A program made the translations under genes and the position numbers. Shown one piece after another: positions 1-64,000 of a DNA stretch of 64,000 nucleotides. The stretch's first letter is position 1; the number at the start of each line of letters is the position of its first letter. This stretch comes from Lachnospiraceae bacterium (lineage in GTDB: Bacteria > Bacillota > Clostridia > Lachnospirales > Lachnospiraceae): positions 172,374-236,373 of the forward strand of contig JAIEFE010000018.1 of the NCBI GenBank assembly GCA_029067085.1, written 5' to 3'. A model generated the notes under the pieces. That model was not told where the DNA came from. It made no database searches and was given only the letters and a program-made list of their open reading frames with translations.

Positions 1-535
1 GTTGCCAATGCGGAGCGTCCTCGGAACAACCTGCCATTCCCATTATTGTATCTCCGTCATAGGCACAAACAACTACCTTGTCTGGACGTTCTGGCTTAAA
101 TTCCGAACAAATTGCATTTGGAAATCGCTCGTCGCCGTAAAACCTATGTATCTCATCATCAAAGAACCATTTTACAGGGTATTTCTTCTTCGCTTTGATC
201 TGTTCACAAGATAAAAACATATGGTATGTTTGCGTGAGTGTATAGCCGTATTTATTTAATTCACGTTCAATAGGCAAAAGATTTGGTATTTCAAAAAGAT
301 AGTGCCCTTGCTTAACGTCGATATAAACTCTAAGAAAATCCTGCATGCATTCATCGGCAGTCACGACAGCATTTTTACCCATTGTCACCATGTGGAAAAA
401 GTATTTTTCTGAGGAATAGACTCGTCTGCCCTCATGCAGATCTGAGACGGTAAGAATATTATTCGATTTTAAAAAATCATCAGGTTTACAATTGAACTCA
501 ATTGATAATAATTCCATCAATTTTTGCATACTCAT
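1..535 (-). CDS. GNAT-family N-acetyltransferase-like protein, C-terminus cut by window edge
   Basis: Not in the ORF track because it is open at the edge. Reverse-strand reading from ATG at 535 gives MSMQKLMELLSIEFNCKPDDFLKSNNILTVSDLHEGRRVYSSEKYFFHMVTMGKNAVVTADECMQDFLRVYIDVKQGHYLFEIPNLLPIERELNKYGYTLTQTYHMFLSCEQIKAKKKYPVKWFFDDEIHRFYGDERFPNAICSEFKPERPDKVVVCAYDGDTIMGMAGCSEDAPHWQ... without stops. The 'YDGDTIMGMAGCSED' segment resembles a GNAT acetyl-CoA binding region. Confidence 0.6.
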   Translation of the reverse strand, partial: MSMQKLMELLSIEFNCKPDDFLKSNNILTVSDLHEGRRVYSSEKYFFHMVTMGKNAVVTADECMQDFLRVYIDVKQGHYLFEIPNLLPIERELNKYGYTLTQTYHMFLSCEQIKAKKKYPVKWFFDDEIHRFYGDERFPNAICSEFKPERPDKVVVCAYDGDTIMGMAGCSEDAPHWQ

Positions 536-562
536 TTTTATAATCACCCAAACAATCTCAAC

Positions 563-1072
563 TTACTTTTTATTTTGATATGATAAAAATTCTCTGCATT
601 TATCCCAATGCATACCGGAGCAATTATTCTCGCGAGCGATAACATCATTTACTTCATCGATTTGATACCATTTCAAGTCATCTACTTCATCAGAATCAGA
701 AAATTGCGATTTCTTTACATAAGCAATAAATCCAATCATAATAAGCTGCTTGGGTGCAAAGTAATAACTGGATATATAGTTACATCTTATGACATCTTGT
801 CCGGTTTCTTCCTTTACTTCACGTGCAACAGCATCTTCAATCGTTTCCCCATCTATCATATAACCGGATACGACCGTCCATTTATCTTCTGATATATAAT
901 TCTGCTTTAATAGAAGTATTTCATCAAATTCATTGACTACTAACACCTCTACAACAGGAAGCGGATTATTGCCATATATTTTTTTACATGATGGACAAAT
1001 TTTACAATCGTCATCACCACATTTCATATCTTCCAATTTATGACCACATTCTCCACAATACTTAAAAATCAT
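563..1072 (-). CDS. NUDIX hydrolase with N-terminal zinc ribbon
   Basis: N-terminal CxxC...CxxC zinc ribbon (YCGECGHK...CKICPSCKK) followed by a Nudix box-like segment (GETIEDAVAREVKEETGQD). Confidence 0.88.
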   Translation of the reverse strand: MIFKYCGECGHKLEDMKCGDDDCKICPSCKKIYGNNPLPVVEVLVVNEFDEILLLKQNYISEDKWTVVSGYMIDGETIEDAVAREVKEETGQDVIRCNYISSYYFAPKQLIMIGFIAYVKKSQFSDSDEVDDLKWYQIDEVNDVIARENNCSGMHWDKCREFLSYQNKK

Positions 1073-1087
1073 TTATCGGTCACCCCA

Positions 1088-1366
1088 CTATCCCTTGTAC
1101 GCAATTGCATCCACCTGAAATCTGATACCTTCCCTTATAAAATCAGATGTATATGCTTTGCGGGCAGGATAATTTGCCATACAATATCCGACAAACACAT
1201 AATCGCCGGCCTCAATAATGGTAGAATCTGCCCAAAACTCGTCTACTTCAATTCGATTCATCTGATTCATTTGCGTTTTCTTTCTGCGCTTCTGCGATAA
1301 ATTCAGTTTACCGTTATATGTACTATAATACCTATTGCCATAAAAACCGTCAATATCCTGTGCCAC
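1088..1366 (-). pseudogene. RidA/YjgF-like protein with apparent internal deletion
   Basis: 'STIIEAGDYVFVG' resembles the RidA N-terminal 'YSQAIxAGxxVFVSG'. 'YPARKAYTSDFIREGIRFQVDAIAYKG' resembles the RidA C-terminal 'PARxxVxVxxLPxGxxVEIEAIA'. The roughly 65 aa that normally separate them are missing. Confidence 0.4.
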
Positions 1367-1427
1367 AGCATTTTTTTCTTTCTATCTTTTATTCCATGAC
1401 ATAGACAAATCAACAAGACCATTAACA

Positions 1428-1952
1428 CTATCGTCCTTCTAAGTTACTTCTGACTTGCCTCACAAGCATCTCCACTGCCTCATCCACATCCTCCAACGTC
1501 AAACCTGCCGACGGATCTGTTTTAACCTGATGGCTTTTTACACAGGTATTATGCAGTTCAAGATCATCCAACACGACCCATCCATCAACATCCTCCTGCG
1601 ATTTCAGCCATAAAAGTATCTCATCCGCCTTGACCAGACTGAATTTTTTCGTTCTTCTGATTTCCTCTGTGGTGAGATCCGGCGTGAATCCGGCAATCGC
1701 CAATCCCTCCCCGGCAAGCATTTCAACCAGCCGTTCAGCCTCCTTACAAAGCGGCTTTCTTTCTTCATCAAACCAAAACCGCCATCCGGAATGCAGAATG
1801 ATCTGCGCATCTGTCCTGTCAATCAACTGCGCCAGCAGCTTCACCTTATCCCGGTCAATCAACTGACCGTCACTGATTTCTTTCTGATGACTCTCATTCC
1901 AAAATTCAGCATTCAGTACACCGTCTATGTCCAAAAAAATCACTCTGCTCAT
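1428..1952 (-). CDS. HAD-domain protein (Swiss-Army-Knife RNA-repair-like HAD family)
   Basis: N-terminal VIFLDIDGVLN (HAD motif I), HSGWRFW, and WVVLDDLEL late in the protein. Confidence 0.75.
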   Translation of the reverse strand: MSRVIFLDIDGVLNAEFWNESHQKEISDGQLIDRDKVKLLAQLIDRTDAQIILHSGWRFWFDEERKPLCKEAERLVEMLAGEGLAIAGFTPDLTTEEIRRTKKFSLVKADEILLWLKSQEDVDGWVVLDDLELHNTCVKSHQVKTDPSAGLTLEDVDEAVEMLVRQVRSNLEGR

Positions 1953-1992
1953 GGCACTCTCTCCTTCCAGTATCCGGTGTAAAATCCTTCCA

Positions 1993-2412
1993 TCATATCA
2001 CCATGATCAGCGTCCCTGCTCCGATCAGCACACAGCCGATCAGCGATCTTGGGGTAAATTCTTCGTGAAGAAAAACAAAAGCAAGTATCAGGGTGATCAC
2101 CACACTCAGTTTATCGATTGGAACCACCTTAGACGCTTCTCCCGTCTGTAATGCCCGATAATAGCAAAGCCATGATGCACCGGTTGCCAGCCCGGAAAGA
2201 ATCAGAAAAATCCAGCTCTTCTTACTGATCTGCGCTATTCCGCTCTGTGTATTTGTCAGAAATACCATACCCCATGCCATAATAACGACCACGATCGTCC
2301 GTATTGCCGTGGCGAGATTGGAATTAACTCCCTCTATACCGATTTTAGCCAGGATAGAGGTTAATGCCGCAAACACCGCGGACAAGATTGCAAACAAAAA
2401 CCACATATTCAA
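1993..2412 (-). CDS. EamA-family (DMT) small transporter, single-repeat type
   Basis: About 139 aa, 4-5 hydrophobic helices, and EamA-like 'GASWLCYYRALQTGEASKVVPIDKLSVVITLILAFVFLHEEFT'. Confidence 0.85.
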   Translation of the reverse strand: MNMWFLFAILSAVFAALTSILAKIGIEGVNSNLATAIRTIVVVIMAWGMVFLTNTQSGIAQISKKSWIFLILSGLATGASWLCYYRALQTGEASKVVPIDKLSVVITLILAFVFLHEEFTPRSLIGCVLIGAGTLIMVI

Positions 2413-2963
2413 TTGCCTCCATTCTCATCTGCAAGCATCTCCACCGCTTCTTCCATCGAAACGCACCTTGCGTATCTTCCGTTCCAAACAAAATCATTGT
2501 AATAATGGTAGCATACGTCATTCGTCATATAATCGTTGTCAAACGTGGAGTTCGCATAGGCCGGCACAATCATCTCATATCCCTGATTGAAGCCGCTCTG
2601 AATCGTGGCGTCTATGCAGAAATTTGTCTGAAGACCCACGATCATGATTTTCGTTTCTTTTTTCTCTGACAGATACTGAGCCAAACCCGTCGATTTGTGC
2701 AACGCACTGTTTACGGTCTTGTCAAAGATGCGTTCCCCCTCTATCGGCGAAAATTCCTCAAATATCGCAAACTCGTCGTCTCCTACGGAAAATCCTGTTC
2801 CGGGGCCATCGTCATGCCTTACATACACGACCTCCACATGATACTTTCTGGCCTGCGCAATCAAAGTCTTTATATTCTCTCTCAGCTGTTCAAACACAAA
2901 CAGCCGCTCATCCGTAATGCCCTTCTGGGTATCTACCACAAGTAATATCATATTATTCTCCAT
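2409..2963 (-). CDS. Isochorismatase-family cysteine hydrolase
   Basis: 'LLVVDTQKGIT' N-terminus, 'VYVRHDDGPGTGF', and 'IMIVGLQTNFCIDATIQSGFNQGYEMIVPAYANSTFD'. Overlaps the downstream EamA gene by 4 bp. Confidence 0.88.
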   Translation of the reverse strand: MENNMILLVVDTQKGITDERLFVFEQLRENIKTLIAQARKYHVEVVYVRHDDGPGTGFSVGDDEFAIFEEFSPIEGERIFDKTVNSALHKSTGLAQYLSEKKETKIMIVGLQTNFCIDATIQSGFNQGYEMIVPAYANSTFDNDYMTNDVCYHYYNDFVWNGRYARCVSMEEAVEMLADENGGN

Positions 2964-3399
2964 TCTCGCGTTCTTCCCATTGAAGAATCCGCTGTTTTGC
3001 CTTTTCGTACTCCTTCACAGAGATTCCTAGCCCTTCGCAGGCTTCCTCTAAGCTTACATGAAAATTTCTTATACTTAGCTCCACGTTTTTAACCATGGTT
3101 TTCAAGCTGCCCTGTTCTATTCCCCGTTCCATTCCAATTTCAAAAATATTCATTTTCACGGCCTCCCATTCCTCCGATTGCTTTACTTCTCTGACAATCT
3201 TGTCCAAATTCAGAATCCGATCATCTTTCTCCGTAACATCTTCATTCTCTAAAGTGGTATATTTCATATACTGTAGAAAACTGACCAGCTCCGGCCGTCC
3301 ATTTTTACTCGCTATATTCAGAAAAATCTTGCTTGTTCCATCTTCCTCCCTGCCGTTATTCAGTTGTAAGCAAGGAGCTCCGCGGAGAATATTCCGCAT
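2953..3399 (-). pseudogene. C-terminal remnant of Rpn/PD-(D/E)XK nuclease-family transposase-like protein
   Basis: 'ELVSFLQYMKYTTLEN...EEWEAVKMNIFEIGMERGIEQG' matches the C-terminal part of Rpn-family proteins. The N-terminal nuclease domain is absent upstream. Confidence 0.6.
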
Positions 3400-3552
3400 G
3401 GATACGGACTTAGAAATCGTCCGATAAGATACTGTAAAGATCTTAGATTTGTTCTTTGCTTAGATAGATTTTAACACATACATTTTTTCATTACAAGATA
3501 AACTTTCAGGCGTTCAAAACTTAAAAGGATATTTGTATCTTTATAAATTCTC

Positions 3553-3581
3553 TTGACAATACTTCTATATAGTACTATTCT
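3553..3581 (+). promoter_or_regulatory. Sigma-A type promoter for the PNPOx-family gene
   Basis: TTGACA (3553-3558), 17-bp spacer, TATTCT (3576-3581). An AT-rich palindromic segment (atagtactat) overlaps the -10. Confidence 0.55.
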
Positions 3582-3712
3582 ATATAATATAAATAGACTC
3601 GTTACAAAATGAATCAGATTTTTACAGGGGTTAAGCGATGAGGAGATGTTCACTCCGGAAACAATTTTTAGGAAAATGCTTACGAATCTTACAGAAAAGG
3701 AGAATCACACAA

Positions 3713-4147
3713 ATGGAACTTAACATGTTAAAAACGGGAATACGCGCACTGCGCGAAAACGCACAGGTTGCCTATGTTGCCTCGGTGAACGAAGATGGCT
3801 TCCCCCAGATCAAGGGAATGCTGGTTTTAGAACACGAAAGCATGAAAACCCACTATTTTTCAACCAACACCAGCTCGAAGAGAGTATCACAGTTTTTGAA
3901 AAATCCCAAAGCCTCTGTGTACTATGTTGATGATACCAAGGATCAGTATAAAGGCGCGTTGTTTACAGGAACCATGGAAGTATGCACCGACCACGAGACG
4001 AAAGCTTTTCTCTGGCGGGACGGATTCGAACTGTATTATCCGAAGGGTGTAGACGATGAAGATTACTGCGTATACAAGTTTACCGCCGAGACCGTCAACT
4101 ATTACTATGGTCTGAGCAATGTGACCTTGTCGGTGGACGAACTGTAA
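3713..4147 (+). CDS. Pyridoxamine 5'-phosphate oxidase family (flavin-split-barrel) protein
   Basis: MELNMLKTGIRALRENAQVAYVASVNEDGFPQIKGMLVL... typical of the split-barrel family. Start chosen at 3713 because of the upstream aaaaggaga ribosome-binding site. The track ORF starts at 3638. Confidence 0.82.
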   Translation: MELNMLKTGIRALRENAQVAYVASVNEDGFPQIKGMLVLEHESMKTHYFSTNTSSKRVSQFLKNPKASVYYVDDTKDQYKGALFTGTMEVCTDHETKAFLWRDGFELYYPKGVDDEDYCVYKFTAETVNYYYGLSNVTLSVDEL

Positions 4148-4177
4148 TCACTTTTCTACTCCTGTTCATCCACTATT

Positions 4178-5455
4178 TCAGCCGCGGTACACAATCTTCC
4201 CGCCGCAGATGGTATAGTTGATCACCCCCGGCATTGTCTCCCCCACGAAAGGCGAGTTTGCTGCTTTTGACGCGAAATTATTCACCACCCATTCTCTATT
4301 CGGATCGAACACCACCAGATCCGCCGGACCACCCTCCTTCAGATACCCCGCATCGAGATGATAAAGTTTCGCGGGTGCTAGACTCATTTTCTCTATCAGT
4401 TCCATCAGGGAAAGACAGCCCTTGTTCACCAGCTCTCGAATCCCTAAAGAGAGCGCCGTTTCCAATCCAATGATACCGCTTGGCGCCTCCGTCAGCGGTT
4501 TTTCCTTTTCCTCTGCACTGTGAGGCGCATGATCGGTGGCGATCATGTCAATCGTACCGTCCCGAAGTCCCTCGATGATTGCCAGTCTATCCGCCTCCTC
4601 CCTGAGCGGCGGATTCATTTTCGCAAATGTCCCATGCTTTATCACAGCTTGCTCCGTCAGGGTAAAGTGGTGCGGCGTCGCCTCCGCGAAGATATGCTTG
4701 CTCCTTTTCTTAGCCTGCCGCACCAATTCCACAGCCTCCTTTGTGCTGATATGCTGGATGGAGAGGTCCGCTTCCTCTTCTACGGCAATCCGCAGATCCC
4801 GCTCCACCATGGAGATCTCCGCTTCTCTGGGCGATCCGCCGATATCATAATGCGCCGCGGCCTTTCCCGCATTGACGCCGTTATTTGTAATAAGAGCCGG
4901 ATTTTCCTCATGGAGGCTGACCGGCTTGCCGCACTTTGCCGCCATCTGCAACGCTTCCCGCAACAGCGCCTGATCCATCAGGGGTATGCCGTCATCGGTA
5001 AAACCTGCAGCTCCGTTTCCCGCAAGCATTTCCATATCCGTCAGCTCTTTTCCAGCCAGCCCCTTCGTCACGTTGGCACAGGAATAGACGTGAATCCCCG
5101 TCTCTTTTCCTTTTTCGAGAACATAGTGCAGTGTCTCTACATTATCCACTGCGGGCTTCGTGTTAGCCATCAGGACAACCGAGGTAAAGCCTCCCTTTGC
5201 CGCCGCTGCTGCCCCAGTGTAGATATCTTCCTTGTGGGTAAATCCGGGATCCCGAAAATGGACGTGCACATCCACCAGTCCCGGCACAATATATTGACCA
5301 TTTAAGTCAATTTCTTCCGAAAAAGCCCTGTCCACCGGTGTCCCCTGCGGCATGATCCCCACAATCTTTCCTGACTCCGTGTCGATCAGAATATCCCGAT
5401 AACCCTCTTGCCCCGATGCGGGGTCCAGTATATATCCATTCTTTAAGTACAGCAT
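4178..5455 (-). CDS. pyrC: Dihydroorotase
   Basis: 425 aa amidohydrolase with HVHFRDPGFTHKEDI, MANTKPAVDN, LHEEN, QHIST and MIATDHAPHS motifs. Confidence 0.93.
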   Translation of the reverse strand: MLYLKNGYILDPASGQEGYRDILIDTESGKIVGIMPQGTPVDRAFSEEIDLNGQYIVPGLVDVHVHFRDPGFTHKEDIYTGAAAAAKGGFTSVVLMANTKPAVDNVETLHYVLEKGKETGIHVYSCANVTKGLAGKELTDMEMLAGNGAAGFTDDGIPLMDQALLREALQMAAKCGKPVSLHEENPALITNNGVNAGKAAAHYDIGGSPREAEISMVERDLRIAVEEEADLSIQHISTKEAVELVRQAKKRSKHIFAEATPHHFTLTEQAVIKHGTFAKMNPPLREEADRLAIIEGLRDGTIDMIATDHAPHSAEEKEKPLTEAPSGIIGLETALSLGIRELVNKGCLSLMELIEKMSLAPAKLYHLDAGYLKEGGPADLVVFDPNREWVVNNFASKAANSPFVGETMPGVINYTICGGKIVYRG

Positions 5456-5503
5456 ACTTTATCCTTCCTGTATATATATCTTTTTTTACATCATCACTGT
5501 GTC

Positions 5504-5630
5504 GTGCCAAGAAAGTTCTCTCAAGGAGCCCCTCAAAATACACCGGTACTTAGCAAGGTTTTTTCGAGCTTAGTACCGCTGTGTATTTTGCGGAGCGAGA
5601 GCGTGGCGACGAAGAGAAGTTTCTTGGCAC
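5504..5630. repeat. 127-bp palindromic (inverted-repeat) intergenic element, MITE/REP-like
   Basis: Terminal arms gtgccaagaaagttctct / agagaagtttcttggcac, and inner arms caaaatacac-cggtacttagc / gcttagtaccgctgtgtattttg around a short loop (aaggttttttcga). Confidence 0.7.
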
Positions 5631-5652
5631 ATTATTATTATTTCATTATAAT

Positions 5653-6081
5653 CTATTCAAACACCACCGGCTTCTCCAAAAACTCTGTCTTCACCACCAC
5701 ATAGGGGTAACTTTTCACCTGATTTTTCTTCTCCTCCGGAGATGGGCCAATCAGATTCGTGTCAATATAGACCGCATTGGCCGTCTCGTACAGCGCATTC
5801 ACCGCTATGCTGTAGCCGCCGGTCTGCTGCGCTCCGTACCCCATGCAGATATAGAGAAACCCTTGATCCTCAAAGGTCAGCCTGAAAGCATTCTCCTTCC
5901 TCTCCTCTATTTTTTCAAGCAGCTCCTTTGGTATGTTGTCCTCCGCTATCACCGTGTATTCCAAATCCTTAATCTTCTCCATGGGATCCTGCTTTTTCCC
6001 GCAGGCATACACCAGAAGACACAATAGACAGATAAGACAGGCGCTTAAGATCCTCTTCTGATATTCATCTCGTTTACCCAT
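5653..6081 (-). CDS. Small lipoprotein of unknown function
   Basis: Signal peptide with lipobox-like 'CLICLLCLLVYACGKK'. The remainder has no recognised domain. Confidence 0.65.
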   Translation of the reverse strand: MGKRDEYQKRILSACLICLLCLLVYACGKKQDPMEKIKDLEYTVIAEDNIPKELLEKIEERKENAFRLTFEDQGFLYICMGYGAQQTGGYSIAVNALYETANAVYIDTNLIGPSPEEKKNQVKSYPYVVVKTEFLEKPVVFE

Positions 6082-6219
6082 AGGTCCTCCACAACTTCCT
6101 CTTACTATCTAATTTATTATGCGGAGGCATTGTCTATTCCTGCGGTTTTTGCTATACTATACGCAATGGCAATGAGCAGTGCGCATTGCGGCATAAAACA
6201 TTCAAGAAAGGTTTTTATT

Positions 6220-6954
6220 ATGATCCGTCTCTTATTAGTCGCTGTATTTGTATTTCTTTTTCTGATTTTTAGCATCCCGCTTCTGATCGTTGAATATTTT
6301 CTTGGGAAATGGAATATGGAAGCCAAAAACAAGAGCTCACTTGCCATTGTCAACTGGGCATTCCGCTGTGTCCTCTTTCTCTCCGGTGTGTCAGTCACAG
6401 TCATCGGTGAGGAAAATGTACCGCAGGATGAGCCGGTACTCTATATCGGCAACCACCGAAGCTACTTTGACATTATTATGACCTATGTGCGGGTGCCCAG
6501 ACCTACCGGCTACATCGCAAAGATCGGCATGATCAAAGTGCCGCTCCTCTCACACTGGATGAAAAATCTCCACTGCCTTTTTCTGGACAGAAAAGACCTC
6601 AAACAGGGCATGAAGACCATTCTGGAGGCAGTGGAAAAAGTAAAATCCGGCATTTCCATCTGCATCTTCCCCGAAGGGAGCCGCAGCACGGAACCTGACA
6701 CTTTTCTGCCCTTCCACGGCGGCAGCTTTAAGATTGCCGAAAAATCCGGCTGCCCCATCGTCCCCATCAGCATCAACAACGCCGACCACATATGGGAAGC
6801 TCATCTTCCCTGGATCAAAAAGACCCATGTCGTCATCGAGTACGGCAAACCCATCTACACAAAGGATCTCGACAAGGAGCAGAAGCGTCATATTGATGAT
6901 ACCGTTCTTACCGTTATCAAATCCATGTATATGAAGAATAAATCTGCTGTCTAA
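6220..6954 (+). CDS. plsC: 1-acyl-sn-glycerol-3-phosphate acyltransferase
   Basis: 'GNHRSYFDIIM' (NHxxxxD) and 'FPEGSRS' motifs plus an N-terminal hydrophobic helix. Start moved from 6130 to 6220 (aagaaagg ribosome-binding site). Confidence 0.9.
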   Translation: MIRLLLVAVFVFLFLIFSIPLLIVEYFLGKWNMEAKNKSSLAIVNWAFRCVLFLSGVSVTVIGEENVPQDEPVLYIGNHRSYFDIIMTYVRVPRPTGYIAKIGMIKVPLLSHWMKNLHCLFLDRKDLKQGMKTILEAVEKVKSGISICIFPEGSRSTEPDTFLPFHGGSFKIAEKSGCPIVPISINNADHIWEAHLPWIKKTHVVIEYGKPIYTKDLDKEQKRHIDDTVLTVIKSMYMKNKSAV

Positions 6955-7046
6955 TATACAGATTTTACAAGCAATTCTGTCGTTCCGAAACATCTGACTG
7001 AGCACAGGCAAAGGATTCTTATAAAATCTGTATTTTTGTTACGTTT

Positions 7047-8633
7047 TTACTCTTCGCTCACCACCCGCTCATCGTCCATGATCGCAGCAAACATAAGCAA
7101 CAGCTCCGCATTCAGATCCACCTGATTCATAATGCCCGTGGCTTCATCGACATTCCGGTAATTTCTTTCTCCCACGTCGTTCAGATAGGCGATGGACTGC
7201 AAATTTCTCCCCAGCATATAATGTAGATGATTTTCCAGCACAGTGGCATACTCATGATTGGTAATGATGTGATCCACCACTGCCAGTCTCGTCATATCCC
7301 GCAGCAGGCCTGCGTGACTGCCCTGTTTTTCATTCGTGTTCACCAACAGCTTAGACCCCTTCGAAGCAAAAGATATGGTCTCCACCTTCCACATCAGATT
7401 TTGAATCAAGGTACTGCAAAGCTTCATGTCCACCGTTTGCTTTGTGGAGAGATACGTCACGCATCCCCAAAAAGCAAAATCATTTTCAAGATCGGGTTCC
7501 GCGTTTTGATTCAAATAAGTCTTCACTACATTGTGATACTGATAACCGCCCGTAGCGCGATAAAGCTCCGTCGCCGCATGAAAATACTGCTCCTGAGAGA
7601 TATCTGCCAGATATTGCTCTGCATAGCGGTAAGCCCTGTCTGCCGCCTTCAGACAAAGCGTTGCAAATTCCAGATCATAGTTCTGATAGAGATAACTGAA
7701 CTTTGCCATCGCCGATGCAAAGTGAATTGTAGCATCCATGGTGATTCCGTCTATGTAGAGAATGTAGCCCGCCGTCTTGTTGTCAACAGAGCTGACGGAT
7801 GCATACACCGCTCCGCTCTTTGCATCCTGCATTTTAAGAAGCCAGTCAATCTCGTACTTCACCTCATCCAGAATGTCGGGAACCCCGTTCCCGCTCTCGG
7901 GAATCCCCATTGCGTCCCCAAAAGCATCCGGATAGAGCTCATAAGCGAGCAACATGGAGTTAATCGTCCGACACCCTTTCGCCACATCGCGGCTTCCGAT
8001 TTCATCCACATGCCAGCCACCTGACACATCCAGCCTGATCATCGCCTCCTCCTTCATCTGCGCCTCTCTGGAGTGGCAGGCATTGTGAGCCGCTTCTCCC
8101 GCAAGTTCCGCAGACAGAGTAAGACCGCAGCGGTTACAGTAATATTGTTTAAATACATTCTGGAAAAGCGCCTCATAAGGTTCCTCCGCAATCGCAAAGG
8201 TGTAAGACTGACCGATCGATGAAGCCTGAATGTAGTAGATTCCGGGTGTGTTAAAGTCCGTAAAATCCGCATAGCTGATATGCTTACCCACCGTCTCGTC
8301 AAAACCTTTCTGCTCGATCTTTCCCTTATAAACCTCACGTTCGGTCTTTGCATCAATAATCGTAAAATCTTCGGGCGGCTGCTCACTGTTAATCATTGCC
8401 AGCTTATTGCTCCCGCAGGGATAGCCAACCTGATCCACAAGAATGCTTGGCAGGCTCTGCGGCACCTCGTAGTCAAATTCCGGAGAAAGACCAAGACTGG
8501 TAAACTCGTCTCCCTCCTCACTTCCGGGCCGCCTCTGTGTCTGAAGCTCCTCAAGACCGCTGCAGCCCGTCAAAAGAAGGGCCATAACAAGCATAAAAGC
8601 TATTGTTTTTTGTCGTAGGATATTCTTTCGCAT
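7047..8633 (-). CDS. GH9-like lipoprotein (N-terminal Ig-like cellulase domain + GH9 fold); catalytic motifs appear lost
   Basis: 'SILVDQVGYPCGSNKLAMI' (CelD_N-like), 'GNGVPDILDEVKYEIDWLLKMQDAKSGAVY' (GH9 core) and 'YMLGRN'. Lipobox 'LLLTGCSG'. The track ORF starts at 8651; MRKN at 8633 is more plausible. Confidence 0.85.
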   Translation of the reverse strand: MRKNILRQKTIAFMLVMALLLTGCSGLEELQTQRRPGSEEGDEFTSLGLSPEFDYEVPQSLPSILVDQVGYPCGSNKLAMINSEQPPEDFTIIDAKTEREVYKGKIEQKGFDETVGKHISYADFTDFNTPGIYYIQASSIGQSYTFAIAEEPYEALFQNVFKQYYCNRCGLTLSAELAGEAAHNACHSREAQMKEEAMIRLDVSGGWHVDEIGSRDVAKGCRTINSMLLAYELYPDAFGDAMGIPESGNGVPDILDEVKYEIDWLLKMQDAKSGAVYASVSSVDNKTAGYILYIDGITMDATIHFASAMAKFSYLYQNYDLEFATLCLKAADRAYRYAEQYLADISQEQYFHAATELYRATGGYQYHNVVKTYLNQNAEPDLENDFAFWGCVTYLSTKQTVDMKLCSTLIQNLMWKVETISFASKGSKLLVNTNEKQGSHAGLLRDMTRLAVVDHIITNHEYATVLENHLHYMLGRNLQSIAYLNDVGERNYRNVDEATGIMNQVDLNAELLLMFAAIMDDERVVSEE

Positions 8634-9799
8634 AGATTCATTGTAGCACATTTTTCATCCTTCCGATAGACGATTTTTCCGTCGATGAGGGTGTAGAGGG
8701 TTTCCGTAAATACCTCCATGGGATTTCCCGTAAATATGGCAATATCGGCGTCCTTACCCGGTGCAAGGCTTCCCACCCGCTCATCCACGCCGCAGATCTT
8801 TGCCGCGTTGATCGTAATCGCACGAAGTCCCTCCTCGAAAGCCATGCCGGATTTCACTGCCAGCCCTGCGCAGATTGGCAAAAACTGAATTTTGGATACA
8901 GGGTGATCTGTGGTGATAGCCGTCAATATCCCCCGTTCCGCCAAAAGCCCTGCTGTCTTAAATGCCATATTCTGCACCTCTATCTTGTTGCGGCTGGCCA
9001 TATCCGGCCCCACAATGGCAGGAAATCCCGCCTCCTTAAGCTCGTCCATGATCAAATGGCCTTCGCTGCAATGGTCAAGAGTCATCCGCAGTCCAAACTC
9101 TTTTGCAATTCGGACTGCTGTCAAAATATCATCAGCACGATGCACATGCGCCTTTAGTGGAATCTCTCCTCTCAGGACGGGAAGCCAGCATTCATAGCGA
9201 AAATCCATTGGCTCATCGACCTTCTTCTCTCGCTTTTCCTGATAGTTCTTTGCCTTGGTAAGTTCCTCTCTGAGCATGGCAGCTATGGCCATGCGGGTGG
9301 AGGGCGATGTGCCCTGACCGGAATAATTCACCTTGGGATTTTCTCCGAAAGCCACCTTCATCGCTGCGGGCGCTTTCACGATCATATGATCGATACAGCG
9401 CCCGTGCGTCTTCACAAAAGCAAACTGTCCACCCACGACATTTGCACTGCCAGGACCGATCATGGCGGAGGTGATACCTGCTGCCAGCGCATCGTTAAAA
9501 GCCGCATCCATGGGATTGATCGCATCAATGGCACGAAGCTGTGGTGTGATGGGATTCACCGTCTCGTTGCAGTCATCCCCCTCCATCCCCTTTTTCTCCT
9601 CCGTGATGCCCATGTGGCAGTGCGCCTCCACAATGCCCGGCATTACAAACGCACCTTGCACGTCCAAAATATCTCCATCCGTTTCGGGACAGTCCTCCAT
9701 TCTCCCGACAGCAGCAATCTTCCCCGCAGTGATCTGCACATAACCGTCCGGAAAATCCTGTCCCGTCATTGTCCTGATATCTCCGTGTATGATAAACAT
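8600..9799 (-). CDS. Amidohydrolase (imidazolonepropionase-like)
   Basis: 'AFVMPGIVEAHCHMG' (HxH), 'LDHCSEGH', 'AITTDHPVS' and 'VGSLAPGKDADIAIF'. Confidence 0.88.
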   Translation of the reverse strand: MFIIHGDIRTMTGQDFPDGYVQITAGKIAAVGRMEDCPETDGDILDVQGAFVMPGIVEAHCHMGITEEKKGMEGDDCNETVNPITPQLRAIDAINPMDAAFNDALAAGITSAMIGPGSANVVGGQFAFVKTHGRCIDHMIVKAPAAMKVAFGENPKVNYSGQGTSPSTRMAIAAMLREELTKAKNYQEKREKKVDEPMDFRYECWLPVLRGEIPLKAHVHRADDILTAVRIAKEFGLRMTLDHCSEGHLIMDELKEAGFPAIVGPDMASRNKIEVQNMAFKTAGLLAERGILTAITTDHPVSKIQFLPICAGLAVKSGMAFEEGLRAITINAAKICGVDERVGSLAPGKDADIAIFTGNPMEVFTETLYTLIDGKIVYRKDEKCATMNLCERISYDKKQ

Positions 9800-9842
9800 T
9801 GATTCCTCCGTGATTGATCCGATTCTTCGCCCGACAGATCCA

Positions 9843-10916
9843 CTAATTCAATTTTGTGAGAGGATTTACCGGATTCCCGTCTTTTGTCAGTTTGAAGTAG
9901 ACATTCGCGCCCTCCAGGCTGTAATACTTTGTGGGAACCGCCACAGTACCGATCGGATCGCCTACATTCACATAACTGCCCTCGGATACCGTAATATTTT
10001 CAAGCTGGCCGTAAGTTAACTCATAACCGTTTCCCAGTTCCATCACCACTGTGTTGCCCGTTGCAGGGTCATAACTGACAGAGTTCACTCGTCCGTTTGC
10101 CGCCGCACCGATGCTCTCGCCCTGCGTTGCAGCAATTACAATAGCCGGATTGTATTTATACTGATCCAGCGTCGGAAAGTATATGGTCTGATCCATGCTG
10201 TAATTGATCAACACATCACCGACGATAGGCCACACGAGATTGTCCTCTTCGCCAAAGGCTAGCTCCGGCTGTACCGAGGTGGAGATTCCTTCCGTCTGCA
10301 CATCGCCGCTCATAACGGTATCTACCGTCTCGTCAAACATCCCTGCCTCTTCCTGCTCTTCCTCGCTTCCATTGCTCTTTTTCTTTGCATCTGATTTTTT
10401 TACGGGATCATCCTTTTTGCTCTGCTCTTCCCTCTGTTTATCCTCTTCCTTTTTCGATTCCTCTATTGCTTCACTGATCGTCTTAACATCATCTTGACCA
10501 GTCCGGTCACTCCCCGTGCTGCTCTTCTTTTTCTGACTTCCCGTCCCGGTATTTTCCGCGTTCTCCACATGCAGGGAATTTGCCTCCTGAAAGCTGGGAT
10601 CGTAGTCCAGATCGTCGGTACCGATGTCCGCAAAAAGCGTGTCAAGCTCTTCTCCCGACACCATGTTCTCCGCAAGCTCTGCGCTGCTTTGCTCAAGCGT
10701 CTCGAAGTCCACAACATAATTCTCACGCTCGGCACGATTACTGTTTTTCACGTAAACGCCGGTCACTGTCAGCGCCGTCAATACAAACACTGAGGACGCC
10801 AGCATGATGATCCTCTCTTTTCTGATATCATTTCTATTTCTTCTCGCCATGAAACTCGCCTCCTGTTTTTCTCCCGATGCCAACATCTCCCGATATCTGG
10901 CGGGTTTTTGATCCAC
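9843..10916 (-). CDS. spoIIQ: SpoIIQ-like membrane protein with degenerate M23 (LytM) domain
   Basis: Single N-terminal TM, long low-complexity linker, and C-terminal M23-like fold ('GRVNSVSYDPATGNTVVMELGNGYELTYGQLENITVSEGSYVNVGDPIGTV'). Adjacent to and downstream of a SpoIID-like gene. Confidence 0.65.
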   Translation of the reverse strand: MDQKPARYREMLASGEKQEASFMARRNRNDIRKERIIMLASSVFVLTALTVTGVYVKNSNRAERENYVVDFETLEQSSAELAENMVSGEELDTLFADIGTDDLDYDPSFQEANSLHVENAENTGTGSQKKKSSTGSDRTGQDDVKTISEAIEESKKEEDKQREEQSKKDDPVKKSDAKKKSNGSEEEQEEAGMFDETVDTVMSGDVQTEGISTSVQPELAFGEEDNLVWPIVGDVLINYSMDQTIYFPTLDQYKYNPAIVIAATQGESIGAAANGRVNSVSYDPATGNTVVMELGNGYELTYGQLENITVSEGSYVNVGDPIGTVAVPTKYYSLEGANVYFKLTKDGNPVNPLTKLN

Positions 10917-10954
10917 CGGGTTTCATGGTGATAGTTTTACCCTTTTTTTCCGCT

Positions 10955-11617
10955 TTATTCAAATTTTGCTAATTCTGACTCAAAAAAGAAATGCTCGAGA
11001 ATCTCCTGCCAGTTATTTCCCTTCTGTGCCAGACTTTCCGCTTCCTTCTGATTCATGGCAAACTCCTGTCCTCCGGCCGCCACATAACAAAACGATTTCT
11101 CTCCCTCCCCCGTCAACTGCAGTGATGAGGCCCTTACCGGTTCGCTGCGATAAGTCAGGATCGTTCCCGCCGTAGCTTCCACCGCCCGCCTGCACGCCGC
11201 AAGCTCTGCCGCATCTTCATATCCGCCATAAAAACGTGAAAGTTCCTCTGCCTCCAAAAAAATAGTTTTCTCGCTCTGCTCTGTGTAGCGTGCCGCAAGC
11301 TCCGTCCGCAAAAGCACTGCTTGGGCCTTCAAAGCCTCCGCCTCACTCTCCTCCGGCATGATCAGCAGGAGCAGATACGTCAGATATTCCTCCACGGGAA
11401 GCTCCCATATGCCCCAGGAGAGCGACGCTTCCACCATACGCACATCCTGCTGTCCTTTCCCTTCTGTCTTCCGAAGCTTCGCTGTCTCCTCTCCCACGTG
11501 TCCCCAGAGACAGGCACAGACATATGGCAGCAAAAAAACAAACAGAAGGAAGCTTAACGCATCCCTCCTGTTTGATTTTTTTGAGACGATTCCATTGTTT
11601 TTCATGCGACACCCCAC
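10955..11617 (-). CDS. spoIID: SpoIID-like protein (short, divergent)
   Basis: 'LPVEEYLTYLLLLIMPEESEAEALKAQAVLLRTELAARY' matches the SpoIID core. The C-terminal 'ESLAQKGNNWQEILEHFF' matches the SpoIID tail. Confidence 0.7.
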   Translation of the reverse strand: MGCRMKNNGIVSKKSNRRDALSFLLFVFLLPYVCACLWGHVGEETAKLRKTEGKGQQDVRMVEASLSWGIWELPVEEYLTYLLLLIMPEESEAEALKAQAVLLRTELAARYTEQSEKTIFLEAEELSRFYGGYEDAAELAACRRAVEATAGTILTYRSEPVRASSLQLTGEGEKSFCYVAAGGQEFAMNQKEAESLAQKGNNWQEILEHFFFESELAKFE

Positions 11618-11683
11618 ATATTCTATTCCTATGTGGCTGTCTTTGTTTTTATACGTTCTGTTTTTCAGATATTTAAATACTTC

Positions 11684-12769
11684 TCACGCTTCTTTCTCAT
11701 AGGTCGCCATGTCCACATGCTGAATCGTAGACACCGTGCCGTTTTCGTACAGGAAGATACCCGTGCTGCGGATCATGGCATTGGTCTCGTTCGTCTTCGC
11801 GGAATTCAAGGAAAACTGCGTTCCAACCCGAGAGAGGCCGATGGCGCCCACGCCCAGATCGGAGAGATGATAGAGCTTATCCTTTCCGTCCTCGTCCTTT
11901 GTCCAGATGAGAAGCTTTTCCCAGATAGGATCTGCCTCGTCGATCCAGCCGTTGCCGTCCGCGTCATAGCGGGAGAGATCCCGGAAGCCGTCGCCGCTCT
12001 TTGTGCCGAACAGTTCGCTTCCATCATTGATCTCTCCATCCCCGTTCAGATCGAGCGCCAGAAACCCGCTGCCCGCCTGCAGGCTGGAGATTTCCTCCTT
12101 TGTGCCGTCGCAGTCCAGGTCAAAGAAGAATTTCTGATCGGAGACCTTTGCGATATTGCTGTCCAGATTGATCACAAGCGGATCGCGGAAGGTCTGGATG
12201 GAAGTAACGTAGTTCTCCTCATAATATTCCTGAAAACTGCGGCTCATGCCAAGCTCCAGATTGAAGGACAACTCCCTTCCGTCCGCGGTCTTTACCGTAC
12301 CCTGCGTGGAGAAGGTCGTACACTCCTCCTCGCTGTGAAAGCGTGTCATCTGATAACCGTTCACCGCGTACATCGTACTGCCTGCGTTTCCTCCCGTAAA
12401 GAAGTCGAAACCACTCCTCTTGCTGTGAAAACGGAATAAAAGTTCCATCAAAAAGTCCACGCACTGCTGCTTGATGCTGCGCACAGCCTCCCTCTCATCG
12501 TTTCTCGTAGAGAGCTGCCAGGCGCCCGTGGTATTCTGCATATGTGTGGAGAGATCATACAGCTTTGCCCGATCGCCGTCCTCCCCCTCCGCAGTCTTTT
12601 CTCCAGCGCCGAACTGATTCTCGAAAAGTGAATTCAGTCCGCCCATCCCGCCCGTAATCGTGCCACGCACACCCCGTGCGCTCGCCTTCGTGACCGCGCG
12701 GTAGGTTCTGGTAGACTGCATTCCTATGGTGCCGGAATCAATGATCAATATTCCCTCCTTTTGTGTCAA
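11684..12769 (-). CDS. Uncharacterised protein with EF-hand/VCBS-like calcium-binding motifs
   Basis: 'FFFDLDCDGTKEEI', 'LALDLNGDGEINDGSELFGTKSGDGF' and 'YDADGNGWIDEADPIWEKL' (DxDxDG-type loops). No signal peptide. Confidence 0.7.
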   Translation of the reverse strand: MTQKEGILIIDSGTIGMQSTRTYRAVTKASARGVRGTITGGMGGLNSLFENQFGAGEKTAEGEDGDRAKLYDLSTHMQNTTGAWQLSTRNDEREAVRSIKQQCVDFLMELLFRFHSKRSGFDFFTGGNAGSTMYAVNGYQMTRFHSEEECTTFSTQGTVKTADGRELSFNLELGMSRSFQEYYEENYVTSIQTFRDPLVINLDSNIAKVSDQKFFFDLDCDGTKEEISSLQAGSGFLALDLNGDGEINDGSELFGTKSGDGFRDLSRYDADGNGWIDEADPIWEKLLIWTKDEDGKDKLYHLSDLGVGAIGLSRVGTQFSLNSAKTNETNAMIRSTGIFLYENGTVSTIQHVDMATYEKEA

Positions 12770-12823
12770 GCCTCCTTCTACGCCTGTCTGTGCACCAAAC
12801 AGCGCCTTCCCTTGCGCGTGGCA

Positions 12824-12875
12824 GTAAAAAAGACGGCATCTTTACGGAAATTCCTTTTCCCTAAAAAATACCGTC
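12824..12875 (-). terminator. Intrinsic terminator with large loop
   Basis: On the minus strand: GACGGTAT...ATGCCGTC followed by TTTTTT. Lies between two minus-strand genes. Confidence 0.55.
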
Positions 12876-12969
12876 CCTGGTCTCAACATCATACAAATTT
12901 CAGTAAAGAAAAACTCCGGCCATGAGCTTTCCTCTCTGTATTTTATATATCGGACTTTTTTCTGTTTTC

Positions 12970-13968
12970 TTAACCCGTCTGTGTATATGCGGTGTACATA
13001 CTGCTGATCTGACTCTCATCCAACACGTGATTCCAGATATGGATCTCATCATAACTGGCGCGAAACAGCTCGTCAAAACAGTTGATCCCCAGATAGGCAT
13101 TCACGCCTTCCTCCTCCAGATGCAGCCTGGAGACTAATCCGGAACCTATCATCTCGCTGTTCAGGTACAGGTAACCCATCACCTTGTTCGGATCCTCCCC
13201 CGACTTCTGGGAGGCATCCACACAGATCGTGATATAATTCCAGACGTTTAGCGAGATGCACCGCTTATCCTCCATGGAGGGACGAACTTCACAGGAATTG
13301 CCGAATACTGCGTCTATGGTATTAAAGACAGGCACAACCTGCGTTCCGTCCTCCGCGGTCTTTTTATTGAAGGAGAGAAAGCTCTGACTTTCTCCCACAT
13401 CCAAAAGGTGGGAACCGATCAACAGAAAAGGCGACCAGTCCCGCAGCTCATCCGCTCGAAACCAGAAAGATATGGTATAGGAATCCGCGAGCGCATCCAC
13501 CCCCAGCAGCTCTACACCGTAGCTGCCGTCCAGATAGATGGCATCGCCCTCCATCCCTTCGGTAAACAGGGGCTGTACATCCTGTGTCTGCACAGGATAG
13601 GTTCCCTCGTTGAAACGTCCGACATCGCCCGACCTTGTCACTACCGACGCATCACCCAATTTCCCGTTAAAGGAAAAACTGAAATCTGCCTTCGGTACGC
13701 CGCTTAAGAGCACATCCTTCACAATCTCTTTGGAGGAATCCACCTCCGGCTCCTCCTGCGTCGGTACAAGCTCCGGCAGAGCAATGGAAAGCGCGGCTTC
13801 CTCCGCCCCGGTCTCCTGACGCTGCACACTCCCGCCTGCATCGCTATTTTGTTGTGTCCCACTCCGAAAGGCTATATACCCAAATACGGCAACGACAGCA
13901 GTGACGATCACTGCCAGACTCCGACGACGCCAAAGCCTCCCTGATTCACTTTTTACCCCATCAGACAT
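12970..13968 (-). CDS. Membrane-anchored LamG/concanavalin-like domain protein
   Basis: N-terminal TM (SLAVIVTAVVAVFGYIAF), then a LamG-like region 'YTISFWFRADELRDWSPFLLIG...LNVWNYITICVD...GYLYLNSEMIGSG...AYLGINCFDELFRASYDEIHIWNHVLDESQISSMY'. Confidence 0.8.
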   Translation of the reverse strand: MSDGVKSESGRLWRRRSLAVIVTAVVAVFGYIAFRSGTQQNSDAGGSVQRQETGAEEAALSIALPELVPTQEEPEVDSSKEIVKDVLLSGVPKADFSFSFNGKLGDASVVTRSGDVGRFNEGTYPVQTQDVQPLFTEGMEGDAIYLDGSYGVELLGVDALADSYTISFWFRADELRDWSPFLLIGSHLLDVGESQSFLSFNKKTAEDGTQVVPVFNTIDAVFGNSCEVRPSMEDKRCISLNVWNYITICVDASQKSGEDPNKVMGYLYLNSEMIGSGLVSRLHLEEEGVNAYLGINCFDELFRASYDEIHIWNHVLDESQISSMYTAYTQTG

Positions 13969-14019
13969 AACGCCCCAATACTTGCTCTTTCCTTTGTCTC
14001 CTTTATTACCGCTGTAATT

Positions 14020-14036
14020 TTGACTTATCTAGTCAA
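14020..14036. repeat. Palindrome TTGACT-TATCT-AGTCAA over the hydratase stop codon
   Basis: ttgacttatctagtcaa. The same arms occur at 17437-17453. Confidence 0.7.
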
Positions 14037-16330
14037 TCCACCCTGTTATAATTGATGAGACAGCCTTTCAAAATGATCTGCCTCTCCTCATCCGTCAGCT
14101 CTCCCAGCGTCATCGTGAACGGAACGAGTTTTCCCTCATCCACGGACACGCGGTAAGCCTCAATGGTCTCCGCCTTTTCCTCGACTGCCTTTCTGATGCC
14201 CGGAAGGAAGAGGTAGTCAAGATTGCTGAAGGGCAGCTCACCCGCCTCGATCAGGAAAGGCAGCATTCCCCAGTTGATCAGGTTCGACCGATACCGCTTC
14301 GTGGCATATTCATTCGCTATGTTAGCCCAGCCGCCAAGCACCTTCTGGCAGCTTGCGGCCTGTTCCCTTGCGGAGCCGTCTCCGGGCTTCACCGCAAAGA
14401 TCGTGGAACCAAATCCGGTATTCTCGTGGGAAGCGTCCGCAAAAGTTTTCTTCACCACACCCATCAAAGGTTTCACGTCCGGGTGTGCCTGACAGGGATG
14501 CTCTCCTGCCATTCTGGCCTTTTCCGCCCTCTGGATATCCTTCGCTCTTCCCACATATTCGGGATCTTTCCTGGAGAGTGCAAACTCCGCAAGCCCCAGC
14601 GGATTGGAACGGTAGGAGGATGTCTCCCCCGAAGGGATCAGCTCGTCCGTCGTGGTAACGGGATCATGAATCTCCGAGACCACCCGCAGCACCAGATTCT
14701 CCGGCAGCGCACCCATTGCGGGCCAGTCCTTGATATTCGGTCCGAACTGGATCTCCACGCTTTCATCTGCCACACCCTTGGAATCAAAGACGCGGTTCTT
14801 ATAGATATTTGCGTCAAAATGATATTTGTATGTTCCGATCTCACCGTCAAATTCCGTCGCTGACGTGAGAACTCCCTTATTTGCTGCCGTTGCAGCGATG
14901 GAGCGGGCATCCATGAGCGCCACGGAAGAGATCTGTCCGTTCTGCAGCTTAGAGCCTTCTCTGTTGGGGAAGTTTCTCGTAGAATGACGGATACTGAAGG
15001 CGTTGTTCGCCGGCGTGTCACCCGCGCCAAAGCAGGGACCGCAGAACGCCGTCTTAAGCACTGCTCCCGTCTCTAAAATTGCCGCCGCACAGCCGTTTTT
15101 GATCAGTTCCATATAGACCGGCATGGAAGCAGGATACACACTCAATGTAAAACCGTCCGCACCGATATTTGTACCGCGCAGAATGTCCGCAGCCGCGCAG
15201 ATATTCTCGAAGCCGCCGCCAGCACAACCCGCAATGATGCCCTGATCCACCATAAACTTACCGTCCACGATCTTTTCCTGTAAAGAGTAAGGTACTGCAC
15301 CGTCCAGACTCACCTTGGCACGCTCTTCCACGTCGTGGAGCACGTCTTTTAAGTTTGCGTTCACCTCGTCGATCGTGTAGGTGTTGCTGGGATGGAAAGG
15401 CATGGCGATCATGGGACGGATTTTCGACAGATCCACCTTGATCATGCCGTCATAATAAGCTGTTTCTCCCGGACTTAACTCCTTGTAATCTTCCGTTCTT
15501 CCGTGAATCTCATAAAATTCTTTGATCTTGTCGTCGGTCTGCCAGATGGAAGATAAGCATGTCGTCTCAGTGGTCATGACATCGATACCGATTCGGAAAT
15601 CCGCACTTAAAGACGCCACGCCGGGCCCTACAAATTCCATCACCTTATTTTTCACATAACCCTTGTCAAACACCGCACCGATGATCGCGAGAGCTACATC
15701 CTGCGGTCCCACGCCCTTTACGGGTTCACCCGTCAGATACACGGCAACAACGCCGGGCATATTGATATCATAAGTCTGGGACAACAGCTGCTTCACCAGC
15801 TCCGGACCGCCCTCGCCCATTGCCATCGTACCCAGCGCGCCATAACGCGTATGAGAGTCGGAACCTAAGATCATCTTACCGCCTCCGGCAAGCATCTCTC
15901 TCGCATACTGATGAATGACAGCCTGATGCGGGGGTACATAAACGCCGCCGTACTTCTTCGCACAGGTCAGACCAAACATGTGGTCATCCTCGTTGATCGT
16001 GCCGCCCACTGCACAGAGAGAATTGTGGCAGTTTGTCAGCACATAGGGAATCGGAAATTTTGTAAGCCCCGATGCCCTTGCGGTCTGTATAATACCCACG
16101 AAAGTGATATCGTGGGATGTAAGTTTATCAAATTTGATTTTCAGCTTATCCATATTGCCGGAGGTATTATGCTCCTGCAATATACCGTAAGCCATTGTAC
16201 TCTTGGCTGCTTCCTCCCTGGAAATTTCCTTTCCCGTCCTGTTCTTGATCTGTGCCGCCGCCTCCGGACCGTCCGAAATAACATCCGTCCCGTTTATCAG
16301 ATAGGCTCCGCCCTGTGTCAATTGAATCAT
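14033..16330 (-). CDS. Aconitase-family hydratase (YbhJ-like)
   Basis: 765 aa with '[26 protein letters not shown]', '[33 protein letters not shown]' (CxxC of the [4Fe-4S] site), and a C-terminal swivel domain. Confidence 0.85.
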
Positions 16331-17406
16331 TCTTTTTCCTCCTCGTTTTCTAACCGTTTTTTTACTTTACGCATAATCTTGCATGCTATCAAATTTGCCA
16401 GATAGCTGTCACATCTATCCAATAGCAGTCTCCTGACTTCCCCAACAAGCAGGCATCCTGCCAGAATAGCCGCTACAACTCCCGCAAGCATCATAAAGCC
16501 CAAGATTCCTTTTGCGCCATGAAATCCGTTGTCAAACAGCAGTTTCATAACTACTGAAACGACAGCGTCATTCAATGCAAAGACCGCAAAAACACTGCCC
16601 GCCACCCGGTTGATACTGCCCGATTGAACCTTTACTTCTTTAAACAGATAAAACAGGATCACAGCCATTGTGAGATTCGTAATGCTGTTATCCTTACACA
16701 GATGGTGATAAATTCCACCGATCTGAATGGGAATCTCGTGGGAAACCCCGTTTAAGATCCAAAGAATCACAAAGAGTACCGCAGATTTTGCGGAAATCTT
16801 CACATCCCGGTACATCCTTATATATCTGCCGATCATATATATCATGATCATATGCACAAGTCCCTTACCGTTATCGGGAATAATCTCAAAATAGAACATC
16901 GTCGGCAGAACACTGAACAGGACCAAAAGCAGCAAAAGCAGTCTCTGAAACGCTTCTTTACTAAGCTGTTCGATAAATTTCTGGATATACCCACTGAAAA
17001 AGAGCAGACATACATAACAGGAATAAAACCAGTATTTTCTTGTAATAAACGGTAAAAAGGACTTCACCAGCTGCTCCAGCAGCGCCGCTCCCTGCATCTG
17101 ATCCGGTGTCACAACACACAGGAGAATCGTTTCCGCCAGAGAATAGGTTATCATCATACATTCCATCCTGACAAATTTTCCGATGTCAGGTTTCATACCA
17201 TAATAACCGGAGATCAGCATAAAACAGGTCACGCCGATATTACAAATGCCATTTACCATACCGTTATAGAAAAACGCGCTGCTCCCGCTGACGAACCGAA
17301 ACAAATACATGTTTGCATGAATAAATACGATCATAAACATCGCGAGGATGCGCAATAATTCAAAATTGGAATTTCTGGCAGATTTTTGGACCGTTATCTT
17401 TTCCAA
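16327..17406 (-). CDS. Acyltransferase family 3 membrane protein
   Basis: '[21 protein letters not shown]' N-terminus and about 10 hydrophobic helices. 4-bp ATGA overlap with the hydratase start. Confidence 0.85.
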
Positions 17407-17436
17407 TAAATATTTCCTCTGTTTCCTTGGTCAAAT

Positions 17437-17453
17437 TTGACTGTACCAGTCAA
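17437..17453. repeat. Second copy of the palindrome TTGACT-GTACC-AGTCAA
   Basis: ttgactgtaccagtcaa. 6-bp arms identical to the copy at 14020-14036, different 5-bp spacer. Confidence 0.7.
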
Positions 17454-17505
17454 TTTTTTCTGTTATAATGAATCAAACAGCCATTAAGAATAATCTGTGC
17501 TGACT
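17450..17505 (-). pseudogene. Remnant 3' end of a second aconitase-family hydratase gene
   Basis: Minus-strand reading gives ...AKSAQIILNGCLIHYNRKN*. The intact hydratase ends ...[19 protein letters not shown]. Confidence 0.65.
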
Positions 17506-17731
17506 TGGCAGGATTCCAAATCTTATTATATAGGATGCGGATTGGTCATGCAATATCAGAATGGACAAGAAATACTCTTTGATGGTTATGTTTGATTGCA
17601 GAGAGCGGTCACAGTATGATATATTTATAATGTGCAATTCAGTACTTATTCCTGTTTTTCACGAAGCTCTTACGCCGGGACAGACATGGACATAAGTCAA
17701 CCACACGAAATATGAGATCAGAGGTATCCGC

Positions 17732-19339
17732 ATGATAAAATTATTTTCCGGAAGCGCTAAATCAGAGAAGACCGCAGAACAGAGCAAGAATATTGATGTT
17801 ATCCTGTCCACCGTGGAAGAAGTAAAATCCGCCAGCACGGAGATCGTAAACGAAGTAACGGTGGTTCGCGACCTCGCTGATGAAAACAAGCACAGTGCAA
17901 ACACTGTGGTGAACAATATGGAAGAACTGACCGGACAGAACGCCGTCCTTTCCGAAAAGACCGATTCTTCCATAAGTATGACCAGCGATATCCAAAGGCA
18001 GGTGGAAAATATCGCCTCCATGATCTCGCAGATGGTTCTGCTGGTAAATGAAACCAACACCCATGCGGGGGACAGTTCCCGGGAACTGGCGGAGGTAGTG
18101 AAATCCACCCATACCATGGCAGACCTCTCCAACGATGTAAGCCAAATCGTAAATGAGTTCTCGGAAGAGTTCGAGAGAGTAAAGAATGAGACTGTCTCCA
18201 TTGAAGGCATCACCTCCCAGACTAATCTGCTCTCCCTGAATGCATCGATAGAAGCTGCCCGGGCAGGAGATGCCGGCCGCGGTTTTGCTGTGGTAGCTGA
18301 TGAGATCCGCAAGTTAAGCGATGAGACAAAACTTTCCTCCACGCGCATCATGAGCGCTCTGAATCATCTGGCAGAAACCTCCGCAAAGATGACGGATGGC
18401 ATTGCCAAGGTCATCGAGATCATTCAGCTGAATCTGGAAAAAATTACGGAAGTAAACGCCAGCGTAGTCAGTATTTCAGACGATTCGCAAAAATTGAACA
18501 GCAATATTTCCCTCATTGACATTGCCGTAAAGGAAGTAGAACAATCCAATCGGAATATGGTGGATAACATGCAGCAGATGTCTGATGCTATGTCCGTGAT
18601 GAGCGATTATGTGGAGAATGCTTCCGACAATGCCAAGAGTATGCTGCAAAAATATGAGCAGACTACCGAAAATGTAGGAAAAATCGAAGCTTCCGTGGGC
18701 AATCTTGTCGTGCGGCTGGGTGACAGCGGCTTCATGGGCATTCAGGATGCCAAACCGGGCAGCAAGGTCTCTATCATCGCACTGGACAAAGAAGGCGTGC
18801 CCGACAAGGAATATTATGGTCAGGTAGTGCGCCAGCAAGGGTCTGAGGCCGTGGTGGATATCCGCCCCAAGACGATCCCGAAAAGCGCGGGCGCACCCGC
18901 ACAGTTCCATCTGCAGATGATCCTGGGCAACGTTCTGTACCACTGGACCGACGTTACCGTCTCTGAACTGACGGAAGGCGGGGTTCCCTATTATCGGGTA
19001 GTGGCAAACGCCAACCCCAAGGTAATGAAACGCAAGAAGAACCCGCGTCTGGAAATCCATTGTTCCTGTGAGATATCCATTGACGGCAGCCCGAAGACAT
19101 ATCGCGGCAAAATGCTGGATATCAGCGCCAACGGAATGGCATTTACCTCGACGGATCCCGTCTTTGAAACGGCGGAAAAGAAGATGATAACCGTCACCAT
19201 CCCCGAACTTCCGATTCCGAAGGCCCGCACGATACAGGCACACATCATGCGTTGTAAAAAAGGCAGCAATGAATATATTTTAGGCTGTCGGCTTTCAGAA
19301 AATAATCTGGCGATCCAGCAATATATTGAGACAAAATAA
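17732..19339 (+). CDS. Cytoplasmic methyl-accepting chemotaxis-type signalling domain fused to C-terminal PilZ domain
   Basis: '[41 protein letters not shown]' (MCP hairpin tip). C-terminal '[10 protein letters not shown]...[13 protein letters not shown]' (PilZ RxxxR / DxSxxGxxF-like). No TM segment. Confidence 0.88.
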
Positions 19340-19363
19340 AAAATCGAGTAATCTCGATTTTTT
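19338..19363 (+). terminator. Intrinsic terminator (possibly bidirectional)
   Basis: aaaaaatcgag-taat-ctcgatttttt immediately after the MCP-PilZ stop codon. Confidence 0.85.
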
Positions 19364-19407
19364 ATTTTATAAAAGGATTAAATAGAAACTTATCTATTAT
19401 ATGTGTA

Positions 19408-20721
19408 CTATTCAGTCAGATATCCCCTGTAATACTCATAATCCTGCACCCTGCAGTTCACCCGCAGCCGCACTCCTTCTTCCAGATACTCTGTCTTGTA
19501 CACCACCCCGTTTTCATTGAGATAGGAGACCGCCCTGCCGTCCGTGTAAGGAATCAGCAAAGTACACTCTTTATAGCCGTCGGACAGCTTTTTCTCGACC
19601 AGACGAATCAGCTCCTCCATTCCGATCCGTTCCTTCGCAGACAGATAGATGCTATTCTCCGACATGATGGGCAGATGCGTCTGTAGCTGTTCCGGCTCAA
19701 CGCCTGCCAGTCCCGGTATGTCATCAGGATGGACGAGATCGGCTTTGTTATATACATAGAGCATGGGAATACCGTCGGCTCCCAGCTCTTTCAGCGTGCG
19801 GTTCGTGACCGCGATCTGCTCCCTGTAATGCGGATCACTGTAATCTACTACCTGCAGAAGAACATCCGCTTCTCTCGCCTCCTCCAGTGTGGAATGAAAT
19901 GCCTCCACCAGATTATGAGGCAGTTTATGGATAAATCCCACCGTATCCGATAACAGAAAAGCATGATGATTCTCCGGCTCAATCTTACGCACAGTTGTGT
20001 CCAGCGTGGCAAAGAGCATATCCTTCTCCATCACCTTCTTCTCCTCCACGTCTATCTCGTCGCTTCCGTATAAGTCCAACATCGCATTCATCAGCGTTGA
20101 CTTGCCGGCATTGGTATAACCCACCAGCGCCACCCGCGGCATACCCGATCCCGCGCGGCGTTTGCGCTGTGTCATACGCTCCGAGCTCACTTCCTTTAAT
20201 TCCCGACGAAGCTCTGTCAATCGATGCTCCAGAACTCTTCTGTCCAGCTCCAGCTTCTTCTCGCCTGCACCCTTGTTACTCAGGGCGCCGCTTCCTCCGC
20301 CCTGTCTGCTGAGGGCAGCATGAAGCCCTACCAGCCTGGGCAGCATGTACTGCAGACTCGCCACCTCCACCTGCAGCTTCGCCTCCCGCGACCTCGCTCT
20401 GCTCGCAAAAATATCCAGAATCAATGTACTTCTGTCCAAAACCGGTTTGTCCAGACGCTCCTGCAGATTGCGGAGCTGCATCGGCGACAGGGAATTGTCA
20501 AATATTATGACATCTGCGTCACATTTCAATGCAAGTTCTTTGACTTCCTCCACCTTGCCGGTGCCGATATAGAACGCCTTGTGCACCGCCTCCAGCGTCT
20601 GACAGGCACTTCCCGCCACCTCCATATCACAGGCCTCCGCCAGCGCTCCAAGTTCCTCCAGCGAAAGCAGATAATCTTCTCCGTTGTTTAAATTGACTCC
20701 TACTAAAAATGCTTTTTCCAT
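19408..20721 (-). CDS. hflX: GTPase HflX
   Basis: 'VALVGYTNAGKSTLMNAML' (P-loop), 'LLSDTVGFIHKLPHNLVEAFHSTLEEAREADVLLQVVD', 'YVYNKADL', and an N-terminal HflX domain with 'GGGSGALSNKGAGEKKLELDRR'. Confidence 0.95.
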   Translation of the reverse strand: MEKAFLVGVNLNNGEDYLLSLEELGALAEACDMEVAGSACQTLEAVHKAFYIGTGKVEEVKELALKCDADVIIFDNSLSPMQLRNLQERLDKPVLDRSTLILDIFASRARSREAKLQVEVASLQYMLPRLVGLHAALSRQGGGSGALSNKGAGEKKLELDRRVLEHRLTELRRELKEVSSERMTQRKRRAGSGMPRVALVGYTNAGKSTLMNAMLDLYGSDEIDVEEKKVMEKDMLFATLDTTVRKIEPENHHAFLLSDTVGFIHKLPHNLVEAFHSTLEEAREADVLLQVVDYSDPHYREQIAVTNRTLKELGADGIPMLYVYNKADLVHPDDIPGLAGVEPEQLQTHLPIMSENSIYLSAKERIGMEELIRLVEKKLSDGYKECTLLIPYTDGRAVSYLNENGVVYKTEYLEEGVRLRVNCRVQDYEYYRGYLTE

Positions 20722-20744
20722 ATATCAAAACTCCTTTCAGTTTT

Positions 20745-21524
20745 TTATTCCCTCCCCATTTTCCGATAACATCGGAATAAGCAAAGCCACTGGATGTAGA
20801 GCGTGACGCCGTCTTCATGCGCGTGGGGCAGTCCTGCTTGCTTCAGCGCTGTCGCCACCTGCCTTTTGGTAAGCGGTCCGCCCTTCCCGCATATGCCGTA
20901 TTTCATCGACCGCTCAATGAATTTCTGAAATGCATAGTACTCGTTTCTGCCAAGATCCGGCGCAGCTTTCTTTGCAAAATGCACCAGCACAGAATCGACT
21001 CCCGGCATCGGGTGAAAATCTTCCCTGCGAAAATGGTACCTGATCTTTATATCCCAATTTACCTTGAGCAGCAGAGATTTCTTTGTCTCTTTTGGCAGCC
21101 CCGCAAACCGCTTCGCCGCCCCTTTCTCCATCACCAGCCAGATATCCGTCGGCGGATTCGGCGCCTGTGTCAGCTTATTAATGATCTGTGTCGTGATGGA
21201 ATATGGGATATTTGCGAAAACCTTGTAAGTCCCCTTTGTCGGCAGATCATATTTCAGGAAATCCCCATATATCAACTTTAAATTGGAATACTTTGCAAGT
21301 CGTTTCCCTGCGCTGTCATATAGTTTTCGGTCAAGCTCCACCGAGCATACCATACCGGCTCTCCGGCACAGTTCTTCCGTCAGATGCCCCTTTCCGGTTC
21401 CTATTTCAAAAACCGTATCCTTTGCATGAAAATCTGCCAAGCCTATGATCCTGTGAATCAGTTTTGCATTTGTAATAAAATTCTGTGAATCTGATAGGTT
21501 CTGATACCTCCTGCTTTTTTGCAT
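20745..21524 (-). CDS. erm: Erm-type 23S rRNA (adenine-N6) methyltransferase
   Basis: 'DSQNFITNAKLIHRII', 'VFEIGTGKGHLTEEL' (SAM motif I) and 'VFANIPYSITTQIINKL' (NIPY). SQNF-type N-terminus rather than KsgA 'GQHFL'. Start set at 21524 by the AGAAGGAGG ribosome-binding site; the track ORF extends to 21722. Confidence 0.82.
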   Translation of the reverse strand: MQKSRRYQNLSDSQNFITNAKLIHRIIGLADFHAKDTVFEIGTGKGHLTEELCRRAGMVCSVELDRKLYDSAGKRLAKYSNLKLIYGDFLKYDLPTKGTYKVFANIPYSITTQIINKLTQAPNPPTDIWLVMEKGAAKRFAGLPKETKKSLLLKVNWDIKIRYHFRREDFHPMPGVDSVLVHFAKKAAPDLGRNEYYAFQKFIERSMKYGICGKGGPLTKRQVATALKQAGLPHAHEDGVTLYIQWLCLFRCYRKMGRE

Positions 21525-21555
21525 AGCGTGCCTCCTTCTTATTGTGTACTCCGCG

Positions 21556-21573
21556 ATCCGGACCAAACCGGAT
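21556..21573 (-). promoter_or_regulatory. Hairpin upstream of erm ribosome-binding site
   Basis: Perfect palindrome ATCCGG-tttggt-CCGGAT in the erm 5' UTR. Confidence 0.5.
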
Positions 21574-21596
21574 ACTTTCCGCAATGAAAAGGCAAT

Positions 21597-21635
21597 AAAA
21601 AAGCAGGCACAATTCCATAAACAGAATTTTCCTGC
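21597..21635 (-). terminator. Intrinsic terminator inside the erm leader (attenuator)
   Basis: Minus strand: GCAGGAAAATTC-tgtttatg-GAATTGTGCCTGC followed by TTTTTTATT, 70-110 nt upstream of the erm start codon. Confidence 0.75.
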
Positions 21636-21720
21636 TGAAACGATACTACAAAGCAAGCGGCACAGATCTGACCTCTGCCCTATCTGTCCGGTAAGCACGT
21701 GATAATTTTTATTCGCACGC

Positions 21721-21744
21721 AAAAAAATCCCACTTATATGAGAC
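21721..21744 (-). terminator. Second, weaker terminator-like hairpin in the erm leader
   Basis: Minus strand: TCTCA-TATAAG-TGGGA followed by TTTTTTT, just downstream of the leader ORF stop. Confidence 0.45.
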
Positions 21745-21759
21745 TATATATCTGCTTTT

Positions 21760-21807
21760 TTACTGCCCCTGTATACGGGTGCGAGCACAGCGAATAATAA
21801 TTCCCAC
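21760..21807 (-). CDS. Putative erm leader peptide (15 codons)
   Basis: GTG start with AAAGGTGG ribosome-binding site. Reads (M)GIIIRCARTRIQGQ-stop. Lies between the promoter and the attenuator. Confidence 0.65.
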   Translation of the reverse strand: MGIIIRCARTRIQGQ

Positions 21808-21851
21808 GCTAGAGCCACCTTTCTTCTTTGTATTTCTTTATGAATACGCTA

Positions 21852-21881
21852 ACTATAACATAGATGTTACCGGGTTGTCAA
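21852..21881 (-). promoter_or_regulatory. Sigma-A promoter of the erm leader transcript
   Basis: Minus strand TTGACA (21881-21876), 18-bp spacer, TATAGT (21857-21852). Overlaps the 3' end of the upstream permease gene. Confidence 0.75.
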
Positions 21882-22526
21882 TTTGAATCTCGCTGCTGCA
21901 TGGCCCCTCTTTCTGCAAACGCCCAAAGTAATGGCCATCAAAGCAACTGCTCCGAAAATCAGCCATCCGCTCTCATCAAATCTGCCCAGATAGCTCATCG
22001 GAAACAGAAAAAATTTTCCCACTTTATCTTTCATCCCATAATTAGCCAGATAATAAAGCATTGCCGCCATATATCCCACCGTAACATTGTTCGTAATACC
22101 TGCTGCCGCGAAACCGACTGCTCCCAGCAACCATGCGCTTGCGACGCCGCCGATCAGATGCTGCACCGTTACCTGACTTTCACATACTTTCATTAGCGAA
22201 ATAAAAAAAGTGATCAAAAGGATCATTGCCGCCACAGAATACAGAATCCGAATCAGCAAAATATTGAAATAATTGATCTTCTTTGAACAGACAACATCTC
22301 TGATATTATCATCCTGCTCCGGCAGGAAAATCGGGACAAGCAGCGTGACACCAATGAAACAAAGCAAAAATTCGATCGGTCTCGCCGCCTCAATGCCTTG
22401 CAGGGAAGTAATGTTAAACATCACCAATGTCAGGATCAACACTCCCAAAGCGGAGGCAAACGGCATAAGAAAATTATACTTTAAATTTACGCCGATTATT
22501 TTTCCATAGATTTCTTTTTCCATCAT
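21867..22526 (-). CDS. ABC transporter permease (ABC-2-like), second subunit
   Basis: About 220 aa, 6 hydrophobic segments, directly downstream of the permease/ATPase genes. Start at 22526 (AGGAAAGG ribosome-binding site); the track ORF starts at 22556. Confidence 0.7.
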   Translation of the reverse strand: MMEKEIYGKIIGVNLKYNFLMPFASALGVLILTLVMFNITSLQGIEAARPIEFLLCFIGVTLLVPIFLPEQDDNIRDVVCSKKINYFNILLIRILYSVAAMILLITFFISLMKVCESQVTVQHLIGGVASAWLLGAVGFAAAGITNNVTVGYMAAMLYYLANYGMKDKVGKFFLFPMSYLGRFDESGWLIFGAVALMAITLGVCRKRGHAAARFKLTTR

Positions 22527-23736
22527 AATTTCCTTTCCTCGCCTTCTCATATACAAATATCACCAATCCGATTAAAATAATCGACAAAATAAAATATCCT
22601 GTTCTGTTCCAGATAAAATCATGAAACTGTTCCCGGAAAAGCCTCGTTTTTCCTAAATTGTTATGGCGGATAACTAATGTATATTTTGTAATGCTCCCGG
22701 TAAGCTCATTCTTCCCCAATGCGACATACCACCAGACACCCTGCACAAAGATAGCCAGAAGCGGCGAGAGCAGCTCAGATATCAATGCTCCCACGCTGAC
22801 TACGATCGTAATACTCGGAAGCAGCCACATGATCACCAAACCGGCAGCTTCTCCAAAATAGATATTTTTTTCAGGATAAAGGTTATGCAGCCCCATCATG
22901 ACATGGAAGAAAGTCAATGCCACGGGCACGGCCATGCAGCAGACCAGTGCCAGATATCTTGTGATGATCAGCTTTGCCGAAGAAATTTTCCGGCTGTAGA
23001 TCAACTGCTCCATCCGGCTCCTTTTATCCATCTGCCAGAGTCCCACACACACAAATATCGGTATGATCGCCAGATCGATTCCCAGATAGTCACAATAAAG
23101 CCGCATATATGCTTTTGCAAAATTATGTTCATCCATCAGTTCTTCATATTCTGTAAGTGCATCTTCATATGTCATAGGAACCGTGGAAAAATTACTTACC
23201 AGATATTTTTCACTGTATTTAGATCCTTTCCCGATGATCTCGTCCGCCTGCGTCATTAATTCTTTAAAATGCTCATAGGAAATATCTTCTGACAAATGAT
23301 ATTCCGGAAGCACCTTATCCTTATAAGCCATTATCATATTTCCGTTTTCATCCGTCTGCCCATAGTATCCTCCCGCTTCATATTCTGTGAAATGATCCAA
23401 TTCTGACTTGGTAATATCCGTCAACTCTTCGATAATCTCTGCAATTTTGACAGTATCGCTTTCCTTTAACTTGACTTCTTTATAAAACATAAACGGATAA
23501 GCGGTATAACTTCCTGCCAGATATTCCGAAATAAGACTTTCCACAGCGGCTGGCATTAATACTTCCGGCACCTCTTTTTCAATACTTCCATAATAGCTAT
23601 TTTCCGGTGACGGCCGCCTGATCGGGGCGTCCAGCTCTGTTGCAAATTGTGAGACATACATTGCAAAAATGACTGCCGCATATAGTACGAACGTCAGGGA
23701 GCATATTGTTTTCTTACATTCTTTTAAAAATAACAT
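22474..23736 (-). CDS. ABC transporter permease, first subunit
   Basis: 420 aa. One N-terminal TM, an extracytoplasmic domain of about 170 aa, then multiple TMs. Confidence 0.7.
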   Translation of the reverse strand: MLFLKECKKTICSLTFVLYAAVIFAMYVSQFATELDAPIRRPSPENSYYGSIEKEVPEVLMPAAVESLISEYLAGSYTAYPFMFYKEVKLKESDTVKIAEIIEELTDITKSELDHFTEYEAGGYYGQTDENGNMIMAYKDKVLPEYHLSEDISYEHFKELMTQADEIIGKGSKYSEKYLVSNFSTVPMTYEDALTEYEELMDEHNFAKAYMRLYCDYLGIDLAIIPIFVCVGLWQMDKRSRMEQLIYSRKISSAKLIITRYLALVCCMAVPVALTFFHVMMGLHNLYPEKNIYFGEAAGLVIMWLLPSITIVVSVGALISELLSPLLAIFVQGVWWYVALGKNELTGSITKYTLVIRHNNLGKTRLFREQFHDFIWNRTGYFILSIILIGLVIFVYEKARKGNYDGKRNLWKNNRRKFKV

Positions 23737-23769
23737 GATAATCTTTAAACTCCTCTCCGAGTGTTCTAT

Positions 23770-24663
23770 CTAATCTTCTTCATTCAAACTGCACCCGTTC
23801 TGGTACAGGCAATACATATAGGCATCCTCGCAGTTGGGTTCTGTTTCCGTACCATAAATCTTTTCCGGCCTTTTGTCAGAAATAAACCGAATGTTGATAT
23901 TTTCACCCTGCTTCAGCATACCGATCACGATATAAGCTGCCTTCACTTCTCCCAACTGCTGTTTATTAACATTCGCCGTATATACCTTTCCTCTGGCATT
24001 TTCGAGTAGTTTGCTCACCGTTCCTCTCCACAGGATCTCACCTTCATTCATAATGGCAATGTTTTCACAGGTTGCCTCGATATCTCCTACTATATGCGTC
24101 GATAAGATCACAATTCTTTCTTCCGCCACTTCACATAGAAGATTGCGGAAACGGATTCTCTCTTCCGGATCAAGTCCCGCTGTCGGTTCATCGACGATCA
24201 AAACTCCGGGATCATGCAAAAGAGCCTGCGCGATTCCCAACCGTCTTTTCATGCCGCCCGACAGCTTTTTGACCTTCGTGTGCATCTGCTCATTCAAATT
24301 TACTTTCTTGATGAGTAACTCTATCCTCTCTTTTCTATCTCTTTTTGCCATTCCGGAAAGGGTTCCCAAATAATCCAGACACTCATACACCGTCATCAGC
24401 GGATACATGGAAAAATCCTGCGGCAGATAGCCGATCATGCCCCGGATTTCTTTCGCGTTTTCAATGGGAACGCCGCACACACGGATTTCTCCCGACTGTT
24501 TTCCGAGAAGCGTCGCCAACGTTTTCATAAGTGTTGTCTTACCTGCCCCGTTCCTCCCAAGCAGCCCGAACATTCCCTGCGGAATGACCAGATCCACATC
24601 TTTCAGTGCATGTTTCTTTCCGTAAAATTTATTTACCTGACTGATCTTGATCTCGTTTTCCAT
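23770..24663 (-). CDS. ABC transporter ATP-binding protein
   Basis: 'GLLGRNGAGKTTLMKTL' (Walker A), 'LSGGMKRRLGIAQALLHDPGVLIVDEPTAGLDPEER'. Start set at MENEIK (24663); the track ORF extends to 24756. Confidence 0.92.
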   Translation of the reverse strand: MENEIKISQVNKFYGKKHALKDVDLVIPQGMFGLLGRNGAGKTTLMKTLATLLGKQSGEIRVCGVPIENAKEIRGMIGYLPQDFSMYPLMTVYECLDYLGTLSGMAKRDRKERIELLIKKVNLNEQMHTKVKKLSGGMKRRLGIAQALLHDPGVLIVDEPTAGLDPEERIRFRNLLCEVAEERIVILSTHIVGDIEATCENIAIMNEGEILWRGTVSKLLENARGKVYTANVNKQQLGEVKAAYIVIGMLKQGENINIRFISDKRPEKIYGTETEPNCEDAYMYCLYQNGCSLNEED

Positions 24664-24791
24664 TGTCACAGATACTCCTTTCCTGACAGTAAACCAAAAA
24701 TGGTACAGCGATACTCCTCTGATCACTGCACCATTATCATAAAAAACAATTTTCAATTTTTTATCAACTGTTTATTGATTATTTCTTAATT

Positions 24792-25991
24792 TTATTCACT
24801 CTCCCTAAAACCGACTGTTACCTTCCCGCCGTTCCTGCCGTTTTCAATGACCAGCTCTCCATGACACTTTTCACATATGATCTTGCAAATATACAGCCCC
24901 AAACCGAAATGCTCCTTTTCTTCCCGCCTATCCCTGTAAAACGGCTTTACTGCCTGCTGCAAAGCTTCCTCAGTAAAGCCCTCTCCGTCGTCTTCTACCG
25001 ATATCTCAAGTACATGATCAAATGTGCTGATGTTTATCTCTATTTTATCTTTTGCATACCGGGCCGCATTGGAAACCAGATTTTCATACACCTCCAATAC
25101 CAGCTCCTCATCCACGTAAAGCTTCTCTGCATCCGAATCCGTTTGATACGAAATCTGCATATCTTTCGCAAGCATTTTACTTATCTGCGCACACTTATCC
25201 AAAAATTCTTTCAAATTTACTTCCCCGGGTTTGGGTTCGATATCTTCTAATTTCTGTACAGCGCTCATTTTCTGTGTATAGTTTTCCAGCCTGTCAATCT
25301 GCCCTTTCATCATTTCCAGTATATGCATTGTTTTTTCTTCCGACACTTCCCCGCTTGGTATATATTTTTCCAGCAGATCCCTATATCCTTTTATCACAGT
25401 GATCGGCGTCCGCATATCATGAGAAAAGGCTGCATTTAACTTTTTCCGTTCATCCAGCATTCTCCACATTTCCTTATTATTTTGGTACAATGCATCTCTC
25501 ATTTTTTCAAAGGACTGACATAACCGACCCAGTTCATTCTTTTTCCTGTATGCAATATGAAAGTCCAAACTGCTGTCCGCAATCTTTTCTGATGCTTCCA
25601 GCAATATTGTAATCGGCTCCTCCAATTCTCTTCTATAAAATAGAATACCTACCAGCATAACCACCAATAATATCCACAAGGGTATTAAAACAAGCTGCGC
25701 ACCGCTGATGATCTGAAATCCTATGAAATGGATTGTATCATCATACATAGCACGTTTTCTCTCATACATATTATATATATCTTTATTTCCATCATAGTCG
25801 ATTACAACTGCATATTCAGCATAAGATTCGGATGAATCCGTATCTGCATATTTCTCTTCGTACCAGGTCTGCAGATAATTTGTGGAATAACCGATTGCAG
25901 CAGCCCCCACATAAGACAGAATGATGCAGATCGGTATATATTTGATGAAGATCCATTTGATGGATTTTGATTTTTCTCTTATCTGACCCAT
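24792..25991 (-). CDS. Sensor histidine kinase
   Basis: Two TMs flanking a short extracytoplasmic loop, HAMP-like region, 'FSHDMRTPITVIKGY' H-box, 'NLVSNAARYA' N-box, and 'GLGLYICK'. Confidence 0.92.
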   Translation of the reverse strand: MGQIREKSKSIKWIFIKYIPICIILSYVGAAAIGYSTNYLQTWYEEKYADTDSSESYAEYAVVIDYDGNKDIYNMYERKRAMYDDTIHFIGFQIISGAQLVLIPLWILLVVMLVGILFYRRELEEPITILLEASEKIADSSLDFHIAYRKKNELGRLCQSFEKMRDALYQNNKEMWRMLDERKKLNAAFSHDMRTPITVIKGYRDLLEKYIPSGEVSEEKTMHILEMMKGQIDRLENYTQKMSAVQKLEDIEPKPGEVNLKEFLDKCAQISKMLAKDMQISYQTDSDAEKLYVDEELVLEVYENLVSNAARYAKDKIEINISTFDHVLEISVEDDGEGFTEEALQQAVKPFYRDRREEKEHFGLGLYICKIICEKCHGELVIENGRNGGKVTVGFRESE

Positions 25992-26653
25992 TTATATCCC
26001 ATCCCCCAGACTGTCTCTAAATGATAATCTTCTTCCACCTCTTTCAACTTGCTGCGAATACGCCTGATATGTTCCGCGACAACAGAAGCATCTCCCTTTG
26101 CATCATAACCCCATATTTTTTCGTAGATGCGCTCTTTATCAAATACCTGCCCCATATTCAGGGATAGCAATTCAAGTATTTCAAATTCTTTTTTAGCAAA
26201 ATTCATGGTCTTACCGTCTACAGTAATTGTTTTTGCGGAATAGTCAATGACCAGTCTGCCAAAAAAGCGGACGTTTGCTTCCGTATGATTCCTATGCTCT
26301 CTCCGGATATGCGCTTCCACTCTTGCACCAAGTTCATCGATTGAAAACGGCTTGATGATGTAGTCATCTCCTCCTGATGCAAAACCTTTGATCTTATCAC
26401 TGTCCTCTGTTTTCGCTGTCAAAAACAAGATCGGACAGGCAACATATTCCCGAATCTTTTCGCACACCGTTATTCCATCCATATCCGGCATATCGACATC
26501 TAATAAAATCAAATCCGGTTTCCGGGAAATCATATTGATTGCTTCTGTTCCGCTGTATGCAGTTATGGTTTCATAATGATTGAGTTCAAAATAATCTTTT
26601 AACAGGCTCACGACATCTCTTTCGTCATCTACGATCAGTAACTTGTATGCCAT
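25979..26653 (-). CDS. OmpR-family response regulator
   Basis: 'LLIVDDERDVVSLLKDYF', 'LILLDVDMPDMDG', and a C-terminal winged helix 'EKIWGYDAKGDASVVAEHIRRIRSKL'. Overlaps the kinase gene by 13 bp. Confidence 0.94.
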   Translation of the reverse strand: MAYKLLIVDDERDVVSLLKDYFELNHYETITAYSGTEAINMISRKPDLILLDVDMPDMDGITVCEKIREYVACPILFLTAKTEDSDKIKGFASGGDDYIIKPFSIDELGARVEAHIRREHRNHTEANVRFFGRLVIDYSAKTITVDGKTMNFAKKEFEILELLSLNMGQVFDKERIYEKIWGYDAKGDASVVAEHIRRIRSKLKEVEEDYHLETVWGMGYKWVR

Positions 26654-26740
26654 TGTATTATGCTCCTTAGACCTGACATTTCATGATTGCCCAATATAAA
26701 TTCAGAATAGCAAAGCCTGGATTTATTGTCAAAATGAAAT

Positions 26741-26769
26741 AAAAAACCGCCGCCCAAGCGGACGGCAGT
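26741..26769 (-). terminator. Intrinsic terminator downstream of glgP
   Basis: Minus strand: GACTGCCGTCCGCTTGGGCGGCGGTTTTTT. Confidence 0.7.
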
Positions 26770-26786
26770 CTTTATTATACCTGCAA

Positions 26787-29294
26787 TTATTTCTTTATGG
26801 ATTTCTTATCAGTCACAACCGGCTCTTTCGGAAGCACGACCTTATCCAGCTTCCAGATATCGTCCACGTACTCCTGAATGGTTCTGTCGGAAGTGAACTT
26901 CCCGGAACAAGCCACATTCAGGATGGCGCTTCTCGCCCAGCCTTTCTCGTCGCGATAGGCCGCTTCCACCTTCTCCTGCGCCGCCGCATAGGCCTTGAAG
27001 TCCTTCAGGATAAAGTAAGTGTCCGCCTTAGAAGTGCTCTGGGTATTTAAGAGCGAGTTGTACAAGGTGCGGAACATATCCGGATCCCCCGGCGCATAAG
27101 TGCCGTTGATCAGCTGCATCAGAACCTTTCTCACATCGGGATCGTTGTTAAAGATCTCGGTGGGATCATAGCCGCCGTAATTCTCATAGCGGATGACTTC
27201 GTCGGAGCTCAGGCCGAAGATAAAGGCGTTCTCCTCACCCACTTCCTCTACGATCTCCACGTTTGCGCCGTCCATCGTACCGATCGTGAGCGCACCGTTC
27301 AGCATAAACTTCATATTACCGGTTCCGGAAGCCTCCTTGCTGGCTGTGGAGATCTGCTCGGACACATCGGCCGCCGCAAAGATGATCTCTGCATTGGAAA
27401 CACGGTAGTTCTCAATAAACACCACCTTGATCTTGCCGCCAATGGCAGGGTCATTGTTCACCACATCCGCTACGGCGTTGATCAGCTTGATGGTCAGCTT
27501 CGCGTTCCGATATCCTGCTGCCGCCTTCGCACCGAAGATAAAGGTACGAGGATAGAAATCCATATCGGGATGCTCCTTCAGCTCATTGTAAAGGTACATC
27601 ACGTGCAGGATGTTTAAGAGCTGTCTCTTGTACTCGTGGAGACGCTTCACCTGTACGTCAAAGATAGAGCGGGGGTCTACCTCAATGCCGTTGTGCTCTA
27701 AGATATACTCCGCCAGACGCACCTTGTTCTGGTATTTGATATTCATGAACTCCTGCTGCGCCTTTTCATCGTCAGCATAAACCTTGAGTTTGTTGATCTT
27801 CGGCAGATCGGTGATCCAGTCACTGCCCACGTGCGCCGTCACCCAATCCGCCAGAAGGGGATTCGCGTGCAGAAGAAATCTTCTCTGGGTGATGCCGTTA
27901 GTCTTATTGTTGAATTTCTCCGGCATCATCTCGTAGAAGTCTTTCAGCTCCTGATTCTTTAAAATCTCTGTATGTAATCTTGCCACACCGTTTACAGAAT
28001 AGCCGGCTGCGATCGCCAGATGCGCCATCTTGACCTGTCCGTCATAGATGATTGCCATTTTCCTGACCTTCTCGTGGTCGCCGGGATACATCTGCTCGAT
28101 CCGCGCAATAAAGCGGCGGTTGATCTCCTCCACGATCTGGTACACACGGGGAAGGAGTCTGGAAAAGAGCTCGATCGGCCATTTTTCCAAAGCTTCCGAC
28201 ATGATCGTGTGGTTGGTATAAGCACAGGTCTTAGTAGTCACTTCCCATGCCTCATCCCAGGTCAGGTAATGCTCATCCATCAGAATACGCATCAGCTCTG
28301 CCACCGCTACCGTGGGATGGGTATCATTCAACTGGAAGGTCACTTTCTCATGGAACTTCCGAATGTCGTCATGCTTTCTCAGGTATTTCGCCACGGCTGC
28401 CTGCACAGATGCCGAAATGAAGAAATACTGCTGCTTTAAGCGTAACTCCTTACCCGCGTAATGATTATCGTTAGGATAGAGCACTTCTACGATGTTTCTC
28501 GCAAGATTCTCCTGCTCCACCGCCTTCTGGTAATCACCTTTGTCAAAGGAATCCAGCTGGAAGCAGTTCACCGGCTCCGCATCCCAGATACGCAGGGTAT
28601 TGACAATACCGTTGCCGTAGCCAACGATCGGCAGGTCGTAGGGTATCGCCGTCACGGCCTGATAACCCTCCTGTTTAAAATGATTTCTGCCGTTCTCGTC
28701 CACGTAGACATTCACATAACCGCCGAAGCGCACTTCCTTTGCATACTCGGGTCTGCGCAGTTCAAAAGGATTGCCGTCGCGCAGCCAGTTATCCGGCACC
28801 TCCACCTGATAGCCGTCGCGGATCTCCTGCTTGAACATACCATAGCGATAGCGGATGCCGCAGCCGTATGCCGCATAACCAAGCGTTGCAAGGGAATCCA
28901 GAAAACAGGCTGCCAAACGTCCCAGACCGCCGTTACCGAGCGCCGCATCGGGCTCCTGATCCTCCACCACGTTGATATCAATGCCAAGCTCCTCAAGCGC
29001 CTGTGAGAACGCTTTGTATGCCTGCAGATTGATCATATTGTTTCCGAGGGCGCGGCCCATCAGAAACTCCATGGACAGATAATAGACCATCTTGGGATCC
29101 TGTTTGTCATACTCCTTCTGGGTATTTAACCACTGATCTACAATGGCATCCTTGACCGCATAGGATACCGCCTGAAAAATCTGCTGGTCAGTCGCCTCCT
29201 CCAGCGTCTTTCTGTAAAGGGTCTTTACATTATAAAGAACGCTCCTCTTGAATAATTCTGTATCAAAGGTTGATGCTGCCGCTTTTTTTACCAT
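26787..29294 (-). CDS. glgP: Glycogen/starch phosphorylase
   Basis: 835 aa. 'DAALGNGGLGRLAACFLDS', 'RLHEYKRQLLN' and the PLP motif region 'EASGTGNMKFMLNGALTIGTMDGANVE'. Confidence 0.96.
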   Translation of the reverse strand: MVKKAAASTFDTELFKRSVLYNVKTLYRKTLEEATDQQIFQAVSYAVKDAIVDQWLNTQKEYDKQDPKMVYYLSMEFLMGRALGNNMINLQAYKAFSQALEELGIDINVVEDQEPDAALGNGGLGRLAACFLDSLATLGYAAYGCGIRYRYGMFKQEIRDGYQVEVPDNWLRDGNPFELRRPEYAKEVRFGGYVNVYVDENGRNHFKQEGYQAVTAIPYDLPIVGYGNGIVNTLRIWDAEPVNCFQLDSFDKGDYQKAVEQENLARNIVEVLYPNDNHYAGKELRLKQQYFFISASVQAAVAKYLRKHDDIRKFHEKVTFQLNDTHPTVAVAELMRILMDEHYLTWDEAWEVTTKTCAYTNHTIMSEALEKWPIELFSRLLPRVYQIVEEINRRFIARIEQMYPGDHEKVRKMAIIYDGQVKMAHLAIAAGYSVNGVARLHTEILKNQELKDFYEMMPEKFNNKTNGITQRRFLLHANPLLADWVTAHVGSDWITDLPKINKLKVYADDEKAQQEFMNIKYQNKVRLAEYILEHNGIEVDPRSIFDVQVKRLHEYKRQLLNILHVMYLYNELKEHPDMDFYPRTFIFGAKAAAGYRNAKLTIKLINAVADVVNNDPAIGGKIKVVFIENYRVSNAEIIFAAADVSEQISTASKEASGTGNMKFMLNGALTIGTMDGANVEIVEEVGEENAFIFGLSSDEVIRYENYGGYDPTEIFNNDPDVRKVLMQLINGTYAPGDPDMFRTLYNSLLNTQSTSKADTYFILKDFKAYAAAQEKVEAAYRDEKGWARSAILNVACSGKFTSDRTIQEYVDDIWKLDKVVLPKEPVVTDKKSIKK

Positions 29295-29368
29295 TCTCGT
29301 TTATTCCTCCTCGTTGTGTCGAACTATGCAACCGCTTTTAGTATACCACACTCTCTCCATAAAAGGAA

Positions 29369-32300
29369 TTAAGATTTTTGAATCGAGATCTCCACAGTCT
29401 CTCCATTGACATTCCACTCCTTGGAAACTGCCAGGCTCTCTCCCGTGCCGATGCTCTCAGCCAGCACCTTTCCTGCGATCATCGCTTCATTCTTCGCGGC
29501 AATCTGCGCCACCTTCTCATTCCCGTTCAGAGATACTCTGATGTGGTCCATCACCTCAAAGTCCGCATCTTTTCTCATGGTCTGGATTTTGCTGATGATC
29601 TCGTAGACAAAACCCTCCTCGATCAGTTCCTCCGTCAGGTTGGTGTCAAGCACCACCGTCACATAGTTGTCAGCCTCTGCCACGAAGCCCTCTTTTTGAG
29701 CCATCTCGATCAGAAGGTCCTCCTCCGCAAGGGATACCTCTGTGCCATCCACATCAAATTTCAGTGCACCCTGTGCCTTAAGCTCTTCCATCGCCTTGGT
29801 GCCATCCACCGCAGACAGATACGCTCTGATGCCATTCAGCTGCTTACCATACTTAGGCCCCACTGTCTTAAGCTGCGGTTTGAAGCTGTAAGTCGTAAAC
29901 GCCGACACATCGTCGGAGAACTCGATCTCTTTTACATTCAGCTCGTTTTTGATGATATCCTGATAGAAAGCATCCAGCTTCATTTCTGCCTTCACATACA
30001 TTTTCCCAATGGGCTGGCGGTTCTTGATCTTCGCCGTATTGCGGGCCGCACGTCCCATGGCTACCACTTTCAGCACCTCGTCCATGGAAGCCTCCAGCTC
30101 CTTGTCGATCTGCGTCGCATCCGCCACGGGGAAATCACACAGATGAATGCTCTCCGGTGCATTTTTATCAATGCTGCACACCAGATTGCGGTAGATCTCC
30201 TCCGTCATAAAGGGCACAAGAGGAGCCGCCGCCTTACTTACTGTCACAAGGGCCGTGTAGAGGGTCATGTAAGCGTTGATCTTATCCTGCTCCATGCCTT
30301 TCGCCCAGAAACGTTCTCTGCTGATCCGGACATACCAGTTACTCATCTCATCCACAAAGCTGTCAAGCGCTCTGGCTGCCTCCGGAATCCTGTAGTTTTC
30401 CAGATTGGTGTCCACTTCCTGTACCACCGTGTTCAATCGGGATAAAAGCCACTTATCCATGACAGGCAGCTTGCTGTAATCCAGGCTGTACTTGGTCGCA
30501 TCGAAACCATCAATATTCGCATAGAGCACAAAGAACGCATAGGTATTCCAAAGAGTGCCCAGGAATTTGCGCTGTCCCTCCTGCACTGCCTTGCCGTGGA
30601 AACGGTTGGGCAGCCAGGGCGCCGAATTGATATAGAAATACCAGCGGATCGCATCTGCACCGTAGGTCTCCAATGCCTCGAAGGGATCTACCGCGTTTCC
30701 TTTGGACTTGCTCATCTTCTGTCCGTTCTCGTCCTGTACATGTCCCAGAACGATCACGTTCTCAAAGGGCGCACAGTTGAACAGGAGCGTAGACTCCGCC
30801 ATCAGCGAATAGAACCATCCTCTGGTCTGATCCACCGCCTCGGAGATAAACTGTGCGGGGAACTGGCTGTCAAACAGTTCCTTATTTTCAAAAGGATAGT
30901 GATGCTGTGCAAAAGGCATCGCGCCGGAATCAAACCAGCAGTCAATCACCTCCGGCACACGCTTCATGGTCTTGCCACAGTCAGGACAGGTGCAGGTGAT
31001 CTCATCGATATAGGGTCTGTGCAGCTCCACGGTCTTGGCCGCAGCATTCCCTGAAAGCTTCTCCAGTTCCTCTCTGGAACCGATGGCTTCCATGTGTCCG
31101 CACTCCTCGCACTCCCACACATTTAATGGTGTGCCCCAGTAGCGGTTTCTGGAAATACCCCAGTCCTGAATATTCTCAAGCCAGTTGCCGAAACGTCCCT
31201 CACCGATGGATTCGGGGATCCAGTTCACTGTCTTATTGTTCCGCACCAGATCGTCCCGGACTGCCGTCATCTTGATAAACCAGGATTCACGTGCGTAATA
31301 GATCAGAGGCGTATCGCAGCGCCAGCAGAAGGGATAGTCATGCTCAAACTTAGGCGCATCAAAAAGCTTGCCCTCCTTATCCAGATCCTTGATGACCTCC
31401 GGATCTGCCTTCTTTACAAAAAGGCCCGCATAGGGAGTCTCCGGCGTCATATTACCCTTGCCGTCCACGAACTGCACGAAGGGCAGATCGTACTTGCGGC
31501 CTACCTGTGCATCGTCCTCACCGAAGGCGGGAGCGATGTGTACGATACCGGTACCGTCTGTCATTGTGACATAACTGTCACAAGTTACATAATGGGCTTT
31601 CTTTTTCTGTTTCTCCGCCTCAGCTCCGGCACAGGCAAAGAGCGGTTCGTACGCCTTGTGCTCCAGATCGGTACCCACGTAGGTCTCCAGGATCTCATAG
31701 GCAGGCTTTCCTTCCTCAGCCAGCTTTCCGAGCACTGTGTCAAGAAGCGCCTGAGCCATATAATAGGTATAGCCGTCCGCCGCCTTTACCTTCACATAGG
31801 TTTCCACGGGATTGACGCAGAGCGCCACATTGGAGGGCAGTGTCCAGGGTGTGGTTGTCCATGCCAGGAAATAGGCATCCTCATCCACCACCTTAAAGCG
31901 AACAACAGCAGAACGCTCCTTCACCGCCTTATAGCCCTGCGCCACCTCATGGGAGGATAAAGGCGTGCCACAGCGAGGGCAGTAGGGCACGATCTTAAAG
32001 CCCTTGTACAAAAGACCCTTGTCCCAGATCTGCTTGAGCGCCCACCACTCGGACTCGATAAAATCATCGTGATAAGTTACATAGGGATCGTCCATATCCG
32101 CCCAGAAGCCTACCGTTCCGGAGAAATCCTCCCACATGCCTTTATATTTCCAGACCGATTCCTTACATTTACTGATAAAGGGATCCAGACCGTACTCCTC
32201 GATCTGCTCCTTGCCGTCCAGACCCAGAAGCTTCTCCACCTCCAGTTCCACCGGCAGACCATGAGTATCCCAGCCCGCCTTACGGGGCACCATATAGCCC

Positions 32301-32524
32301 TTCATGGTACGATATCTGGGGATCATGTCTTTGATGACACGTGTCAGCACGTGTCCAATGTGCGGCTTGCCGTTTGCCGTGGGCGGGCCGTCATAGAAGG
32401 TATAGGTAGGACCCTCCTTGCGGGAATCCATACTCTTCTGGAAAATATCATTTTCTTTCCAGAATCGGCATACTTCTTTCTCTCTGTCCACAAAATTTAA
32501 GGTTGTGTCAACTTTCTGATACAT
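29369..32524 (-). CDS. ileS: Isoleucyl-tRNA synthetase
   Basis: 'DGPPTANGKPHIGHVL' (HIGH), 'KMSKSKGNAVDP' (KMSKS). About 1,050 aa. The track ORF starts at 32569; MYQKV at 32524 is preferred. Confidence 0.96.
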   Translation of the reverse strand: MYQKVDTTLNFVDREKEVCRFWKENDIFQKSMDSRKEGPTYTFYDGPPTANGKPHIGHVLTRVIKDMIPRYRTMKGYMVPRKAGWDTHGLPVELEVEKLLGLDGKEQIEEYGLDPFISKCKESVWKYKGMWEDFSGTVGFWADMDDPYVTYHDDFIESEWWALKQIWDKGLLYKGFKIVPYCPRCGTPLSSHEVAQGYKAVKERSAVVRFKVVDEDAYFLAWTTTPWTLPSNVALCVNPVETYVKVKAADGYTYYMAQALLDTVLGKLAEEGKPAYEILETYVGTDLEHKAYEPLFACAGAEAEKQKKKAHYVTCDSYVTMTDGTGIVHIAPAFGEDDAQVGRKYDLPFVQFVDGKGNMTPETPYAGLFVKKADPEVIKDLDKEGKLFDAPKFEHDYPFCWRCDTPLIYYARESWFIKMTAVRDDLVRNNKTVNWIPESIGEGRFGNWLENIQDWGISRNRYWGTPLNVWECEECGHMEAIGSREELEKLSGNAAAKTVELHRPYIDEITCTCPDCGKTMKRVPEVIDCWFDSGAMPFAQHHYPFENKELFDSQFPAQFISEAVDQTRGWFYSLMAESTLLFNCAPFENVIVLGHVQDENGQKMSKSKGNAVDPFEALETYGADAIRWYFYINSAPWLPNRFHGKAVQEGQRKFLGTLWNTYAFFVLYANIDGFDATKYSLDYSKLPVMDKWLLSRLNTVVQEVDTNLENYRIPEAARALDSFVDEMSNWYVRISRERFWAKGMEQDKINAYMTLYTALVTVSKAAAPLVPFMTEEIYRNLVCSIDKNAPESIHLCDFPVADATQIDKELEASMDEVLKVVAMGRAARNTAKIKNRQPIGKMYVKAEMKLDAFYQDIIKNELNVKEIEFSDDVSAFTTYSFKPQLKTVGPKYGKQLNGIRAYLSAVDGTKAMEELKAQGALKFDVDGTEVSLAEEDLLIEMAQKEGFVAEADNYVTVVLDTNLTEELIEEGFVYEIISKIQTMRKDADFEVMDHIRVSLNGNEKVAQIAAKNEAMIAGKVLAESIGTGESLAVSKEWNVNGETVEISIQKS

Positions 32525-32544
32525 ACTCCTCTTCCTCCTTGATA

Positions 32545-32806
32545 AAATAAGAAAGCCCCCGTCCCGCAAAAGGACGAGGGCAAATGCTCACGAAACCACC
32601 TGTTACGACGTACTGCCATCCTAAATGGCTATACGGTTCCCGATAACGGCGGGACGCCGTCAGAGCCTACTGTTTCACCATACGGAAAGTTCGGTCTGAA
32701 ACTCAGAAGTGATCTTCTCTGATCTTCTACTCGTACCGGTCTTACACCCTCACCGGCTCGCTGCGACTTTTAAAAATCAGGTACTGTCTTCGTCAATGTC
32801 TCTGCC
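32545..32806 (-). promoter_or_regulatory. T-box riboswitch (Ile, specifier ATC) upstream of ileS
   Basis: Minus strand: GACGAAGACAGTA, AGCGAGCCGG, 'GAAGATCACTTCTGAG' (specifier ATC at 32713-32711), T-box-like 'ACAGGTGGTTTCGTGAGC' (UGGU), then terminator GCCCTCGTCC-ttttgc-GGGACGGGGGC-TTTCTT. Confidence 0.85.
32550..32581 (-). terminator. T-box regulatory terminator
   Basis: GCCCTCGTCCTTTTGCGGGACGGGGGCTTTCTTATTTT on the minus strand. Confidence 0.8.
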
Positions 32807-32877
32807 TATGATAACTGCTTATCATTTTGGCATTGATGGCGTAAAATGTCAAGGATTTTCTTGCGTCCGCACAAATT

Positions 32878-34329
32878 TTACTGACTCATCTGGTCAAGGA
32901 GCGCGATCTTGGTATCATAAAGCCTGCTCGACAGATCTACATGTACTCTGTGTGGATTCACCAAACGCCTCGTCTCCTCCCACAGGGTATTTTGTTCCTC
33001 CTGACAATAGGCGCGGATATCCATCACCTTCGGGGAGGTATAGCAGCATTCGCCGTTTTTGAAGATCGGCGTCAAGATCTCCCGCATGGTATAGCTTCCG
33101 CCGGTCAGCATCGTCTTCTTCCAAGGCTCTGCCGGGTCAAAAAGCATAAGCGGCTGCTTTTCATCAAATACTTCATCCGCCAGACAGATCAGATCTGCGC
33201 GAATCTTGCCGCTCTCCTTATCGTAAACTCTGTAGATGGTCTTATTGCCGGGATTCGTCACCTTCTCCGTATTTTCGGAGAGCTTGATCTTCGGAATAAA
33301 CTTCCCGTCTTCTCCCATGATCGCCGCCAGCTTGTACACGCCGCCAAAAGAAGGACAGTCCTTGGAGGTGATCAGGTGTGTGCCTACACCCCATGACGTT
33401 ATCTTTGCACCTTGATCCTTCAGGCTCTGAATCAAAAATTCATCCAGATCATTGGAAGCAGAAATCACTGCATCGGAAAAACCTGCCTCATCCAACATCT
33501 TTCTTGCCTCTTTGGAGAGATAGGCCAGATCGCCGCTGTCCAGACGAATGCCGTAAAAGGTAAGAGGAATGCCCGCCTCCCGCATCTCCTTAAAGACACG
33601 GATCGCATTTGGCACACCGGATTTTAAAGTATCGTAAGTGTCCACCAGCAGAATGCATGCGGAAGGGTATAAGTCCGCGTATGTTTTAAAGGCAGTGTAC
33701 TCATCTGGAAAACTCATGATCCAGCTGTGGGCGTGGGTGCCCTTCACGGGAACGTCAAAGAGTCTGCCGCAAAGCACATTGGAGGTACCAACACAGCCGC
33801 CGATGACAGCTGCCCTCGCACCATAGGTGCCTGCATCCGGCCCTTGCGCACGCCGCAGCCCAAATTCCATCACCCCGTCGCCCTGCGCCGCGTAACAGAC
33901 TCTCGCAGCCTTTGTGGCAATCAGACTCTGATGGTTGATAATGTTTAAGATGGCTGTCTCCACCAGCTGAGCCTGCATAATGGGCGCAATGACCTTTACC
34001 AGAGGTTCCCTCGGAAAGACCACTGTGCCCTCCGGGATGGCGTAGATATCCCCCGTAAACTGAAAATCTGCAAGATATTCCAAAAAATCATTATCAAAAA
34101 TGCCAAGACCCGCCAGATAGTCTATATCTTCCCTGTCAAAATTAAGTTCTTCGATATAGCGAATCAGCTGCTCTACACCGGCCATGATGGCAAAGCCGCC
34201 GTCACAGGGGTTGTTTCGGTAAAAAGCGTCAAAGACGACCGTTTCATTCCTGTCCTTGTGCTTAAAATACCCCTGCATCATTGTCAGCTCGTAGAGATCA
34301 GTCAACAGCGTCAGGTTCTGTCTGTCCAT
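32878..34329 (-). CDS. pncB: Nicotinate phosphoribosyltransferase
   Basis: 'LLTDLYELTMMQGYF', 'EFGLRRAQGPDAG', 'GIRLDSGDLAYLSKEARKMLDEAGF', 'WGVGTHLITS'. Confidence 0.95.
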   Translation of the reverse strand: MDRQNLTLLTDLYELTMMQGYFKHKDRNETVVFDAFYRNNPCDGGFAIMAGVEQLIRYIEELNFDREDIDYLAGLGIFDNDFLEYLADFQFTGDIYAIPEGTVVFPREPLVKVIAPIMQAQLVETAILNIINHQSLIATKAARVCYAAQGDGVMEFGLRRAQGPDAGTYGARAAVIGGCVGTSNVLCGRLFDVPVKGTHAHSWIMSFPDEYTAFKTYADLYPSACILLVDTYDTLKSGVPNAIRVFKEMREAGIPLTFYGIRLDSGDLAYLSKEARKMLDEAGFSDAVISASNDLDEFLIQSLKDQGAKITSWGVGTHLITSKDCPSFGGVYKLAAIMGEDGKFIPKIKLSENTEKVTNPGNKTIYRVYDKESGKIRADLICLADEVFDEKQPLMLFDPAEPWKKTMLTGGSYTMREILTPIFKNGECCYTSPKVMDIRAYCQEEQNTLWEETRRLVNPHRVHVDLSSRLYDTKIALLDQMSQ

Positions 34330-34363
34330 GGGAATCTTGACACCTCTCTCTCTATCAGAGACA

Positions 34364-36073
34364 TTATCTCTCCGGCAGCGTAAACTTCGCGATCAACTCA
34401 TCCAGTGTGATTGCCTGTGCCGACAGCTCCTGACTGGTAGCTGAAGATTCCTCAGCCACAGCCGCGTTGGTCTGGATTACATCTGAAATCTGATCCACAC
34501 CCAGCTCCGCTTCCTTCATGGTTGCCATCTGGTTCGAAGAGATCGTACTCATTTCTTTGGAGGACTCAGCCACTTTTCTGATTCCCTCCACCACGATCTC
34601 CAGTGACTCAACCGCACGCTCAGCCACCTTATTGCCGTTCTCAACCTCTTTCATGGTGCCTTCGATCAACGCTCTGGTGTCTACAGCCGACTTGCTGCTC
34701 TCCTCCGCAAGGTTTCTGATCTGGTCAGCCACAACGGAGAAACCGCGTCCCGCTTCTCCTGCTCTCGCCGCCTCAATCGACGCATTCAGGGAAAGCATAT
34801 TTGTCTCAGATGCTATCGTTTCTATCTCTGAAATAATATTACCAATCTTCTGGGAAGCTTCGCTGATGCGGGCCATAGCCTCCACCATTTCCTTCATATC
34901 ATTACTGCTGCGGTCTGCCACATCCGCATATTCCTGAGACTGCTTATAGGCATCCTCCGCAGAAGCCGCAGCTGTCCTTGCCGCCTCCGAAATCGTCGTG
35001 ATCGTTGCATGAAGCTCCTGCACAGCTCCGGCCTGCTCCGTTGCGCCCTCCGCAAGGCTCTGTGAGGTATCGGCAAGGTTGGAGGAACCTGCTGAAACCT
35101 GCTCCGAGGACATCCCGATCTGACGCAGCGTGTCGATCATGTTGTCTCTCAACTGCTTCAGGGAATCGAATATCTGTGTAAGTTCTCCCTTGTACCGCCC
35201 CCCGTCTTTTGAGCGAACAGCGAAATTGGAATTTGCCATTTCACCCAAAATATGTTCCAGATCGTAAATGACAAAAATAAGGGTATCCGCCATATCCTTC
35301 GCTGAAATAATGATATCAGCAATTTCGTCGTCCTGTTTCGTCTCCGGGAAAGGGGAAGACAGATCGCCTTCGGCAAACTGTTCCAATCTATCCTTTAACT
35401 GATTCAACGGTTCATCGATATTATCCGCTATGCTTGCTCCCAGCCGGAGAGATGTAATGATCGCTATCGCGATGATCACCACGATCACCACGGCAAGAAT
35501 GATGCAGACAATCGACAACGTTTTGGAGAGCGTATCTCCGCGCTTCACCTTGAGGTCCATGATGCCGACCAACTCAGTCGTAATCTCCGTATAGAGCGGC
35601 CTCATCTCGTTCGCGGCTATCTCCTGCGCCTGCAGGCAAAGTTCTCTGTCAGTCACAGCCCCGATATCCATGACCCTGCCGTCTATTTCCCAATAAGCCG
35701 GAAGCTTGCTGGCAATGCTCGCATACGCCGCCTTGTTCGCGTCCGTCACCATGTATTGTTCCATCTCCGCAAAGGAAGTCTCAAATTTCTCCTTGTACTC
35801 CTGATGGGACGCTATCTGGCTGTTGATCATATCCGGATCGTCAAAACCGATCGCCGCACGAAGCGCAGAACGCGTCTCCGAGAAATACTCCAGCGCCTTA
35901 CCCACATCACCCTGTGCAAAGCCATAAACCTGCAGTGCATTTGAATATCTCTGCCCCACGATGATCATTGCGATCAGCGCTATCACTGCCACCAAAGCCG
36001 GAATCCCCGATGCGATCAAAAATCCCCGCCCCAATCGTTCCTTAATCCGATACTTGTTTAATTTTTCGTACAT
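34364..36073 (-). CDS. Methyl-accepting chemotaxis protein (transmembrane)
   Basis: N-terminal TM plus four-helix-bundle-like sensor, second TM, HAMP, and '[45 protein letters not shown]'. Confidence 0.94.
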
Positions 36074-36232
36074 TTCTGTCCCCTCCTGTACAGCGCCCCA
36101 ACCGATTGAAGCTTTCTGCCTTTGTCTGAATAAATGCTATCACCTAATCATAACACTATTTCTCCATTAAATTCCAGATACATATCTTACAAAAAAGACA
36201 CCTAATCTTTATCTGTTTTTTATATTCCCTGT

Positions 36233-38779
36233 TTACCGCATATATTTTCGCAGCAGTTTGGCTACCTTATTCACATCAATCGGCTTTGAGGTATGGTCAT
36301 CCATACCGCAGTCGATGCACTTTTGTATATCGTCTGAGAAAGCATCAGCGCTTACCGCAATGATAGGGATCGTTTTCGCATCGCCACGGCCCAGGGCTCT
36401 TATTGCAGAGGCTGCCTCCAGCCCGTTCATAACAGGCATGCGGATGTCCATTAAGATCGCCTGATAAAAACCCTCCGGCGATTGTATAAACTGATCCACA
36501 CAGCTTTTGCCGTTTTCCGCATGATCGGGAGACAATCCGATGCCGGAAAGCAGCGCGCTCGCTATTTCCCAATTCAGATCATTATCCTCGGCCACCAGAA
36601 TGTGTTCGCCGTCGAAGTTGATGGAACCTTCTTCAACAGCTTCCGCCTCTTCCTTCAATTTGTTCAGATTATAGTACAGCGTGGACTTAAACAACGGTTT
36701 GACAATAAAAGCATCAACACCCACCTGTCTGGCCTGTTCCTCTATCTCGCTGTTATCGGCGGCAGAGATCATCATAATATGAGCTGTCGTACCGTATCTG
36801 CTTCGAATCTCACGAGCCACTTCAATGCCGTCCATCCCGGGAAGTTTCCAGTCTGCAAGAATGACCTCATAGTCATTCCCTTTCCGGTGCTGCTCCTCTA
36901 TCATCTCCAATGCAGCCTGTCCGTTCAAGGCACATTGTGCATGAATGCCGATGGATTCCAGTGTAGCCAGCGTACATTCACAAAACATCTTGTCATCATC
37001 TATAACCAACGTTCTCCAGGAAGGAATGTCGATATCCTCCTCAGGCAGAAGCGCCGCCTCCATATCCAGCGATACATGAAATGTGCTGCCCTTTTCCTGT
37101 CCGCTTTCCACCTGAATGGTTCCCGCCATCGCGTCAATGATATGCTTGGTAATGCTTAAGCCCAGTCCCGCGCCTTGGATCTGCTGGACACGGGCGTTAT
37201 CCTCGCGCGCGAAAGCTACAAAAAGTTTCTCCTGGAACGCCTCGCTCATACCGATCCCGTCATCATGAACGATCAGATGAATCCTGACATAGGTATCTCC
37301 CTTGTCTGACGGTGTCTGGTACACATCCAACAGTACATTACCGCCCTCCGGCGTATATTTAACTGCGTTCTCCAAAAGATTATGAAGCACTTGTCCCAGC
37401 CGCACGCCATCTCCCCATACGGTTTCCGCAATAATATCATGTACGTGGAGGTCAAAACGCTGATTCTTTTCCCGCGTGCCGGGTTCTATGATATTGACCG
37501 CATTGTGTATCAGCTCCGGCATCAAAATCTGTTCCACATTTAATATCAGTTTGCCGTTTTCAATCTTGGACATATCCAGTATATTGTTGATTATCCCGAG
37601 CAGCTGTTTTCCGGATGCGGAAATTTTGCGCAGGCAGGATTCCACTTTTCTGGTATTGTCTATATTCACAACGGCAATCTCCGTCATGCCTATGATCCCG
37701 TTCATGGGCGTGCGGATATCGTGGCTCATGTTGGAGAGGAATTCACTCTTTGCTCTGTTGGCGCGTTCCGCGCTATCCCTTGCTTCTTTTATTTCCCTGA
37801 TATGCTGCCGTGTCATCTGAATATAGCATACGAACACGATCAAAAACAGAAAAACAATGAAAATACCCATTCTCAACGCAGTAGCCGCCCACTCAGCTCC
37901 AAAGCTGTCAATCGTCCTATCCAGCTCATTGTACGGCATAGAAAGAATAAGATACCATTCCGAATGCGGCAGGCTCCTGCCGTACACCTGGCGTCTGCCG
38001 TCCGCTAAATAGATTTCCTTCGAGTAGTCCACGCCTTTTTCCATAGCAGCCTTTAAACCGGCAATATAATCCGCCAGCCCGCGCTTCACTTCGGCATTCT
38101 TTGCTGCGCTGTCAACATAACGCATTAATTTATCAAAATAATTACTTTCAGGATTCGTATCACTTTGTATGACGATCAGACCATCCCGTCGGATAACAGA
38201 ATAAAACATGGAATCGGACAACTCTGCAGAAAGTGTTTCCGCTATGTATTCAATCGGAAAGCCCGCCACAAGGGACATACTTTTCCTGCCGTCCGGCATT
38301 TCATAAACCATAGGAACACTCAGCAAAATATCGTGTTCATCCGCTTTATTCGTCCCCATCATCATGCGTTCCTCACCGTTTTTGATCGCATTCATGAAGG
38401 TTGCAGAATCAATCGCCCCAATATCCTCCCCATAAAGAAGTTCAAAAGTACCGTCCTCCATGCAAAAAGCAAGCCTGTCAAAACCTCTTGCCTGTGCATT
38501 ATGGGATAAAAGACTGCACATTTCCTCATACCCGTTTTCCCGATTAGGCGCTATATCATGCGCAAGCGCCTCTACCTGTGACAAACGCAGTTCCATGATC
38601 GTTCCGAAATGCAGAGTCGTCTGTTCGCTCATGCCGGCCATATAGATCTCTCCGACTTCATTCATGATCTTAGCGCTTTTTGCGTTCATATCCTTCACCT
38701 GAAAGAAAAAAGCAGCGCTGCATAACACGATCACAACAACGAGACTTACAGCCAGAAAACGGATTGTTTTATGACGCAT
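36233..38779 (-). CDS. Hybrid sensor histidine kinase with two receiver domains
   Basis: Cache-like extracytoplasmic domain, '[21 protein letters not shown]', HATPase '[16 protein letters not shown]', REC1 '[13 protein letters not shown]' and REC2 '[13 protein letters not shown]'. Confidence 0.94.
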
Positions 38780-38881
38780 ATGTCAATTACCCCTTTCCCC
38801 AAAATAAATAACGGATAGGGATCCACGCGATGTCAGTACCGGTACGGGTGGCTCGAAAACCGCTGAAATATAGTTATATTT

Positions 38882-38910
38882 ATTGTACTACCGAATATCG
38901 TATAAATCAA
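38882..38910 (-). promoter_or_regulatory. Sigma-A-like promoter for the hybrid kinase gene
   Basis: Minus strand TTGATT, 17-bp spacer, TACAAT. Confidence 0.45.
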
Positions 38911-39001
38911 TCATATCTCGCTTTGCCGGCCAACACTCTGCTCCTAACACACCGACTGCACTGACATTCTGAAATGATAGAATTTCACTCACTGTTCTGT
39001 C

Positions 39002-42000
39002 CTAAAAAAATCTGAAACATTCAAAATCAAAATTGCTGCCCGGCAAAAAGACAAAAGATACCGTCCATTTACCGCATACAGGCTCTAAGCTGAATTCTTG
39101 CAGCGTATACACTCCACACTCGGGAAATTCCACAATCTGCTTTACTTCTTCTACGCCGTTGTAAAACCGTATATGAATGGTATTGCTGCCGTTTTGCGCC
39201 CTGCCTTTTATGGAAATTCCCTTTATATCTTGTGTGCCGAAATCCATATCCGCAAATTCCAGAAAAACATTATTGCCGATTCCTTCGATTTTACTGCCGT
39301 TTCTTATGAAGCTGTCTCCATATACGCCATCAGCTTCTCCCGCCTTAAGCTCCTGCCAGGCCTTCTCATATTTCGTAAAGGAAAATCCTTTGATATGGAT
39401 CTTCTGATATACGTGGAAGCTTATGCCTGTAATGCCTTTCAGCCTCCTGCTTAAATGAAAGGTTTCTTCCTGATAAACATTCCATATGGAAGGTTTCTGA
39501 TAGATCACATCCGCGATCATCTCGCTTCCCTCTTCTCCCGGAACGCCTTCCCATATTTGAATCGGATATTCGTTATTGTCCAGCGCAAAAATGGGAATGG
39601 TGATCTCGTCGCTTCCCACATTTCCAAAGTCAAGATTGTCATAACAAATCACGGTATCACCGTCTCTTCCCGTAGCGACGCCTCTCTCGTTGCCACAGCC
39701 GACATCTCCTTTGATCACCGAAGTATACAGACTTCCCGCCACAAATTCATAAGGATCCGTATATGCCTGACCAAATCCGTCTATCGTAAACTCCAGCTGT
39801 GACATGACTCTGGTCTTATCCGTCCCGCTCTTCGACATGGCGAAAAGGCGGAAATTTCCGTCTCCCTTCGCCTTCATCACGGCACGGTTTCCTTCATACG
39901 AAAGGCTGACCAGATTAACCGGCACTCCTGTATCGTTTACTGCCCGGAATATCAGTTCCTTATCGTCTGCCTGCGGCGGTTCCACATACGCTTCCACGGT
40001 GATCGTATCGTTGTCTTTTGTAAACACTTGTCCGTTCAGGGATTTCAGTACTATCTTGCGCACCGGGATTTCTTCCGCTCTGCCAAGTACGATCGGCATT
40101 TCTCTATTGACTTCCAGAGTGGAGACAGCCTGTCCCGACTGTTTCTCACACCCGCAGTCGCTAGACTCGTCATGGCATTCCCGTTCATAGCTCTCGCAGA
40201 CGACAGACGCACCTTCCAAATCTTTTCCTGTCGCCTCGACTTTGATTTCACCCGGCGCCTTGTCAGCCTGAACGATTGCCAGCAGTTTTCCGTTAAAAAG
40301 CCTTCTGCTTACGCCCTTATATGCATCGAAGTCCGTACTGTCTCCATTGTCAAGTCCGATCAGCCTTCCTTTTCCCGATACTTTCACATGGATTCTGTCA
40401 CATGCATTTTCCACGGGATTGCCCTGCTCATCTACCGTGCCTATCGTAAAGAAAAGCAAATCCCTGCCGTCCGCCCTTACGCGAGTATCGTCAGGCGTTA
40501 TTACAATACTTCTTGAATTGCCAAATGAGCGCCTTTCCGCTTTTGCGATCTCGTTTCCGTCATCATCATAAGCAATTGCCGTAAGCGTGCCTTTTTCATA
40601 AGGGATCTGATAGTCCGCTATAATATGGCTTCCGCTTCCCGGCTCATGTGTAAGATGCTGCTTTCCGAGACTCCTATCGTTAATAAACAGCTCTACATAC
40701 GGTGCATTGGAGCATACGCGCACATCGATCAACTGGCCTTCATTAAAATCCCAATACGGGAAAATATGTATCAGCGGCTGTTTTCTGTAATCGGTCCATG
40801 CTGACTGCCATACATAGAAAGAATCCTTCGGGAAACCTGCCGTGTCAATCTGCCCGAAATAGGAATTCTTTGTATGATAAGGCGTAGGTTCTCCGATATA
40901 GTCAAAACCCGACCAGAGAAACTGTCCCAGTGAAAATTCCATATCCCTGTCAAGAGTGGCGCAGATCTCCATCGACTTAGCGCTCCAGCTCGTCGAACTG
41001 TTTCCCAATGCCGAACACTGCTCATCCTCTTCTGCAAGGATTCCCGCTTTGAGAGGGAAGTGATACACGCCTCTGCTCTGTACGATCGATGAAGTCTCAC
41101 TTCCGTATATGACCCAGTCAGGGTGAGCCTTATGATGCTCCTCATAATATTTTTCCGCGTAATTATATCCCGGCATTTTCAGGATATCAGCGCACTTCTG
41201 GGTATTTTCCCACGGCATATAATTAGAGCCGAAGGTCACGCGCGCATTCTTCATCGGGTCGTGCTTTTCCACTTCATCCCGAAGATATCTGGTAATCTCC
41301 AACCCATGCGCATCCGCATGGGTATCATATATCTCATTTCCTATACTCCAGAAAATGATACTCGGATGATTTCTCTCGCTTCTGATCCAGCTCGCCACAT
41401 CCCTCGCAGACCATTCCTTGAAAAATCTCGCATAATCATATTCCGTCTTCGGTCTCTCCCACATATCGAAGGCTTCCGAAATGATCAACATACCCATTTC
41501 ATCGGCAAGCGCAAGCGCTCCCGGCGCCATCATATTGTGCGTTCCCCTTACGGCATTTGCACCCATCTCCTTCAAAATGCGGAATTTACGCCGCATTGCC
41601 GACTGATTAAACGCCGCGCCGAGGGCGCCCAGATCATGATGTTCGCATACACCGTTTAACTTGATGTGCCTGCCGTTTAAGAAAAACCCTTTATCCGTGG
41701 TATATTCCACATGACGGAATCCGATTCTCTGCTCATCCGTATGCAATACTTCCCCGTCTATCGAGAGAGTCGTTATCAGGGTATAAAGCGCAGGTGAATC
41801 AATGTCCCAAAGCTGTACGCCGCTTACATTATAATACTGTATGATCGTCCTGTTTTCGTTTTGGGTCTCCACAGCGTTTTTTCCGGAATCGACAAAATCC
41901 GCCGCCATATGATCCGTCGACTTCATCGCAACTTCATTTCCGTTTTCATCACAGAGCTTATATGCAAGCTGCGCCTTATCCTTCTGATCGCCTGCGACCT

Positions 42001-42532
42001 CAGTTTCAATTCTTACAAGAAAGCTGTCGTCAGCCTGCTTTTTCGAACTGACATACACCGCATTCTCCGGAAGGTAAGTCTTGTCTGTCGTCTGAAACCA
42101 CACATTCCGGTAGATCCCTGCTCCCGAGTACCAACGGCTGTTGGGACTTAAGAAGCACACACGCACCATGATCTCATTTTCTCCCGGTTTCACAAAATCC
42201 GTGACATCCAGTGTAAAGGCAGAATACCCGTACTTCCATTCTCCGGCTTCTGCTCCGTTGATATAAACCGTGCTGTCCATGTAGATGCCTTCAAAGGTGA
42301 TAAACGCCTTTTTATTACTATCCTGCCCATATGTAAAATTCTTCCTGTACCATCCCGTTCCGTCCTCGTACAGATTAAGCGTGTCATAAATGAGCCAGTC
42401 ATGCGGAATATCCACGGCTTGAAACTCCTGCAATCTGCCCATCACCTGTTCGTATGAAGTACCCGGCTCGGTTTTTAAGAAAGACCAGCCGCCGTTCCAT
42501 AACATCTTTTTATTCATACTGTACCTCCTCAA
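39002..42532 (-). CDS. Glycoside hydrolase family 2 protein (beta-galactosidase-like) with C-terminal CBM6-like module
   Basis: 'NEIMVRVCFLSPNSRWYSGAGIYRNVW', 'LNGVCEHHDLGALGAAFN', 'IIFWSIGNEIYD' (acid/base region), 'VIYGSETSS'. C-terminal 'GDSFIRNGSKIEGIGNNVFLEFADMDFG' is CBM6-like. No signal peptide. Confidence 0.9.
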   Translation of the reverse strand: MRRYSMNKKMLWNGGWSFLKTEPGTSYEQVMGRLQEFQAVDIPHDWLIYDTLNLYEDGTGWYRKNFTYGQDSNKKAFITFEGIYMDSTVYINGAEAGEWKYGYSAFTLDVTDFVKPGENEIMVRVCFLSPNSRWYSGAGIYRNVWFQTTDKTYLPENAVYVSSKKQADDSFLVRIETEVAGDQKDKAQLAYKLCDENGNEVAMKSTDHMAADFVDSGKNAVETQNENRTIIQYYNVSGVQLWDIDSPALYTLITTLSIDGEVLHTDEQRIGFRHVEYTTDKGFFLNGRHIKLNGVCEHHDLGALGAAFNQSAMRRKFRILKEMGANAVRGTHNMMAPGALALADEMGMLIISEAFDMWERPKTEYDYARFFKEWSARDVASWIRSERNHPSIIFWSIGNEIYDTHADAHGLEITRYLRDEVEKHDPMKNARVTFGSNYMPWENTQKCADILKMPGYNYAEKYYEEHHKAHPDWVIYGSETSSIVQSRGVYHFPLKAGILAEEDEQCSALGNSSTSWSAKSMEICATLDRDMEFSLGQFLWSGFDYIGEPTPYHTKNSYFGQIDTAGFPKDSFYVWQSAWTDYRKQPLIHIFPYWDFNEGQLIDVRVCSNAPYVELFINDRSLGKQHLTHEPGSGSHIIADYQIPYEKGTLTAIAYDDDGNEIAKAERRSFGNSRSIVITPDDTRVRADGRDLLFFTIGTVDEQGNPVENACDRIHVKVSGKGRLIGLDNGDSTDFDAYKGVSRRLFNGKLLAIVQADKAPGEIKVEATGKDLEGASVVCESYERECHDESSDCGCEKQSGQAVSTLEVNREMPIVLGRAEEIPVRKIVLKSLNGQVFTKDNDTITVEAYVEPPQADDKELIFRAVNDTGVPVNLVSLSYEGNRAVMKAKGDGNFRLFAMSKSGTDKTRVMSQLEFTIDGFGQAYTDPYEFVAGSLYTSVIKGDVGCGNERGVATGRDGDTVICYDNLDFGNVGSDEITIPIFALDNNEYPIQIWEGVPGEEGSEMIADVIYQKPSIWNVYQEETFHLSRRLKGITGISFHVYQKIHIKGFSFTKYEKAWQELKAGEADGVYGDSFIRNGSKIEGIGNNVFLEFADMDFGTQDIKGISIKGRAQNGSNTIHIRFYNGVEEVKQIVEFPECGVYTLQEFSLEPVCGKWTVSFVFLPGSNFDFECFRFF

Positions 42533-42542
42533 AGCCGCCCAA

Positions 42543-43418
42543 CTAGAGGCGGATATCTAAAGCCTTGACTGCCATCTCTATATATTTTTCAGGAATTTCC
42601 AGACCATTTACTTCATCTCCCGCTTCCCGGCATAATTTTCTGGCAAGCATAATACAGGAATCGCTGTAATCTTCACCCGTATAGAGCAGATGAATATTTA
42701 TTTTTGTCCACCATAGAGCCTTTTTATCCAGTCCTGAAGTTTCATATTCTTTTACAACCGCATCTACATCATATGCAAGTTGAAAAAACTCCTCTTCCCA
42801 GCCGCTGCTTGTCCCATGCAGTATCATATATTGACTTTTTCCATTATGATACTTCGGAATTCCAACAGAACCGGGATTCAGCAGCTTTTTATTCCCAAAT
42901 GATGTGTTTCCCTGCATGTGGGTATGCGCTCCGATCAAAAAATCTACATCCAACTCACTCATAATAACTTTCGCATTTTCATTTTCCCCACCGAGATATT
43001 CTCTCGAGGAGGTAAGCGAACCATGACAATATCGGAAGGAAGGAAAACCATCTTTTTCATAAAAGCCTTTTATCGCAAGACCTTCAAAAAAATCCAAATC
43101 TTCTTTGGAGAGATTTTCATATGTATAGAGAAGGCTTCCGCTCGTGGAATAATAAGTCCAGATCTCATCAGGATCTTTCCTGTGGTTTAACATATAATCT
43201 TCTCTGTTTCCGCGGATAAAGTGACATTTATACTTTTTATTCATATCATAAATGATCTGCATGGTCTTCTGGGGATACGCACAGTCGCTTATATAATCGC
43301 CCAAGAAAATAAATTCGTCCACATTTCTTGTAAGAGCATGGTTAATACAAGTCTCAAGTGCTATATGATTGCTGTGGATATCTCCCATTACTGCTATTTT
43401 ATAATCAATATCCATATC
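42543..43418 (-). CDS. Metallophosphoesterase (calcineurin-like)
   Basis: 'IAVMGDIHSNHIALE', 'FIFLGDYISD', 'HFIRGNRED', 'DFLIGAHTHMQG', 'LLNPGSVGIPK'. Start at 43418; the track ORF starts at 43457. Confidence 0.9.
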   Translation of the reverse strand, partial: DMDIDYKIAVMGDIHSNHIALETCINHALTRNVDEFIFLGDYISDCAYPQKTMQIIYDMNKKYKCHFIRGNREDYMLNHRKDPDEIWTYYSTSGSLLYTYENLSKEDLDFFEGLAIKGFYEKDGFPSFRYCHGSLTSSREYLGGENENAKVIMSELDVDFLIGAHTHMQGNTSFGNKKLLNPGSVGIPKYHNGKSQYMILHGTSSGWEEEFFQLAYDVDAVVKEYETSGLDKKALWWTKINIHLLYTGEDYSDSCIMLARKLCREAGDEVNGLEIPEKYIEMAVKALDIRL

Positions 43419-43506
43419 CAGACACTCCTCCCTTGTGAAAAACCGCAGTCTGCACAAAGAGCAAACTGCGGCCCGGTTTCTGTATTTTGTTTCATTTTTC
43501 TGGACT

Positions 43507-44049
43507 TTACTGCTCCATCTGCCTGCCTAAAAATCCTGCTGCTGACTGAATCAGTTTCTGCTCCACTTCGCCCATTCTGGACTTGTGATCCGTTTCCAAA
43601 AGAATCACGGAGCCGATCACGTCGCCCTCACAGATGATAGGACTGATGGCCTCGTGGTGAACATCCTCAAGGTCAGTACTGATCTGGATAAAATTCCTGT
43701 CGCCCCTGGCCGCAACCACGCTCTCTCTATGGTCGATCTTTTCCTCTAACTCCCTGCTGATGGATTTCCCCAACAGATTTTTCATGCCGCCGGATACCGC
43801 AATAAACTGATCTCTGTCCGTGATCAGGGCGATATGTCCGGATACCTGAGCCATGCTCTCCGCATACTGTTTGGCAAAGGTCCCCATTTCACCGATGGGA
43901 GAATATTTCTTCAGGATGATCTCACCCTCTCTATCCGTATAAATTTCAAGCGGATCCGCCTCCCTGATCCGCAGGGTTCTGCGAATTTCCTTGGGAATTA
44001 CAATACGCCCCAGATCGTCTATCCTTCTCACAATTCCTGTCGCTTTCAT
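43507..44049 (-). CDS. spoVT: Stage V sporulation protein T (AbrB-type + GAF)
   Basis: 'MKATGIVRRIDDLGRIVIPKEIRRTLRIREADPLEIYTD' plus a C-terminal GAF-like domain. Confidence 0.93.
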   Translation of the reverse strand: MKATGIVRRIDDLGRIVIPKEIRRTLRIREADPLEIYTDREGEIILKKYSPIGEMGTFAKQYAESMAQVSGHIALITDRDQFIAVSGGMKNLLGKSISRELEEKIDHRESVVAARGDRNFIQISTDLEDVHHEAISPIICEGDVIGSVILLETDHKSRMGEVEQKLIQSAAGFLGRQMEQ

Positions 44050-44185
44050 AAGTTATCTTTCCTCCATTTCAACATTCCGAAGCATCTTTTGCTGTTATTT
44101 TTATCAAGCACTGTGCCTGGTCTTTTTCGTTTTACTATTATTTGTAGCGGAGGAAATTATATACATGCGTCGCGACAGTTTTTAC

Positions 44186-45373
44186 TCACTTCTTGATGCC
44201 TTTTGCACCTGACAAGTTTGCGTTTTGCAAAATATTGCTGTCAAATGAGGTCATTCTTCCCTGCTCCTCGCGATCTCTTTTTAACGCCAGCCTGATCATA
44301 TCGTCTAAAAGCACAGCGTAGGGCTTTCCTATTGCCTCAAAGAGATAGAAGGCAAGAGAGCCCGGAATCGGGTTGATCTCATTCACATAGACCTGATCGG
44401 TATCGCGGTCGATCATAAAGTCAATTCTGGAAACACCGTTACAACCAAGAACGCGAAACGTTTTTACTGCAAGCGCGCGAATCTCTTCCCGCTTTTCGGG
44501 CGTCAGATCTGCAGGCAGCTCTCTCTTCGCGGTTCTCATACCCTCGGAACCGCCCTTCTTGCCCGCTACATACTTATCCTCATAGCTTAAGATCCCGGTC
44601 TCGCCGCCGGAAATAGGCTCCTCACACTCGGAAGCCTGCGCCTCCTCATAGTCGCCCAATACCCCGCAGTTGATCTCCCGCAGGTTTAAGATCGCCCGCT
44701 CTGTGAGGACCTTTTCCGAGAAGGTAAAGGCGTACTCCAAAGCCTCCCGCAGTTCCTCTCTGTCTTTTGCCACTTTGATGCCCACGCTGGAGCCAAGGTT
44801 GACGGGTTTTACGATGGCAGGATACCCGATTTTTTTCTCCACCTGATCGAAAGCTGCCTCCTCGCTGCCCTGATAATCCTTCGCATGAAGTGTCACACAG
44901 GGAAGAACCGGAATATCGTTATCCTGAAGCACTGTCTTCATCACGTATTTGTCCATGGTCACGGCGGATGCCATCACGTCGCAGCCCGCAAAAGGAATGT
45001 TGTAGTGGGATAAAAAGCCCTGCAAAGAACCATCCTCCACGTTCGCGCCGTGCACAACGGGGAATGCCACATCGATCTGCGCCACCTCGGAGCTGCCAAA
45101 CTTTTTTGCCGGGTACTGTATCAGCTTTACACTATTTCCCTCGCACATCAAAAAAACTCTGATGCTCCTTTTTAAGAGCTCGGGAATGTTCTTATAATTT
45201 GCGATATCGCCCACAGGCTCCCCCGTGTAGAGCTCGTTCTCCTTGGTGATATAGATAGGAATCGGTTCGTATTTTGTTCTGTCAAAGGTATTGTACGCCT
45301 GAAGTCCCGAAATGACGGACACCTCGTGTTCCACGCTCTTTCCGCCGAAGAAAACGCCCACTCTGATTTTCAT
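44186..45373 (-). CDS. ddl: D-alanine--D-alanine ligase family protein
   Basis: 'VGVFFGGKSVEHEVSVISG', 'VFPVVHGANVEDGSLQGFL'-type segment, 'YPAIVKPVNLGSSVGIKVA', 'SRIDFMID...VNEINPIPGSLAFYLFE'. Confidence 0.92.
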   Translation of the reverse strand: MKIRVGVFFGGKSVEHEVSVISGLQAYNTFDRTKYEPIPIYITKENELYTGEPVGDIANYKNIPELLKRSIRVFLMCEGNSVKLIQYPAKKFGSSEVAQIDVAFPVVHGANVEDGSLQGFLSHYNIPFAGCDVMASAVTMDKYVMKTVLQDNDIPVLPCVTLHAKDYQGSEEAAFDQVEKKIGYPAIVKPVNLGSSVGIKVAKDREELREALEYAFTFSEKVLTERAILNLREINCGVLGDYEEAQASECEEPISGGETGILSYEDKYVAGKKGGSEGMRTAKRELPADLTPEKREEIRALAVKTFRVLGCNGVSRIDFMIDRDTDQVYVNEINPIPGSLAFYLFEAIGKPYAVLLDDMIRLALKRDREEQGRMTSFDSNILQNANLSGAKGIKK

Positions 45374-45405
45374 TCTTTCTGTTTCCTTTCTGTTTATTCA
45401 TAATG

Positions 45406-47037
45406 CTATGCATAGACATCCGGCAGATCGTTCTCGAGCAGGATCACCTTTTGCCTCTCGTCCGGGATGGCGTTCACCATCTGGAATGCCTCCTGCAGAG
45501 AATCCACCAGGATCATTCGATTCTGCGGGAACCCCGCCTCCATCAGACCATCCTGAATAGGTTTTGTCTGCTCTTTTCCGACCAGGATCGCGTAATCGCA
45601 CTTATCGGCGGCATAAACACCCGCCTCCTTATTTTCCTCATACTGCTTTTCTCCCAGTTCCACCATACCGGGCGTCAGCAGGATTCGCATCTCCTGAAAC
45701 AGGGCAAGCGTGTCGAGCGCCGCTTCGAAACCGCTCTTGTTGGAGTTGTAGGCGTCGTCCAAAATGATCCTGTCGCCCTGTCTGATCAACTGTAATCTGT
45801 GGGGGACACTCTCCAACTGTCTGACCGGATAGAGAAGTTTCTCCATGGGAATTCCCAGTGTGTGGGCTACAGCAATCGCGCCTGCGATGTTCTGTACATT
45901 GTGACTGCCCACGAGTTTTGTGTGAAACTCGTGCACTTCCCCGTTCTCATCTTTCATCCGAAAAGAGGAGCCTCTGGCGGAAACACGAATGTCATAAGCC
46001 TTAAAATCCACAGCGCTCTCTTCGACGCCATAGCTTACCACAGATTTCTCTATTTTATGCTCTCTGATATACTCATTGTCATAGTTTAAAAACACTTTAC
46101 CCGTAGCCGGCACCGCATCAGCCAGCTCGAACTTGGTAGAAATGATGTTTTCTATCGTATGAAAACTCTGCAGATGCTGCGGTCCGATGGAGGTGATAAT
46201 ACCATAATCCGGGTGCACCAGATCACAGATCTCCTTGATATCTCCCACCTCTCTGGCACCCATCTCACAGATAAATATTTCGTGAAAGGGTTTCATGCCC
46301 TCCCGGATCGTCCGCACAACGCCCAGAGTGGTGTTATAATTCCCCGGTGTGCAAAGCACGTTATACTGTGCAGAAAGCAATGTATTCAAAAAGTATTTTA
46401 CACTGGTCTTTCCGTAGCTCCCCGTCACGCCGATGATCTGCAGTCCGGGCATCTCCCGCAAAATACGCGCCGCGTCATTGATATAATATTGATCGATCCC
46501 CTTCTCTATCGGATGATTGATCAAATTGACAAGTAAAATCAAAAACGGCTGCAAAATGAACATAACCAGTAATGTCAGACTTGCGCTCCACATTTCCCAC
46601 ATGACCGGATCATTCCACGGAAATTCAATCGCCGGAATAGTAATAAATCCACAATACCCCACATACAAAGCTGCCAGAATCACAATAAGATATAAAATCC
46701 CCGTGGTGAGCAGCATTCTTTTAACTCGTTTCGTATACACCAGCGGCTTCTTCGCTTTATGCGGTTTATTGACCAGTATAGTCATCCCATTCAACAGACA
46801 AGCCGCAATCATAACAGCAGGATATTCTATATTTGCCAGTAATACGAGAAAAAGGGAAACGATGGCATACAGGCATTTGCCAAGCAGGCGCCCCACATTC
46901 ATGTGTACGCCCATCCATTCTCTGTACTCCCGCGGTTTATAAGAATTTTGCTGGAACATATGCATCAGATACAACACATACCAGACTGCACCCACCAGAT
47001 AGGTGATAAGCCAGATTACAAATAACACATTATACAT
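45406..47037 (-). CDS. murF: MurF-like Mur ligase with N-terminal transmembrane region
   Basis: 'IGVTGSYGKTSVKYFLNTLL' (ATP loop), 'CTPGNYNTTLG', 'ICEMGAREVGDI' and 'DDAYNSNKSGFEAAL'. About 5 hydrophobic helices in residues 1-190. Confidence 0.85.
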   Translation of the reverse strand: MYNVLFVIWLITYLVGAVWYVLYLMHMFQQNSYKPREYREWMGVHMNVGRLLGKCLYAIVSLFLVLLANIEYPAVMIAACLLNGMTILVNKPHKAKKPLVYTKRVKRMLLTTGILYLIVILAALYVGYCGFITIPAIEFPWNDPVMWEMWSASLTLLVMFILQPFLILLVNLINHPIEKGIDQYYINDAARILREMPGLQIIGVTGSYGKTSVKYFLNTLLSAQYNVLCTPGNYNTTLGVVRTIREGMKPFHEIFICEMGAREVGDIKEICDLVHPDYGIITSIGPQHLQSFHTIENIISTKFELADAVPATGKVFLNYDNEYIREHKIEKSVVSYGVEESAVDFKAYDIRVSARGSSFRMKDENGEVHEFHTKLVGSHNVQNIAGAIAVAHTLGIPMEKLLYPVRQLESVPHRLQLIRQGDRIILDDAYNSNKSGFEAALDTLALFQEMRILLTPGMVELGEKQYEENKEAGVYAADKCDYAILVGKEQTKPIQDGLMEAGFPQNRMILVDSLQEAFQMVNAIPDERQKVILLENDLPDVYA

Positions 47038-47085
47038 AAGGATTCGTGTTCCTCTCTTAAATCATGTAAGAAATCCCGCCATTTC

Positions 47086-47853
47086 CTATCCTGCAAAAAA
47101 CGCCTGCAGCGCACCGTTCGCTTTCGCCGGCTGCTCCGCAAAGGAAAAGTGTCCCGCTCCCTCACACACCACCAGACCCGCATCCGCGATCAGCTCCTCC
47201 ATCCGCCTCGCATCCTCGATGGGTGTAGCAGTATCCAAATCTCCCCAAATCAGGAGCGTCGGACACAGTACCAGATGAATCAAGGGTTCCAGATCCTCAT
47301 TCACCACCTTCACCAAAGTAGCCCGCATCAGGGGTGTCGCATTATTATAGTCGGAGGAACCGCGCTTTCGGCGCATCTCCTCCACAGCGTCCGGATAGAG
47401 AAAATGCATCACCGGCGTACTCATAATGGCGCGACCTGCCTTATAGAGACGAAGGCTGCATTTTTGGCGCAGAGTCTTTTTCGGTAAAATGCCCGCACTG
47501 TCGATCAGCGCAGCCCGCTCGATCACAAACGGCAGATTCTCTCTGGCATTCATCTTAAAAAAAACCCGTCCTCCAAAGGAATGCACCACTATGCTCAGTC
47601 TCTCTATCGAAAAAGACGCAATAAACTTCAAAATGAAATCCACATAATCGTCCACGCACCAGGGCGCAGGCGGCTCAGGCGTCTTTCCGAAACCCGGCAT
47701 ATCCGGGGCGATCACCCGCCTGGTCTGTTTCAGCGTGTCAATAATTCCCCGATAGAGAGTAATATTGGCACCCCAGCCATGCAGGAGGAGAACAACGTCA
47801 CCCTCTCCCTCGTCTGTATAATTCACGGAAATTTCATCTATCTTTTTGATCAT
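47086..47853 (-). CDS. Alpha/beta hydrolase
   Basis: 'VVLLLHGWGANITLYRGIID', 'VIAPDMPGFGKT', 'IVVHSFGGRV' (nucleophile elbow), 'LLIWGDLDTATP', 'GAGHFSF'. Confidence 0.92.
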   Translation of the reverse strand: MIKKIDEISVNYTDEGEGDVVLLLHGWGANITLYRGIIDTLKQTRRVIAPDMPGFGKTPEPPAPWCVDDYVDFILKFIASFSIERLSIVVHSFGGRVFFKMNARENLPFVIERAALIDSAGILPKKTLRQKCSLRLYKAGRAIMSTPVMHFLYPDAVEEMRRKRGSSDYNNATPLMRATLVKVVNEDLEPLIHLVLCPTLLIWGDLDTATPIEDARRMEELIADAGLVVCEGAGHFSFAEQPAKANGALQAFFAG

Positions 47854-48035
47854 AAGCTCTCCCGTGCATTTTCCAATATTTCCGAATCTGAAACCTGTGC
47901 GCTATTCTATACCTATGTCAAGTTAAACCGACACATTACCATTGTATTGTATTTCCGGCATTCTATCAACCGAAAAATATACGGAACCCGCAGCCGTGAT
48001 ATAAACGCCTTTCCCATTCTATAGGAATATACCCG

Positions 48036-48137
48036 CTAATCCGCCAAATAATCCGCGTAATCCTCCTCGCTTGCAAACAGCATATAGCCTCCGTTCACAT
48101 ATCCCATATAACCACTCTCCACCGCATATCCCTTCAT
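48036..48137 (-). CDS. 33-aa small ORF
   Basis: Not in the ORF track because of its length. MKGYAVESGYMGYVNGGYMLFASEEDYADYLAD-stop with strong ribosome-binding site GGGAGGATATTTTTATG. Confidence 0.65.
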   Translation of the reverse strand: MKGYAVESGYMGYVNGGYMLFASEEDYADYLAD

Positions 48138-48171
48138 AAAAATATCCTCCCTTTCTGTTCGTTTTTCGCGT

Positions 48172-48185
48172 CGAACTTATGTTCT
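48172..48185. promoter_or_regulatory. LexA/SOS-box-like palindrome
   Basis: CGAACTTATGTTCT, with exact GAAC-N4-GTTC half-sites. Resembles the Gram-positive LexA consensus CGAAC-N4-GTTYG with a final-base mismatch. Confidence 0.4.
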
Positions 48186-48255
48186 AAAGGAAGGATATCA
48201 TGTATTGCGTCCTATATTTGGGACTCTATATTATCTTTTTTATTTTGTAAAACGC

Positions 48256-49593
48256 TTACCGTCTCCTGTCAATTCCCGACGCCCTGTAGTACGCCGATTT
48301 ATCTTCGTACATCCGCTTCTCAGCCGCCGCCAGCACGACGTTTATCCCGGTTGCGGTATCATTCTTCCAGTCGGCGCCCACCGCCATATTGACGGAGGAG
48401 TCCGTCATGATTCTTTTCAGCTTCGCAACCCGATCTTGAAAGTCCTGCTCACCAATGCCCGCACAGATTGCCAGAAGTTCATCTCCTCCAATGCGGAACA
48501 GTTCGTAAGCGTCCCCAAAAGCCTCCTTCATACACGCGCAGGCGGATAAAATGAGATGGTCCCCCGCCGCATGTCCCTCCGCGTCGTTCACCCGCTTTAA
48601 GCCCGTAATATCTCCATAGACGATCCCCACGCTCTCATCGGAACGCATATTCTCCGTATACTCCACCATGGCGTAACGGTTTCCGACTTGGGTGAGCTGG
48701 TCCAGATAAGACATCCGCTGCAGATTCCTGACCAGATTCCGCATTTTCAGCAAGGATTCAATGAAATGTCCCATGATCTGCAGCATATTGGAGGTATAGC
48801 TCAAGGCCTCTGCCGGCGGATTATTCACCCCATAAAACCCGATCACCCTGCCGTCATCATATAATGGCACCACCGATATGGAACAGATGTTCTCCTTTTT
48901 GAATATTTCATATAGAAGCGGGGTCATTGTTTTGATATCTTCAATATCTCTGACTGTCACGCACTTGTTTTCTGCAAAGATACGATACCATCCCTCGCAA
49001 ACTTCCGCCGGTACATTCTGCAGATTATCCTTATTCGGGCTCACGCCGCTTGCGACCCACTCGTAGGTGTTATCATCGTTACCCTCCGCATTTTTCTCAA
49101 AAACAAAAGCTTTCTCACCGCCCAATGCCTTTCCCATATATTCTATCGCAATCTTCAAAGAAGTATCCGGGTCGGAGGCCTGCATAGCAGTTCTCAGCGC
49201 TTCGTTGATCAATGCCTCTCTATTCTGATAATCGCGAATGATCTGGTTCTGTTTGGTATCCGCGCTGATATCGACGGCAATCTCTATGCGCAGCCTTCTG
49301 CCATCCATCTCTATCAAGGTGTCCTTCACCAGCGAATGCCTATTATAAACGGGATTGTAATAGCGCCACTCTTTGAACTGTCCCGGAACAAGCTCTTTAT
49401 TATTGCAAATCACACATGGTACCGAGTTGTTCTGCAGCACTTCGTAACACTTTTTTCCCTTAGTTTCTTCTAAAGAGGTAAGTCCGCAGATGGAAAGTGC
49501 CCTTTTATTCATATAGATAAATTCATAGGTGTCCACGTCCGAGACGTAGACCAGTTCATTCATATTTTCAAAAAAATCCCAGATACTTTCCAT
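48256..49593 (-). CDS. Sensor diguanylate cyclase-like protein (PAS + GAF + GGDEF)
   Basis: PAS-like N-terminus 'NELVYVSDVDTYEFIYMNKRAL', GAF-like middle, and 'ELFRIGGDELLAICAG' (GGDEL). Confidence 0.9.
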   Translation of the reverse strand: MESIWDFFENMNELVYVSDVDTYEFIYMNKRALSICGLTSLEETKGKKCYEVLQNNSVPCVICNNKELVPGQFKEWRYYNPVYNRHSLVKDTLIEMDGRRLRIEIAVDISADTKQNQIIRDYQNREALINEALRTAMQASDPDTSLKIAIEYMGKALGGEKAFVFEKNAEGNDDNTYEWVASGVSPNKDNLQNVPAEVCEGWYRIFAENKCVTVRDIEDIKTMTPLLYEIFKKENICSISVVPLYDDGRVIGFYGVNNPPAEALSYTSNMLQIMGHFIESLLKMRNLVRNLQRMSYLDQLTQVGNRYAMVEYTENMRSDESVGIVYGDITGLKRVNDAEGHAAGDHLILSACACMKEAFGDAYELFRIGGDELLAICAGIGEQDFQDRVAKLKRIMTDSSVNMAVGADWKNDTATGINVVLAAAEKRMYEDKSAYYRASGIDRRR

Positions 49594-49748
49594 CTATGTA
49601 TTCCCCCTCAATGGTTTGTCACCTTATTTCAGCCTGCAAATCCAATCAATCAGGCCTTCCGGAAGACAAACGCAGCAGACAGTATAACATGGTACTATTG
49701 TACCATAAAAAGAAAATTAGCGCAAATTGTTATACTTTATTTGCAACA

Positions 49749-51257
49749 CTATTCGCACCGCAGCGCCAAAAGCGCCGTTCCCTCTCTCCCCGGAAGCGTT
49801 ACCTCTATTTTTCCGCTCACTCCCGTCAAAATTGTCTTTCGCGTCATATTCCATACGTCTATGAGCTCGACGTCGTAACGGTGTTCCTCAGACAGATTAA
49901 AATCGGTGACGGCAGCACATTTCCTTTCAAGATATTTTATGTACGCCTTATCTCCCACACATCCGGCATACTCCTTTCCGTTCAGCATGGCGCCTTTTGC
50001 TCTGTCCCACGGAACACCTGCTACCGCCCTCCAAAAATCATTTTCCGCTTTTTCAGGGTTTGCGTTGATTTCATCATATCTCTCCCTTGTAAATTCAAAA
50101 CCGCAATAAGTGACCGGTCCCGGCAACGAATCCATGATATCCTTCAGAAAACCTATGCGTTCGACACTCTTTCCTTTCAATATGCCGCCTCGGGACCACC
50201 ACAGAATATCATCGTCGCTCAGATAAGTTTCTCCATGTGTACAGTATCCGCCCTGCACAGCTGCGATCCAAAACCGGTTAACCATCTCAAACGCTGACAT
50301 ATTGCCCCACTCGTACGCAATATTTCCCTCGTAACAACACTCGTCCACCATTAGAGGCTTGTTGTATTTTCTGATAAAACCGCTCACTTCGTCGCAGCTT
50401 TTGATCTGAAGACATATGTGCGTCGTATCCCTGTTGTCAAAATCCCAAAACTCTATGCAGTTGTGATTGCTCAAAAGATGATGAAATACATCATGTCCGC
50501 CGACAAATTCCGCGATCTCCTCCCACTCCTTTTGCGTGTATTTCATGAGATCAAACTCATTTGCCAGACTCCACCAGACATTCGGAAAGGCAGAAAGACG
50601 CCTGATCAAATAATCGAGATACGTTTTAGCCTCATCGATTTCCATGTCGGCAAAGCCCCACCTGTCATACGGGTGAAACAGGATAAGGTCGCACTGTATT
50701 CCCATATCGTCAAGTTCTTTGATTCTTCTCTCCAACTCATCAAAAAACCGAAAACAGGGTCTCCCCACGTCAAATTTTCCGTCCTCATTTTTCTCAAATG
50801 CAAAAAGCTTGGGCTCATTGTGGTTATAATCATAGTGCTTCGGAAACACGCACATTCTTACTTTGTTGAACGGCGACTTTGACAGCGTCTCCATCGTCCT
50901 GTCAACAAGCTCCTGCTCCTGATGGGTAAGTGCGTATACGGTCGTTCCGAACGGATAAAACCATGTGTCGTCATCATATCGGAAATGCGTACCGCACGCC
51001 CTTACGATTCCATGTGCACCTGCACCGTTTTCTGCGGGTTCGCACACAACGCTGCCCGAAGCCCTCACTTCACCGTTTATCTCATATGTATATTTCCCAC
51101 AGGACGAAGGATAGAACCTTACCTTCACGATATTGTCTTCGGCTGCAAAACCCCTGACAGTCGTTGTTACACCGGATGCATCGGTAAATGCAGCCGTAAC
51201 CTCCCCGAAAGGATCATCGCATGCAAATGACATTTCAAACATTTTATACTGTATCAT
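49749..51257 (-). CDS. Glycoside-hydrolase-like protein (DUF5060 N-terminal + TIM-barrel / DUF5605-like)
   Basis: N-terminal Ig-like 'VRFYPSSCGKYTYEINGEV', 'WFYPFGTTVYALTHQ', 'NVWWSLANEFDLM' (acid/base-like), 'KPLMVDECCYEGN'. Confidence 0.82.
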   Translation of the reverse strand: MIQYKMFEMSFACDDPFGEVTAAFTDASGVTTTVRGFAAEDNIVKVRFYPSSCGKYTYEINGEVRASGSVVCEPAENGAGAHGIVRACGTHFRYDDDTWFYPFGTTVYALTHQEQELVDRTMETLSKSPFNKVRMCVFPKHYDYNHNEPKLFAFEKNEDGKFDVGRPCFRFFDELERRIKELDDMGIQCDLILFHPYDRWGFADMEIDEAKTYLDYLIRRLSAFPNVWWSLANEFDLMKYTQKEWEEIAEFVGGHDVFHHLLSNHNCIEFWDFDNRDTTHICLQIKSCDEVSGFIRKYNKPLMVDECCYEGNIAYEWGNMSAFEMVNRFWIAAVQGGYCTHGETYLSDDDILWWSRGGILKGKSVERIGFLKDIMDSLPGPVTYCGFEFTRERYDEINANPEKAENDFWRAVAGVPWDRAKGAMLNGKEYAGCVGDKAYIKYLERKCAAVTDFNLSEEHRYDVELIDVWNMTRKTILTGVSGKIEVTLPGREGTALLALRCE

Positions 51258-51333
51258 ATGATATTGCTCTCCCCTTATCTCTTTGTAGTATCAGTTTACT
51301 TGATATCATTCACTCTGTCAAAATTTCTATTCC

Positions 51334-51365
51334 GACCAACTATCCTCCACATATGACCGTCTATC
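51334..51365 (+). promoter_or_regulatory. Direct-repeat operator for LytTR regulator
   Basis: GACCAACTATC (51334-51344) and GACCGTCTATC (51355-51365), offset exactly 21 bp, ending 9 bp upstream of the -35. Confidence 0.55.
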
Positions 51366-51374
51366 GAAAATCGA

Positions 51375-51403
51375 TTGAAAGAAACAGCCGCCTCCCCTAT
51401 AAT
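51375..51403 (+). promoter_or_regulatory. Sigma-A promoter of lytTR-DUF3021 operon
   Basis: TTGAAA (51375-51380), 17-bp spacer, TATAAT (51398-51403). Ribosome-binding site aaaggagg before ATG 51429. Confidence 0.8.
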
Positions 51404-51428
51404 GACATCACAGAAAGGAGGATGTGAA

Positions 51429-51869
51429 ATGCAGGTTGAGGTAAAAATCGACGCTTCCTGTCACGAACCGAAGCTGATCATACTGACCGATGCAATGACT
51501 GAAGAAGTCAACAGTCTCATTCAGAAATTATCCGATCATAATCTTCAGATGATTTCCGGCAGCAAAGACGGAAAGATAACAATCTTAGAGCCGGATGACC
51601 TGTTTCGGATTTATGCGGGCAACGGAAGAGTATTCGCTGTGACCGGCAGCGGAGAATACCTGTTACGGCTCAGGCTCTATGAGACGGAGGAACGGTTAAA
51701 TCCGGCTCAGTTTGTCCGTATCTCAAATTCAGAGATCATTAATCTAAAGAAAGTAAAGAACTTCGACTTAAGTTTTACCGGAACGATCTCTGTCGAGCTG
51801 ACAAACGGCACGACAACTTATGTCTCGAGACGATATGTCGCAAAAATCAAAAAAATCTTAGGAATATAA
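51429..51869 (+). CDS. LytTR-family DNA-binding regulator
   Basis: 'LRLRLYETEERLNPAQFVRISNSEIINLKKVKNFDLSFTGTISVELTNGTTTYVSRRYVAKIKKILG'. Start at 51429; the track ORF begins at 51375 inside the promoter. Confidence 0.92.
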   Translation: MQVEVKIDASCHEPKLIILTDAMTEEVNSLIQKLSDHNLQMISGSKDGKITILEPDDLFRIYAGNGRVFAVTGSGEYLLRLRLYETEERLNPAQFVRISNSEIINLKKVKNFDLSFTGTISVELTNGTTTYVSRRYVAKIKKILGI

Positions 51870-51890
51870 ATAATCCGGAATGGAGGAAAA

Positions 51891-52346
51891 ATGAAAAAGA
51901 AGATCATATTACGCAGTCTGTCGGGAATTCCGCTTGGATTGGCTATCGGATATCTGATTACGATCATCATTTCCCTGATATGGGCGAATGGTTATTATGC
52001 TCCCTGCGTGCCCGAATTGGCAGCGATAATGGGAAGCGAGATCAATGCTGTTTTACTGCAGGCGCTTTTATGCGGCATCCTCGGCATGGGATTTGGAGGC
52101 TGCTCCGTCATCTGGGAAATAGAGGATTGGGGCATCGTAAAGCAGACCGGAATTTATTTCCTGATCGTATCGGTCATTATGATGCCGATCGCGTATGTCT
52201 CCTATTGGATGGAACACAGTCTTTCAGGTATTCTGAGTTATTTCGGCACTTTTGTTCTGATCTTTGTCATTGTATGGATGATACAATATGGCAGAGCAAA
52301 ACACAATGTCAAAAAGATGAATGAAAAGATGGAAGATTTTCGCTGA
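51891..52346 (+). CDS. DUF3021 family membrane protein
   Basis: Four hydrophobic helices and GIPLGLAIGYLITIIISL. Directly downstream of a LytTR regulator, as is typical for this family pairing. Confidence 0.85.
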   Translation: MKKKIILRSLSGIPLGLAIGYLITIIISLIWANGYYAPCVPELAAIMGSEINAVLLQALLCGILGMGFGGCSVIWEIEDWGIVKQTGIYFLIVSVIMMPIAYVSYWMEHSLSGILSYFGTFVLIFVIVWMIQYGRAKHNVKKMNEKMEDFR

Positions 52347-52785
52347 TGACACCGCAGCCGATCTTGACACCGGAATTGCCGGATGGCTGTGTGGTGAAAT
52401 CGTCGGGCGCACTGTGAACGATCAGAGAGCGGCCAATGATTTCCGGCAGCTCAAAGCGATCGGTATATACGACACTGTAAGCGTAGCCTTTGCTGCCCAG
52501 AAGAGGAGGCAGATCACCGGCATGGTTAGGATGCGGCAGATTGCCGGGGTTATAATGACTCCCTGTCTTATCAAACGGAAGGGAACAGTCCCCTGTCTCG
52601 TGGATATGCATACCATAGAATTGGCCGTAGGGCGGAATCTTCTCGTATGGAAGACCGGAAACTTCCGTTTCGATCAGTACACCGCCGGAGGAGACCGGAT
52701 AAAAACAAGCGATTCCATGCAGGGAAGGATGATCGGCATTGCCGGTAATTTCAGCGTAAGCACTTGGATGTAAATATTGTCTCAT
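52309..52785 (-). CDS. sodC: Cu/Zn superoxide dismutase family protein
   Basis: 'FYGMHIHETGDC', 'TGSHYNP...HPNHAGDLPPLL', 'GRSLIVHSAPDDF...SGNSGVKIGCGVI'. The metal-ligand His/Asp pattern is retained. No signal peptide from MRQY at 52785. Confidence 0.88.
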   Translation of the reverse strand: MRQYLHPSAYAEITGNADHPSLHGIACFYPVSSGGVLIETEVSGLPYEKIPPYGQFYGMHIHETGDCSLPFDKTGSHYNPGNLPHPNHAGDLPPLLGSKGYAYSVVYTDRFELPEIIGRSLIVHSAPDDFTTQPSGNSGVKIGCGVISENLPSFHSSF

Positions 52786-52921
52786 AACAAATTTCCCACC
52801 TTGATATAGAAGATTTATCACAGTCTCAGATACTGCTTGCGTCTGTGTCTTCTATAATCATATGAAAAACGGCACCATTGGTGCCGCTTTTTCCAAAACA
52901 CGCTGCTTCTCATTTTATTCA

Positions 52922-53839
52922 CTATTCCGAAAAATTTTCTGTAAACACTGCGCGGATCTTCTCCGCATCGGCCAGTCCCTCGGAAAAGGCGGTCGCGCTT
53001 CCCGCCGCCAGTCCCAGTGCAAAAGCGTGGTCATAGTCCTGCCTCTCAAGCCATCCCGCCACAAAGCCCGCCGCCATAGAATCTCCGGCGCCCACACCGT
53101 TTATCAGCGTACCGACAGGAGCGGCCGCCTCATGCACGCTGCCATCCTCCGCCACGAGTACCGCGCCGTCTCCCGCGAGGGACACCAGCACATTCGCCGC
53201 GCCCATTTCGCGCAGTTTATGCGCATAAGGAATCACGGAAGCCCTGTCCGTCAGAGTCACTCCGAAAAGTTCCCCCAGCTCGTGGCAGTTAGGCTTGACT
53301 AAGAACGGATGCAGAGGGAGCGCCTTTTTCAGCTGTTCTCCCGCGGCGTCCACCACGATCAGAACCCCCTGCTGCGTCCGCTCCATCAGTCTGCAATAGC
53401 TGTCTTCCGCCAGAGAAGACGGAATATTTCCCGACAAAAATAATACATCGCCCGCAGAGAGCTCCTGCATCCTTCCACAGAGACGCGAAAACGCCTCCTC
53501 CGGAATTTCCGGTCCCTTTCCGTTGACCTCCGTCCCCTCCACCGTGCTGAGTTTGAAATTGATGCGGGTCAGACCCTTATCCAAGGTGATCAAAGCATTT
53601 TCAATGCCGCGCTCTGTAAGCTGTCTTTTGGCTTCCTCTCCGGTAAAGCCCGCTACAAAGCCAAGTGCCGTGCTTTCCAGACCCAGATTTTTCAGCACCG
53701 TGGAGACGTTGATTCCCTTGCCGCCCACCGTCAGAGCCTCTGACGCGGTGCGGTTGGTGTGGCCCAATCGAAAATTGTCCACTGACACGGTATAATCCAG
53801 AGACGGATTTAGGGTTACGGTATAAATACGGCCCCTCAT
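52922..53839 (-). CDS. fruK: 1-phosphofructokinase-type PfkB-family sugar kinase
   Basis: 'IYTVTLNPSLDYTVSVDNF', 'GGKGINVSTVLKNLG', 'VGTLINGVGAGDSMAAGFVAG' (GAGD). Confidence 0.9.
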   Translation of the reverse strand: MRGRIYTVTLNPSLDYTVSVDNFRLGHTNRTASEALTVGGKGINVSTVLKNLGLESTALGFVAGFTGEEAKRQLTERGIENALITLDKGLTRINFKLSTVEGTEVNGKGPEIPEEAFSRLCGRMQELSAGDVLFLSGNIPSSLAEDSYCRLMERTQQGVLIVVDAAGEQLKKALPLHPFLVKPNCHELGELFGVTLTDRASVIPYAHKLREMGAANVLVSLAGDGAVLVAEDGSVHEAAAPVGTLINGVGAGDSMAAGFVAGWLERQDYDHAFALGLAAGSATAFSEGLADAEKIRAVFTENFSE

Positions 53840-55395
53840 AGCCGATAAATCCCTGCGGAACAGGGCGGCGCCGCAAAGCCACCTGCCGCACCTTCCAACT
53901 TATCCCCTATCATGTAAAGCGCTTCTTTGGGTTTTACACCGACGCTTAAAGGCTGTTTTCTGTCAGAAGGATTGATCACCACCAGCAGTTTTTCATTTTC
54001 GGTTTTCCGAATAAATGCAAGCGGGTAATTCTCTACTTCCAAAAACTCGATCTCGCCGTCATTTCGGAGCGCTTCATGCGACTGTCTAAAGGCGATCAGC
54101 CGTTTCACCTCACTGTAGAGGGATGTTTCGTCCTCTATCTGGGCAGCTACGGTCGGTCTGTCCGCCGCGCTGTCCTGCCGAATATAAAGCATTTCCGGAT
54201 TCGCCGCCGAAAAACCCGCATTCAGGGAAGCATCCCACTGCATCGGAGAGCGCGAACCTGTTCTCTCATAGCCGCCCTCCACAGAATGGATACCCTCCAC
54301 ATAACGCATCCCGATCTCATCGCCGTAGTAGATAAAGGGTGCACCCGGCATGGTCAGCAGAAAGGCGAACGCAATCTTCATCTCTTCGGGCGTGAGACGT
54401 CTCGCCAGTCTCTCCATGTCGTGATTACCCGAAGGGATACAGATCAGACCGCCGCAGGCCTTTGCATAGCTCTCCTGATATTTTTCCCAGAAAACTTTCA
54501 CATCCCCTTTCCCTTTTTTTGCAAACCAGGGATCATCGCAGCGGAAGAGGTCGTTGTAATGGGAAGGCCCGAAGTGAAGCAGGAAATCCATGTGAAAGCC
54601 TCCCGCCAGAGACTTGTCCGGCTCACCCCACTCAGAAACCATCACCGCTTCAGGAAATTCTCTGTCCAGAAATGCTCTGACATCCTGCCACAGTTTGATG
54701 GTGCCCTTCGCGTCCTCGTCATTTTTGACAAGGGAGTGCGCCATATCCACACGGAACCCGTCGCAGCCGGCGCTCAGCCAGAAACGCATCACATCCTTCA
54801 TAGCCTCTCTCGTCGCCAGAGGTCCGGGCGCATCCATGGGCTGCTGCCATTTTTTTTTGGGATCGGGCTTGTAATATCCGTAATTCAACGCAGGCTGATG
54901 CGAAAAGAAATTGACCCCACAGGCGCCTACGCGCTCGGAAATCCCTTTCAGCGCATTCATGCCGTCCGGCTCCTCCCATGTACTGTCCGTCCAGACATAG
55001 CGGTCGGTAAACTCGTTTCGCTCCGCCTTCATGGACTCACGAAACCATCTGTGATTGACCGACGTATGACCGGGCACCAAATCTAAGAGCACATGCATGT
55101 CCCGATTGTGTGCCTCCTTAAAAAGCCGCACCAGATCCTCGTTCGTGCCGTAGCGAGGTGCGACGGTGAGATAATCCTCCACGTCATAACCCGCATCGTA
55201 GAAGGGCGACTTGAAACAGGGATTCAGCCAGAGAGCGTTACAGCCAAGTCCCTTGATGTAATCCAGCTTTTCGATGATACCGTTTAAATCTCCGATCCCG
55301 TCCGCGTTGGTGTCCCGAAAGGACTGCGGATAGATCTCATAAAAGATTGCCGAGTTCAGCCATTGGGGTCTGTTTGTCATAGTAGGTTCCTCCAT
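53836..55395 (-). CDS. GH13 alpha-amylase/alpha-glucosidase family protein
   Basis: 'AIFYEIYPQSFRDTNADGIGDLNGI', 'DLVPGHTSVNHRW', 'GCDGFRVDMAHSL' (nucleophile), 'VMVSEWGEPD', 'SGNHDMERLA'. 4-bp overlap with the fruK-like gene. Confidence 0.93.
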   Translation of the reverse strand: MEEPTMTNRPQWLNSAIFYEIYPQSFRDTNADGIGDLNGIIEKLDYIKGLGCNALWLNPCFKSPFYDAGYDVEDYLTVAPRYGTNEDLVRLFKEAHNRDMHVLLDLVPGHTSVNHRWFRESMKAERNEFTDRYVWTDSTWEEPDGMNALKGISERVGACGVNFFSHQPALNYGYYKPDPKKKWQQPMDAPGPLATREAMKDVMRFWLSAGCDGFRVDMAHSLVKNDEDAKGTIKLWQDVRAFLDREFPEAVMVSEWGEPDKSLAGGFHMDFLLHFGPSHYNDLFRCDDPWFAKKGKGDVKVFWEKYQESYAKACGGLICIPSGNHDMERLARRLTPEEMKIAFAFLLTMPGAPFIYYGDEIGMRYVEGIHSVEGGYERTGSRSPMQWDASLNAGFSAANPEMLYIRQDSAADRPTVAAQIEDETSLYSEVKRLIAFRQSHEALRNDGEIEFLEVENYPLAFIRKTENEKLLVVINPSDRKQPLSVGVKPKEALYMIGDKLEGAAGGFAAPPCSAGIYRL

Positions 55396-55436
55396 TCTGT
55401 CATTTTCTATTTTCTGATTCTACAATATCTTTATTA

Positions 55437-58400
55437 TCACAGCAACAGCTCCTCCATCTTCGCCAGTGCCTCCTCCGTCAGGGAAAGCAGCGTCTCCTCA
55501 TCTTTCTCGATCACGCCGCACTTCTTATAATTGAGGAAAAAGGCGGGACCGGCCTTGGGATCGAAGCGGAGCCTGCCGTTAAATTCGCCGACAAGCAGCG
55601 GAATATTTTCCACCCGGATGGCAGCGTCAGGCAGAAGCGTAAAGCGCACCCTCTCATCCTTCCCCTTCACTTCCGGCATAAAGAGCGCGTGCGCATGAGA
55701 ACGGATCAGCGCGATGCGCAGAAGATTTTCTGCCGACTTCGGAATTTGACCAAATCGGTCAAGAAGTTCCTCCCGCATATCCTCACATTCCCTCTCGTTC
55801 TCTATACCCGCAATTCGCTTATAGATATCCAGCTTCTGCGTCTCATTGACAATGTACTCCGCCGGAATGTAGGCGTCCACATCCAGATCCACAAGGGTAT
55901 TGAAATCCTCCATGACTTCGATCCCTTTCTTCGTCCTGACCGCCTCATTCAACATCTTGCAGTAGAGATCGTACCCCACCGCCTGCATATGCCCATGCTG
56001 GCTCTTCCCCAGAAGGCTGCCCGCGCCGCGGATCTCCAGATCGCGCATGGCGATCTTGAAGCCGCTGCCCAGATCCGTAAATTCGCGGATGGCTTCCAGG
56101 CGTTTTTCCGCCACCTCTTTCAAGACCTTATCCCGCTTATACATGAGAAAGGCATAGGCGGTACGGTTGGAACGCCCCACGCGGCCTCTGAGCTGGTAGA
56201 GCTGGGACAAGCCCATCTGATCGGAATCGTGGATGATCATGGTATTCACGTTGGAAATGTCCAACCCCGTCTCAATGATGGTAGTCGCCACCAGTACGTC
56301 AATCTCACCGTTCACGAAATCGTACATGATGCGTTCCAGTTCCGACTCCTTCATCTGCCCGTGAGCAAAAGCAACGTTGGCCTCGGGAACAAGTTCGCTG
56401 ATCGCTGCCGCCACGTCCGCGATATTATTAACGCGGTTATAGACATAGTAGATCTGTCCCTGCCTTGCAAGCTCCCGGACAATAGCCTCCCTGACCATCT
56501 CTTCATTGTATTCGCAGACAAAGGTCTGGATCGGCAGCCTGTCCTCCGGTGCCTCCTCCAGAACGCTCATATCACGGATTCCCACGAGGCTCATATGGAG
56601 CGTCCGGGGGATAGGTGTGGCAGTCAGCGTAAGCACGTCCACGTTCTCTTTGAGCTTCTTGATCTTCTCCTTATGTGCCACGCCGAAACGCTGCTCTTCG
56701 TCGATGATAAGAAGCCCCAAATCTTTATATTCCACATCTGCAGACAGTACGCGGTGGGTGCCGATCACGATATCCACCATGCCCTTCTTTAAGTCCGCTA
56801 TGGTCTTTTTCTGTTCCGCCGTCGAACGGAAACGGGAGAGCAAGTCGATGCGCACGGGAAAATCCTTCATCCGCTGTACAAAGGTGTGATAATGCTGCTG
56901 TGCAAGGATCGTTGTCGGCACCAGATAGACCACCTGCTTGTTTTCCTGCACAGCCTTGAAGGCGGCCCGGATGGCGATCTCCGTTTTGCCGTAGCCCACA
57001 TCGCCGCAGATCAGGCGGTCCATGATCTTTTCGCTCTCCATATCCTCCTTGGTGGCAGCGATGGCAGCGATCTGATCCTCCGTCTCCTCAAAAGGAAACA
57101 TCTCTTCAAATTCCCGCTGCCAGACCGTGTCCTGCCCATAGCAATAGCCTGTGGACGCCTGTCTTGTCGCATAGAGTTCCACCAGATCGGAAGCCACCTC
57201 CTCCACTGCCGTTCGCACCTTCGACTTGGTTCTCGTCCACTCCTGTGTGCCCAGCTTGTTGAGCTTCGGTTTTGCGCCCGCATCCGCAGAGGCGTATTTC
57301 TGAATCACGTCAAGGCCCGTCGCCAACACATAGAGGACACCGCCGTCACGATAGGATATCTTCATATAGTCCTTGGTGACGTGATCCACCTCCACCTTCT
57401 CGATGCCCTGATAGATGCCCAGACCATGGCTTTCGTGTACCACAAAATCGCCTACCTTAAGGTCATTGAAATCTTGAATCTTCTGCCCCTGATAGACTTT
57501 TTTCTTCTTCTTTTTTTTCTTCTCCGCGCCGAAGATATCGCTTTCCGCGATCACCATAAATTTCAGGAGCGGATACTCAAATCCCTTTTTTACACGGCCG
57601 TAGGCCGTCATCACCTCACCCGGCTGCACCTCGCGCATAGGATCTTCCGTATAGAATGCACTGATCTCCAGTTCCCGCAGATCCTCGGCAAGACGTTTCG
57701 CTCTGGTCCTTGAACCGGAGAGCAACAGAATGCGGTATCCCTTTTTCTTATAAGCCTTCAGATCCTTCACCAGCGCGTCGAAGCTGTTATTATAGGAGGA
57801 GAGGCTTCTCGCCTGTACAGCGTACTTATGATCTGTCTTAACAAGTGGATTCCTGCTCTCCATGGCAGAAAGGCTTACTGTCCGCAAGGCGCCAAGCTTA
57901 GCTGCCGCCTCCGCCGCAGGGTAGAGTACGTCCATCTGTCCGGGCAGACATAAGCCCTTCTCTGCGCGGTGGCTCATGCTCTCCCGAAACTCAAATTCCA
58001 CCGCATCCACGTGTTCTTTGATCCGAAGCGGTTCGTCCAGAAAAACACAACTCTCATCCGGAGAAAGACATGCCAGAAAAGATTCCGGCTTCGGAACAAA
58101 ATAACGTACGTAGCTCTCCAGATTCACAACATTGTAGGAGAGCCCCAGTTCGAGAAGCGTCTCCGAAAGCTCCCTCACCTGTACTTCGATGCGGTGAGCC
58201 TCCTCCGTCTTTCTCTGCTGCCGCAGGACTTCCGCCTGCTTTTTTCCCTCCTCACGGATTCGGGCAAGTCCCTCCGTGAGCTCCTTCCTTGTCAGAACAA
58301 GTTCCGTCGCGGGATAGACCGCCACAGACTCCAGTTTTTCGATGGAACGCTGGCTTAAGACGTCGAAGCTGCGGATGGACTCGATCTCATCCCCCCACAG

Positions 58401-58976
58401 CTCGATTCTATAGGGATTTTCCTCCGTCAGGTCAAAGATGTCCACAATGCCGCCCCGGATAGAAAACTGCCCCGGCGTCTCCACCTGATAAGCATTCTCA
58501 TAGCCCAGCTCCACCAGTTTTGCCGAAAGTTTCCTCTCATCCACAGGGGTCTGCTTATCAAGCCGCAGTACCCATTTACTCCATGCCTCCAGAGTCGGCT
58601 GGATCGTCATCAGTGCGTCGAAGGTGGTGATCACTGTGAGCGGTATCCCTTCCGAAAGCCGCCGAAAACACCTGATCCGCTCCGTGGTCAGTCGGTTTCC
58701 GTGTATGTCCGCCTGAAAAAAGATCAGATCCTTAGCCGGATACAACATGACATTTCTGTCATAAAATTGGTAATCCTCATACAGCTCTTTCGCACGCAAA
58801 TCGCTGTAAGTAACAATGAGCTTATGGCGAAAACTCTCGCTCAGACCGTATATCATATGCAGTTTTTGTGAATCCACACAGCCGGAAAGCGCGGCCGACG
58901 CCACCTTTTTTGCAAGGAGGCTCCGGATTTCTTCGTATGCGCCCAATTCCGTAAGCGGAGTCAATAATGCTTTCAT
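55437..58976 (-). CDS. mfd: Transcription-repair coupling factor Mfd
   Basis: 1179 aa. '[23 protein letters not shown]', '[12 protein letters not shown]', '[15 protein letters not shown]', '[12 protein letters not shown]', and the RID region '[20 protein letters not shown]'. Confidence 0.97.
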   Translation of the reverse strand: [1179 protein letters not shown]

Positions 58977-58982
58977 GTATTG

Positions 58983-59627
58983 CTATTCTCCGGTTTCTGC
59001 TGCCTGCGTCTTCTCTTCGGCAGCTTCGTCATTTTTCCTGTCCTTTTTCTCCTGTGCCTTTTTGCGCGCATTGTACCGATTCATGGCGGCATCTGCACCC
59101 TCCGCGATGATCGTCTCAATGGCGAGGGTCGCGCGCCTTGCACTCTCATTCATCAGTTCCCGCTCTTCCGCCAGAAAATGCCCCAGTACATAGTCCGCCA
59201 GATCCATTTTTGGGGGCTTCTCCCCCACGCCCATACGCACCCGTATAAACTCATCATGCCCCAGATGCAGAATGATATTTTTCAAGCCGTTGTGACCGCC
59301 GTCGCTTCCGCGTTTGCGAATCCGGAGCTGGCCCGGATCCAGACTCACGTCGTCCGAGATCACAATGAGCTCATGTTTCTCGTCCACCTTATAAAAGTCT
59401 ATGACGGACCTTATGCTTTCACCACTCAGATTCATGTAGGTGAGAGGCTTTACAAGCACCGCTTTCTCCCCTGCGATAATGCCCTTGCCGATCACGGCTT
59501 TATGCTTCTTTTCTCCCAGAACAATATCGTTTTTCTCCGCGATCGCATCGATCACGTCAAAGCCGATGTTATGTCTGGTGTTGCGATATTTTCCGTCCGG
59601 ATTGCCCAAACCTGCAATGATGTACAT
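58983..59627 (-). CDS. pth: Peptidyl-tRNA hydrolase
   Basis: 'MYIIAGLGNPDGKYRNTRHNIGFDVID', 'VLVKPLTYMNLSGESI', 'DDVSLDPGQLRIRKRGSDGGHNGLKNI'. Start at 59627; the track ORF extends to 59696. Confidence 0.95.
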   Translation of the reverse strand: MYIIAGLGNPDGKYRNTRHNIGFDVIDAIAEKNDIVLGEKKHKAVIGKGIIAGEKAVLVKPLTYMNLSGESIRSVIDFYKVDEKHELIVISDDVSLDPGQLRIRKRGSDGGHNGLKNIILHLGHDEFIRVRMGVGEKPPKMDLADYVLGHFLAEERELMNESARRATLAIETIIAEGADAAMNRYNARKKAQEKKDRKNDEAAEEKTQAAETGE

Positions 59628-59778
59628 GGCGCCCTCGATTCTGAATATTTCATTTTGGATCAATGCGAAACTCATCTCATAAATGAATTTGTCCATACTA
59701 TTTTAACAATATTTTTGCATTGATACAAGAAATGTTTCTGGATAGAGCAAATCATGTCCCGCTTTCGCTCATACATAA

Positions 59779-59819
59779 AATAAAGGCGCTCCCTTTGGAT
59801 TTCTCCAAAAGAAACGCCT
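59779..59819 (-). terminator. Intrinsic terminator of the BspA-like gene
   Basis: Minus strand: GGCGTTTCTTTTGGA-gaaa-TCCAAAGGGAGCGCC followed by TTTATTTTAT. Confidence 0.8.
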
Positions 59820-59828
59820 CTGTTTAGA

Positions 59829-62800
59829 TTACAAAAGTCTTTTTATCCCCGATAACTTCCTGACTACACTATCAAACGTCTCCATTCTCCTGGCTGTAAT
59901 CTTAAACTTGACAGTCTTCATACCGGCGTAATTCCCTTTTCCTTTGATCACAACACTCGCTGTACCCTTCTTTGTATTGTTTACATAACTTCCCTGTGCG
60001 ATTTCATAATCCACTCCATATACAAGCCTGTTATCATTACCCAGCATTACAGCAATATCCTCTTTTGCAAGATAAACTTTTTTACCCGTGTAACTTTTCG
60101 GCGTAATTGTAATCTTTGCTTTCTGTAAACTACTATTTTTTATAGTATATGTAGTATTTAAAGTTCCTTCATATTTCCCCTTGCCGATAACGCTCATACA
60201 TACATCTGTATTAACAGGAACGATATCTTTTTCAGTCAGCTTTGTAATCCCGTCGCTCAGCATATAAGTTACCTCATAATCACTGCCGGCTTTTAGCGTA
60301 TTCCCATATGAATCTCTGAGTATGGGTTTACTGATATATTTTCCTGCCTTATTTACATAGGTTACATCTGCAGCAATCAGAGTGAGCGCATCTTCCGTAT
60401 CGGCAATATTTTTCTTCTTTATCGAAAATTTCACGCTTATACTTCCCTTGTAATTTCCGATGCCCTTTATAACAGCCGTCGGTGCTTTATCTGATGAAAG
60501 ATCTGCTATATTTTTATTGTTTTTACAGGAAATTTTATAATCTGTTCCTTCTATCAGCTTTACATCGCCAAATTTAAGTTCCACGCCTGGTTTAGCGCCT
60601 CCGGCAGAATACTTAACAGTTAAATTTTGTGGAAGTTCACTGATCATATTTTGTTCATCCATATTTAGATCATATGCAGTAATTTTAAAGCTTTTCTTAA
60701 TACTTCCCGTATATTTGCCAATACCTTTAACCGTCATGCGCACTGTTCCGACTTTTTTACGATCGCTGGTATAATCGATAAGATAATCCCTTCCCTCAGA
60801 CAGCGTAATCCCATCGAGTCTCACAGTAATACTCTGTCCTTGTTCTTTTCCACTATATACCTTATTTCTGATCCCTTCTATCTGTGCCTTATTGATCGAT
60901 ATTCCATTAATCTTAAACTTAACTTTTTTCACTCCGGCATAATCACCCATTCCGGTGATCACCGCATATGCCGTTCCCGTTTCGCAGTTGTTCTCATAAC
61001 TTACCTTATAATCCACATCTCTCGTTAGCGGCTCATTTTTAGATTTCATGTAAACGATCAGTTCAGACTCTGACAACGTGACGGCATTCCCATTATCATA
61101 AACTTTATCTTTTATTTTAACTGTCTTAGCTTTTTCAATCAGCTGTTTATCCGTAATGGAAAGCCTGAGATTCACACTTCCGGTAAAGTTTCCTCTTCCC
61201 TCTATTTTGACTGTATAATCGCCCACCTCACGATAAGCTCCGTAAACTGTACCTGCGTCAGAATAAATGGCTGTATAATCTTTTTGGGCAGAAAGTTTTT
61301 TACCGTTATAAGTCACTTTAGGCTCTTTCTTCTGCGATTGTCCATTATATGACAAAGTAATATCATCCGCCGATATAAAAGGATCGTTCGTTATATCAAT
61401 CGGATTTATTTTGAAAAATGCCTTCGCTGTTCCTGAATAATTTCCCTTTCCTTTCACAATAACCGCAGGAGAGGAATCTGACGGACTTGACTCGTTAAAG
61501 TCATAGTTTGCCTTAACATTGTTTTTATAACTGATCGTATAGTCTGTTCCGGCTTTAAGTCTCTGCCTCCCATCATAAACACGAACATCCGGCTTAAGCG
61601 CTTTACCTGTATAAATCTGTTCCGAAACTCCGGCGATCCAAAGTCCGTCCGGTATCACGCCGTTTTCTGGCATATCTCCTTCCGGAATTTCTTCGTTGTC
61701 TCCTTCCTCCGGTTCATCTGTTATTCTCTCCCATTTTGCACGCAGCACAATATTCTCAGTCACCGGTTGGGAAAAATCATATAATGTTTCATGCAAATAC
61801 CAACCTAAAAATTTATACCCACTCCTTACAGGTGCTGTCGGACATGCTACCGGCGTATTCTTTGGCACCTGAACGGCAGAAACCGTACTGCCGCCCTGTG
61901 AATCAAAGGTTACAGTATATTCGTCATTTTCCACGTTTCCGTCTGCACTGACAGATGTCACTTTGAATCCCCATGTCGTACCGGAATCATCCGAAACCAG
62001 TTTGATCTTAACCGTATCTCCCTCTACTTCAACAATCTGCCCCGCCAACTGGGTACCGGTATATTTACCAACCTGTTTCCCCGCAACATCGTAAATATAT
62101 AGATAATCGAACCCCTCTTCTATATCGGTGCGGGCGTCAAAAGCTACATATAACTTTTCCGCCCCTTCCTTAGTATAGATCCAGAAATCTGAACTATTAA
62201 CCGGATAATTATGCTCGCTCTCCAATTCATTTACACTGCTGCATAGATATCCGTTGTTCACAACTGTAACGTTACATTCTTTATAAACCCCGCTGCCATC
62301 CTGCGCTTCTACCCTGATCACTGCACCGCCTTTTGCATGTGCGGTTACCCGGCCGTTTTCGTCCACAGATGCGATCTCTTCATCCGATGAACTCCATATG
62401 ACCGCCTTGTTTTCCGCTGTAGAAGGTGATACTGTCGCAATCAGCGTATCACTTTCAAAAGCCTCAAGGGACAGGGAAGTCTTATTCAAACTAATCGAAG
62501 TAACAGGCTGTGCTACAGTGACCTTGCAGGAAGCACTGAGATCTCCGACTGTTACCTTGACCGTCGCAGTTCCTAAAGATTTCGCATTGACAACTCCGTT
62601 ATTGTCTACAGAAACTATACTTTCATCGGTACTTTTCCATACCACTTCGTCTGTAAAATCTGATGGAGCAACACGCAAAATGAGAGTCGCCTTAACACCC
62701 TTTGCAATCTTTATTTCTGTATTATTTAATGATACCGATGTCGCTTTTACCTCATTATGTACAAAGGCTGCCCCTATACTACTCGCATACGTTTCCGCAT

Positions 62801-64000
62801 ACGTTCCTGAAATACCGTAAACAGTCAATTTGGATGGATAGCTGAATACGCCGCTTGCAATACTTGTCACCGACCTCGGAATGGTTATTTCCGTAAGTGT
62901 GGTGCAATTTGTGAACGCATTACCCTTTATTTCAGTTACTCTATATGGGATGACTATCTTCTGAAGCGATGGACACAGGTTAAATGCGTAAGCTGGAATC
63001 GTGGTAATTCCGGCGCCCAGTGTAACGTCGCTTAGGAGTTCGCTTTCCGCAAAAATGTATGTGCCGAGACTGGTCACGCTGTCAGGGATTGTGATCGCTG
63101 TCAGGGCATCACAGTCGTTAAATGCATAGTTACCAATACTGGTGAGATTGTTTTGCATTTCTACTTTGACCAGGGCATCGCAGTTGTAAAAAGCGTAGTT
63201 CTCTATTTTTTTAACTTTCTCCGGCAAAACTACCTCACTTAATTTTGTATTGTAAAAAGCGTGATCACCTATGTTTTCTATTGTCTCAGGAAAGTTTACT
63301 TTTTCCAGACTTGCGCAGTCATTAAAGGTGTAGTTTTTAATTTCCGATATCGTATTAGGTAAAATCGCTTCTTTTAGAGTCGTGCAACCTGAAAAAACAT
63401 GGGTTCCCATGTCGGTAACGTTATCTGGAAGGATGATCGTTTCCAGTTTACCGCAGTCCTGAAATGCATATGACGCTACTTTAGTTACTGAGTCCGGAAT
63501 CGTTACTTTACTCAAATTTACGCAGTTTGTAAAAGCAGAATTTTCTATAATGGTAACCGTATCAGGTATCTCTATTTCTTCTATTCCCGGACAATTTTCA
63601 AATAAAGAATTAACTATCCTTGTTGTTCCGTTTTCAAATGTAACCTCTTTTAAATTATCACACTCCCCAAAAATACCTCTACCGATACCTGTCACATTAA
63701 TAACACTTTCTAAACTTTTGGGAATTTCTATCGCAGTAAGAGCATCACAATTATAAAATGCGCTGCTACTCAATTTTATTAAGCCTTTGGACAGTATCAC
63801 ACTTGACAGGTTTACACATTCTGAAAACGCTCGACTTCCTATCTCCACCACACTATCCGGTATTATAATTGTTTCCAGTTTGCTACAGTTTCGAAATGCA
63901 CTTGACTCTATTTCAGTTACTGCGTCCGGAATCGTTACTTTACTCAAATTTACGCAGTTTGTAAAAGCAGAATTTTCTATAATGGTAACCGTATCAGGTA
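59829..64000 (-). CDS. BspA-type leucine-rich-repeat surface protein with Ig-like (Big2) domains, InlB B-repeat-like module and seven 'GxGxYxGxxxxxFxI' repeats; 5' end beyond window
   Basis: N-terminal tandem ~23-aa 'xAFxxCxxLxxVxIPxSVTxIGxxAF' repeats, two Big2-like modules ('VSLNNTEIKIAKGVKATLILRVAPSDFTDEVVWKSTDESIVSVDNNGVVNAKSLGTATVKV'), and 'VTFDSQGGSTVSAVQVPKNTPVACPTAPVRSGYKFLGWY' (InlB-like). The track start at 63947 is an internal TTG; the frame stays open to 64000. Confidence 0.9.
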   Translation of the reverse strand, partial: PDTVTIIENSAFTNCVNLSKVTIPDAVTEIESSAFRNCSKLETIIIPDSVVEIGSRAFSECVNLSSVILSKGLIKLSSSAFYNCDALTAIEIPKSLESVINVTGIGRGIFGECDNLKEVTFENGTTRIVNSLFENCPGIEEIEIPDTVTIIENSAFTNCVNLSKVTIPDSVTKVASYAFQDCGKLETIILPDNVTDMGTHVFSGCTTLKEAILPNTISEIKNYTFNDCASLEKVNFPETIENIGDHAFYNTKLSEVVLPEKVKKIENYAFYNCDALVKVEMQNNLTSIGNYAFNDCDALTAITIPDSVTSLGTYIFAESELLSDVTLGAGITTIPAYAFNLCPSLQKIVIPYRVTEIKGNAFTNCTTLTEITIPRSVTSIASGVFSYPSKLTVYGISGTYAETYASSIGAAFVHNEVKATSVSLNNTEIKIAKGVKATLILRVAPSDFTDEVVWKSTDESIVSVDNNGVVNAKSLGTATVKVTVGDLSASCKVTVAQPVTSISLNKTSLSLEAFESDTLIATVSPSTAENKAVIWSSSDEEIASVDENGRVTAHAKGGAVIRVEAQDGSGVYKECNVTVVNNGYLCSSVNELESEHNYPVNSSDFWIYTKEGAEKLYVAFDARTDIEEGFDYLYIYDVAGKQVGKYTGTQLAGQIVEVEGDTVKIKLVSDDSGTTWGFKVTSVSADGNVENDEYTVTFDSQGGSTVSAVQVPKNTPVACPTAPVRSGYKFLGWYLHETLYDFSQPVTENIVLRAKWERITDEPEEGDNEEIPEGDMPENGVIPDGLWIAGVSEQIYTGKALKPDVRVYDGRQRLKAGTDYTISYKNNVKANYDFNESSPSDSSPAVIVKGKGNYSGTAKAFFKINPIDITNDPFISADDITLSYNGQSQKKEPKVTYNGKKLSAQKDYTAIYSDAGTVYGAYREVGDYTVKIEGRGNFTGSVNLRLSITDKQLIEKAKTVKIKDKVYDNGNAVTLSESELIVYMKSKNEPLTRDVDYKVSYENNCETGTAYAVITGMGDYAGVKKVKFKINGISINKAQIEGIRNKVYSGKEQGQSITVRLDGITLSEGRDYLIDYTSDRKKVGTVRMTVKGIGKYTGSIKKSFKITAYDLNMDEQNMISELPQNLTVKYSAGGAKPGVELKFGDVKLIEGTDYKISCKNNKNIADLSSDKAPTAVIKGIGNYKGSISVKFSIKKKNIADTEDALTLIAADVTYVNKAGKYISKPILRDSYGNTLKAGSDYEVTYMLSDGITKLTEKDIVPVNTDVCMSVIGKGKYEGTLNTTYTIKNSSLQKAKITITPKSYTGKKVYLAKEDIAVMLGNDNRLVYGVDYEIAQGSYVNNTKKGTASVVIKGKGNYAGMKTVKFKITARRMETFDSVVRKLSGIKRLL
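63492..63568. repeat. Direct repeat copy 1 (>=77 bp identical to 63924-64000)
   Basis: gtccggaatcgttactttactcaaatttacgcagtttgtaaaagcagaattttctataatggtaaccgtatcaggta. Confidence 0.9.
63924..64000. repeat. Direct repeat copy 2, offset exactly 432 bp, continues past window edge
   Basis: Same 77-bp sequence as 63492-63568. Confidence 0.9.

Follow-up and report, generated by a model that had tools for sequence, protein, structure and literature searches.

The window analyzed here, a 64,000-nucleotide stretch of Lachnospiraceae DNA, very probably carries a ribosome-mediated transcription attenuator that would induce erm and hflX when a macrolide-type drug stalls a ribosome at an Arg-Thr-Arg (R-T-R) motif in a leader peptide. 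Comparative analysis and folding models point to a real, well-conserved, probably drug-sensing element, and it was through comparison of sequences that the leader, the two competing helices P1 and AT2, the gene order, and the gene families downstream were established. With somewhat better than even confidence, we further propose that a single uncatalogued RNA family has been reused before erm, hflX, and two Mef-type pumps, one of them Mef(A)-like. In this reading, the leader ORF would be both the peptide drug sensor and a strand in each of the two competing helices, and in this genus the element would have brought the cell's only HflX under the control of a drug, in many cases downstream of erm in the same operon. 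The mechanism is already known from erm(K), mef(E), tlrB, hflXr, and vmlR, and each piece has precedent; what is new is that the RNA element has not been catalogued, that several gene families share it, and that erm is paired with hflX.

The original prediction described a control region composed of a promoter, a ribosome-binding site, a GTG-started leader, two terminators, and a palindrome. All of these parts were present on the minus strand at matching coordinates, and the reading was largely right, though incomplete in that it missed P1 and AT2. The features of the locus are as follows:

21852-21881, minus strand: sigma-A promoter TTGACA-N18-TATAGT (11/12 matches, extended TG before the -10; aligned in orthologues)
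21815-21822, minus strand: leader Shine-Dalgarno sequence AAAGGTGG, near-invariant in the orthologue alignment
21760-21807, minus strand: leader ORF VGIIIRCARTRIQGQ, 15 codons, GTG start at 21807, TAA stop at 21762-21760
21785-21802, minus strand: 5' strand of P1, leader codons 3-8 (from covariation)
21783-21775, minus strand: R-T-R, leader codons 9-11 (from the codon table)
21765-21783, minus strand: P2, a small hairpin (CGCACCC..GGGGC) within the leader ORF (from the RNAalifold consensus)
21752-21769, minus strand: 5' arm of AT2, GGGGCAGTAAAAAAGCAG, the putative antiterminator strand, formed by the end of the leader ORF and adjoining bases
21721-21743, minus strand: T1 hairpin (TCTCAT..GTGGGA with T7), either a weak terminator or a pause site for RNA polymerase
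21704-21720, minus strand: 3' strand of P1, the conserved element GCGTGCGAATAAAAATT immediately 3' of the first U-tract (from covariation)
21597-21636, minus strand: T2, predicted intrinsic terminator (AGCAGG..CCTGCT with T6)
21589-21606, minus strand: 3' arm of AT2, CTGCTTTTTTATTGCCTT, comprising the T2 3' arm, U-tract, and next bases
21531-21537, minus strand: erm Shine-Dalgarno sequence AAGGAGG, conserved
20745-21524, minus strand: erm, putative 23S rRNA adenine N6-methyltransferase, 259 aa, ATG at 21524, stop at 20745
19408-20721, minus strand: hflX, ribosome-splitting GTPase, 437 aa, with its own Shine-Dalgarno sequence

Immediately upstream on the same strand (21867-26653) are ORFs for a response regulator, a histidine kinase, an ABC ATPase, and two permease-like proteins, and the -35 of the erm promoter overlaps the final codons of the second permease-like ORF. 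A generic terminator scan of the window flagged neither T1 nor T2 (0 found versus 0.6 expected in shuffles); viewed in a single sequence the hairpins are therefore not beyond chance, and the case for them rests instead on conservation and comparison. The leader Shine-Dalgarno sequence, the GTG-started leader, both U-tailed hairpins, and the element following the first U-tract were conserved in 19/19 of the genomes first examined, as was the promoter in nearly all. The control region was also recovered at dozens more loci in a covariance model search, and comparison of the element with Rfam covariance models gave no match, either at gathering thresholds or at E up to 1. The palindrome ATCCGG..CCGGAT was the weakest item of the original prediction: it is present, but the small hairpin recurs in only some relatives and nothing shows a role for it, so we dropped it as a functional element.

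As in macrolide-induced attenuators, a short ORF with a Shine-Dalgarno sequence and a +X+ motif precedes the resistance gene, and this ORF is presumably translated. The leader accompanies every erm orthologue examined in the genus and is conserved at dozens of Lachnospiraceae erm orthologues, with peptides that include VGIIIRCARTRIQGQ, VGVFIQCARTRYQGQ, VFSTFIRIARIRIQGR, VGVCNCRKSRIQGQ, MINCVVRIRTRIQGR, and VGICVIRIRIQGQ. Across 48 distinct leaders, Arg at the basic positions of R-x-R is encoded by CGT, CGC, CGG, or CGA, with two occurrences of Lys and one of His, and all four Ala codons are used at the Ala just before the motif; these synonymous Arg and Ala codons argue for selection on the peptide. 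The codons of the leader tail, by contrast, are kept (GGG in 44/44, CAG in 40/44). In four species (L011, L037, L046, and L048), the peptide ends as ARTR-stop, directly after R-T-R, and GGGGCAG is still kept beyond the stop codon, which argues that the RNA itself is under selection. Shorter leaders, with RxR at or close to their end, occur in more divergent erm orthologues (MGIIIRIR, MYSIRLRKY, and MTHSMRIRK, for example). With its basic positions kept at the peptide level and divergent leaders ending in RxR, the motif is well suited to the +X+ arrest role previously proposed for it. Minimal RxR leaders with their own U-tracts downstream were also seen at seven distant erm orthologues (L074, L075, L077, L080, L081, L089, and L094), and MTHSMRIRK, itself from a distant orthologue, is close to the ErmDL leader.

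An Arg-rich leader could alternatively sense charged tRNA-Arg rather than a drug, and three of the 15 codons here are for Arg, all inside six codons, as in amino-acid attenuators. Lys nevertheless stands in place of Arg in two leaders, several of the short divergent leaders hold just two Arg residues, as RxR, and none of the genes found behind the leader (erm, hflX, and Mef-type pumps) belongs to arginine metabolism. For these reasons we consider arginine-starvation attenuation very unlikely and favor a leader that senses a drug.

We then considered the RNA helices that could form the switch. P1 was found in the consensus fold, in which leader codons 3-8 pair with bases just past the T1 U-tract. 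Fifteen cells of this helix had changed on both sides, versus 4.7 (SD 1.7) in shuffles, and slid-register controls were all far worse than the true register. In permutation tests on 28 non-redundant leaders (20,000 permutations each; related sequences are not independent), matched P1 duplexes gave -21.3 kcal/mol versus -15.6 (SD 0.6) for swapped strands, and 0/20,000 permutations were as good. Covariation was also present for AT2, weaker than for P1: matched duplexes gave -20.8 versus -19.4 (SD 0.44) kcal/mol, with 12/20,000 permutations as good. In the window, AT2 is an 18 bp duplex of -26.1 kcal/mol. As negative controls, the P1 strand against the T2 arm was marginal (684/20,000) and the AT2 arm against the post-U element gave no signal (11,200/20,000). 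Because the AT2 arm lies within the P1 loop and its partner outside, the two together would need a pseudoknot; P1 and AT2 therefore cannot coexist, and a mutually exclusive terminator/antiterminator arrangement is predicted. P2 hides the start of the AT2 arm, and its pairs are kept, without compensatory changes. Both of the U-tailed hairpins that had been called a weak and a strong terminator are conserved, but T1 may, by analogy with the known systems, serve for pausing instead of termination; in three hflX leaders its U-tract is interrupted (TTTCTTT) and still fits the TTNTTT pause motif.

Most studied erm genes use translation attenuation (PMC4335068), and if the leader governed only access to the erm start, as in ermC and ermB, the hairpins would not be terminators. 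The window offers a candidate pairing of this kind, since TAGCGTG at the leader start and CACGCTA at the erm start are able to pair over 7 bp. This pairing, however, lacks covariation (1,958/20,000 permutations were as good) and was rejected as a translational lock, and no conserved hairpin was found over the erm Shine-Dalgarno sequence. Moreover, U-tracts are kept at both hairpins, and the conserved AT2 pairing aims at the T2 3' arm and U-tract. We regard translation attenuation as the only mode of control as unlikely. Nor does a vestigial leader, with erm constitutive or silent, seem at all probable. Genome G049 does have a decayed, deleted erm behind an intact leader (L151), and an hflX leader in G053 has lost its R-x-R codons; set against these cases, selection on the switch is shown by the covariation, by synonymous changes among the codons, and by preservation of the element across dozens of species. 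Transcription attenuation by a functional element remains our preferred reading.

That the layout implies relief of termination had been suggested earlier, and covariation of P1 and AT2 together with ribosome-masked folding gives this suggestion the form of an explicit switch. When a footprint of ~15 nt on each side of the P-site was masked, the window RNA was predicted to adopt the antiterminator with codons 1-11 in the P-site and the terminator with codons 12-15; this change between codons 11 and 12 places the boundary at the R-T-R motif. With the ribosome placed one to seven codons upstream of the middle residue, antitermination was predicted for 41-44 of the 48 leaders; the number fell to 30 when it sat on the middle residue, to 24 on the second Arg, and to 0-2 at later positions, such that the predicted preference flips across the RxR position. 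A static stall mask flipped just 30/48 leaders, and some hflX leaders fold differently. With no ribosome, the window RNA prefers the antiterminator at equilibrium (0.91 versus 0.09), so the model requires either that P1 form first, during transcription, or that the leader be translated. When the ribosome sits on the stop codon, its mask directly covers the AT2 arm, and the folding result for that state is thus partly built in.

We propose that, without drug, the ribosome would clear R-T-R and complete the leader, leaving codons 3-8 free to pair as P1 with the element past the T1 U-tract. P1 would enclose the antiterminator arm, T2 would form, and transcription would end before erm. With drug, the ribosome would stall with Thr10 in the P-site and Arg11 in the A-site, covering part of the P1 5' strand and leaving the antiterminator arm mostly free; the freed arm would pair with the T2 3' arm and U-tract, T2 would not form, and erm and hflX would be transcribed. 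T1 would most likely serve either to pause the polymerase so that it stays coordinated with the ribosome on the leader, or to terminate weakly ahead of T2. We infer that stalling depends on drug and that terminated and read-through transcripts would be the two products. On ErmDL, the ribosome arrests when the middle RLR residue occupies the P-site (PMC8298421). The model predicts that the stall codon decides termination, with its boundary at R-T-R, and the switch is simple enough for base-pair-by-base-pair testing.

The product of the first controlled gene was read as an Erm-type methyltransferase, and profile searches bear this out. It scored 210.7 bits against NCBIfam Erm23S_rRNA_broad, 1.3 bits below the cutoff of 212, versus 124.9 against KsgA, and two orthologues exceeded the cutoff (219.8 and 222.4 bits). 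The protein also matched Pfam RrnaAD and contains the SAM/catalytic motifs SQNF, EIGTGKGH, and NIPY; among the six compared, SQNF, EIGTGKGH, and NIP are invariant, and the next residue is Y or F. A separate KsgA-like gene, 34% identical to the window Erm, lies in the same genome (G000:C20). A2058 would be the expected methylation target. Membership in a named Erm class requires at least 80% identity, and under this rule the window Erm falls in none of the named classes compared (A, B, C, F, G, and others). The comparison proposed earlier as a gauge of novelty indicates a divergent protein, about 35-37% identical to plasmid-borne and solved Erm proteins, with a best match of 37.5% among plasmid records and of 33.7% among phages; of the solved structures, those of ErmC' and ErmB are nearest. 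Among named Erm classes that have an NCBIfam model, the set covered by this comparison, all were far below cutoff. Orthologues at 66-87% identity are found within the genus, with one further case in a different family, and a scan of named genomes returned 80 relatives, mostly from MAGs labelled Lachnospiraceae or other Clostridia. The locus as a whole points to antibiotic-inducible chromosomal erm in gut Lachnospiraceae, and for resistance surveillance it flags a pool of erm genes that are probably inducible and only distantly related to those in named classes.

The original prediction put erm under the leader. It missed the pairing of erm with hflX, and also that the leader recurs before hflX and Mef-type pumps. 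In the window, hflX is co-directional with erm and starts 23 bases past the erm stop, forming a probable operon in which the two genes would be co-transcribed. Its product matched TIGR03156 with 436 bits and is the sole HflX above cutoff in its genome (G000, 84% complete). Across the genus, 68/77 genomes carry an HflX, single copy in each, and a duplicate beside the housekeeping copy, as expected of HflXr, was found neither in G000 nor in any of these 68. The covariance model located the leader in 36/77 genus genomes. The order leader-erm-hflX occurs in nine (G000, G018, G022, G042, G043, G045, G056, G100, and G101), and in eight the leader directly precedes hflX with no erm between (G009, G013, G023, G031, G032, G051, G053, and G111), G013 carrying an additional leader-erm elsewhere. 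In the remaining 19, the leader is away from hflX, with erm behind it where inspected. R-x-R is kept in seven of the eight hflX-only leaders, consistent with hflX being under the control of an RxR-leader attenuator. The eighth, in G053 (L150), has lost the RCARTR codons (VGIFIQGR) and keeps the post-U element; it is possibly a natural non-inducible variant. One sensor would in this way couple target modification by Erm with ribosome rescue by HflX. Among the papers available, a literature search on hflX with macrolides in Lachnospiraceae found none.

Several known systems resemble this locus in part. As cited in PMC4335068, erm(K) is an attenuator with a +X+ leader and two adjacent terminators, and erm(D) and mef(E) also have +X+ leaders. 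The erm(K)/erm(D) systems of Bacillus (leader MTHSMRLR...) share with the window an Erm gene, a +X+ leader, transcription attenuation, and two terminators, and the likeness extends to the MTHSMRIRK leader of a divergent orthologue; unlike them, the window leader ends in xQGQ/R, has the P1 enclosure helix, and has hflX alongside erm. The mef(E)/mel system (leader MTASMRLR) shares an RxR leader and a long-range AU-rich antiterminator, built from the 18-base repeats dIR1/dIR2 (PMC4335068), but differs in gene and sequence, and the antiterminator arm of the window begins within the leader ORF. Listeria hflXr (lmo0762, rli80; RLR leader), which is induced by lincomycin and erythromycin, likewise places HflX under RxR-leader transcription attenuation (PMC6310831). 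Listeria also carries another hflX that is not a resistance gene; hflX here has one copy and, in the window, comes after erm. B. subtilis tlrB (yxjB; leader MIIQFIRYR) combines a 23S rRNA methylase, a leader ending in RYR, and a terminator with NusG-dependent polymerase pausing (PMC6851288). Unlike the window erm, tlrB encodes RlmA-II, which methylates G748, and its hairpin hiding the Shine-Dalgarno sequence is unsupported at the window locus. B. subtilis vmlR shares the logic of a uORF-containing anti-antiterminator, pause hairpin, terminator, and antiterminator (PMC9226507), but its uORF has three codons and senses initiation stalling, and protection is by an ABC-F protein. In the literature compared, we found no description of P1, of the leader family or its use before more than one kind of gene, or of erm and hflX together behind a single leader.

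Beyond the genus, near-identical copies of the leader precede a Mef(A)-like pump, which scored 542 bits against the Mef(A) model, below the cutoff of 675. The leader of this pump, VLICVR-stop, is without R-x-R and keeps the P1 and AT2 pairings, and another Mef-type pump is preceded by the leader MLICMRK. Wider covariance searches at the level of the order and class recovered the window, Mef-type leaders, a single erm locus that was already known, and nothing further; a search of a plasmid collection with the Mef leader gave no match. The near-identity of the leader-Mef(A)-like copies suggests a mobile element, and the sharing of the leader suggests that leader and attenuator can be transferred as a cassette from one family of resistance genes to another. 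The leader and Mef(A)-like pump were near-identical in many genera and in more than one family (L133-L145 and L170-L172).
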